This document shows, in pieces, positions 1 through 41,517 of a DNA stretch of 41,517 nucleotides. Source of the DNA: Synechococcus sp. GreenBA-s (GTDB taxonomy: Bacteria > Cyanobacteriota > Cyanobacteriia > PCC-6307 > Cyanobiaceae); NCBI RefSeq assembly GCF_024345855.1, contig NZ_JAGQBX010000022.1:1-41517 (forward strand), in the 5' to 3' direction. The position numbers and the translations under genes were made by a program. Under the pieces are notes generated by a model. The model was given only the letters and a program-made list of their open reading frames with translations, did no database searches and was not told the DNA's origin. Every line of letters starts with the position of its first letter. Position 1 is the first letter of the stretch.

Positions 1-323
1 CCGGGCAGCCGGTGCGGCCGCGCTCTCCCACCCGCCCGGGGGAGGGGCTGGGCTGGGGCGCCCCCGCGCCCAGATCCCGGCCGCCCGGCGGCTTCGGGGG
101 GAGCGCCGGGCCACCGCCGCCGCGGCCACCGCAGGGGCGGGGCGGGGGGGCGCCGCCGCCGAGGGCCTGGCCGGACCGCCGCGCCGTCCCTGCGGTGGCC
201 GAGGCGGCGGTGGCCCGGCGCTCACCCCGAAGCCGCCGGGAGGCCTGGATCTGGGAGCGGGGGCGCCCCATCACAGCCCCTCCACCGGGCTGGTGGGATA
301 GAGCGGCAGCACCGGCTGCCAGG
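1..323. repeat. Imperfect 323-bp palindrome at window start
   Basis: Base i pairs with base 324-i, so the dyad centre is at 162. Comparing 1-136 with the reverse complement of 188-323 by eye gives 13 mismatches and no gaps. All 13 have the left arm G where the right arm predicts T (9 times) or C where it predicts A (4 times). Similarity falls off in the central ~50 bases. The right arm contains the end of tsaB including its stop; the left-arm copy has lost that stop. This looks like a fold-back chimera at a contig end with biased base errors. No real gene is called in 1-270. Confidence 0.85.
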
Positions 324-915
324 GCCCCGGCAGAGTCCGGGCCGCCGCCAGCTGGCCCAGGGCCAGCAGCTGGGCCGCATCGGCCTCGGGCTCCACCAGG
401 GCCTGGGACCTTGGCCCCTCCGGCAGGGCCTCGCCCGGGGGGAAGAGGCGCGGCGGCTCCCATTCGGCCACGCCGCCGAAGGCGGCCGCATCAGGCCCGT
501 AGACCCCGGCCACCACGCCCCGGCGCGGCAGCTCCTGGGTGAGCCAGAAGCGCTCGGCCCCGGCCATCGCCCCGCCCGGTGCGGCCAGCCGGCGGGCGAT
601 CAACTGAAAGCTGCTGAAGCCGTGCAGCGGGATCGCCAGCTGCTGGGCCAGGGTGCGGGCCAGCACCAGCGTCAGCCGGGTGCCGGTGAAGCCGCCGGGA
701 CCGGTGGCCACCACCAGCCGGCCGAGCTGGGGCCACTGCTCCGCCGGCAGCAGCTCCTCCACGCAGGGCAGAAGCTCGTTGGAGAGGCGCCGGCCCAGGG
801 GAAAACTGGCGAGTCGGGCCGGGTCGGGCGCAGCGCCGGCCCCCAGCCGCTGCAGCCCCACGGCCAGCGTGTCGCTGGAACTGTGCAGGGCCAGCAGCCA
901 GGACGAGGCGCTCAT
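271..915 (-). CDS. tsaB: TsaB, tRNA threonylcarbamoyladenosine biosynthesis
   Basis: The 214-residue protein fits the TsaB family: partner of TsaD in making t6A at position 37 of ANN-decoding tRNAs, cytoplasmic, with a degenerate ASKHA fold. Visible signatures are an N-terminal LALHSSSDTLAVGL strand, VVATGPGGFTGTR (the family's GPGSFTGxR motif with Ser replaced by Gly) and a following LALARTLAQQL-like helix. The start ATG at 915 overlaps the ycf34 stop by an ATGA junction, so the two are probably co-transcribed. A longer in-frame reading upstream would run through ycf34 and is rejected. The 3' end lies in the right arm of the terminal palindrome, but the stop codon looks intact. Confidence 0.85.
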   Translation of the reverse strand: MSASSWLLALHSSSDTLAVGLQRLGAGAAPDPARLASFPLGRRLSNELLPCVEELLPAEQWPQLGRLVVATGPGGFTGTRLTLVLARTLAQQLAIPLHGFSSFQLIARRLAAPGGAMAGAERFWLTQELPRRGVVAGVYGPDAAAFGGVAEWEPPRLFPPGEALPEGPRSQALVEPEADAAQLLALGQLAAARTLPGPWQPVLPLYPTSPVEGL

Positions 916-1163
916 GCCGGCACGGCCAGGCCGGGACGGAGCCGCTGCCAGTGGCCGGGATCGGCCTGGAAGCTGGCGCAGGCGCGCACGTCCCATTCCA
1001 CGCCCACCTGGCCGCCGGGCAGATCGCGCACCTGCACGTGGATCCGGGGCTGGCTGGGCACGAAGCTGGGGTCCGCGCTGAGGTGGGGCACCCCGTGCTG
1101 GCGCTCGACCGCGTGATAGGCCTGGCAGTCCCCCACCCAGTGGCAGTCCACGCAGATGCACAT
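912..1163 (-). CDS. ycf34: Ycf34 family protein
   Basis: An 83-residue protein starting MCICVDCHWVGDC, the hallmark of Ycf34, a small protein of cyanobacteria and red-lineage plastids reported to bind an Fe-S cluster and linked to photosynthetic electron transport. Cysteines at residues 2, 4, 7, 13 and 62 could ligate the cluster. It is followed by tsaB with a 4-nt overlap. Its ATG lies on the same four bases (CATG) as the start chosen for the divergent CCA enzyme, so its promoter must sit inside that opposing reading frame or the cca start lies further in. Confidence 0.8.
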   Translation of the reverse strand: MCICVDCHWVGDCQAYHAVERQHGVPHLSADPSFVPSQPRIHVQVRDLPGGQVGVEWDVRACASFQADPGHWQRLRPGLAVPA

Positions 1164-2517
1164 GTCAGCGTCCGGCGCGGGTGAGCCCATTGTGGCGGGC
1201 GCGCCAACCCGCCAGCTCTGGCAGCGGCTGCAGCCCGAGCGCTGGCCCCTGCCCCTGGAGGCCCTGCCGGCCGACGCGGCCCTGGTGGGTGGCGCCGTCC
1301 GTGACGGCCTGCTGGACCGGCTGGGTCCCAAACCCGACCTGGACCTGGTGGTGAGTGGCGATGCCATCGCGCTCTGCCGGGCCCTGGCCCGCCGCCACGG
1401 CGGCAGTGCTGTGGTGCTCGACGGCGAGCGCTGCATGGCGCGGCTGGTGCTGCGGGGCTGGAGCCTGGACCTGGCCCGCCAGGAGGGCGCCAGCCTGGAG
1501 GCCGACCTGGGCCGGCGCGACTACACGGTGAACGCCATCGCCCTGCCGCTGCGGCCGGGGGCGGGGCTGGTGGACCCCAGCGGCGGCCTGGAGCACCTGC
1601 GGCAGCGCCGGCTGGTGGCCGTGAGCGAGGCCAACCTGCTGGCCGACCCGCTACGCCTGCTGCGGGGCGTGCGGCTGGCGGCCCAGCTGGGCTTTGCGCT
1701 CGATCCCGGCAGCGAGGCCTGGATCCGCCGGCACCATGGCCGGCTGCCGGAGGTGGCGCCCGAGCGGGTGCTGCAGGAACTGGAGAAGCTGGCGGCGGCG
1801 CCCCTGGGCCACCTTGGGCTGGCCCAGGCCATCGCCACCGGCCTGCTGGCCCCCTGGAGCGCCGCAGCCGCCTGGCCCGGCGCGGCCGCCGCCGATCTGG
1901 CCCTGCTGGAGCAGCTCAGCCCGGAGCGGGCCGCCGCCGCCGGCCTGACGGCAACGGAAGCCGCCGAGGCCCTCCCCCTGGCCCGCCTGGCCGCCCTGTT
2001 CGACGCGGAGGGCCTCGAGCGGCTGCGCAGCAGCCGCAAGCTGCAACAGCGGGCCAGCCGGCTGCGGAGCTGGCGACAGCGGCTCGAGGCGGACCGTCCC
2101 CAGGAGGCCGGCCCATCCTCCGCTCCAGGTGCCGCTGCCGGCGGCGCTCCCGCCGCCGCCCTCAGCACCGCCATCGCCACCCTGCCGGAGGTGGAGCGGC
2201 TGCAGCTGCAGCGCCAGCTCGAAGCGGACCTACCGGCCCTGCTGCTGGCCTGGCCGACGGAGCTGGCCCGGCCGTGGCTGGTGCGCTGGCGTGATCCGCA
2301 CGACCGGCTGTTCCATCCCCGGCCGCCGCTGGATGGGCGCCGCCTGCAGCAGGCCTGCGGCCTGGCCCCCTCGCCCCTGCTGGGGGAGTTGATGGAGCAC
2401 CTGCTGCTGGAGCAGGCCTTTGGCCGCCTCCACGGCCCCGAGGCCGCCATCAGCGGGGCGCGCCACTGGCTCGAGCACCAACCTGACGCTGGCGGAGAGA
2501 CACCACGCCGTGATTAA
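1162..2517 (+). CDS. cca: CCA tRNA nucleotidyltransferase / poly(A) polymerase family
   Basis: About 451 residues of the class II nucleotidyltransferase family that adds or repairs the tRNA 3' CCA end. Motifs in order: LVGGAVRDGLL near residue 41 (motif A glycines), the catalytic pair in PDLDLVV near 59-64, RRDYTVNAIAL (motif B), and DPLRLLRGVRLAAQLGF (RNA-binding helix), then a divergent Ala/Leu-rich C-terminal half. The start is uncertain: ATG 1156, ATG 1162 or GTG 1192. The last leaves 28 nt to the divergent ycf34 start. An Ala/Pro-rich insertion lies near residues 315-335. CCA versus A-adding specificity cannot be told by eye. Confidence 0.85.
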   Translation: MSASGAGEPIVAGAPTRQLWQRLQPERWPLPLEALPADAALVGGAVRDGLLDRLGPKPDLDLVVSGDAIALCRALARRHGGSAVVLDGERCMARLVLRGWSLDLARQEGASLEADLGRRDYTVNAIALPLRPGAGLVDPSGGLEHLRQRRLVAVSEANLLADPLRLLRGVRLAAQLGFALDPGSEAWIRRHHGRLPEVAPERVLQELEKLAAAPLGHLGLAQAIATGLLAPWSAAAAWPGAAAADLALLEQLSPERAAAAGLTATEAAEALPLARLAALFDAEGLERLRSSRKLQQRASRLRSWRQRLEADRPQEAGPSSAPGAAAGGAPAAALSTAIATLPEVERLQLQRQLEADLPALLLAWPTELARPWLVRWRDPHDRLFHPRPPLDGRRLQQACGLAPSPLLGELMEHLLLEQAFGRLHGPEAAISGARHWLEHQPDAGGETPRRD

Positions 2518-2770
2518 CTTCTCTGGCAAAGTCGTTTTCAACGACCTGAATCGCGCCAGTTAGGGCTTCGCTGCAGTCCTGATCACCGTTCCATGACCCC
2601 CCGAGAGCGACTTGAGCGCGCCTCCGGAGCGAGTGAAACTCCGATGAGGACAAGAACGTCAGGCTCGCCGATCGCGGGCCAGAGCCAGCCGATGCCGGGT
2701 CCAGGCCCGCGCCATCAGCCAGCGACCCCGGCCAGCACAGCTTCTCCCCTCCCTCCCTCTCCCCGATCCC
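2518..2770 (+). promoter_or_regulatory. 253-nt leader of the RRM gene, with a stem-loop
   Basis: No gene is seen here. At 2531-2545 GTCGTT-TTC-AACGAC forms a perfect 6-bp stem with a 3-nt loop, 13 nt after the cca stop and without a T-run, so it is not a standard terminator. The stretch before the ATG at 2771 is pyrimidine-rich. RRM genes of other cyanobacteria are known to have long, temperature-responsive 5' untranslated regions, so a structured leader is plausible. No promoter could be placed with confidence. Confidence 0.35.
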
Positions 2771-3199
2771 ATGAGCGTTCGTCTGTACGTCGGCAACCTG
2801 CCGCAGAGCTTCGAGGCCACCGAACTCGAGGCCCTGTTCGCCTCCGTGGGTGAAGGCATCCGCTTCAAGGCGGTCCAGGATCGGGAGACCGGCGCCGGCC
2901 GTGGTTTCGGCTTCGCCAACGTCGACGACGAGAAGGTCGCCGATGCGGTGATCGAGCAGCTGAACGGCCGCGAGTTCGGCGGCAACAGCCTGCGCATCGA
3001 GCGCTCCGAGCGCCGTGACGCCCGCCCGGCCGCTGGCGACCGCCGCCCCGGTGCCGCCCCCACCAGCCAGGTGGCCCGCAAGGCCGTCAACAAGGTGGTG
3101 CACAGCGACACCGTGCAGGAGGACGCCCCTGACCCCCGTTGGGCCGGCGAACTCGCCAAGCTCAAGTCCCTGCTGGCCGACCAGAAGGCGGCGGTCTGA
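2771..3199 (+). CDS. RRM-domain RNA-binding protein (Rbp type)
   Basis: A 142-residue protein with one RNA recognition motif: RNP2 LYVGNL at 5-10 and RNP1 RGFGFANV at 44-51, both aromatic-bearing and intact. This family in cyanobacteria is often cold-induced; some members bind mRNA and help place photosystem mRNAs near thylakoids. After the ~80-residue RRM is an Ala/Arg/Pro-rich linker, then a conserved-looking tail ending KLKSLLADQKAAV, instead of the Gly-rich tail of other Rbp types. It is monocistronic, with a long leader and a hairpin terminator ~80 nt downstream. Confidence 0.85.
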   Translation: MSVRLYVGNLPQSFEATELEALFASVGEGIRFKAVQDRETGAGRGFGFANVDDEKVADAVIEQLNGREFGGNSLRIERSERRDARPAAGDRRPGAAPTSQVARKAVNKVVHSDTVQEDAPDPRWAGELAKLKSLLADQKAAV

Positions 3200-3273
3200 A
3201 CCCTGCCGCGGCAAGCTCCCTCGCCCTGGGGGCCGGGGGCTTTCCGCCGCCGCAGGGCGCACAGCAGCCCATC

Positions 3274-3308
3274 AAAAAAAGCCCCATCCGATTCCGATCG
3301 GGTGGGGC
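3274..3308 (-). terminator. Rho-independent terminator, strongest on minus strand
   Basis: GCCCCATCCGAT (3281-3292), loop TCCG, then ATCGGGTGGGGC (3297-3308) form a 12-bp stem with one G-T pair. Read on the minus strand it is followed by seven Ts (3280-3274), ending the transcript of the 57-residue gene. On the plus strand only a weak CTTCT follows, so it may also end rbp transcription less efficiently. Confidence 0.8.
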
Positions 3309-3337
3309 CTTCTGCTGTGGACCGACCGGGCTTGACC

Positions 3338-3511
3338 TCAGGGCAACAGGGCGGCGAGGGCGATCACGCCGATGAAGATGCCCAGGAACATGAAACCCAT
3401 CTTGGTCATCGAGGCCTCGTGGTGCTCGATGCCGTGCTCCACCTCCTGATCCAGTTCTTCGCGGAAGGCCACGAAGGCAGCCTGCTTTTGCTCGGGAGAC
3501 GGTTCCTTCAT
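3338..3511 (-). CDS. Small tail-anchored membrane protein, 57 aa
   Basis: Reading from ATG 3511 to TGA 3340-3338 gives 57 residues. The N-terminal ~35 are charged and helical with a His/Glu-rich stretch (EVEHGIEHHEA). A single hydrophobic helix follows (MGFMFLGIFIGVIALAALLP) and ends the protein. It lies 49 nt after the cyclic-nucleotide-binding gene on the same strand and is followed by a clear T7 terminator, which supports a real transcription unit. No family was recognised. Its neighbour also ends in a membrane helix, so the two may act together at a membrane (inference). Confidence 0.65.
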   Translation of the reverse strand: MKEPSPEQKQAAFVAFREELDQEVEHGIEHHEASMTKMGFMFLGIFIGVIALAALLP

Positions 3512-3560
3512 CGCCGGTCAGGGGGGAGTGGGGTTGGAGGTTGTGCGGGGCGGGGTCGGC

Positions 3561-4079
3561 TCATGCGCGGTGGAAGAACCAGTAGGCCCCCACCGCCAGC
3601 ACCACCATCACGATGATCGGCGCCGCGATGGCGAGCATGCCGTTGTGGCTGCGCACGACGCGCGATTCATGGGAGACCACCGCCTGCTGGATGGTCTGCT
3701 TCATCTCCTCCCGCAGGCGGGCCAGCTCGGAATCCAGGGATTCATCACTGAAGAGCTCTTTGAGGCGCTCGTAGGTGGTCTTGCCGAGCAGCAGGCTCTT
3801 TTCGGGGCTTTCAAACAGGATCTCGAGCAGTTCGCCGCGATCGAACACCACCAGCTCAGCCGGCGTGGTCACCCGGGCATTGGCGACGCGGGCGCGGTTG
3901 TCGATCAGCTCCACCTCACCGAAAATGTGGCCAGGACCATGGCTCACATCGACGGCCTCACCGGTCTCCGGGTAGGTGACGGTGATGTCCACCTTGCCGG
4001 CGCGCACCAGAAACATGGCCTCGCTCGGATCGTCCTGCTTGTAGACGTACTCACCGGCTGGAATCCGTAGGCGACGCAT
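3561..4079 (-). CDS. Cyclic-nucleotide-binding-fold protein, C-terminal membrane anchor
   Basis: 172 residues. Positions ~3-105 read as a cNMP-binding (CAP_ED) beta-roll: IPAGEYVYKQDDPSEAMFLV, AGKVDI, and a phosphate-binding-cassette-like FGEVELIDNRARVANA with its Arg present. Then comes a charged helical region (LARLREEMKQTIQQAVVSHE) and one C-terminal transmembrane helix at ~147-168. There is no DNA-binding HTH, so it is not a CRP-type regulator. ATG 4079 fits a TACACT -10 on the minus strand (4110-4105), giving a leader of about 19 nt; an in-frame TTG at 4094 is an alternative start. cAMP or cGMP binding is not proven by sequence alone. Confidence 0.75.
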   Translation of the reverse strand: MRRLRIPAGEYVYKQDDPSEAMFLVRAGKVDITVTYPETGEAVDVSHGPGHIFGEVELIDNRARVANARVTTPAELVVFDRGELLEILFESPEKSLLLGKTTYERLKELFSDESLDSELARLREEMKQTIQQAVVSHESRVVRSHNGMLAIAAPIIVMVVLAVGAYWFFHRA

Positions 4080-4104
4080 TCCCGCTGGGTCCAAAAGTTT
4101 GCCC

Positions 4105-4144
4105 AGTGTAGGGGCACTTTCCCGCCTCCATCGCCCCCTAAGAT
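4105..4144. promoter_or_regulatory. Divergent -10 elements, cNMP gene / devB
   Basis: On the minus strand TACACT (4110-4105) lies 26 nt before ATG 4079. On the plus strand TAAGAT (4139-4144) lies 20 nt before ATG 4165. Both fit the TAnnnT -10 consensus of cyanobacterial sigma-70 promoters; no -35 boxes are obvious. Leaders would be short (about 14-20 nt) with no clear Shine-Dalgarno. Confidence 0.45.
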
Positions 4145-4164
4145 GCGCGGACCAGCACGCGGCC

Positions 4165-5085
4165 ATGAGCACGACAGCCCCGCAACGGGCCCCGTCCTGG
4201 ATCGGAAAGCGTCGACGCTTGCTCCTGATCGTCACCCTCGGGGGCCTGTTGGTGGCCGGCTGGGTCGTGCTGCGCCCCAAGCCCGCGCCCAAGCCCCAGG
4301 CCCCCCTGCGCCAGGACGTGACCGCCCTGGGCCGGCTGACGCCGGATGGCGGCCTGGTCAACCTGTCGATACCGGCGGGCAGCGTCGGCGGCAGTGAAGT
4401 GGTGGGCCGCTGGTTCGTGGGCGAAGGCGACCCGATCCGCAAGGGCCAGGTGCTGGCGCGGCTGAGCAGCTGGGATCAGCTGGAGGCCTCCGTACGCGAG
4501 GCCCGCGCCGACCTGCGCGCCACCCAGGTGCTGCTGCCCAGCCTGGAATTCAGCCAGAAGCGGGCCCGGGAGCTGTTCCGCGATGGCGGCATCTCCGAGC
4601 AGGAGCTCGGCGAGGTGCAGTCGAACGTGATCAGCAAGCGCGCCGACATCGACTCGAGCCGGGCCGCCCTGGATCGGGCCCAGACCCAGCTGGCCGCCGC
4701 CGAGGTGCTCTCGCCTCTCGACGGCAACCTGATCCGCATCTACAGCTGGCCGGGCATGAAGGAAACCGATGAGGGTCTGGCCCTGATCGGCCGGGCCGAC
4801 CGCATGCAGGTCTGGGCCCAGGTGTTCCAGACCGACGTGAACCGGCTGCGCATCGGCCAGCCGGCCGTGGTGACCGCCGAGAGCGGCGGCTTCAAGGGCA
4901 GCATCAACGCCAGCCTGGCCTCGATCATCAGCCAGGTGTCGGAGCGGGATCTGTTCGCCATCACCGGCAACAACGACGTGAACGCCCGGGTCGTGCTGGT
5001 GAAACTGGATCTCGACCCAGCCGATCGCCGTCGGGTGGAGCGCCTCAGCGGCCTGAACGTGATCGTGCGCTTCACCCGCTCATGA
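4165..5085 (+). CDS. devB: DevB-like membrane fusion protein of ABC exporter
   Basis: 306 residues of the HlyD/DevB periplasmic adaptor family. A membrane anchor lies at ~15-33 (LLLIVTLGGLLVAGWVVL), followed by a lipoyl-like half (GWFVGEGDPIRKGQVLARL region), a long coiled coil (~115-180, with KRADIDSSRAALDRAQTQLAAAEV), and the second barrel half. It bridges the inner-membrane permease to an outer-membrane TolC-type channel. It overlaps devC by ATGA. In heterocyst formers DevBCA exports glycolipids; a unicellular picocyanobacterium makes none, so the cargo is unknown. ATG 4165 was preferred to ATG 4099 because it has a -10 element 20 nt upstream and starts just before the anchor. Confidence 0.82.
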   Translation: MSTTAPQRAPSWIGKRRRLLLIVTLGGLLVAGWVVLRPKPAPKPQAPLRQDVTALGRLTPDGGLVNLSIPAGSVGGSEVVGRWFVGEGDPIRKGQVLARLSSWDQLEASVREARADLRATQVLLPSLEFSQKRARELFRDGGISEQELGEVQSNVISKRADIDSSRAALDRAQTQLAAAEVLSPLDGNLIRIYSWPGMKETDEGLALIGRADRMQVWAQVFQTDVNRLRIGQPAVVTAESGGFKGSINASLASIISQVSERDLFAITGNNDVNARVVLVKLDLDPADRRRVERLSGLNVIVRFTRS

Positions 5086-6272
5086 GGCGGCTCCTGCCCG
5101 CGGGCATCAACCTGGCGGATCTGCCCCTGGCCTGGCTGCAGCTCAAGCGCCAGCCGATTCGCTACCTGGTGGCCGTGACGGGCATCGGCTTCGCGGCGCT
5201 GCTGATGTACATGCAGCTGGGCTTTCAGTCGGGCCTGCTCAACAGCGCCACCACCTTCTATGAGGCCCTCGACACCGACCTGATCCTGATCAGCCCCGGC
5301 ACCCTCAACAGCGGCAACTTTCAGCAGTTTCCCCAGTCGCTGCTCTACAACGCCCTCGGGGTCGAAGGGGTCAAGCAGGTGATCCCGATCTACGTCGCCA
5401 ATGTGAATGCCCAGCGGCTCGGTGGCGTCAAGCCCACCAGCCTGCGCCTGATCGGCTTCGATCCCGCCACCAACGTGCTCAAGCTGCCGGAGGTGACCGC
5501 CCAGCTCGACAAGCTGCGCATCCCCAACTACGTGCTGTTCGACGCCCGCGGCAACCGCAACACCGGCCCGGTGGCGCCCGCCGTGAAGCGCAACGGCTAC
5601 CAGGAGATGCTGCTCTCGGACTTCTCCAAGACCTTCCGCATCGTGGGGCTGTTCAAGCTCGGCTCGATCTTCGCCGCCGACAGCAACCTGATCAGCAGCG
5701 ACAGCACCGCCATCAACCTCGCCTACCGCCAGATCAACGCGGGGGAGATCTCCCTGGGGGCCGTGCGGCTGAGCGACCCCAGCCAGGTCCCCCGCGTTCA
5801 GGAGTTTCTGCGCCAGCGCTACGGCCGGGAGCTACAGGTGCTCACCAAGGCTGAACTGATCAGCCAGGAGCGCAACTACTGGAACACGTCATCGTCGTTC
5901 GGGATCATCTTCGGCTTCGGCACGATCATGGGCATCCTGGTGGGCGGCGTGGTGGTGTACCAGGTGCTCTACACCGATGTGACCGATCACCTCAAGGAAT
6001 ACGCCACCCTCAAGGCGATGGGCTTCAGCGATACGTTTCTGCTGGTGATCGTGGTACAGGAGGCGATCATCCTGGCCGTCTCCGCGTTCATTCCCGCCAC
6101 CCTGGCCAGCGCAGCCCTCTACGCCTTTCTCACCTCCGCCTCGGGCATCCGCATCGAGATGAGCTCCGACAAGATCCTGCTGGTGGGGTCGCTCACCCTG
6201 GGGGTCTGTGCCGCCTCCTCCGCCATCGCCATCCGCAAGCTGGCGGATGCCGATCCGGCCTCGGTGTTCTGA
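5082..6272 (+). CDS. devC: DevC-like ABC exporter permease
   Basis: 396 residues of the DevC/FtsX-type permease family. There is one N-terminal transmembrane helix (~24-45), a large periplasmic domain (~46-265), then three helices (~275-300, ~325-345, ~360-380) with an EYATLKAMGFSD coupling segment typical of this family, where FtsX/MacB proteins dock to the ATPase. It overlaps devB by 4 nt and precedes devA by 18 nt, so translation with devB is likely coupled. Confidence 0.85.
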   Translation: MRRLLPAGINLADLPLAWLQLKRQPIRYLVAVTGIGFAALLMYMQLGFQSGLLNSATTFYEALDTDLILISPGTLNSGNFQQFPQSLLYNALGVEGVKQVIPIYVANVNAQRLGGVKPTSLRLIGFDPATNVLKLPEVTAQLDKLRIPNYVLFDARGNRNTGPVAPAVKRNGYQEMLLSDFSKTFRIVGLFKLGSIFAADSNLISSDSTAINLAYRQINAGEISLGAVRLSDPSQVPRVQEFLRQRYGRELQVLTKAELISQERNYWNTSSSFGIIFGFGTIMGILVGGVVVYQVLYTDVTDHLKEYATLKAMGFSDTFLLVIVVQEAIILAVSAFIPATLASAALYAFLTSASGIRIEMSSDKILLVGSLTLGVCAASSAIAIRKLADADPASVF

Positions 6273-6290
6273 GCCGTGTTCTGAACCGCC

Positions 6291-7007
6291 ATGACACCAA
6301 CCCCGCGCGAACCCGTCATCGTCACCAGCGACCTGCGCCACAGCTATGGCCAGGGAGAGCTGCGCAGCCAGATCCTGCACGGGCTCGACTTCGAGGTGCA
6401 GGCCGGCGAGATCACGCTGCTGGTGGGCCCCTCCGGCAGCGGCAAGAGCACCCTGCTGACCCTGGTGGGCGCGCTGCGCTCGGTGGAGGAGGGCTCCTTG
6501 AAGGTGCTCGGCCAGGAGCTCTACGGATCCAGCGAGCAGCAGCGCATGGCCGTGCGCCGTCGCATCGGCTTCATCTTCCAGAGCCACAACCTGGTGGCGT
6601 CGCTGACGGTGCTGCAGAACGTGCAGCTGCTGCTGCAGCTCAGCGAGGCCCATGGCGGCCAGCGGGAACAGCGGGCCCGCGATCTGCTGGAGGCCGTGGG
6701 CCTCGGCCATCGGCTGCACCACTACCCCGACGAGCTCTCGGGCGGCCAGCGCCAGCGGGTGGCCATCGCCCGGGCCCTGGCCCCCGAGCCGGATCTGATC
6801 CTGGCGGATGAACCCACGGCCTCCCTCGACAGCCAGTCGGGCCAGGACGTGGTGGAACTGCTCGGCTCCCTGTGTCGCCGCCGCCAGAGCGCCGTGCTGC
6901 TGGTGACCCACGACCTGCGGCTGCTCAAGGACGCCGACAGAATCTGGCGGATCGAAGACGGGCGCGTCAGGCCATGGCAACCGGATCTAGCCACAGCGGA
7001 GCATTAG
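6291..7007 (+). CDS. devA: DevA-like ABC transporter ATPase
   Basis: 238 residues, a complete ABC ATPase of the DevA/LolD/MacB group. Walker A is GPSGSGKST (~45-53), the Q-loop is in FIFQSHNL, the signature is LSGGQRQRVAIARAL, Walker B with the catalytic Glu is DLILADEPT, and the switch His is in LLVTHDLRLL. It powers export through DevC. The next gene starts 2 nt after its stop, extending the operon to a hydrolase and an MFS transporter. Confidence 0.9.
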   Translation: MTPTPREPVIVTSDLRHSYGQGELRSQILHGLDFEVQAGEITLLVGPSGSGKSTLLTLVGALRSVEEGSLKVLGQELYGSSEQQRMAVRRRIGFIFQSHNLVASLTVLQNVQLLLQLSEAHGGQREQRARDLLEAVGLGHRLHHYPDELSGGQRQRVAIARALAPEPDLILADEPTASLDSQSGQDVVELLGSLCRRRQSAVLLVTHDLRLLKDADRIWRIEDGRVRPWQPDLATAEH

Positions 7008-7009
7008 CC

Positions 7010-7978
7010 ATGGCATCCCTTCCCTACCCCGAGAGCTGGGTCCACCAGTGGCAGTGGCGCGGTGAACCCGTGAGCTACGTGGTCGCCGGGCCCGAGGCCG
7101 CGGCGGCCAGCGCCGACACCGGCGACACCGCCAGCAGCGGCGACACCGTGGTGCTGGTCCACGGCTTCGGGGCCTGCAAGGAGCACTGGCGCCACACCAT
7201 CGCGCCCCTGGCGGCCGGCCGGCGCGTGCTGGCCCTCGATCTGCTGGGCTTCGGCGCCAGTGGCAAGCCCCGGGCCGTGCTCGCGGGGGAGGAGGCCGCC
7301 CCCGGCGACTGCCGCTATGGCATCGAGCTCTGGGCCGAGCAGGTGTGCGCTCTCATCGAGGCCCAGGTGCCGGGTCCGGTGAGCCTGGTGGGCAACTCCA
7401 TCGGCGGCGTGGTGGCCCTGCGCGCAGCCCAGCGGCTCGAACAGCTGGGGCGCCCCGCCCGGCAGGTGGTGCTGGTGGACTGCGCCCAGCGCGCCCTCGA
7501 CGACAAGCGGCTGGCAGAGCAGCCGCCACTGCGCCGCTACGGCCGGCCGCTGCTGAAGTCGCTGGTGCGGCAGCGCTGGCTCACGAGCTTGCTGTTCAAC
7601 CAGCTGAGCCGCCCCGGCGTGATCCGCAACGTCTTGGGTGTGGCCTATCCGAGCGGGGCCAACGTCGACGACGAGCTGGTGGCCGCGCTGCTGGAGCCCA
7701 CCCGCCAGGCCGGAGCCGCCGAGGCCTTCCGGGGCTTCATCAACCTGTTCGAAGACCTGCTGGCCCCAGACATCCTGGCGGACCTGCAGACCCCCGTCGA
7801 CCTGATCTGGGGCGAGGCCGACCCCTGGGAGCCCGTGGCCGAAGCCCGCCGCTGGCAGGACTTCGCCTGCGTGCGCAGCCTGGAGGTGCTGCCGGGGCTG
7901 GGCCACTGCCCCCACGACGAGGCGCCGGAGCGGGTGAATCCACTGCTGCTCCAGGCCCTCAACGGAGCTGGGACATGA
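7010..7978 (+). CDS. Alpha/beta-fold hydrolase
   Basis: 322 residues with a complete alpha/beta hydrolase core: oxyanion segment VVLVHGFGACKEHW, nucleophile elbow GNSIGG (Ser), acid in DLIWGEADPW, and His in LGHCPHDEAPE. It resembles the cyanobacterial hydrolases related to pheophytinase/chlorophyll dephytylase and to haloalkane or ester hydrolases, but the substrate cannot be assigned. ATG 7010, 2 nt after the devA stop, is preferred; upstream in-frame ATGs lie within devA. It overlaps the MFS gene by ATGA, so it is inside the exporter operon. Confidence 0.8.
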   Translation: MASLPYPESWVHQWQWRGEPVSYVVAGPEAAAASADTGDTASSGDTVVLVHGFGACKEHWRHTIAPLAAGRRVLALDLLGFGASGKPRAVLAGEEAAPGDCRYGIELWAEQVCALIEAQVPGPVSLVGNSIGGVVALRAAQRLEQLGRPARQVVLVDCAQRALDDKRLAEQPPLRRYGRPLLKSLVRQRWLTSLLFNQLSRPGVIRNVLGVAYPSGANVDDELVAALLEPTRQAGAAEAFRGFINLFEDLLAPDILADLQTPVDLIWGEADPWEPVAEARRWQDFACVRSLEVLPGLGHCPHDEAPERVNPLLLQALNGAGT

Positions 7979-9198
7979 ACAAGCGTTCCCTGCTGATCCT
8001 CTGCCTGGTGGTGGCCGTCGACACGGGCTCCTTCGGGCTCCTGGCGCCGGTGCTGCCGTTCCTGGTGGCGGACCTCACCGGCAGCCTGAACGCCATCACC
8101 GTCACCCAGGTGACGGCCCTCTATGCGGGCTGCCAGCTGGTGGGGGCGCCGCTGATCGGCCGCCTCTCGGACCGCTGGGGCCGCAAGCCGCTGATGGCCG
8201 GCGCCATCGCGGTGGGCAGCGTGGCCCTTCTGGGGTCCGGCCTGTCCGGCAACCTGGCGCTGCTGATGCTGTTCCAGGCCATCAAGGGCGGCACCGCGGC
8301 GGTGTTCGCCCTGGCCCAGGCGATGGTGGCCGATCGCAGCGAGGCCTCGGACGCCCGCACGGTGAGCTTCGGAGCCCTGGGCGCGGCCCTGGGCCTGGGC
8401 TTCGTGTTCGGCCCGGCCCTGGGGGGGCTGATCGGCTCCTTCAGCCCCAGGGCACCGTTCCTGGTGGCCGCGGCACTGACCCTGGTGAACCTGGTGCTGG
8501 TGCTCAAGCTGCTGCCGGAAACCCGCTCGCCGGCGAGCGTTCAAGCCGCCGAGGAACCGCAGGAGCCGCTGCGGTGGTGGACCGGCGAGCAGGGTGACCT
8601 GCGCCGCATGCTGGTCGTTTACTTCCTCTTCTACCTCGGCTTCTCCTCCTTCACGGGCATCTTCGTGGTGGACACGCGCCAGCGCTTCGGCTGGGGGCCC
8701 GAAGCCGCCGGCCTGCTGCTCTGCTTCGTCGGTGTCGTGGCGGCCGTGGTGCAGGGCGGCCTGCTGCCGAAACTGCTGCGACGGTTTCGGGCCAAGCGCC
8801 TGGCGGAACTGGGGCTGGTGCTTGTGGCCATCGCGCTGCTGGGCGTGTCCGGCATCGACCAGGGCGCCTACCTGTATGCCACCCAGTTTCTGTTCGCCAC
8901 CGGGGTGGGCCTGAGCACCCCTGGATTACGCAGCCTGCTGTCCACGGCCGTCAATGAACGCCAGCAGGGCCTCCTGGGGGGCCTCACCCAATCCTGCGTG
9001 AGTCTCTCCAGCCTGCTGGGTCCGCTGGCCTCCGGCCGGCTCTACACCTATCTTGGCTTTGCACTCACCTTCCAGATTCAGGCGGCGGTGGTCTTCATCG
9101 CCGCCGCCATCCTGATCGTCACCAAGGTGCGATCGCAGCCTCGGTCAGAACCCAATCTGGAGCCCCAGCTTCAACCCACGAACACCCCTTCGCCGTAG
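7975..9198 (+). CDS. MFS transporter, TetA/DHA1-like
   Basis: 407 residues with about 12 hydrophobic helices in two halves separated by a short polar linker (~residues 187-205). Motif A, GRLSDRWGRKPL, lies in the loop after helix 2, and the second half carries GPLASGRLYTYLG. The family exports drugs or small metabolites by proton antiport; the substrate is unknown. It is the last gene of the plus-strand operon. Its 3' end overlaps the convergent VOC gene by 28 nt. Confidence 0.85.
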   Translation: MNKRSLLILCLVVAVDTGSFGLLAPVLPFLVADLTGSLNAITVTQVTALYAGCQLVGAPLIGRLSDRWGRKPLMAGAIAVGSVALLGSGLSGNLALLMLFQAIKGGTAAVFALAQAMVADRSEASDARTVSFGALGAALGLGFVFGPALGGLIGSFSPRAPFLVAAALTLVNLVLVLKLLPETRSPASVQAAEEPQEPLRWWTGEQGDLRRMLVVYFLFYLGFSSFTGIFVVDTRQRFGWGPEAAGLLLCFVGVVAAVVQGGLLPKLLRRFRAKRLAELGLVLVAIALLGVSGIDQGAYLYATQFLFATGVGLSTPGLRSLLSTAVNERQQGLLGGLTQSCVSLSSLLGPLASGRLYTYLGFALTFQIQAAVVFIAAAILIVTKVRSQPRSEPNLEPQLQPTNTPSP

Positions 9199-9659
9199 CC
9201 GATCAGTTCGATCTGGTGGCCATCCGGATCCGAGAGGAACAGGGAGCGGCAGCGGGGGCCATAGGCAAACGCCTTGACGGCATGGCCCTGCTCGCGCAAG
9301 CGCTGCTCGGTCTGCTCCATCAGGGCGAAGGGGACGCGGAAGGCCAGATGCCGCATCGCGATCGTGTCGTGGCCGGGGCAGGGCTGGGTGGCGCCCGCAT
9401 CGGGCGGGAAGAGGTTGAGGTACGACTCCCCCACCACCCGCAGGATGAACGGCGGGCCCACGGCCAGCCCCTCCATGTGGGCCTCCGTGAAGCCGAAGGT
9501 GTCCTGATACCAGCGGATCGAGCGGGCAGGATCGGACACCGTGAGCGCCACGTGGTCGATCGCCTCAATCGGGATGGACTGGCCCCCTGCGGAAGTGACG
9601 GTCTCTGCAGGGGCGGCCTGGGCGGAGACGGCGGGTGGGGTGGCGCCGGTGGATGTCAT
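9171..9659 (-). CDS. VOC (glyoxalase/dioxygenase) superfamily protein
   Basis: 162 residues with a single VOC module starting near residue 33: IDHVALTVSDPARSIRWYQDTFGF, paired with MRHLAFRVP and ending in FLSDPDGHQIELIGYG. The candidate metal ligands (His in IDHVAL, His in MRHLAF, Glu in QIELIG) are in the expected places. The first ~30 residues are Ala/Thr-rich and may be non-native or a linker. It lies downstream of the Rieske oxygenase on the same strand. It could be glyoxalase-like or a ring-cleavage or resistance enzyme; the reaction is unassigned. Confidence 0.75.
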   Translation of the reverse strand: MTSTGATPPAVSAQAAPAETVTSAGGQSIPIEAIDHVALTVSDPARSIRWYQDTFGFTEAHMEGLAVGPPFILRVVGESYLNLFPPDAGATQPCPGHDTIAMRHLAFRVPFALMEQTEQRLREQGHAVKAFAYGPRCRSLFLSDPDGHQIELIGYGEGVFVG

Positions 9660-9686
9660 CGGGAGTGCTCCTGGGGATCGGGGGCC

Positions 9687-9759
9687 GGGTTGAGCGAGGG
9701 GCTGGGTTGAGCGAAGCGCTGCGATGACCGAGGCGCTGGGTTGAGCGAGACGCTGCGAT
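9687..9759. repeat. Short direct repeats between VOC and Rieske genes
   Basis: GGGTTGAGCGA occurs three times, at 9687-9697, 9704-9714 and 9738-9748. A longer 25-nt unit (9701-9725 and 9735-9759, period 34) matches at 23 of 25 positions. It fills most of the 116-nt gap between two minus-strand genes. Function is unknown; it may be simple tandem duplication or a regulatory array. Confidence 0.7.
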
Positions 9760-9775
9760 CAGCGAAGCAGTGGTC

Positions 9776-10879
9776 TCAGCGAACCAGACCAGCCTCGCGT
9801 TTGGCGCGCAGCAGCTTGCGCAGGCCCAGCGTCATCGAATCACTGGCCAGCAGCAGATCCTCGCGGCCATCCAGATCCGGCTCGAACGGCTGCATGGATT
9901 CCACGATGTAGCGGTCTTCCTCCAGGAAGCGCCGCACCCGCTTGAGGGCGGCCCCATCGGCCAGCGGACTCCTGAGGAAGGAGCGGAAGTGGCGCCACAG
10001 CAGCTGGGTGCGGCCATCGCCCAGCGGAACGGGAATGAGGCAGAGATAGATCGAGAAGTCCTTGAACACCACGCGGATGAGCAGGAAGTTGGCCATCCAC
10101 AGATTCAGGTGCTGCACGCCGGCGGGGGCCGCATCGGCCCCGTCCGCAGGCTGATCCGGCGCGGGATCCGCCGGATCCGGCTCGTCCTCCGGATGGCCGG
10201 AGCCCAGCAGGGTGCGCTTGAGGCGGCTGAGGGGATTGCCAGCCTGATCCGAGCGGTAATGGCGATCCCGGGGCGTATCGATCAGGGCGTAGAGGCTGTC
10301 CGCCGTGGCCGACTCCTCCGCGGGGTAGAGCTCATCGGCCGCCGCGCCGCCGAAGGTGCCCTTGTGCACATAGGGCACGTGGGTGAGGTCGATGAAGCCC
10401 TCCAGAATCCGCAGCCAGTGGGCCGACCAGACCGCCGATCCCTCCATGGTGCGCCAGCCGGGATCCTGAGCTGCGGGCACATGCTCGATCGGCGGCAGGG
10501 GGGGGACGGTGGACGGATCGAGATCGGCCTGCTGATGCCACCACACCCACACGAATCCATGGCCCTCCTGGCAGGGATAGGGGCGCAGATGGGAGCGATG
10601 GGGGATGTTCATCCCCTGGCGATTGGCCGGAATCTCCACGCACTCGCCCTGCTCGTTGAAGGTCCAGCCGTGGTAGCCGCAGCGCAACCGCCCCTCCACC
10701 AGGCAGCCCCGGCCCAGGGACGCCCCCTTGTGGGGGCAGCGATCCTGGGCCGCCAGCGGCGCTCCATCGGCGCCACGCCACAGCACCAGCGCCTGGCCGT
10801 GCAGGTGCACCGTGAGCGGTTGATCCGGCTGCAGCCCTGAGGCCAGAGCCACGGCATACCAGGCGTTGAGCAGTTGCAT
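9776..10879 (-). CDS. Rieske non-heme iron oxygenase, PaO/aromatic-ring-hydroxylating type
   Basis: 367 residues. The Rieske [2Fe-2S] centre is complete: Cys48, His50, Cys67 and His70 (RCPHKG, RCGYHGW). The mononuclear iron site is read as His167 and His172 within FIDLTHVPYVHKG, with Asp164 as the electron-transfer bridge. The C-terminal half resembles the PaO-like domain of chloroplast/cyanobacterial oxygenases (PaO, Tic55, PTC52, CAO) that act on tetrapyrroles, but VanA-like aromatic demethylases share this layout. An Asp/Pro/Ala-rich insertion lies near residues 225-250. The substrate is unknown. Confidence 0.8.
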   Translation of the reverse strand: MQLLNAWYAVALASGLQPDQPLTVHLHGQALVLWRGADGAPLAAQDRCPHKGASLGRGCLVEGRLRCGYHGWTFNEQGECVEIPANRQGMNIPHRSHLRPYPCQEGHGFVWVWWHQQADLDPSTVPPLPPIEHVPAAQDPGWRTMEGSAVWSAHWLRILEGFIDLTHVPYVHKGTFGGAAADELYPAEESATADSLYALIDTPRDRHYRSDQAGNPLSRLKRTLLGSGHPEDEPDPADPAPDQPADGADAAPAGVQHLNLWMANFLLIRVVFKDFSIYLCLIPVPLGDGRTQLLWRHFRSFLRSPLADGAALKRVRRFLEEDRYIVESMQPFEPDLDGREDLLLASDSMTLGLRKLLRAKREAGLVR

Positions 10880-11009
10880 CGGCGGGGTACGGGGAATGGC
10901 GGCGGGCGCCGGGAACAGGGGGCCAGGGGCGGCAGGAGGGGCCGTCTCAGGGGCGGTGGGGAAAGGGCGGGGGGCGAACGGGGAGGCGGCGTCGCCGCGG
11001 CGGGGGCGG

Positions 11010-11276
11010 TCAGCCCAGATGGGTCTTCCAGCGCTCCGCTTGGGGATTCCAGCGGAACCAGTCCCGCTCCGCCAGGGCGGCGAGCAGGGTGTCGGCCTCG
11101 GGGCTGCCGGCCTCCAGGCCCCAGTCCTGGCAGAGCAGCTGCTCCAGTTCGGGAGGGGCCAGGCCCAGCCGGAGACCCGACTTGAGCAGGCGGCGCAGCT
11201 CCGGCGGCTCGAGGCTCAGCAGCAGCCCCATCGAGAGCGGCTGCCGGGGCAGCTGGGCGCCGTCAAAGGATGCCAT
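11010..11276 (-). CDS. Small hypothetical protein linked to MinD-like ATPase, 88 aa
   Basis: 88 residues, predicted mostly helical, Leu-rich (LEPPELRRLLKSGLRLGL, LAPPELEQLL) and ending WFRWNPQAERWKTHLG, which resembles the last strand of a small winged-helix-like domain. No family was recognised. The start at 11276 overlaps the end of the MinD-like gene by 14 nt, so translation is probably coupled. ATG at residue 16 is an alternative. The tight coupling suggests a partner of that ATPase, as ParB/McdB-type proteins are for theirs, but no sequence similarity to those was seen. Confidence 0.6.
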   Translation of the reverse strand: MASFDGAQLPRQPLSMGLLLSLEPPELRRLLKSGLRLGLAPPELEQLLCQDWGLEAGSPEADTLLAALAERDWFRWNPQAERWKTHLG

Positions 11277-12027
11277 CGATCAGCTTCTGGGCGAGGGAGA
11301 TCACCCCCTGGCTCCAGGGGTGATCCGGCACCGTGAGCAGGGCCAGATCGCCACTGGCGAGATCGAGCAGCTCATCGCTGAGGGGCAGCACGGCCCCCAG
11401 GGGGATGCCATAGCTCTGCTCCACCCGATCGCGCACCTGCTGACCATCAAAGTGCCGCGGCAGCTTGTTCACCACCAGCAGGGCATTGGGCACATCCAGG
11501 CGTTGGGCCACCTCAAGCGCCACGGCGGTACCCAGATAGTCCTGGGAGTCAGGGCGCATCACCATCACCAGGCAATCGGAGATGGCCGTGGTGAGCAACG
11601 TCTCCTCATTGATACCAGGGTGGGTATCCACGATGATCACATCGAGATGGCGATGCTCACCAAGCTGGAAGAGGGCGTCATTGAGTCTCTCCACTTCATA
11701 GCCCTCGCGCAGCAGCCGCGCGATCCGGTCACTCTGCATGGAAGCCGGCACCAGAAACACCTGGCCGGCCTTCGCCCGCACCGCCGCGGGTGTGACGTCG
11801 TGGCAACAGCTTTCGATCGGAGCTGAGCCCTGGAGATGGTCATTCAGCGTGGCATCATCCGGGGCGGGCGTGAACTGAAACAGCACGTGCACGCCAGGCG
11901 AGGCCAGATCGGTATCGATCACGGCCACCTTGCGTCCGCTGAGGGCCAGGGCCGTGGCCAGATTGGCGGAAAGATTCGACTTTCCCGTGCCGCCGCGGAA
12001 GGAATGAACGCAGACAATCTTGGTCAT
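11263..12027 (-). CDS. MinD/ParA-family ATPase
   Basis: 254 residues. The deviant Walker A reads SFRGGTGKSN (residues 9-18) with Lys16 for phosphate, but the family's signature lysine before GG is Arg11. Switch I is VIDTDLASPG and the Walker B strand is IIVDTHPGI. The C-terminal amphipathic membrane-targeting helix of true MinD is not obvious (the protein ends ISLAQKLIDGIL). It is neither flanked by minC/minE nor by carboxysome genes. It belongs to a MinD-like group with HSFRGGTGKSN, known to me from other cyanobacteria beside signalling genes (recalled, unverified). It is divergent from the HAMP gene across a 58-nt gap. Confidence 0.8.
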   Translation of the reverse strand: MTKIVCVHSFRGGTGKSNLSANLATALALSGRKVAVIDTDLASPGVHVLFQFTPAPDDATLNDHLQGSAPIESCCHDVTPAAVRAKAGQVFLVPASMQSDRIARLLREGYEVERLNDALFQLGEHRHLDVIIVDTHPGINEETLLTTAISDCLVMVMRPDSQDYLGTAVALEVAQRLDVPNALLVVNKLPRHFDGQQVRDRVEQSYGIPLGAVLPLSDELLDLASGDLALLTVPDHPWSQGVISLAQKLIDGIL

Positions 12028-12058
12028 CGCAACAGGCCCAAACCCCGCTCAGCCACGG

Positions 12059-12066
12059 GATACTAG
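12059..12066. promoter_or_regulatory. Overlapping divergent -10 elements
   Basis: The octamer GATACTAG reads as a -10 in both directions: GATACT on plus (12059-12064, 21 nt before ATG 12086) and TAGTAT on minus (12065-12060, ~32 nt before ATG 12027). Such overlap would make the two promoters compete for polymerase. No -35 boxes were recognised. Confidence 0.4.
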
Positions 12067-12085
12067 GACTCTCCCAGTGGTACGC

Positions 12086-13588
12086 ATGACCAAGAGCCTG
12101 CCCCTCGGGACCCGCCTGGTGATCCTGGGAGTGAGTGGCCCCCTGGTGAGCACCCTGCTGTTGCTGGGAGGCGCCAGCACCGCCGCGGTGGTCATCGCCA
12201 GAAAAGCCAGCATCGAGATCTCCAGCCTCTTCCAACAGGACAACCGCGAGAACCTGCTGCACACCACCGCGCTGATCCAGGCCGCCGCCACCAGGACCAG
12301 CGAGCAGCTGATCCTCGATGCCGAGGCGATTCGCCGCAATCTGCAGGGTCTGGCGATCACGGGGTCCAGCAGCCTCACCTGGCAGGGGCAACGGTTCGAG
12401 TCGAACCAGGCGGCGACCCTGCTCAACGATCTGTTGCGCCAGCCCCTTTCGATCGGCGACGCCTGGGCGGGCATCTATTTCAAGAATGGGCAGGGCCAGT
12501 GGCATCGGCTCACGGGCATCACCCGCTCGGGCGAACCGCTGCAGATGAACTGGCAGGCCCCCATCGAGACCGTGCGGGAGCTGGAGGCGCTCTATCTGAA
12601 CCGCGAGGGGCTGCTGACGCCCCGCAACACCCTGCTGCGCCGAGGGGATCAGTGGCGCGTCACCCGCCTGACGCCCCTGAACGGCACGCCCCAGGGACGG
12701 CGCCTGGTGGTGATGGTGAGTGTCTCCACCGATGCCGCCACCGGCCTGCTCAACGCGGGCTCCAACCTATTCCCCCGGGAGGACCACGAGGTGGCCTTCT
12801 TCGGCTGGACGCCCACGGGCACGCTCTACTGCAACTACCAGCGGCCCCGGCCCACCACCTGCCGGGATCTCCAGGCCTCCCTGGCGGCCACGGGCGGCAT
12901 CCCCAGGCCCGGAGCGGGGCAGCAACCCGCGCTGATGGAGCGCCAGCTGCCGCTGATCGGCCCGGACCGGCGGCCGCTGCCGCGCCGCTCCCTGTTTGTG
13001 GCCACCTTCCCGACCTGGAACTGGGTGGCCGCCATCGCCGTGAACGAGGACGTGCTGCAGCGCACGCTCACGCCCCTGCGCCGGGAGACGAGCCGGGTGA
13101 TCACCGGGCTGATCGGCCTGAGCCTGCTGCTGATGCTGGGCTGCGGCCTCGCCGCCTGGCACCTGGCCCGCGGCGTGACCCGCCAGCTGCAGCAACTGGC
13201 GGAGGCGGCCGATGCAATCGCCTCCGACCAGAAGCGCCAGACCCTCCGCTATGGAGCCGACGATGCCATCGGCCAGCTGGTGCTGGCCTTCAACCGCATG
13301 GCCAGCGCGGTGGCCGACCGGGAGGAGGGCCTGCGGGCCCAGATCCAGGAGCTGACGATCAGCATCAACCACCAGTCGCTGCAGGGGCAGGTGTGCTCAA
13401 TCGTGGCGGATCCCAGCTTCAGCGCCCTGAGCGAGCGGGCCCAGGCGATGCGCCAGCGGCGCCGCCAGTTCCGCGACGCGACTCCCCCCGAAGCCGGGGC
13501 TTCGGACGGGAGCAGCGCCCTGGCCAGCAGCCCGGACAGCCAGCCGCCGGAGAGCCCCTCCCCGTCCGAGGGGAGCGCAGCGGGCTGA
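12086..13588 (+). CDS. HAMP-domain membrane sensor without kinase domain
   Basis: 500 residues. TM1 lies at ~8-33, an extracytoplasmic sensing domain at ~35-335 (Cache-like in size), TM2 at 338-360 (VITGLIGLSLLLMLGCGL) and HAMP at ~360-412 ending IGQLVLAFNRMASAV. Then a helical segment and the motif LQGQVCSIVADPSFSALSER (~429-448), ending in a Ser/Pro/Gly-rich tail. No histidine kinase, cyclase, MCP or GGDEF output domain is present. Residues 403-459 match the C-terminus of the response regulator at 16188-17300 (37 of 57 identical, ungapped). The stop codon abuts the convergent tolC stop. The start was chosen 20 nt after a -10 element. Confidence 0.75.
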   Translation: MTKSLPLGTRLVILGVSGPLVSTLLLLGGASTAAVVIARKASIEISSLFQQDNRENLLHTTALIQAAATRTSEQLILDAEAIRRNLQGLAITGSSSLTWQGQRFESNQAATLLNDLLRQPLSIGDAWAGIYFKNGQGQWHRLTGITRSGEPLQMNWQAPIETVRELEALYLNREGLLTPRNTLLRRGDQWRVTRLTPLNGTPQGRRLVVMVSVSTDAATGLLNAGSNLFPREDHEVAFFGWTPTGTLYCNYQRPRPTTCRDLQASLAATGGIPRPGAGQQPALMERQLPLIGPDRRPLPRRSLFVATFPTWNWVAAIAVNEDVLQRTLTPLRRETSRVITGLIGLSLLLMLGCGLAAWHLARGVTRQLQQLAEAADAIASDQKRQTLRYGADDAIGQLVLAFNRMASAVADREEGLRAQIQELTISINHQSLQGQVCSIVADPSFSALSERAQAMRQRRRQFRDATPPEAGASDGSSALASSPDSQPPESPSPSEGSAAG

Positions 13589-15178
13589 TCAGCGCAGCTT
13601 GGCGAGGCGGGCGGGCAGGCGCAGGTCGTTGAGGGGGGTGCCGAGCTCCTGGCTGAGGGCCGGATCGCCCATGTAGTTGAGGCCGCTGGCGCGGGCCAGG
13701 CTCACCAGGGCGATGTTGTAGTCGGCCAGGTCGTTCACGTAGGCGATCACGGCCTGGGTGAGGTCCTGCTGGGCCTGCACCACATCGGTCACGGTGCCGT
13801 AGCCGGCGTTGAAGCGCAGGGTCTGCAGGCGCAGGGCCTCATTGGCGGCCTTGACGCGACCCGAGGAGAAGAGCACCACGTCGCGCCCCTGGGTGGCCTG
13901 GGCATAGAAGGTCTGCACCTCCTTGCGCACCTGGTTGACCGCCGCCTGATAGGAGGCCTCGGCCGCCCTGGCCTTGCGGCGGGCCGCCTCGGCATTCATG
14001 CGCGCCTGGCCGCCATCGAAGCCGGTGAACGACAGCTGCAGCAACGCCGAGGTGTCCCACAGGTCGGAGCGGGCCCCCTGCACCCACGGCGGCCCCTGGC
14101 CCGTGAAACCCGCGGCCTTGGTCCACAGCCAGCTGTTGACCAGCTGGATCGTGGGCCGGTAGGTGGCGAGCTCGATCTGGGCCTGGGCCTCGTTGATCTT
14201 CACGTCCATCAGCTTCTGCTCGATCACCTTGCGGTAGTCGAGGGCGGCGCGACTGGTCTCCGCCAGGGAGTGGGGCCAGGAGCCCAGGGCCCCGAGCTGC
14301 TCGGCCGGGGTCAGGGGCGAGGAATCACTGATGGCCAGCAGCTCGCCGAGGGCCGCCTGGGCCACGCGCACGTCCTGCTGGGCCCGGGCCAGGTTGCTCT
14401 GGTCGGCCTTCAGCACCGACTCCTGCTTGGCCAGATCCACCTTGGTGGAGGAGCCCAGGCGGAACCGGGTCTCGGTGAGGCCATAGAGCAGCTTGTCGTT
14501 GGCCACGATCTGCTCGCCGGTGAGCACCTGGGCGTAGGCCTGCTGCAGCTCCACGAAGGCCTGCTCGGTCTGCAGGCGGTTGTCCCGCAGGGCGATCACA
14601 TAGGTGTCGGCGGCCTGGCGCACCTTGTATTTGTTCTGCCAGATCGTGGGGGTGCGGGCCGGATCGAAGAGGTTCCAGGTGACATCGACCTGGCCGATCG
14701 CCTGGAAGTAACTGCCCATGTAGGCCTTCTGGTTCTGGTAGGGGCCGGGCGACGCCACGCCGCCGGTGAAGGCCCCCGGATAGTTGTAGTAGGAGCGGGC
14801 GCCGTAGGGGCCGCCGTTGAGGGAGGCGTTGAGCGTGGGCCACCAGGTGGCGTAGGCGGCGCCAAGGCTGTTCTGAGTCGCCACCAGCTCCTCATACGAC
14901 TGGCGCAGCACCGGGTTGCGCTGGCTGGCCCAGGCCACCGCCTGGGCCATGGCCAGCCGGGACAGCTGCTCCGGCGGGAGCGGCGACTCCGTCGGGCGGG
15001 GCCGCTGCCCCGGCCAGCCCGATCCGAGCGTCTCGACGCGCTGCTCCCCCGGCAGCGGCTCCGCACCGGCCGATCCGGCCGGAATAACGGCAGCAAGCAT
15101 CAGCGGCAGCGCAGCCGCGAGGCGCAGCAGGGCTGCGGGCCCACGCCGGCAGGGGCTCAGCTCTGGCGGGCGACTCAT
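13589..15178 (-). CDS. TolC-family outer-membrane efflux protein
   Basis: 529 residues. A signal peptide lies at ~1-40 (LLRLAAALPLMLAAVIPAGSAGA). Two TolC repeats follow, with long helices such as TRFRLGSSTKVDLAKQESVL and its counterpart LRFNAGYGTVTDVVQAQQDL. These FxxGxxxxxDVxxAQ-type repeats identify the outer-membrane efflux family that forms the channel for DevBCA/HlyD- or RND-type pumps. The ATG at 15178 overlaps the crtB stop by ATGA; a longer frame from 15319 would run inside crtB and lacks a signal at its start. A DevB adaptor is encoded 8.5 kb away and could pair with it (inference). Confidence 0.82.
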   Translation of the reverse strand: MSRPPELSPCRRGPAALLRLAAALPLMLAAVIPAGSAGAEPLPGEQRVETLGSGWPGQRPRPTESPLPPEQLSRLAMAQAVAWASQRNPVLRQSYEELVATQNSLGAAYATWWPTLNASLNGGPYGARSYYNYPGAFTGGVASPGPYQNQKAYMGSYFQAIGQVDVTWNLFDPARTPTIWQNKYKVRQAADTYVIALRDNRLQTEQAFVELQQAYAQVLTGEQIVANDKLLYGLTETRFRLGSSTKVDLAKQESVLKADQSNLARAQQDVRVAQAALGELLAISDSSPLTPAEQLGALGSWPHSLAETSRAALDYRKVIEQKLMDVKINEAQAQIELATYRPTIQLVNSWLWTKAAGFTGQGPPWVQGARSDLWDTSALLQLSFTGFDGGQARMNAEAARRKARAAEASYQAAVNQVRKEVQTFYAQATQGRDVVLFSSGRVKAANEALRLQTLRFNAGYGTVTDVVQAQQDLTQAVIAYVNDLADYNIALVSLARASGLNYMGDPALSQELGTPLNDLRLPARLAKLR

Positions 15179-16191
15179 CGGGCCTGGGAGATCACGTAGG
15201 AGAAGGGCAGGTCCAGCAGCTTGCCGGCCTGGGGCACGTAGGCGCGCTTGTTGAACACGTCGTAGTCGTGCCGCTCGATCACATCGAGGATGCCCCGATA
15301 GAGCCGCAGCGACGCCCACACCGGCCAGCGGGCATCGGGCGCCAGCCAGCGCACGCCCGCCTCAGAGCGGGCGAACCACTGGCGGGCACGCTCCAGCTGG
15401 AAGGCCATCAGCGCCCGCCAGTTGTCGTTGAGGGTGCCGGCCAGCAGCTCGGCCTCCGAGTAGCCGAAGCGCTCCAGGTCCTCCTGGGGCAGGTAGATGC
15501 GGCCGCGGCCCCGGTCCTCCCCCACGTCCCGCAGGATGTTGGTGAGCTGGTTGGCGATGCCCAGGGCCACCGCGGCCTCGGAGGTGTCGGGCCGCTCGCT
15601 CCAGGGAGCGGAGGTGTAGGCGGGATCGAGACCCATCACCTCCTGGGTCATCAGGCCGACGGTGCCGGCCACGCGATAGCAGTAGAGCTCCAGCTCGGCG
15701 AAGCTGGCGTAGCGGGTCTGGAGCAGGTCCATGCGCTGGCCCTCGATCATGTCGAGGTAGGGCTGCAGGCTCTGGGGGTAGCGCTCCAGGGTGTCCACCA
15801 TGGCCCGATCGAGGCCATCGCGCACCTGGCCCTCGAACAGCTGGCGGGTGCGCAGCTCCCAGGCATCGAGCCGGGCCGCCAGCTCCTCCACGGGACGCGC
15901 CTGGGCCTCGGCACTATCCATCAGTTCATCGGTGCGGCGGCACCAGACGTAGATGGCCCAGATCGCCCGGCGCTTGGCCGGGGGCATCAGCAGCGTGCCG
16001 AGATAGAAGGTCTTGGCCCACTCGGCCGTCTCCTTGCGGCAGGCCTCATAGGCCTCCTCCAGGCTCGGCAGCAAAGTGGATCCCGGCTCCCGCTGGCGGG
16101 AGGTGGCGGCGGAGGACTGTGCCGTCATCGGGGCAGGGTCGGCACCTGGATCAACCGAGGCAGTGGCCATGGTGGCAGAGCGCTGGCTCAT
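15175..16191 (-). CDS. crtB: Phytoene synthase
   Basis: 338 residues of the squalene/phytoene synthase family: condenses two geranylgeranyl-PP to 15-cis-phytoene, the first committed carotenoid step. Both Asp-rich motifs are present: RRTDELMD (Asp88/Asp92) and NILRDVGEDRGRGRIYLPQ (Asp222/Asp226). TFYLGTLLMPPAKRRAIWAI is the typical N-terminal helix. About 45 N-terminal residues are poorly conserved, so an internal ATG (residue 8 or 22) could be the true start. ATGA overlaps join it to the regulator upstream and tolC downstream. Confidence 0.92.
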   Translation of the reverse strand: MSQRSATMATASVDPGADPAPMTAQSSAATSRQREPGSTLLPSLEEAYEACRKETAEWAKTFYLGTLLMPPAKRRAIWAIYVWCRRTDELMDSAEAQARPVEELAARLDAWELRTRQLFEGQVRDGLDRAMVDTLERYPQSLQPYLDMIEGQRMDLLQTRYASFAELELYCYRVAGTVGLMTQEVMGLDPAYTSAPWSERPDTSEAAVALGIANQLTNILRDVGEDRGRGRIYLPQEDLERFGYSEAELLAGTLNDNWRALMAFQLERARQWFARSEAGVRWLAPDARWPVWASLRLYRGILDVIERHDYDVFNKRAYVPQAGKLLDLPFSYVISQAR

Positions 16192-17300
16192 GAGGCGGCA
16201 CGGCGCTGGCGCATGGCCCGGGCCCGCTCGGCCAGGGAGGAGAAGGAGGGATCGCCCAGGATCGAGCCCACCTGGCCCTGCACCACGGCGGTGTTGATCT
16301 TGATCTCCAGCTCCTTGATCGTGGCCCGCAACTCCGTCTCCCGCCGCGACACGGCCCCCGCCATGCGCTGGAAGGCGCTCAGCAGGGGCGCCACCCGGGG
16401 GTCCTCGCGCACATCGGTCGCCATGGAGGCCACGAAGCGGTCGGCCTGGCTGAGCTCGCGATCGAGGCGCTGCTGGCTCAGCACCAGGTTCTGGTAGAGC
16501 TCCAGCTCCTGGTCGCGCAGGGCCTTCTTCTCCAGGCAGGCGCCGATGCGGGCCCGCAGCAGCGTGGCGTTGAAGGGCTTGGGCAGGTAGTCCTCGGCGC
16601 CGGCCTCGATGCAGCGCACCACGCTGGAGAGGTCGTCGAGGGCGCTGATCATGATCACCGGCAGATGGCGCAGCTCCTCGTCGGCCTTGAGCTGCCGCAG
16701 GGTGTCGTAGCCGTCCAGGCGCGGCATCATCACGTCGAGCAGCACCAGATCGAAGCGCTGCTGGCGCACCCTCTCCAGCACCTCCACGCCGTCGGCGGCG
16801 GTGGTGACGCTGTGGCCCTGGCGGACCAGGCGACTGGCCAGCATGTCGCGGTTGAGCGGGTCATCGTCCACCGCCAGGATGCGGCCATGGCGCGGCGCTG
16901 GCCCGGCCGCCTCGGATGGGGAATCGGACGCGGCTGGGGCGGGGGCCTCGGGCGGCTGGGCGGCCGGTTGCGATGGGGCCTCGGCTGAGGGGAGCGGGCG
17001 GGCCGGCGGAGCGGCGCCAGGGGCCGGCAGGGGCGCCAGCTGCAGCCGGGTGCGGATCAGACCCACCAGCGTGGCGGCCGCCTGCTGGATGCGGCGCAGA
17101 TCGGGCACGGCGGCCGGGTGCTCCTCCGCGGCCTCCTCCTCCAGCAGTTCGCTGTAGCCGATGATCTGGTTGAGGGGCGTGAGCAGGTCGTGGCGCAGGG
17201 CCGCGAGCTCCTGGGAGGCGTCCGGGGCGACAGGGACCTCGCAGCCTGGCAGAGGGCTCGCCGCGGATGCAGCACCCGGAGAAGGGGAAGCAGGCGACAT
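16188..17300 (-). CDS. Response regulator with DHp-like domain and shared C-terminal tail
   Basis: 370 residues. Residues ~30-85 resemble a histidine-kinase DHp helix pair (LRHDLLTPLNQIIGYSELLE, His37), with no ATPase domain after it. A Pro/Ala linker (~88-136) leads to a receiver domain (~139-255) with VDDD acidic pocket, Asp189 in LLDVMMP and Lys241 in LPKPF. A long helical C-terminus (~258-367) ends VQGQVGSILGDPSFSSLAER and AMRQRR. There is no DNA-binding domain. It is directly downstream of the CheY-like gene (ATG 17300, or GTG 17303 right after its stop). It could act as a phosphotransfer and receiver intermediate (inference). Confidence 0.78.
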   Translation of the reverse strand: MSPASPSPGAASAASPLPGCEVPVAPDASQELAALRHDLLTPLNQIIGYSELLEEEAAEEHPAAVPDLRRIQQAAATLVGLIRTRLQLAPLPAPGAAPPARPLPSAEAPSQPAAQPPEAPAPAASDSPSEAAGPAPRHGRILAVDDDPLNRDMLASRLVRQGHSVTTAADGVEVLERVRQQRFDLVLLDVMMPRLDGYDTLRQLKADEELRHLPVIMISALDDLSSVVRCIEAGAEDYLPKPFNATLLRARIGACLEKKALRDQELELYQNLVLSQQRLDRELSQADRFVASMATDVREDPRVAPLLSAFQRMAGAVSRRETELRATIKELEIKINTAVVQGQVGSILGDPSFSSLAERARAMRQRRAAS

Positions 17301-17303
17301 CAC

Positions 17304-17690
17304 TCAGCTGTCCACCGCGATGCCGCAGCGCTGCAGCTGGGCCTGGATCTTCTCCAGCAGCCGGGCCAGGTCCACGGGCTTGGTGTCGTAGTCGTCGCAG
17401 CCGGCGGCGAGACAGCGATCACGGTCTTCCGCCATCGCATGGGCCGTGAGGCCGATCACCGGGATGGCGGCGGTGGCCGCATCGGCCTTGAGGCGGCGCG
17501 TGGCCTCCCAGCCATCAATCACCGGCAGGCTCATGTCCATCAGGATCAGGGCCGGAGCCTGGGCCGCCGCCATGTCCAGCGACTCGGCCCCATCCAGCGC
17601 CATCACCACCTCGAAGCCCTTGCGCGTCAGCCGCCGGGACAGCATGTCCCGGTTCATCTCGTTGTCCTCGACGAGCAGGATGCGAACCAT
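17304..17690 (-). CDS. Single-domain CheY-like response regulator
   Basis: 128 residues, only a receiver domain. The acidic pair is Glu8/Asp9 in LLVEDNEMNRDML, the phosphoacceptor is Asp52 in LILMDMSLP, the switch is Thr82 in GLTAHAM, and the lysine is Lys104 in DTKPVD. All catalytic residues are present. VEDNEMNRDML and GLTAHAM are typical of receivers served by hybrid kinases. It starts 17 nt after the hybrid kinase and ends against the DHp-REC gene, so the three are almost certainly co-expressed. Confidence 0.88.
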   Translation of the reverse strand: MVRILLVEDNEMNRDMLSRRLTRKGFEVVMALDGAESLDMAAAQAPALILMDMSLPVIDGWEATRRLKADAATAAIPVIGLTAHAMAEDRDRCLAAGCDDYDTKPVDLARLLEKIQAQLQRCGIAVDS

Positions 17691-17707
17691 CGCGGTGGCA
17701 GGAGTGC

Positions 17708-22462
<4,755 letters not shown>

Positions 22463-22466
<4 letters not shown>

Positions 22467-23182
22467 CCCGCTCCCGCTATGGCGACGGCGGCGGCCGCTC
22501 CCCCCGCGAGGGCCGCTACGACGCCCCCTCCAACGACCGCTACGCCACGGCCCGCGGCGGCCGCTCCAGCGGTCGCGACTACGACAGCCGCTACGACGCC
22601 CCCCGGGACGCTGGGCGCAGGCCCGCCGCCGGTGGCCCGGGCGGCGGGCCCGGCGGGGGTCCAGGCGGGGGAGGCGGCCCCGGCGGCGGCGGACCCTTCC
22701 AGTTCAACATCGGCACGATCGCCGTGCTGGCGGGCGTGCTCGTGGTGGGCATCGGCATCGGCACCGCCCTCTCCAGCACCACCCAGGGCGACCAGGGCAA
22801 CATCGCCAGCTCCCAGCAGCTGGACATGGCTGTGCCCGATCCGGAGTTCTGCCGCCAGTGGGGCGCCAGCGCCTTCGTGATGGACGTGGAGCTCTACACC
22901 ACGATGAACCCCAGCAGCAGCTTCGTGACCCAGCCGCAGCTCAAGCCTGGCTGCGTGATCCGGCGGGAGAACTGGAGCGTGCTGCAGAAGGAGGGCGCCG
23001 TGACGGCCGAGCAGATGCGCCAGTGCAAGCAGCGCATGAACACCTTCGCCTACGTGGGCTCGGTGAAGGACAAGCCGATCGTCCGCTGCGTCTACCAGAC
23101 CGACATCAGCGAGAACAAGTTCCTCACCAGGGGCGTGGCCGACGACACCGTGGGCGTGACCCCCGAAGCCGACCAGTTCTGA
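22463..23182 (+). CDS. DUF3172-family membrane protein
   Basis: 239 residues. The N-terminus (~1-80) is Arg/Gly/Tyr/Asp-rich and ends in a Gly/Pro run, probably disordered. One transmembrane helix lies at ~83-103 ([21 protein letters not shown]). A conserved domain follows with four spaced cysteines ([37 protein letters not shown]), a feature I associate with the cyanobacterial DUF3172 family; if they face the lumen or periplasm they could form disulfides. Function unknown. It is co-transcribed with ndhM through a 4-nt overlap. Confidence 0.75.
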
Positions 23183-23210
23183 AGCCAGCAGCGGCTCAGA
23201 ACTGACAGCT

Positions 23211-24212
23211 TCAGGCCCCCGGCGAGGCGGGCTCGCCGCCCGGGGCCGGAGCCGCCGCCGCCTGTTGCAGCGGCCGCCGCAGCGGGCTGTCGGGGCTGGC
23301 GAACACCGGCAGGATCTCGCGGCGGAAGGCATCGGCGGCCCGGGAGCAGTAGCGGGCCGGGTGGGTGATCAGCTTGAGCTGGCGCCGCACTGAGAGGTCC
23401 GCCAGGGCCGGCCGGTGCAGGCTGCCGGCGGCCAGCTCCCGCTCGATCGACACCACCGGCAGAAAGGCCGCCCCCAGCCCGCTCTGCACCGCGTTCTTGA
23501 TCGCCTCGAAGGAGTTGAGTTCCATCTCGATCTTGAGCCGGCCCACGTCCAGGCCGGAGCGGGCCAGCAGCTGGTCCACCATCTTGCGGGTGGTGGACTG
23601 GGCATCCAGGCAGACGAAGCCCAGGCGGTAGAGGTCGTCCTTGCTGAGTTCCGGCAGCCGGGCCAGGGGGTGCTTCACCGGCAGCACCAGGGCCAGCTCG
23701 TCGCTGGCGTAGGGCACCACCTGCAGCAGCTCGTTCAGATCCCCCGGCAGCTCGCCGCCGATGATCGCCAGGTCGATCTGGCCGTTGGCCACGCTCCAGC
23801 CGGTGCGCCGGGTGCTGTGGACCTGCAGCTGCACCGCCACGTCCGGATACTTCTGGCGGAACAGGCCGATCATGCGCGGCATCAGGTAGGTGCCGGTGGT
23901 CTGGCTGGCGCCCACGATCAGGGAGCCGCCCCGCAGGTTGTGGAGATCCTCCAGGGCCCGGCAGGCCTCCTGGCACTGGCTGAGGATCCGGTCGCAGTAG
24001 CTGAGCAGCAGGTGGCCGGCCTCGGTGAGCTGGGCCTTGCGGCCGCCGCGGTCGAACAGCGATACGCTCAGCTGCTTCTCCAGGTTCTGGATCTGCAGGC
24101 TCACCGCCGGCTGGGTGACGTAGAGGCTGTCGGCAGCCTTCTTGAAGCTGCCCTCGCTGGCGATGGCCCGCAGGATGCGCAGCTGGTCGAGGGTGAACGG
24201 CAGATCGGCCAT
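23211..24212 (-). CDS. rbcR: LysR-type regulator, RbcR/CcmR group
   Basis: 333 residues. The N-terminal winged HTH (~6-65) reads [37 protein letters not shown], and the LysR substrate domain covers ~95-300 ([20 protein letters not shown]). It matches the RbcR/CbbR-type regulators that respond to carbon metabolites and control rubisco, bicarbonate uptake or NDH genes; RbcR is preferred because picocyanobacteria keep it near ndhF (recalled). The Ala/Pro tail is not conserved. It is divergent from Z-ISO and two genes from ndhF1. Confidence 0.82.
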
Positions 24213-24247
24213 GGATCCCGTTGGGGCTGCACCGTCTGGAGATTGGA

Positions 24248-24253
24248 ACTGTA
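24248..24253 (-). promoter_or_regulatory. Probable -10 of rbcR
   Basis: TACAGT on the minus strand fits TAnnnT and lies 35 nt before the rbcR ATG. The 86-nt divergent gap also holds CACGG-ATG-CCGTG (a short dyad near 24257-24269). LysR regulators often bind such gaps to control themselves, but no T-N11-A site was confirmed. Confidence 0.35.
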
Positions 24254-24298
24254 GGCACGGATGCCGTGTCGCCAGAATCGCCGCCTCCGCATCCCGTC

Positions 24299-25036
24299 AT
24301 GGCCGACCCGCACCTGCACCACAGCAGCCTGGTGATGCTGGGCCTGCTGCTGGCCTTCGCCCTGGTGCACAGCGGCGGCGCCTCGCTGCGGGCCTGGGGC
24401 GTCGAACGCATCGGCGAGCGGGCCTGGCGGCTGCTGTTCGCCGGCGTCAGCATCCCGTCGGCCGTGGTGGTGATCGGCTACTTCCTGGCCCACCGCTACG
24501 ACGGCCTGCGCCTCTGGAACCTGCAGGACCAGGCCTGGATCATCCCGGTGGTCTGGACCGGAACCGCCATCAGCTTCCTGTTCCTCTACCCGGCCACCTA
24601 CAACCTGCTGGAGATTCCGGCGGTGCTCAAGCCCCAGGTGCGGCTCTACGCCACCGGCATCATCCGGGTGAGCCGCCATCCCCAGGCCGTCGGCCAGATC
24701 CTCTGGTGCGCCACCCACCTGCTCTGGATCGGCAGCAGCTTCATGGTGGCGGCCTGCATCGGCCTGATCGGCCACCACCTGTTCGCGGTGTGGAACGGCG
24801 ACCGGCGCCTGCGCAACCGCTTCGGGGCGGCCTTCGAGGAGTTGAAGGCCAGCACCTCGGTGATCCCCTTCGTGGCGGTGCTGGACGGGCGGCAACAGCT
24901 GGTGCTCTCGGAATTCCTGCGGCCGGCCCAGCTGGGCATCGCCATCGCCGTGGGGGTGTTCTGGTGGGCGCACCGCTTCATCGGCCTGGGGGCCACGGCC
25001 TTTGCCCGCACCGGCCTGGCCCACTGGCTGGGCTGA
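24299..25036 (+). CDS. NnrU/Z-ISO family: 15-cis-zeta-carotene isomerase candidate
   Basis: 245 residues of an integral membrane protein with about six or seven helices. LVHSGGASLRAWG near the N-terminus and GIIRVSRHPQAVGQILWC in the middle are the hallmark His-bearing segments of the NnrU/Z-ISO family, whose plant and cyanobacterial members use heme b to isomerise the 15-cis bond of zeta-carotene, the step after PDS. ATG 24299 starts just before the first helix; an upstream ATG at 24221 would add a non-conserved stretch across the promoter region. The nearness of pds and crtB supports the carotenoid role. Confidence 0.75.
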   Translation: MADPHLHHSSLVMLGLLLAFALVHSGGASLRAWGVERIGERAWRLLFAGVSIPSAVVVIGYFLAHRYDGLRLWNLQDQAWIIPVVWTGTAISFLFLYPATYNLLEIPAVLKPQVRLYATGIIRVSRHPQAVGQILWCATHLLWIGSSFMVAACIGLIGHHLFAVWNGDRRLRNRFGAAFEELKASTSVIPFVAVLDGRQQLVLSEFLRPAQLGIAIAVGVFWWAHRFIGLGATAFARTGLAHWLG

Positions 25037-25068
25037 GGGCACGCCCGGGCCGAGCCCGCGTCACAACC

Positions 25069-25114
25069 CGGCCACAGGAGCAGGGACGCCCCGGAGGGGC
25101 TGCCTACACTCCGG
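25069..25114 (+). promoter_or_regulatory. ndhF promoter with upstream element shared with ndhD
   Basis: CGGCCAC (25069-25075), 28 nt, then CTACACTCCGG (25104-25114), which includes a TACACT -10 24 nt before the second base of the start region. The same two blocks with exactly the same spacing lie before ndhD. The upstream block would sit near -47 to -41, where activators bind. Confidence 0.5.
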
Positions 25115-25133
25115 GGGACTGCCTCCCCCCCGG

Positions 25134-27152
25134 ATGCCCTCGGCCGCCGAACTCGCCTGGTTGATTCCGGTCCTGCCCCTGGCGGGGGCGTGCCTCGTGG
25201 GACTGGGGCTGATCAGCTTCAACCGCACCATCAACCGCCTGCGCAAGCCGGTGGCCCTGCTGCTGATCACCTGCGTCGGGGCCGCGGCGGCCCTCAGCTA
25301 CGGCGTACTCGCAGAACAGCTGGCGGGGGCCGGCCCCACGGAGGTGCTGTTCAACTGGGCCAGCGCCGGCAGCTTCAACCTGCAGATGGGCTTCCGCGTC
25401 GATGCCCTCGGGGCTGTGATGCTGTCGCTCGTGACCACCATCGCCGTGCTGGTGATGGTGTATTCCGATGGCTACATGGCCCACGACAAGGGCTATGTGC
25501 GCTTCTTCACCTACCTGGCCCTGTTCAGCAGCTCGATGCTGGGGCTGGTGATCAGCCCGAACCTGCTCGAGATCTACGTCTTCTGGGAGCTGGTGGGCAT
25601 GTGCTCCTACCTGCTGGTGGGCTTCTGGTACGACCGCGACGGCGCCGCCAATGCCGCCCAGAAGGCCTTCGTGGTGAACCGGGTCGGGGACTTCGGCCTG
25701 CTGCTGGGAATCCTGGGGCTGTTCTGGGCCACCGGCAGCTTCGGCTTCGAGGAGATCGGCGCGCGGCTGACGGAGGCCGTGGCCGCCGGCAGCGTGAGCA
25801 ACGGCGCGGCGGTCCTGCTCTGCCTGCTGGTGTTCATGGGCCCGATGGCGAAGTCGGCCCAGTTCCCCCTGCACGTGTGGCTGCCCGACGCGATGGAGGG
25901 CCCCACACCGATCTCCGCCCTGATCCACGCCGCCACGATGGTGGCCGCCGGGGTGTTCCTGGTGGCCCGGCTGCAGCCGGTCTACGTGCCCTTCCCCGAG
26001 GTGCAGACGGTGATCGCCGTGGTGGGCACGATCACGCTGGTGCTGGGCGCCTCGATCGCCCTCACCCAGCAGGACCTCAAGAAGGGCCTGGCCTACAGCA
26101 CCGTGAGCCAGCTGGGCTACATGATGCTGGCCATGGGCTGCGGCGCCCCGGTGGCGGGGATGTTCCACCTGGTGACCCACGCCTTCTTCAAGGCGATGCT
26201 GTTCCTGGGCTCGGGCTCGGTGATCCACGCCATGGAGGAGGTGGTGGGCCATGAGCCGGTGCTCGCCCAGGACATGCGCCTCATGGGCGGCCTGCGCCGC
26301 TACATGCCCGTGACCGCGACCACCTTCTTCATTGGCTGCGTGGCCATCAGCGGGATTCCGCCCCTGGCCGGCTTCTGGAGCAAGGACGAGATCCTCGGCG
26401 TGGCCTTCGGCCAGTTCCCTCTCCTCTGGGTCGCCGGCTTCGCCACCGCCGGCCTCACGGCCTTCTACATGTTCCGCCTCTACTTCCTCACCTTCGAGGG
26501 CAGTTTCCGCGGCACCGACAAGGCCGTGCAGGCCCAGCTGCTCGCCGCCGCCGGCAAGGGCAGCGGCAGCGCCGAGCACGGCGACGAGCATGGCCATGCC
26601 CATGCCGAGCATCCCCACGAGTCGGGCTGGCAGATGGCCGCACCGCTGGTGGTGCTGGCCGTGCCCTCGGTGCTGATCGGCCTGCTGGGTACCCCCTGGA
26701 ACAGCCGCTTCGCCGCCCTGCTCGATCCCCGGGAGGCCGCCGAGGCGGCGGAGCACTTCAGCTGGGGCGAATTCCTGCCGCTGGCTGGCGCATCGGTGGG
26801 GATCTCGCTGCTGGGCATCGGCGTGGCAGTGCTGGCCTATGCCCTGCACAAGCTGGATCTGGCCACGGCCGTGGCGGGTCGCTTCCCCGCCGTCAACGCC
26901 TTCCTGGCCAACAAGTGGTATCTGGATGCCATCAACGAGAAGCTGTTTGTGCAGGGCAGCCGCAAGCTGGCCCGCCAGGTGCTCGAGGTGGATTCCAAGG
27001 TGGTGGACGGCGTGGTGAACCTCACCGGCCTGGTGACCCTGGGCAGCGGCGAGGGCCTCAAGTACTTCGAGACCGGCCGGGCCCAGTTCTATGCCCTGAT
27101 CGTGTTCGGGGGCGTGATCGCCCTGGTGGTGCTGTTCGGCGTCCTGGGCTGA
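25134..27152 (+). CDS. ndhF: NDH-1 subunit 5 (NdhF1)
   Basis: 672 residues, the NuoL-like proton-pumping subunit of NDH-1 at the distal end of the membrane arm. About 15 or 16 transmembrane helices; core antiporter motifs include EIYVFWELVGMCSYLLVGFW, LHVWLPDAMEGPTPISALIHAATMV (conserved Lys/His surroundings) and LAYSTVSQLGYMM. A His/Glu-rich loop (~480-495) is variable. NdhF1 (respiratory/cyclic) rather than NdhF3/F4 (CO2 uptake) is inferred because ndhD follows directly without cup genes. The start is 24-29 nt after the -10. Confidence 0.92.
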   Translation: MPSAAELAWLIPVLPLAGACLVGLGLISFNRTINRLRKPVALLLITCVGAAAALSYGVLAEQLAGAGPTEVLFNWASAGSFNLQMGFRVDALGAVMLSLVTTIAVLVMVYSDGYMAHDKGYVRFFTYLALFSSSMLGLVISPNLLEIYVFWELVGMCSYLLVGFWYDRDGAANAAQKAFVVNRVGDFGLLLGILGLFWATGSFGFEEIGARLTEAVAAGSVSNGAAVLLCLLVFMGPMAKSAQFPLHVWLPDAMEGPTPISALIHAATMVAAGVFLVARLQPVYVPFPEVQTVIAVVGTITLVLGASIALTQQDLKKGLAYSTVSQLGYMMLAMGCGAPVAGMFHLVTHAFFKAMLFLGSGSVIHAMEEVVGHEPVLAQDMRLMGGLRRYMPVTATTFFIGCVAISGIPPLAGFWSKDEILGVAFGQFPLLWVAGFATAGLTAFYMFRLYFLTFEGSFRGTDKAVQAQLLAAAGKGSGSAEHGDEHGHAHAEHPHESGWQMAAPLVVLAVPSVLIGLLGTPWNSRFAALLDPREAAEAAEHFSWGEFLPLAGASVGISLLGIGVAVLAYALHKLDLATAVAGRFPAVNAFLANKWYLDAINEKLFVQGSRKLARQVLEVDSKVVDGVVNLTGLVTLGSGEGLKYFETGRAQFYALIVFGGVIALVVLFGVLG

Positions 27153-27222
27153 GCGGCGGCACCGCCCGCCGGAGCGGCACCGCGAATCCCGGGCAACCAG
27201 GCCACAACGCTCTGTGTGACAA

Positions 27223-27268
27223 CGGCCACCGGCCAAGGTCCTGGCGGGCCGGCATTTCTACACTCCGG
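27223..27268 (+). promoter_or_regulatory. ndhD promoter with upstream element shared with ndhF
   Basis: CGGCCAC (27223-27229), 28 nt, then CTACACTCCGG (27258-27268) containing the TACACT -10, about 25 nt before the GTG start. A dedicated promoter means ndhD is not just read through from ndhF, 136 nt upstream. Confidence 0.5.
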
Positions 27269-27288
27269 CCAGACCATCGGGCCTGTCT

Positions 27289-28989
27289 GTGTTCTTCGAC
27301 TTCGCGGTGTTCCCGGCTGTGGCGAGCCTGGCCGCCGCCAGCGCCGCCCCAGGAGCCGCCCCTGCATCGGCTGCCGATTTCCCCTGGCTGAGCGCCTCGA
27401 TCCTGTTCCCGATCGCCGCCGCTCTGCTGATCCCCTTCGTGCCCGACAAGGGCGACGGCAAGCAGGTGCGCTGGTTCGCCCTGGGGGTGTCGCTGATCAC
27501 CTTCCTGCTCACGGTGGGCGGCTACCTCAACGGCTACGACCCCAGCGTCGAGGGTCTGCAGCTGGTGGAGCGCTGGCAGTGGCTGCCCAACCTGGGGCTG
27601 GCCTGGTCGGTGGGGGCCGATGGCCTGTCGATGCCGCTGATCCTGCTCACCAGCTTCATCACCTCGCTGGCGGCCCTGGCCGCCTGGCCCGTGAGCTTCA
27701 AGCCGCGGCTCTTCTACTTCCTGCTGCTGGCGATGGATGGCGGCCAGATCGCCGTGTTCGCCGTGCAGGACATGCTCCTGTTCTTCCTGGCCTGGGAGCT
27801 GGAGCTGCTGCCGGTGTATCTGCTGCTGGCCATCTGGGGCGCCAAGAAGCGCCAGTACGCCGCCACCAAGTTCATCCTCTACACGGCCGGCGGCTCGGTG
27901 TTCATCCTGCTGGCGGCCCTGGCGATGGCCTTCTACGGCGGCGGCACCCCCAGCTTCGAGTTCACGGCCCTGATGGCCAAGGAGTTCCCGCTGAAGTTCC
28001 AGCTGCTGGCCTACGCCGGCCTGCTGATCGCCTTCGGGGTGAAGCTGCCGATCGTGCCGCTGCACACCTGGCTGCCCGATGCCCACGGCGAAGCCACGGC
28101 GCCGGTGCACATGCTGCTGGCGGGCATCCTGCTGAAGATGGGCGGCTACGCCCTGCTGCGCTTCAACGTGCAGCTGCTGCCCGAGGCCCACGCCCAGTTC
28201 GCGCCGCTGCTGGTGGTGCTGGGGGTGGTGAACATCATCTACGCGGCCCTCACCTCCTTCGCCCAGCGCAACCTCAAGCGCAAGATCGCCTACAGCTCGA
28301 TCAGCCACATGGGCTTCGTGCTGATCGGCATCGGCAGCTTCAGCGCCCTGGGCACCAGCGGGGCGATGCTGCAGATGGTGAGCCACGGTCTGATCGGCGC
28401 CTCGCTGTTCTTCCTGGTGGGCGCCACCTACGACCGCACCCACACCCTGCAGCTCGATGAGATGGGCGGCGTGGGCCAGAAGATGCGCAAGATGTTCGCC
28501 CTCTGGACGATCTGCTCGCTGGCGTCGCTCGCCCTGCCGGGCATGAGCGGCTTCGTGAGCGAGCTGATGGTGTTCGTGGGCTTCGCCACCAGCGAGGCCT
28601 ATGCCCTCAGCTTCCGCATCGTGATGGCCGTGCTGGCGGCGGTGGGGGTGATCCTCACGCCGATCTACCTGCTCTCGATGCTGCGGGAGATCTTCTTCGG
28701 CAAGGAGAATGCCGAGCTGGCCTCCCACACCCACCTGGTGGATGCCGAGCCCCGCGAGATCTACGTGATCAGCTGCCTGCTGGTGCCGATCATCGGCATC
28801 GGCCTCTACCCCCGCCTGGTGACCGACAGCTACCGCGCCTCGATCGAGGCCCTCGTGCAGCGGGAACTCACGGCCCTGGACCGGCCCCTCGGCAACCCGC
28901 CGGGCGGCCTGATCCGCCGCTCCCCCCTGGGCGAGCTGCTGCCGCCCGCGCTGCTGCAGGCTCCCGCCCTCACGGCGGCGGTGGCTTAG
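27289..28989 (+). CDS. ndhD: NDH-1 subunit 4 (NdhD1)
   Basis: 566 residues from a GTG start, the NuoM-like proton-pumping subunit next to NdhF in the membrane arm. About 14 helices; antiporter-type motifs include [20 protein letters not shown] (conserved Glu), [20 protein letters not shown] and [17 protein letters not shown]. The N-terminal ~35 residues are Ala-rich and the last ~40 Leu/Pro-rich and unconserved. The ATG-less start fits the -10 at 27259-27264; no better start lies between. Confidence 0.92.
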
Positions 28990-29094
28990 GGGCCCATCGC
29001 GACGCTTTGCCAAGGGCACTTGCGCATCCGAAACAGTCTCCGTACGCTCCCGAACCGGACCGAGCCACCGGCCCTTCCCCCACCCTGAACGGCG

Positions 29095-29454
29095 ATGCGA
29101 CAGCTGAACTTTCTGCTGATCTTCAGCTTCAGCCTGGCGATGGTGATGTTCACCCTGGAGAACACCGCCGCCACCACGGTGAAGTTCCTGCCGGGCGTGT
29201 CCACCACCCTGCCGCTGGCGGTGCTGCTGCTGCTGGTGGGCGGCATCGGCGCCACCGCCGCCTGGGTCTTCGCCGTCTGGACCGGGGTGGTGAAGCAGGT
29301 GGAGACCCTGAACACCCCCAGCGACGTGGAGGCCCAGCAGGTGCGCATCCGCGAGCTGGAGGAGGACGTGCAGCGCTACCGGGCCGCCGTGGATGCCCAG
29401 CTGGGGCTGCTGCCGGCCGCCGGCGAGAGTTCCGCCCCCGCAGCAGGCCAGTAG
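29095..29454 (+). CDS. LapA-domain (DUF1049) membrane protein
   Basis: 119 residues. Two transmembrane helices (~3-21 and ~41-66) are separated by NTAATTVKFLPG, followed by a coiled-coil segment (VEAQQVRIRELEEDVQRYRAAV), the layout of LapA-domain proteins that in E. coli help lipopolysaccharide assembly with LapB. The role in cyanobacteria is not established. A -10-like TACGCT lies at 29043-29048. Stands alone between ndhD and scpA. Confidence 0.75.
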   Translation: MRQLNFLLIFSFSLAMVMFTLENTAATTVKFLPGVSTTLPLAVLLLLVGGIGATAAWVFAVWTGVVKQVETLNTPSDVEAQQVRIRELEEDVQRYRAAVDAQLGLLPAAGESSAPAAGQ

Positions 29455-29560
29455 CAACGGCTGACGACCGGCCGGCGCCTTTCTCGCCGGGGGGACAGCC
29501 CCTCGGCGTTGCCACCGGGTGCGCCTGGGGCTGGTCCGGATCCGATCCAGCCGGTAGCTT

Positions 29561-29573
29561 GCAGACAGTCTGC
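29561..29573. promoter_or_regulatory. Perfect dyad before scpA
   Basis: GCAGAC-A-GTCTGC is a perfect 6+6 dyad ending 8 nt before the GTG start of scpA. It could be an operator or an RNA stem that blocks the start. It does not match the cyanobacterial LexA or NtcA consensus. Confidence 0.35.
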
Positions 29574-29581
29574 GGAATCCC

Positions 29582-30457
29582 GTGTCGGAAGGGGGCGCCA
29601 GGCTGGCCATCCGCCTGCTGCAGGACGCGGCCCTGCGCGGGGATCTCGATCCCTGGGACGTGGATGTGATCGCCGTAGTGGACGGCTTCCTCGACCAGCT
29701 GCGCCAGCGCATCACCCTGCCCCGGCTGGTGGTGGCCAACGGAGCGGGCGGCGGCGGCAGCTACGAGCAGGACCTGGCCGAAACCAGCGAGGCCTTCCTG
29801 GCGGCCTCGGTGCTGGTGAGCCTCAAGGCCGAGGTGCTGGAGGCCCGCACCTTTCCCCCAGACGCGGCCCTGGAGGACGAGCCCGACGACCTGGAGCCGG
29901 GCTGGCCCGGCGGCGCGCTGATCGAGCTGCCCAGCCGCCCCGAGCGGCACCTGCGCCGGCGGTTGGTGGCCCCGCCGCCCCTGCAGCGCCCCGTGACCCT
30001 GGGGGAACTGATCCGCCAGCTGGAGGAGATCGCCGAGCGGCTGGAGCAGGAGGAGGCCCGGCCCCGCCAGCGCCAGCGCAGCCGGCGCTTCAGCGACCGG
30101 GCCGTGATCGAACAGGTGGCGGCCCTCGCCCACCGCGAGAAGCTGCCCGAGACCACCGCGGCCCTTGGTCGCTTCCTGCTGGAACGCCCCGACAGCCTCG
30201 ACTGGCTGGGCTTCGACGCCCTGGTGGAGGGCTGGTCGGCCGTGGCCCCGGCCGACCTGGACTGCGATCGGGTAGGGGTGTTCTGGGCCCTGCTGTTCCT
30301 CTGCTCCCAGGGCAAGGTGGCGCTGGAGCAGAGCGGCGGGCTCTACGGACCGCTGAGCCTCAAACGCCTGGCCGAGGCGGACGAGGAGCCGCTGCCTGCC
30401 TTGGCAGCGGCCCCGGGGCCAGCTCCGGGGCCGGCTCGGCCGGCACTGGTGGCCTAG
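29582..30457 (+). CDS. scpA: Segregation and condensation protein A
   Basis: 291 residues of the ScpA kleisin family, which bridges SMC heads in the bacterial condensin. ARLAIRLLQDAALRGDLDPWDVDVIAVVDGFL is the family's N-terminal SMC-binding region (seen as two shorter blocks), with FLAASVLVSLKAEVLEARTF next, and the C-terminal winged helix near residues 205-265 (FWALLFLCSQGKVALEQ). The central region is acidic and Arg-rich. The last ~25 residues are Ala/Pro-rich. The start is GTG. Confidence 0.85.
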   Translation: MSEGGARLAIRLLQDAALRGDLDPWDVDVIAVVDGFLDQLRQRITLPRLVVANGAGGGGSYEQDLAETSEAFLAASVLVSLKAEVLEARTFPPDAALEDEPDDLEPGWPGGALIELPSRPERHLRRRLVAPPPLQRPVTLGELIRQLEEIAERLEQEEARPRQRQRSRRFSDRAVIEQVAALAHREKLPETTAALGRFLLERPDSLDWLGFDALVEGWSAVAPADLDCDRVGVFWALLFLCSQGKVALEQSGGLYGPLSLKRLAEADEEPLPALAAAPGPAPGPARPALVA

Positions 30458-30512
30458 AGCCGTTGACTAGGGTTCCCCCATCCAGACCCTCTCACCACGG
30501 AAGACAGCGCCG

Positions 30513-31700
30513 ATGAAGGCGATGATCCTGGCGGCCGGCAAGGGAACGCGGGTGCGTCCGATCACGCACACCACGCCCAAACCGATGATCCCAATCCTGC
30601 AGAAGCCCGTGATGGAGTTTCTGCTCGAGCTGCTGCGCGAGCACGGCTTCACCGAAATCATGGTGAACGTGTCGCACCTGGCGGAGGAGATCGAGAATTA
30701 CTTCCGCGATGGCCAGCGCTTCGGCGTGGAGATCGCCTACAGCTTTGAGGGCCGCATCGAGGACGGCGAACTGATTGGCGAGGCGGTGGGTTCGGCCGGT
30801 GGCATCAAGAAGATTCAGAACTTCCAGCCCTTCTTCGATGAAACCTTCGTGGTGCTCTGCGGCGATGCCCTGATCGACCTGGATCTCACCGAGGCCGTGC
30901 GGCGCCATCGCGAGAAGGGCGCCATGGCCAGCCTGATCACCAAGCGGGTCCCCAGGGATCAGGTGAGCAGCTACGGCGTGGTTGTGACCGATGCGGACGG
31001 CCGGGTGCGCTCCTTCCAGGAGAAGCCGGCGGTGGATGAGGCCGCCAGCGACATGATCAACACCGGCATCTACATCTTCGAGCCCGAGGTGCTCGACTTC
31101 ATCCCCACGGGCGTGCCCTTCGACATCGGCTCGGACCTGTTCCCGCGCCTGGTGGAGGCCGGGGCTCCCTTCTACGCCCTGCCGATGGAATTCGAGTGGG
31201 TGGATATCGGCAAGGTGCCCGACTACTGGCAGGCGATCCGCAGCGTTCTGGATGGCCAGGTGCGCCAGGTCCAGATTCCCGGCAAGCAGGTGCGCCCCGG
31301 CATCTACACGGGCCTCAACGTGGCCGCCAACTGGGACAAGATCAAGGTGCAGGGCCCGATCTACGTGGGCGGCATGACCAAGATCGAGGACGGTGCCACG
31401 ATTATCGGCCCGGCGATGATCGGCCCGAGCTGTCACATCTGTGAGGGCGCCACGATCGACAACTCGATCATCTTCGACTACTCCCGCATCGGCCCCGGCG
31501 TGCGGCTGGTGGAAAAACTCGTGTATGGCCGCTACTGCGTAGACCGCAACGGCGACCACTTCGACCTGCAGGAAGCCGCCCTGGACTGGCTGATCACCGA
31601 CGTGCGTCGCCAGGATCTCGTTGCTCCCTCGCCCCAGCAGAAGGCCATGGCCGAATTGCTCGGCACTGACCTGGCCATCAGCGGCTCCGCCGCCGGCTGA
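30513..31700 (+). CDS. NDP-sugar pyrophosphorylase (mannose-1-phosphate guanylyltransferase-like)
   Basis: 395 residues. The N-terminal nucleotidyltransferase domain opens MILAAGKGTRVRPITHTTPK (activation Lys), with GDALIDLDL metal site, EKP and MINTGIYIFEPEVL motifs. The C-terminal ~130 residues form a left-handed beta-helix (YVGGMTKIEDGATIIGPAMI). This is the ManC/GMPP-like layout that supplies GDP-mannose or another NDP-sugar for surface polysaccharide; the exact nucleotide and sugar are not certain. It stands alone, convergent with metF. Confidence 0.85.
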   Translation: MKAMILAAGKGTRVRPITHTTPKPMIPILQKPVMEFLLELLREHGFTEIMVNVSHLAEEIENYFRDGQRFGVEIAYSFEGRIEDGELIGEAVGSAGGIKKIQNFQPFFDETFVVLCGDALIDLDLTEAVRRHREKGAMASLITKRVPRDQVSSYGVVVTDADGRVRSFQEKPAVDEAASDMINTGIYIFEPEVLDFIPTGVPFDIGSDLFPRLVEAGAPFYALPMEFEWVDIGKVPDYWQAIRSVLDGQVRQVQIPGKQVRPGIYTGLNVAANWDKIKVQGPIYVGGMTKIEDGATIIGPAMIGPSCHICEGATIDNSIIFDYSRIGPGVRLVEKLVYGRYCVDRNGDHFDLQEAALDWLITDVRRQDLVAPSPQQKAMAELLGTDLAISGSAAG

Positions 31701-31741
31701 AGGGTCTGGGCCGGGGGCCTACGGGAGCCTGCGTGCCCGCC

Positions 31742-32674
31742 TCAGGCCGCCACGCCCAGGGCCCCGACCCCGGCGCGCTCCAGGATCAGCGGGATGCGCT
31801 CTTCGGCCTTCACCGCCATCAGGTGCACCCCCTGGGCAATGCCGGTGTAGGCCGCCACCTGCTCGGCGGCGATGCTGATGCCCTCATCGGCGGGGTTGGC
31901 GGCGGCGGCGAGCCGATCGATCACGGCCTGGGGAATACAGGCACCGGGCACCACCCGGTTGATGAAGCTCGCATTCTTGGCCGACTTGAGCAGAAACACC
32001 CCTGCCAGCACCGGCAGTCCCAGGGGGGCGGCCAGCTCCCCCACAAACCGGCGCAGGCGCTCGGCATCCATCACCATCTGGGTCTGGAGGAAGCGGGCGC
32101 CGGCGGCCTGCTTGCGGGCGAGGCGGCGCTGCAGGCCACTCCAGCTGGGGGAGTGGGGATCGGCTGCCGCACCGGCGAACAGGTCGGTGGGACCATCGGG
32201 CAGGACCCCCTGCACCGGATCGAGCCCATGGTTGAAGGCGGTCACCTGCTGCAACAGCCGCACCGCCTCCAGCTCGTTCACCGGCCGGGCAGCGGGCTGA
32301 TCGCCGGCCCGCACCGGATCGCCGGTGAGACAGAGCAGGTTGCGGATGCCGAGGGCGTGGGCGCCGAGCAGGTCGGCCTGCAGGGCGATTCGGTTGCGGT
32401 CGCGGCAGGCCAGCTGCAGCACCGGCTCGATGCCCGCCTCCAGCAGCAGCCGGCACAGCGCCAGGCTGCTCATCCGCATCACGGCGCGGCTGCCATCGGT
32501 GACATTCACGGCATGCACCAGACCCCGCAGCCGGTGGGCATGGGCGAGGGGGGCGGACACGTCGGCTCCGCGGGGGGGCATCACCTCCGCGGTGATGGCG
32601 AACTGCCCCGCCTCCAATGCCTGTTGCAGCCGCAAGATGCCGTGCTCTCGAGTCGGCTCATCATCGGCCAGCAC
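31742..32674 (-). CDS. metF: Methylenetetrahydrofolate reductase
   Basis: 310 residues from a GTG start, a TIM-barrel MTHFR (NAD(P)H-dependent, FAD) making 5-methyl-THF for methionine synthesis. Motifs: ITAEVMPPRGADVSAP (conserved Glu), VNVTDGSRAVMRMSSLALC, LLCLTGDPVRAGD and GARFLQTQMVMD. The length fits the bacterial MetF domain. It is divergent from the pedR-like gene over 84 nt. LAGVFLLKSAKNASFIN is typical of the C-terminal part. Confidence 0.85.
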   Translation of the reverse strand: MLADDEPTREHGILRLQQALEAGQFAITAEVMPPRGADVSAPLAHAHRLRGLVHAVNVTDGSRAVMRMSSLALCRLLLEAGIEPVLQLACRDRNRIALQADLLGAHALGIRNLLCLTGDPVRAGDQPAARPVNELEAVRLLQQVTAFNHGLDPVQGVLPDGPTDLFAGAAADPHSPSWSGLQRRLARKQAAGARFLQTQMVMDAERLRRFVGELAAPLGLPVLAGVFLLKSAKNASFINRVVPGACIPQAVIDRLAAAANPADEGISIAAEQVAAYTGIAQGVHLMAVKAEERIPLILERAGVGALGVAA

Positions 32675-32728
32675 GGTGACGCCCTGGACGCTTGGCCGCC
32701 GAAACGGCCCAGCAGCGGGCGCGCTGCG

Positions 32729-32734
32729 TACAGT
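32729..32734 (+). promoter_or_regulatory. Probable -10 of the pedR-like gene
   Basis: TACAGT fits TAnnnT, 25 nt before the ATG at 32759. The 84-nt metF/pedR gap is the likely regulatory zone for both. Confidence 0.4.
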
Positions 32735-32758
32735 GCAGCCACAGCTCCAGGAGCCGCG

Positions 32759-33034
32759 ATGTCAGAGCTGGGCGACCTCGGACATCCCCGCTCCGCCCTC
32801 TCGGAGCGCGAGCTGGAGATCATCGAGCTGGTGGCCCAGGGCCTCACCAACCAGGAGATCGCCCAGGCGCTGATGATCAGCAAGCGCACCGTGGACAACC
32901 ACGTGAGCAACGTGTTCACCAAGACCGGCGCCAAGAACCGTGTGGCCCTGCTCAACTGGGCCCTCGACAACGGCAAGATCTGCCGCGACGGGGTGAACTG
33001 CTGCAGCCTGCCCCAGCCCAACGGCCAGGGCTGA
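32759..33034 (+). CDS. pedR: PedR-like LuxR-type redox regulator
   Basis: 91 residues consisting only of a LuxR/NarL helix-turn-helix (LSERELEIIELVAQGLTNQE, SKRTVDNHVSNVFTKTGAKN) plus a Cys-bearing tail with Cys75, Cys81 and Cys82 (GKICRDGVNCC). It matches PedR of Synechocystis (Ssl0564), a small regulator whose activity is set by photosynthetic electron transport through thioredoxin and a conserved Cys. No receiver domain is present. The name rests on this length and the GKIC/NCC tail (family recalled, not searched). Confidence 0.75.
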   Translation: MSELGDLGHPRSALSERELEIIELVAQGLTNQEIAQALMISKRTVDNHVSNVFTKTGAKNRVALLNWALDNGKICRDGVNCCSLPQPNGQG

Positions 33035-33039
33035 CGGCC

Positions 33040-33198
33040 TCAGGCCGCAGCCAGCAGTGGATCGGCCAGCTCGCCCTGCAGCACCTCCAGGCTGAAGCTG
33101 CCGGCCTCCAGGCCGAAGAACTCGGCATAGGCGAGGCAGTCGTCCCGGTCACGGCCGGCGATGCGCAGTACGCCGTCCTGGTCGTAGAGGCCGATCAT
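33040..33198 (-). CDS. Small hypothetical protein, ~52 aa
   Basis: From ATG 33198 the protein is MIGLYDQDGVLRIAGRDRDD followed by a helical Glu/Leu-rich stretch ending ELADPLLAAA. An in-frame ATG at 33306 would give 88 residues, but the added N-terminus is Pro/Ala/Leu-rich and repeats CCAGTGG-type DNA, so the shorter start is preferred. No family was recognised. Convergent with the pedR-like gene (5 nt between stops) and downstream of the CYTH gene. Confidence 0.5.
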   Translation of the reverse strand: MIGLYDQDGVLRIAGRDRDDCLAYAEFFGLEAGSFSLEVLQGELADPLLAAA

Positions 33199-33339
33199 CC
33201 GGGCAGGGGCAGACAGGGAGAACAAGGGCTGTGAAACCGGTGGCTGATAAACCAGTGGCGCGGCAGCCAGTGGCAGCCCAGGCCCTGGCATGGACCAGGG
33301 CGCCATTCCTGAAGAGAAGTGGAAGCTTCCAGTGGGATC

Positions 33340-33915
33340 CTAAGCGTCCGCCACCAGGAGCTGCTCCACGGCCGCCCGATCGGCATCGGGCCAGCCGGCG
33401 AAGGGCTGCCGCGCCAGGGCGGCGTTGCTGAAGCGGCCATCGCCGGTGAGTTCCCGCACACACCAGGGCGGCACCGTCACCGGACTGTCGCAGCGCTCCA
33501 GCTCCACCTCGGCGATCACCAGCGGGGCGTTGGGGCCCTCGAACACATCCAGCACCCAGTCGCCGCCGGGCAGCGCGAGCGGATGGCGCCGCTTGCGCAG
33601 TGCCGTGGGGCAGAGCGCCAGCAGCTGCTCGGCATCGAGGGCCGGAATCGCATACTCGAATTCATGGCGGGCGATGCCGGCCGCCGGCAGCTTGAGCGTG
33701 AGCCAGGCCTCGCCGGCCCCAGACCCGGCCGCCGCCGCCGCCGCGGTCGGCTCCCCGCCGTCCTCGGCCGGGAGCGGCGCCGCCTGCCGCACCCGCAGGG
33801 TCAGGCCCTCGGAGCTCGCGCTCAGATAGCCCTGGGCCAGGGCCTGCGGGGCATCCGCGTGGAGGCGCCAGCCGTCGCCGGCCACCAGGAAGCGTCGTTC
33901 GATCTCCAGGGCCAT
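33340..33915 (-). CDS. CYTH-domain (triphosphate tunnel) protein
   Basis: 191 residues opening MALEIERRFLV, the ExExR/K signature of CYTH proteins, with further tunnel residues in TLRVRQ, WLTLKLP and WVLDVFEG/VIAEVELE. Family members hydrolyse inorganic triphosphate or thiamine triphosphate, or resemble adenylate cyclase type IV. An Ala/Gly-rich insertion (~51-68) interrupts the usual fold between strands. The ATG lies 13 nt after the nadK stop, so co-expression is likely. Confidence 0.82.
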   Translation of the reverse strand: MALEIERRFLVAGDGWRLHADAPQALAQGYLSASSEGLTLRVRQAAPLPAEDGGEPTAAAAAAGSGAGEAWLTLKLPAAGIARHEFEYAIPALDAEQLLALCPTALRKRRHPLALPGGDWVLDVFEGPNAPLVIAEVELERCDSPVTVPPWCVRELTGDGRFSNAALARQPFAGWPDADRAAVEQLLVADA

Positions 33916-33928
33916 CGCGGGGTGCGGC

Positions 33929-34840
33929 TCAGTTGGGGGAGGGCTCGCCGGCGGTGAGGTTGCCGGCCCAGTGCAGTTTGCGGGTGAGGGTGCGGTAGTA
34001 GGAGGGGCTCTGCTCCAGCACCACCAGCAGGGCCTGGTGGTGCGAGCGCTGCACGCTGCAGCGCTCGCCCGGCTCCAGGTCCGTGGCGTGGGCGCCGTCC
34101 TTCCAGAGCCGCACCCGCCGGCTGGCCTCGCCCAGGGGCCAGATGGCCAGCTGGGAGCGGGGCGGCACCACCACGGGCCGGCTGGAGAGGCTCATCGGGC
34201 AGATGGGATTCACCACAATCGCGTCGATGCCGGGATGCAGGATGGGGCCGCCGGCCGCCATGGAATAGCCGGTGGACCCGGTGGGGGTGGAGATGATCAG
34301 GCCGTCGCCGCGGTACTGGTCCACCACCTCGCCGTCGATCTCCAGCTCCAGCACGCAGGTGGGCGACAGCTCGTCCTGGCCAGGCCGCAGGTAGAAGTCG
34401 TTGAGGGCGAGGTGAACCTCGTCGCCGTCCTCCACATGGGCCTCCAGCATCATGCGGCGCTCCAGGGCGAAGCGGTCATCGCGCAGGCGATGCCAGAGGT
34501 TCTCGGGCGAATCGACCGGCTCGGCCGTGTGCATCAGCTTGCGCTCATGGGTGAGGAAGCCGAAGTGGCCGCCCACGTTGAAGCAGAGGATCGGCACCCC
34601 CAACGGGCCCAGGTGGCGGGCAGCCCCGAGCACGGTGCCATCACCGCCCAGCACCACCGCCAGATCCGGCGGCTCGCCCTCATGGGCCAGCAGGCCGGGG
34701 AAGGGGTTCACGTTGGCGCCGCTCATGGCCACGGCCACCCGCGTCCCCTGCTGGCGCAGCTGCTCGGCGCTGCGGCGGGCCTGGCGCAGGGCCGCCTGAC
34801 TGCCGGCGCGATGGATCAGCCAGACGGTCCGCAGTTGCAT
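33929..34840 (-). CDS. nadK: NAD kinase
   Basis: 303 residues: ATP-dependent phosphorylation of NAD to NADP. GGDGT at residues 65-69 is the catalytic motif, LNDFYLRPG corresponds to the NE/D motif, and [20 protein letters not shown] is the second diagnostic block. It lies after ndhE with a 67-nt gap on the same strand, which makes sense for genes of pyridine-nucleotide metabolism next to NDH-1. Confidence 0.92.
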
Positions 34841-34907
34841 GGATCGAACGGGGCAGGCCGGTGGAGCACCACAGGGGCGGCCGACACCGGATCAGCCCCC
34901 AGCCTGG

Positions 34908-35237
34908 CTACCAGCGCAGCAGGTTGAAGCGCTCCATGTCCACCGTTTCACGGTTCCGGTACAGGGAGAGCAGGATTGCCAGGCCCACGGCAGCCTCGGC
35001 GGCGGCCACGGTGATCACGAAGATGGCGAACACCTGGCCGCGGATCAGCTGGCCGTCCAGGTAGCTAGAGAAGGCCATCAGGTTGATGTTCACGGCGTTG
35101 AGCATCAGCTCGATGCTCATCAGCACCCGCACGGCGTTGCGGCTGTTGATCAGGCCCCAGACGCCGGTGCAGAAGAGGATGGCCGCCAGGGCCAGGTAGG
35201 CCTGCAGGGGCACGGTGGTGGGCAGCTCGAGGCTCAT
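34908..35237 (-). CDS. ndhE: NDH-1 subunit 4L (NdhE)
   Basis: 109 residues, the NuoK-like subunit with three transmembrane helices (~11-30, ~35-57, ~68-93). Conserved Glu in [15 protein letters not shown] and in [16 protein letters not shown] are the expected proton-path residues. The start overlaps the ndhG stop by one base (TGATG). Confidence 0.92.
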
Positions 35238-35878
35238 CAGCGCTTCTCCAGGACGGGGGTGGGCATGGCGGGGCTGGCCGGTGCGGGGGTCTCGAGCAGC
35301 AGCGGCGTGCGCGACTTCTCGATCAGGCCCTGGTCCGCGGGTTCACCGGTCACGATGTCGGCGGAGAGCACATCGCGGCGGGCCAACACGATGGCGCCGA
35401 TCATCGCCATCAGCAGCAGCACCGAGGCCAGCTCGAAGGGCAGCAGGTAGTCGGAGAACAGGTGCTCGCCGATCCGGATCGTCGCCTCATCGCCGATGGG
35501 CTCCGGGCCCGGCGTGGCCCAGGGGGTGATGAAGGCCACCCGCAGCAGCAGGACGAACAGGCCGGCGCAGACGGCCCCCGAGAGCACCCGGCGCAGGGCC
35601 AGGCCAGGAATCTCGGCCATGGCCTCCTTCTTGTTGACGAGCATGATCGCGAACAGGATCAGCACGTTCACGGCGCCCACGTAGACCAGCACCTGGGCGG
35701 CGGCCACGAAGCTGGCGTTGAGCAGCAGGTAGAGGCCTGCCACCGAGAGGAACACGCCCCCCAGCAGGAAGGCGGAATACACGATGTTGGGCAGCAGCAC
35801 CACGCCCAGGGCTCCGATCGCCACGGCCGCCGAAAGGGCCGCGAAGCAGAGGAACTGGGTGGAGGAGGCGATGGTCAT
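35237..35878 (-). CDS. ndhG: NDH-1 subunit 6 (NdhG)
   Basis: 213 residues, the NuoJ-like subunit with five helices; [20 protein letters not shown] is characteristic of helix 3, which undergoes the pi-bulge motion in complex I. The last ~40 residues are polar and unconserved. It overlaps both neighbours by one base (TGATG junctions). Confidence 0.92.
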
Positions 35879-36492
35879 CAGGCTTGGTCTCCGCTGGCGG
35901 CGGCCTCAGGCTTGGGCAGGGTTTCGAGCACCTGCTCGGGCAGTCTGCCGGCCCGGGGGCGGTTGGGATCCACGCCATGGGGATCCATCTCGCCCTTGGG
36001 CAGGTAGGCCAGCTCGCGCAGGGCGAACACCGCCGGGTCGCTGGTGACGCTGGTGGGCAGACGGCCCAGGGCGATGTTGTCGAAGTTGAGGTTGTGGCGA
36101 TCGAAGGTGGAGAGCTCGTACTCCTCCGTCATCGACAGACAGTTGGTGGGGCAGTACTCCACGCAGTTGCCGCAGAAGATGCACACCCCGAAATCGATCG
36201 AGTAGTTGCGCAGCTCCTTCTTCTTGGTGGCCTTGTTCATCACCCAATCCACCACCGGCAGGTTGATCGGGCAGACGCGCACACACACCTCACAGGCGAT
36301 GCACTTGTCGAACTCGTAGTGGATGCGGCCGCGATAGCGCTCCGAGGGGATCAGCTTCTCGTAGGGGTACTGAACCGTGATCGGCCGGCGGCGCAGGTGA
36401 TCGAAGGTGACTGCCAGACCCTGGCTCAGGTAATTGGCCGCACCAACCGCATCGCGGGTGTAGTCGCCGACTTTCTTGAGGAACCCGAACAT
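35878..36492 (-). CDS. ndhI: NDH-1 subunit I, two [4Fe-4S] clusters
   Basis: 204 residues. Two ferredoxin-type motifs: Cys64/67/70/74 ([12 protein letters not shown]) and Cys104/107/110/114 ([12 protein letters not shown]). This subunit accepts electrons (from ferredoxin in cyanobacteria) and passes them towards the quinone site. [18 protein letters not shown] is typical of the cyanobacterial version. The ATG is 75 nt after the ndhA stop. Confidence 0.95.
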
Positions 36493-36567
36493 GGACTTGG
36501 CGGGGTGAAGGGCGGTGAATCTGGAGCGCCGGCCCCATGATGGGCCGGCCGGAGAGGGGTCTGGGGA

Positions 36568-37740
36568 TCAGCCGCCGAAGAAGGCGGGGAACGCGAGCTT
36601 GAGGCCGGCGGTCACCAGCAGGTTCACCAGGGCGATCGGCAGCAGGAACTTCCAGCCCAGATCGAGCAGCTGGTCGATCCGCACCCGGGGCACCGTCCAG
36701 CGCAGCAGGATCGCGAAGAACACCAGCAGGTAGGCCTTGAGCACGGTCATCACAATGCCCACCGAGGCCGTGATCACCTGCACCAGCGGCGCATCGGCCG
36801 ACTGGCCCAGGGCCCCCGCCAGCCACTCCACGGGGATGGGGAAGCCCCAACCACCCAGGTAGAGCACCGACACCAGCAGGGCCGAGAGCACCAGGTTGAT
36901 GTAGCTGCCCAGATAGAAGAGGGCGAACTTCATGCCCGCGTACTCGGTCTGGTAACCGGCCACCAGCTCCTCCTCGGCCTCCGGCAGGTCGAAGGGGAGA
37001 CGCTCGCATTCGGCCAGGGCACAGATCCAGAAGATCACGAAGCCCACCGGCTGGCGCCAGATGTTCCAGGTGAGGATGCCGGCGCCGTTCTGCTGATCGA
37101 CGATGTCGACGGTGCTGAGCGAGTTGCTCATCATCACCACCGCCAGCACCGCCAGGGCCAGGGGAATCTCGTAGGAGATCGACTGGGCCGCCGCCCGCAG
37201 GCCCCCCAGCAGGGAATATTTGTTGTTGGAGGCGTAGCCGGCCATCAGCAGGCCGATGGGCTGAATGCTGCTGAGGGAGATCCAGAGGAAGATCCCCACG
37301 CCCACGTTGCTGATCAGCAGGTGCTGGCCGAAGGGCACCACCAGCCAGCTCAGGATCACCGGCACCACCACCAGCACGGGGCCGAGGGTGAACAGCAGGC
37401 CGTCGGCGCGCGCGGGGATCACGTCCTCCTTCCAGAGGAGCTTGAGGCCGTCGGCCAGGGGCTGCAGGATCCCCAGGGCGCCGGCGTATTCAGGGCCGAT
37501 GCGCTGCTGCACGGCGGCCGAGATCTTGCGCTCCAGCCACACGGTGACGAGCACGCCCACCACCGCCCCCACCAGCACCAGCAGCATCGGCAGGGGCAGC
37601 CACACCAGGTGGGCGGCGGCGGGGCTGAGGCCGAAGCCCTGGAGCACGTCGGTGAAGCTGGCCTCCAGGTCGAGGCCGGGCGTCACCAGGGCGGGGGCCT
37701 GCAGGGCGGCGGCCATGGCGCTGGCTGGGGCGGTCAGCAT
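36568..37740 (-). CDS. ndhA: NDH-1 subunit 1 (NdhA)
   Basis: 390 residues, NuoH-like, eight or nine helices, forming the quinone chamber at the foot of the peripheral arm. Conserved blocks: [55 protein letters not shown], and [18 protein letters not shown]. It leads the ndhA-I-G-E operon, with gltA upstream. The ~25 N-terminal residues before the first helix are Ala-rich; ATG at residue 9 is an alternative. Confidence 0.95.
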
Positions 37741-37776
37741 GCGGGTGGCTGCAGGGGGACTGACTTGGATGGGGGC

Positions 37777-37782
37777 AACTTA
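37777..37782 (-). promoter_or_regulatory. Probable -10 of ndhA operon
   Basis: TAAGTT on the minus strand (followed by GCCCCC) fits TAnnnT, 37 nt before the ndhA ATG, in the 106-nt gap after gltA. The gltA upstream region has a closely similar TTAGGTTGCCC. Confidence 0.35.
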
Positions 37783-37846
37783 GGCGGCCGCAGCGGCAGA
37801 CGGGTCGGTGGGAGGCCAGGCGGCGGTGGGCGGGTCAGGGAACCTG

Positions 37847-39007
37847 TCAGCGGGCCTCGATCGGCGTCAGCTCCCGGGCCGCATAGCCGGTGTAGATCTG
37901 CGTGGGCCGGAAGATGCGGTTGGCGCCGAGCTGCTCCTTCCAGTGGGCCAGCCAGCCGGCGGTGCGGGCGATGGCGAAGATCGGCGTGAACAGGTCTTCG
38001 GGGATGCCGAGCTTGCGGTACACCAGGCCGGAATAGAAGTCCACGTTGGGATAGATGCCCTTGGGACCGAGCCGGTCGGCGGCGACGGCCTCCAGCTTGC
38101 GGGCCAGGTCGTAGAGGGGGTCGTGGCCGAAGGCGTCGAACAGCTGCTCGGCGAGCTTCTGGAGGATCACGGCCCGGGGGTCCTTCACCTTGTATTCCCG
38201 GTGGCCGAAGCCCATGATCTTGCGCTTCTCGGCGATGGCCCGATCCAGCCAGGGCTCCACCTGGTCCTCGCTGCCGATCTCCTCCAGCATCGTCAGCACG
38301 TCCTCGTTGGCGCCGCCGTGCAGGGGGCCGGCCAGGGTGCCCACGGCCGAGGCCACCACGGCGTAGGGGTCGGTGAGGGTGCTGGCAGTGACGCGGGCGC
38401 TGAAGGTGCTGGCGTTGAGGCTGTGCTCGGCGTGCAGGATCAGGCAGGCATCGAAGATGCGGGCCGCCAGGGGATCCGGCTCCCGCTCGGTGAGCATGTA
38501 GAGGAAGTTGGAGGCATAGGCCAGATCGTCGCGGGGCTGGATCGGATCCTGGCCTTTGCGGATCAGCTGGAACGCCGCCACCATCGTGGGGATCTTGGCG
38601 ATCAGCCGCACCACCGCCCCGTAGATGTATTCGGGGTTATCGAGGGCGCGGCGCGAATAGAAGAGACCCAGGGAGGCGGCGCTGGCCTGCAGCGCGTCCA
38701 TCGGGTGCCCCTGGGAGGGGAAGCTCTTCATCATGTCGCGGATGCGGAAGCTCACCCGCCGGTGCATCTGCACCTCCTGCTCGAAGGCCGCCAACTGCTC
38801 CGCATCGGGGAGTTCGCCCCAGATCAGCAGGTAGGTGGTCTCCAGGAAGGTGCTCTGGGACGCCAGGTCCTCCACCCGGTAGCCGCGATAGCTGAGGATC
38901 CCCCGCTGGCCGTCGATGTCGCACACCGCCGACTGGGTGGCCGGCACGCCCTCCAGCCCCGGGCGATAGAGCGCAGCGGTCGCCTGGATGCCTGCCTCTG
39001 CCACCAT
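37847..39007 (-). CDS. gltA: Citrate synthase
   Basis: 386 residues. Catalytic blocks: LILHAEHSLNASTFSARV (His), LAGPLHGGANEDVL (His), and IMGFGHREYKVKDPRA (His/Arg binding oxaloacetate), with Asp in YPNVDFYSGLVYRKLGIP. It condenses acetyl-CoA and oxaloacetate, feeding 2-oxoglutarate for nitrogen assimilation. A good Shine-Dalgarno (AGGAGGAG on the minus strand, 39019-39012) supports ATG 39007. It sits before the ndhA operon on the same strand. Confidence 0.95.
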   Translation of the reverse strand: MVAEAGIQATAALYRPGLEGVPATQSAVCDIDGQRGILSYRGYRVEDLASQSTFLETTYLLIWGELPDAEQLAAFEQEVQMHRRVSFRIRDMMKSFPSQGHPMDALQASAASLGLFYSRRALDNPEYIYGAVVRLIAKIPTMVAAFQLIRKGQDPIQPRDDLAYASNFLYMLTEREPDPLAARIFDACLILHAEHSLNASTFSARVTASTLTDPYAVVASAVGTLAGPLHGGANEDVLTMLEEIGSEDQVEPWLDRAIAEKRKIMGFGHREYKVKDPRAVILQKLAEQLFDAFGHDPLYDLARKLEAVAADRLGPKGIYPNVDFYSGLVYRKLGIPEDLFTPIFAIARTAGWLAHWKEQLGANRIFRPTQIYTGYAARELTPIEAR

Positions 39008-39011
39008 GCCG

Positions 39012-39038
39012 CTCCTCCTGCTGCAGTGGGCAACCTAA
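39012..39038 (-). promoter_or_regulatory. gltA Shine-Dalgarno and possible -10
   Basis: AGGAGGAG (39019-39012) precedes the ATG by 4 nt; this is one of the few strong ribosome sites in the window. TTAGGT (39038-39033) could be a -10 of a gltA-specific promoter. Confidence 0.4.
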
Positions 39039-39059
39039 GGCCAGCGGCGGAGCCCGGTG

Positions 39060-39071
39060 GGTAGCGCTACC
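39060..39071. repeat. 12-bp perfect palindrome over the sixA stop
   Basis: GGTAGCGCTACC spans the TAG stop of sixA, in the 59-nt space before gltA. It has GTA-N4-TAC spacing, so it is not an NtcA site (GTA-N8-TAC). It may be an operator for gltA or chance. Confidence 0.4.
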
Positions 39072-39615
39072 GACCAGCCAGCAAGGTCTTCGGACTGAGC
39101 AGCAACAGCAGCCGCGCCGATCCGGCCAGGGCCTGCTCCGCCAGCTCGCCCTCGGCGGGGAGCTGCAGCAGCAGGGCGCCGGCCTTCCTAAGCCGCAGGC
39201 GCCCCTCGGCATGGGCCGCGGGCACGCCGATCAGCCAGGCCGCCAGACGGCTGAGGTCGGGTTCGTGGCCCACCAGCGCCAACCGGCTCCAGCCGGGCCG
39301 CGGCGAGGCCGGCCCCAGCCAGCGCAGCAGCAGCGGCTCTGGATCGGCCTCCGGGGCCAGGCCCGCCTCCAGCTCCAGGTCAGCGGCCAGGCCTGCGTCC
39401 CGGGCCAGCTCGGCGGTCTGGCGGGCCCGCACCAACGGGCTGCTCAGCAGCACTTCGGCCCGCAGATCCAGCTCCAGCAGGCGCTGCAGCACCAGCGCCG
39501 CGCGCTCCCGCCCGGCGGCCGTGAGCGCGCGGGAGCCGTCGTCGAGGCCCTCATGGCGCTCTTCGGCGATGCCGTGGCGCAGCAGCAGCAGTTCGCGGCG
39601 ATGGGTCCTAACCAC
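39067..39615 (-). CDS. sixA: SixA-type phosphohistidine phosphatase
   Basis: 182 residues from a GTG one base after the upstream stop. The histidine-phosphatase RHG motif is in ELLLLRHGIAEE, with LLSSPLVRARQTAEL and LALVGHEPDLSRL (second His), the full SixA-like layout. SixA removes phosphate from histidine phosphotransfer domains. Cyanobacterial members are common, but the target is not defined. A longer frame from 39654 lies inside the DUF3352 gene and is not supported. Confidence 0.82.
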   Translation of the reverse strand: MVRTHRRELLLLRHGIAEERHEGLDDGSRALTAAGRERAALVLQRLLELDLRAEVLLSSPLVRARQTAELARDAGLAADLELEAGLAPEADPEPLLLRWLGPASPRPGWSRLALVGHEPDLSRLAAWLIGVPAAHAEGRLRLRKAGALLLQLPAEGELAEQALAGSARLLLLLSPKTLLAGR

Positions 39616-39616
39616 C

Positions 39617-41380
39617 TCAGCCGAGCTCCAGCAGGGCGTGGAGCCGCAGGGCACCGCGGGGTGAGGCCCCGGCCGTCGGGGCCCCGGCGGCTGGGGCGTC
39701 GGCGTCCAGGCTCAGGGCCGCCCCCTCCAGCCGCTCGGTCAGGGGGGTAGAGGCCAGGGTGGCCAGCAGACGCCAGGGCTGCCAGCGGGCCAGCAGGCCG
39801 CGGGCCGTGTCCCCATCCATCGCCCACTGCACGGGGGCCTGGGGCGTGCCGAGCGCCTGCAGTTGGTCGAGGCGACGGCGGGGCTGCCCATGGCCGTCGC
39901 GCTGCTGGCCGAGCACCGCCAGGCCCTGGCCCCACCAGGCCAGATCGCCCTGGGGACTGCGGGCCCCGGCGAGGCGGGCCTGGAGCTGGTCGGGGTTGCC
40001 CCGCACCGGCCGGGATTCCAGCTGGGTCCAGGCCTCGAGGGTCTGGCCCTTGAGGCTCAGGGGAGCGGCCGTGAAGCCCTGGCGCGTCAGATCGGCCTGG
40101 AGGGCCTCAGGCGCGGGGTTGTCGACGCGGGTGCCCAGCAGCCAGCCCTCCTCCTGGCGGGCCCAGAGCAGCGGCCCCCGATCGGCACCGGCCACCAACG
40201 CCGGCAGCGGGCCGGCCTCGGCGGCCAGGGCCCGGGCCAGCACGGGGCCGAGCAGGGTGCGCCAGGGGTCCGGGGTCGTGGCTGTGGCTACCAGCGGAAC
40301 CGGCTCGACCGTCTGCATCGGCTCCAGCGGCTGAACCTCAGCCGCCGCTGCAAGGGCAGGGGAGTCAGCGGCAGGGGAGTCAGCGGCAGGGGCCGGCGTG
40401 GACGCTGCCGCCCCCAGCAGGGCCGCCGGATCCTGCAGCAGGGCCAGGCTGGCGGCCGGGACGTGCAGCTGCTGCAGCAGGGCCTCGCCACCGACCAGCG
40501 GCCGGCTGGCCAGGGGACCCCTGAGCTGCACCAGGGCATCCACCGCCAGGCCCCGGCCGGAGGGGGACAGGGCCGCCACCAGTTCACTGGCGGGGGAGGC
40601 CAGCTGGGGGTCGGCCGGCAGGCCCAGCCAGCGCTCCAGGGCCGCGGGCCGGGCGGTGAGCAGGGCCACGCCCTGGCCGAGCCGCGCCACGGCCTGCCGC
40701 AGCGGCGGGCTGGCGGCCTGGTTGAGCTCGTCGATCTGCGACACGTCGAGGGCCTGCTCAAGCACGCCGCGGCCGGAGGCGATCAGCACCAGATCGTCGT
40801 GGATCAGGGCCGTGGCCAGGGGCCGGGGGCTCTCGCCCACCAGGGCACCGCGGCCGCTGATCAGGCCCATGCCCCGGTAGCGGCTGACCTGCAGGTCGGT
40901 GCCCGCCAGGCTGCGGGTCTGCCAGAAGCGCTGCAGGAAGCGGCGGGCGCCCTCGTTGTCGCGGCTGCGCAGGGCCAGCACCCAGCCGGGCTCGCCGGCC
41001 TGATCCGGGGGCGTGAGCAGGGCCAGGCTCACCTCGTCGCCGAGCCAGGGGGAGAGCTCACTGGCGTAGTCGAGGCCGGCGGCGGCAAAGGCTCCATCGC
41101 GCAGGCGATCGACGGCCGCCGCGGCGGCACGGCGCTGGCGCGGCGGGGCGACGGCCCGGGCATAGGAGCCCGCCGCCTCGGGCCCCACCAGCCAGTGCAG
41201 GGTGAGCGGGGCGCTGCGCGGCACGAAGCGGGCCGCCAGGGGCAGGGCCAGGGGCCGATGCTGCAGGGCCAGCGGGCTGTGCCCCAGCACCAGCCACCAG
41301 GCCCCGGCCCCCAGCCCCAGCAGCACCAGGGCTGCCGTCAGGACGGCCGCCAGGAAGGGGCGGGCCTTCATGCGACGCAC
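39617..41380 (-). CDS. DUF3352 family membrane-anchored protein
   Basis: 587 residues (584 if the second ATG at 41371 is used). An N-terminal transmembrane or signal-anchor helix lies at ~9-30 (FLAAVLTAALVLLGLGAGAW), followed by a large extracytoplasmic domain with the family's FVPRSAPLTLHWLVGP opening and GMGLISGRGALVGE-like strands. DUF3352 proteins are conserved in cyanobacteria; the function is unknown. An Ala/Asp/Ser/Pro repeat occurs near residues 330-345. It leads the sixA unit. Confidence 0.75.
   Translation of the reverse strand: MRRMKARPFLAAVLTAALVLLGLGAGAWWLVLGHSPLALQHRPLALPLAARFVPRSAPLTLHWLVGPEAAGSYARAVAPPRQRRAAAAAVDRLRDGAFAAAGLDYASELSPWLGDEVSLALLTPPDQAGEPGWVLALRSRDNEGARRFLQRFWQTRSLAGTDLQVSRYRGMGLISGRGALVGESPRPLATALIHDDLVLIASGRGVLEQALDVSQIDELNQAASPPLRQAVARLGQGVALLTARPAALERWLGLPADPQLASPASELVAALSPSGRGLAVDALVQLRGPLASRPLVGGEALLQQLHVPAASLALLQDPAALLGAAASTPAPAADSPAADSPALAAAAEVQPLEPMQTVEPVPLVATATTPDPWRTLLGPVLARALAAEAGPLPALVAGADRGPLLWARQEEGWLLGTRVDNPAPEALQADLTRQGFTAAPLSLKGQTLEAWTQLESRPVRGNPDQLQARLAGARSPQGDLAWWGQGLAVLGQQRDGHGQPRRRLDQLQALGTPQAPVQWAMDGDTARGLLARWQPWRLLATLASTPLTERLEGAALSLDADAPAAGAPTAGASPRGALRLHALLELG
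40356..40392. repeat. 15-nt tandem repeat inside DUF3352 gene
   Basis: GCAGGGGAGTCAGCG is repeated exactly at 40356-40370 and 40371-40385, with a partial third copy to 40392. On the minus strand it encodes AADSP units in a variable linker. Copy number probably varies between strains. Confidence 0.75.
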
Positions 41381-41517
41381 GCAGCAACGACGTCATCTTT
41401 ATGCATAGCCCCGGGCTTTGGCACGCCAGCGCGCCCTCCAGCCAGCCCAACGTTGCAGTCGCCAGCATGGGGGGATGCGCCCGACGCCGCGGCGCCCGCC
41501 CCAGCGCCGACTCCCCC
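41381..41517. other. Terminal intergenic region
   Basis: 137 nt upstream of the DUF3352 gene. The minus strand contains TATGCATAAAGATG near 41407-41394, an A/T-rich patch that may carry its promoter. The last ~50 bases are very G+C-rich; no gene or RNA was recognised. Confidence 0.4.

Follow-up and report, generated by a model that had tools for sequence, protein, structure and literature searches.

Many bacterial sensors have no recognisable output beyond their HAMP, receiver, PAS or cNMP domain. In CpaE/TadZ, a receiver-like domain is fused to a ParA-like ATPase and the protein serves in pilus siting. MinD-like ATPases also occur in regulation, as in FleN/FlhG, whose partner is, according to structure titles, one master regulator, FleQ. 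The available part of PMC10241942 attributes the action of known ParA/MinD partners to a positively charged, disordered N-terminus and terms many ATPases of this type 'orphans' whose partner is not known.

The window (the whole stretch of DNA analysed, 41,517 nucleotides of Synechococcus sp. GreenBA-s) encodes a MinD-like ATPase (11263-12027) and two signalling proteins with a common C-terminal tail. We consider it probable, from sequence comparisons, that this tail docks assorted sensors onto the dedicated ATPase and thus acts as a portable output plug. The arrangement resembles ParA/MinD ATPases and their partners (MinE, ParB, McdB, ParC partners) in the ATPase fold, the P-loop and a short candidate partner element with, on average, a basic end. 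It differs from them in the arginine that the ATPase carries instead of the signature lysine, and in the candidate element itself, a C-terminal, predicted helical tail common to dozens of unrelated sensors. The structural search places FleN and FlhG among the top matches of the ATPase, but here, as candidate partners, many sensors with a common tail stand in place of a single regulator. A receiver-type domain is linked with a ParA-type ATPase as in CpaE/TadZ, although the proteins are separate, the input types are many and no fusion was seen.

Partner-switching modules (SpoIIE/STAS/anti-sigma; the icfG cluster; SiaABCD) share some neighbours with the loci described here, for example a DUF6272 protein in locus L067, and on plasmids of Deinococcus and Streptomyces annotated STAS, SpoIIE and glgX genes come before the ATPase. 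However, none of their families is found among the scanned window genes. In the accessible portions of the icfG cluster literature, no MinD-like neighbour is mentioned for Synechocystis. No description of the tail-ATPase pairing was found in the open-access PMC literature, including the available parts of PMC10241942, PMC12329169 and PMC12889525, and the Walker A strings of the ATPase have no match in that literature.

The tail pair of the window

The first bearer is a HAMP sensor (12086..13588, plus strand; Pfam HAMP 3.1e-06; start read from the sequence). The second is a HisKA(DHp)-receiver regulator (16188..17303, minus strand; Pfam Response_reg 9.2e-31, HisKA 6.3e-09), in which no HATPase domain was found with Pfam. 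Their 57-residue tails lie at 13292..13462 (plus; modelled core 13316-13462) and 16200..16370 (minus; modelled core 16200-16346). Translation and alignment reproduced the predicted gap-free match of 37/57 identities between these segments, with residue numbers consistent with starts at 12086 for the HAMP protein and 17300 for the regulator. Compared singly by BLASTP, the two tails score 72 bits (E 1e-24), while 2000 residue shuffles average 4.7 identities and never exceed 12. At the DNA level 123/171 positions are identical (38, 43 and 42 of 57 at the three codon positions). These are the only two places in the source genome (2.85 Mb, 92 contigs) where the tail is found at E <= 10. As predicted, the similarity reaches into the end of the HAMP helix; the modelled family core (49 positions) begins 8 residues further on.

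The original prediction also held that neither bearer has a conventional output domain. This stands because Pfam shows no further domain and has no tail model: above the cut-off, the first protein matches HAMP only and the second HisKA and Response_reg only. Pfam contains no curated model for the window tails, and four canonical tails searched against Pfam and NCBIfam gave only scattered sub-threshold matches.

In the AF2 model of the regulator, a long helix (residues 305-350) is followed by a break at D351 and a short terminal helix (352-370), with confidence falling to moderate or low values, from pLDDT 82 to 53-69, across the last 30 residues (blocks of 60, 53, 69 and 64 over 341-371).

The tail family and its bearers

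Related tails had been expected in other cyanobacterial proteins, and profile searches show them to be real and phylum-wide. A first profile made of the two window segments (E <= 0.01) matched 30 of the 386 genomes searched from the window's phylum, Cyanobacteriota (39 places, 30 loci). A larger profile of 26 rows and 49 positions was built from these matches, using 25 of the 30 loci and the window regulator; four loci that are near copies of kept rows (L005, L006, L014, L029), the weak and partial L027 (genome G310) and eight places without a locus were left out. At E <= 0.001 this profile identified the tail in 53/386 phylum genomes, with at least 7 places in the richest one; copy numbers from this run are lower bounds, up to 18 candidates having been scored per genome. 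The regions examined around tails correspond to 60 neighbourhoods from this search. The profile also matches in 23/151 Chloroflexota genomes and in 5/121 genomes of a Rhizobium's order, and tails are carried on Deinococcus and Rhizobium plasmids.

By our reading of the alignment, the usual form of the tail is approximately REQKLKQQVQELRIEID-x2-K-x3-QVxEITxTDYFQxLxxKAxxLRxR. The DPSFSxLxERAxAMRQRR form of the window is a variant of the window's relatives. Across 74 full-length tails, conservation is highest at R2, E3, L6, L13, I29, [FY]35, L38, A42 and [RK]46; I29 is conserved in 97% of them, and [FY]35 and [RK]46 in 74/74. The tail generally lies close to the end of the protein: the median number of residues before the stop is 7, with 15 or fewer in 100/126 distinct tails and up to 165 in the rest. 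Its last 16 residues carry a mean net charge of +2.9 (range -6 to +7). The last ~20 residues are repeated in two proteins by profile, in another on a Nostoc plasmid and in one more by eye. These repeats suggest that the C-terminal ~20 residues are the working part of the tail.

Two rival readings bear on these data. The first sees in the pair a local duplication, or else a generic coiled coil that has no function of its own. The source genome has only two copies and the region is predicted to be helical, but the tail is present in 34/142 sampled phylum genera (E <= 1e-3) and in other phyla, with near-invariant positions, and we give this reading practically no credence. Local duplication alone is ruled out by the tail matches across the phylum and in other phyla, and a generic coiled coil by the conservation of positions at the helix break and beyond it. 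The profile searches returned neither a generic coiled coil nor an inconsistent gene context, the outcome that was to count against the original prediction. The second reading makes the tail a hetero-oligomerisation coiled coil that joins sensors, while the ATPase would be an accessory whose linkage has some other cause. AF2 indeed predicts that the first half of the tail continues a long helix, and two different tail proteins are often present in one genome or locus. However, half of the strongest positions lie at or after the helix break (I29, [FY]35, L38, A42, [RK]46), and some proteins carry the tail end more than once, as a short motif. We regard oligomerisation as quite improbable, also in view of the co-occurrence described below.

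The domain content of the bearers was surveyed with Pfam in 82 tail proteins, which remained from 129 tail ORFs after 60% redundancy removal. HAMP is the most frequent domain (42 proteins), followed by dCache_1 (14), PAS (12), CHASE2 (9), Tll0287 and GAF (8 each), receiver and cNMP-binding domains (6 each) and HisKA (5); one type of tail protein combines FHA and GAF. Among the 25 of 34 families listed for the 82 proteins, a protein kinase match occurs in 1/82, and neither a phosphatase domain nor an MCP signalling domain is included, the latter being absent from both window proteins as well. Judged by this domain content, most tail bearers are sensors that lack an output enzyme. No natural tail-ATPase fusion exists among the 129 tail ORFs.

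The MinD-like ATPase and its association with the tail

The ATPase gene (11263..12027, minus strand; Pfam CbiA 5.3e-15) is divergent from the HAMP gene, with 58 bp between the start codons. Scanning 11000-13700 for promoters yielded a single match (11609-11637, plus); the stretch that separates the two genes had none. The product is a 254 aa member of a subfamily marked by HS[FY]RGGTGKSN and, from AF2, Foldseek and co-occurrence, the proposed partner of the tail. Its AF2 model, made with 68 of 80 available sequences in the alignment, has a pLDDT of 94.1 and stops at the last core helix (237-252 of 254), no extra C-terminal extension, such as the amphipathic membrane-targeting one of cell-division MinD, being apparent. 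The best Foldseek match is the archaeal MinD 1hyq (E 1.9e-18), followed by FlhG, MinD, FleN, Soj/ParA and McdA. The protein has the MinD/ParA fold of the superfamily and a GKSN P-loop that is invariant in the 68 sequences. The deviant Walker A signature of the superfamily is KGGxGK. Its signature lysine is replaced here, by R11 in 68/68 aligned ATPases. The superfamily motif is also written xKGGxxK[T/S] in the available part of PMC10241942. The protein remains well below the cut-offs of the NCBIfam models for cell-division MinD (minD_bact, 40.5 vs 212.9 bits; minD_arch, 85.1 vs 201.75 bits). Among the matches listed, the closest records are from Synechococcus and its relatives (64-76% identity).

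Co-occurrence of the tail with MinD-like ATPases had been proposed as a check, and it proved near-perfect with this one subfamily in three groups of genomes. The subfamily was searched in the phylum set at E <= 1e-25; its copy numbers are lower bounds, with up to 6 candidates scored per genome. Among the 386 phylum genomes, 53 have the tail, 53 the ATPase and 52 both. The sole tail-only genome (G192) contains a 26-position partial match (positions 5-30) with an internal stop, and the sole ATPase-only genome (G360) a partial ATPase match at 35%. Genome G310, which lacks the ATPase, has only a weak partial match of the two-row profile and none with the 26-row profile. In Chloroflexota (151 genomes) the tail is found in 23, the ATPase in 22 and both in 22; in the tail-only genome (G533) the match covers positions 1-28 only. 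In the Rhizobium order (121 genomes) the same five genomes carry tail and ATPase, and every pair is at most 150 bp apart. In the genome sets searched, the ATPase is missing only with three partial tails (G192, G533, G310), a pattern that tail-mediated oligomerisation of sensors leaves unexplained.

At shorter range, the window's family (131 genomes, partly overlapping the phylum set) includes 17 genomes with the tail, 19 with the ATPase and 17 with both; the two ATPase-only genomes are 62% (G703) and 98% (G729) complete. In the window's genus, three genomes have both genes and two have neither (G753, G771), so over this short range the two were gained or lost as a pair. Hypergeometric co-occurrence gives P values of 2.6e-62 and 1.5e-25, which are indicative only, related genomes being counted as independent. 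Taken on comparative grounds, a functional link between tail and ATPase is strongly supported. The original prediction of a shared docking or oligomerisation module is likewise supported, and the data lean to docking onto the ATPase.

The two genes are also physically close. In the phylum set, 46/80 tails have an ATPase gene no more than 5 kb away, vs 0.29 expected from genome sizes, and this concerns 36/52 genomes; the other 34/80 are more than 5 kb from any ATPase match or on another contig. The contigs of 84,980 species were scanned for the ATPase, and the best 80 matches yielded 79 loci, a non-random sample. They come from cyanobacteria (including Synechococcus sp. WH7803, a culturable relative that has both tail and ATPase), Chloroflexota, records titled Actinobacteria and similar, Rhizobium, other alphaproteobacteria and Gemmata. 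A tail protein is encoded in the available flanks of 50 of these best 79 loci: 36 within 300 bp, 12 more within 3 kb and 2 within 10 kb. Of the remaining 29 loci, 23 belong to genomes with a tail elsewhere and 6 to genomes without one.

The ATPase is present on 13 plasmid records, six of which were opened for their flanks. By tblastn, tails occur on 6 plasmid records, all among these 13 (Nostoc, Deinococcus, Kovacikia, Pseudanabaena), and a profile match places a tail directly before the ATPase on a Rhizobium jaguaris plasmid. The flanks opened on a Nostoc plasmid (L122) and on a Streptomyces plasmid (L125, one of five Streptomyces records; ATPase identity 36%) showed no tail. Neighbouring tails and ATPases co-diverge (85 pairs; Mantel r 0.62, against at most 0.14 in 1000 permutations), which could also stem from species descent.

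The same co-occurrence and linkage data would also fit an ATPase that positions sensors, the tail tethering sensor clusters as ParC does for chemoreceptors, with no information flowing from sensor to ATPase. The MinD/ParA fold is in keeping with this, and known superfamily members position cargo via partner peptides according to the available part of PMC10241942. However, several tail proteins have cytoplasmic-type inputs only (cNMP-binding, FHA-GAF, PAS, DHp-receiver) and would make odd cargo. Moreover, a class III cyclase gene is located within 5 kb in 18 of the best 79 ATPase loci (Pfam on one representative). Pure positioning is an unlikely explanation in our view. Tail proteins with cNMP-binding domains recur in Chloroflexota loci (Pfam on one).

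Proposed mechanism and neighbouring genes

If the tail docks sensors onto the ATPase, signalling could proceed in four steps. An input domain (HAMP/Cache for signals from outside the cell, phosphorylated receiver, PAS, GAF, FHA, cyclic nucleotide) would switch state, as the domain content suggests. This switch would travel down the linking helix and expose or re-orient the last ~22 residues (I-x5-[FY]-x2-L-x3-A-x3-[RK]), a step we infer from their conservation and the predicted helix-break-helix. The basic terminal helix would then dock on the ATP-bound ATPase dimer and alter its ATP turnover or cellular position, by analogy with the charged partner peptides of ParA/MinD systems. Finally, the ATPase and a small partner protein encoded next to it would deliver the output. 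Physical contact between tail and ATPase, an effect on ATP turnover, the direction of the signal and the role of the small protein are all presumptive in this scheme. In the window, one ATPase would receive input both from a membrane sensor (HAMP-tail) and from a phosphorelay (hybrid kinase, receiver, DHp-receiver-tail).

More broadly, these systems could form a widespread, undescribed signalling class in which a dedicated MinD-like ATPase is the common output of unrelated sensors via a ~25-residue C-terminal plug. The class would span at least four phyla (Cyanobacteriota, Chloroflexota, Pseudomonadota, Deinococcota; probably also Actinomycetota, from MAG records), be partly plasmid-borne and, in some Chloroflexota, cyclase-fed; we see about even chances that this holds. 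If true, one tail that pairs both groups would give a function to output-less sensors and orphan ATPases, and would serve as a sequence tag for spotting members in any genome. A positioning ATPase as a signalling output would become directly testable with two short proteins. Should the sensors drive the ATPase, the system would add a new class to the known signalling outputs, within an ATPase superfamily for which partner peptides are already known.

The candidate small partner is an 88 aa protein (11010..11276, minus strand) whose gene overlaps the end of the ATPase gene and whose relatives lie beside the ATPase in other phyla. A small protein of this kind (mostly ~90-125 aa) is encoded within 1 kb of the ATPase in 41 of the best 79 loci, and the window subfamily matches the wider one by hhalign (92.9% probability, E 3.7e-07). 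No Pfam family was found for the window copy and two relatives; a winged-helix fold is only a guess from the sequence.

The regulator of the window belongs to a string of genes. Directly upstream of it lies a single receiver-domain protein (17304..17690, minus; Pfam Response_reg 8.9e-25), whose cluster is found in 12 loci. The string is headed by a hybrid histidine kinase with Cache, HisKA, HATPase and two receiver domains by Pfam (17708..20503, minus), the likely source of phosphate for the regulator.

In locus L067, a DUF6272 protein and a small protein, which we take to be STAS-like, are encoded immediately before the tail gene, and their clusters are found near tails in four more loci. In Rhizobium, a ~193-aa protein of similar appearance by eye is encoded before the tail gene.

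Genes flanking the kinase string

The genes for a hybrid histidine kinase (17708-20503, minus), a receiver (17304-17690, minus) and the DHp-receiver tail regulator (16188-17303, minus) form a string (16188-20503) flanked by an amine-oxidase-family gene (20434-21966), which probably encodes a phytoene desaturase, and by crtB (15175-16191), which shares a 4-base overlap with the tail regulator stop. In a relative, L060 (4155-6745; L numbers denote loci from other genomes or plasmids carrying tail and/or ATPase genes), the members assigned by clustering to the amine-oxidase-family and crtB groups directly adjoin, with no gene in between.

Other neighbours of ATPase and tail genes

Five loci (L135-L137, L177 and L180) carry a tandem pair of MinD-like genes, one member being more divergent and possibly a heterodimer partner. 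A glutaminase-type gene lies close to the ATPase and tail genes in L096, where the assignment is by Pfam, and in L105, L107, L109 and L116, where it is by shared cluster. In L105, part of an ATPase and a glutaminase-like sequence are joined in one frame. On the Nostoc and Pseudanabaena plasmids (L123, L124), NHLP/Nif11 genes for peptide export or maturation are found close to the ATPase and tail genes, as is a gene encoding a cNMP-binding protein. The same neighbours occur in L081, L085 and L117, where they were identified by clustering with the annotated plasmid genes. In Chloroflexota loci, the cNMP-binding tail protein is accompanied by genes for a PrsW-like protease and a 70-aa cysteine-rich protein (in L148 the two genes occupy 5582-5791 and 7554-8663), and the clusters of these two intervals recur in 19 and 16 loci, respectively.

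STAS-glgX-SpoIIE strings

A STAS-glgX-SpoIIE string followed by a MinD-like gene is present on a Deinococcus plasmid (L120, 7194-12759) and a Streptomyces plasmid (L125, 3376-8768). Both strings resemble the Synechocystis icfG cluster, whose content is given in PMC12329169.
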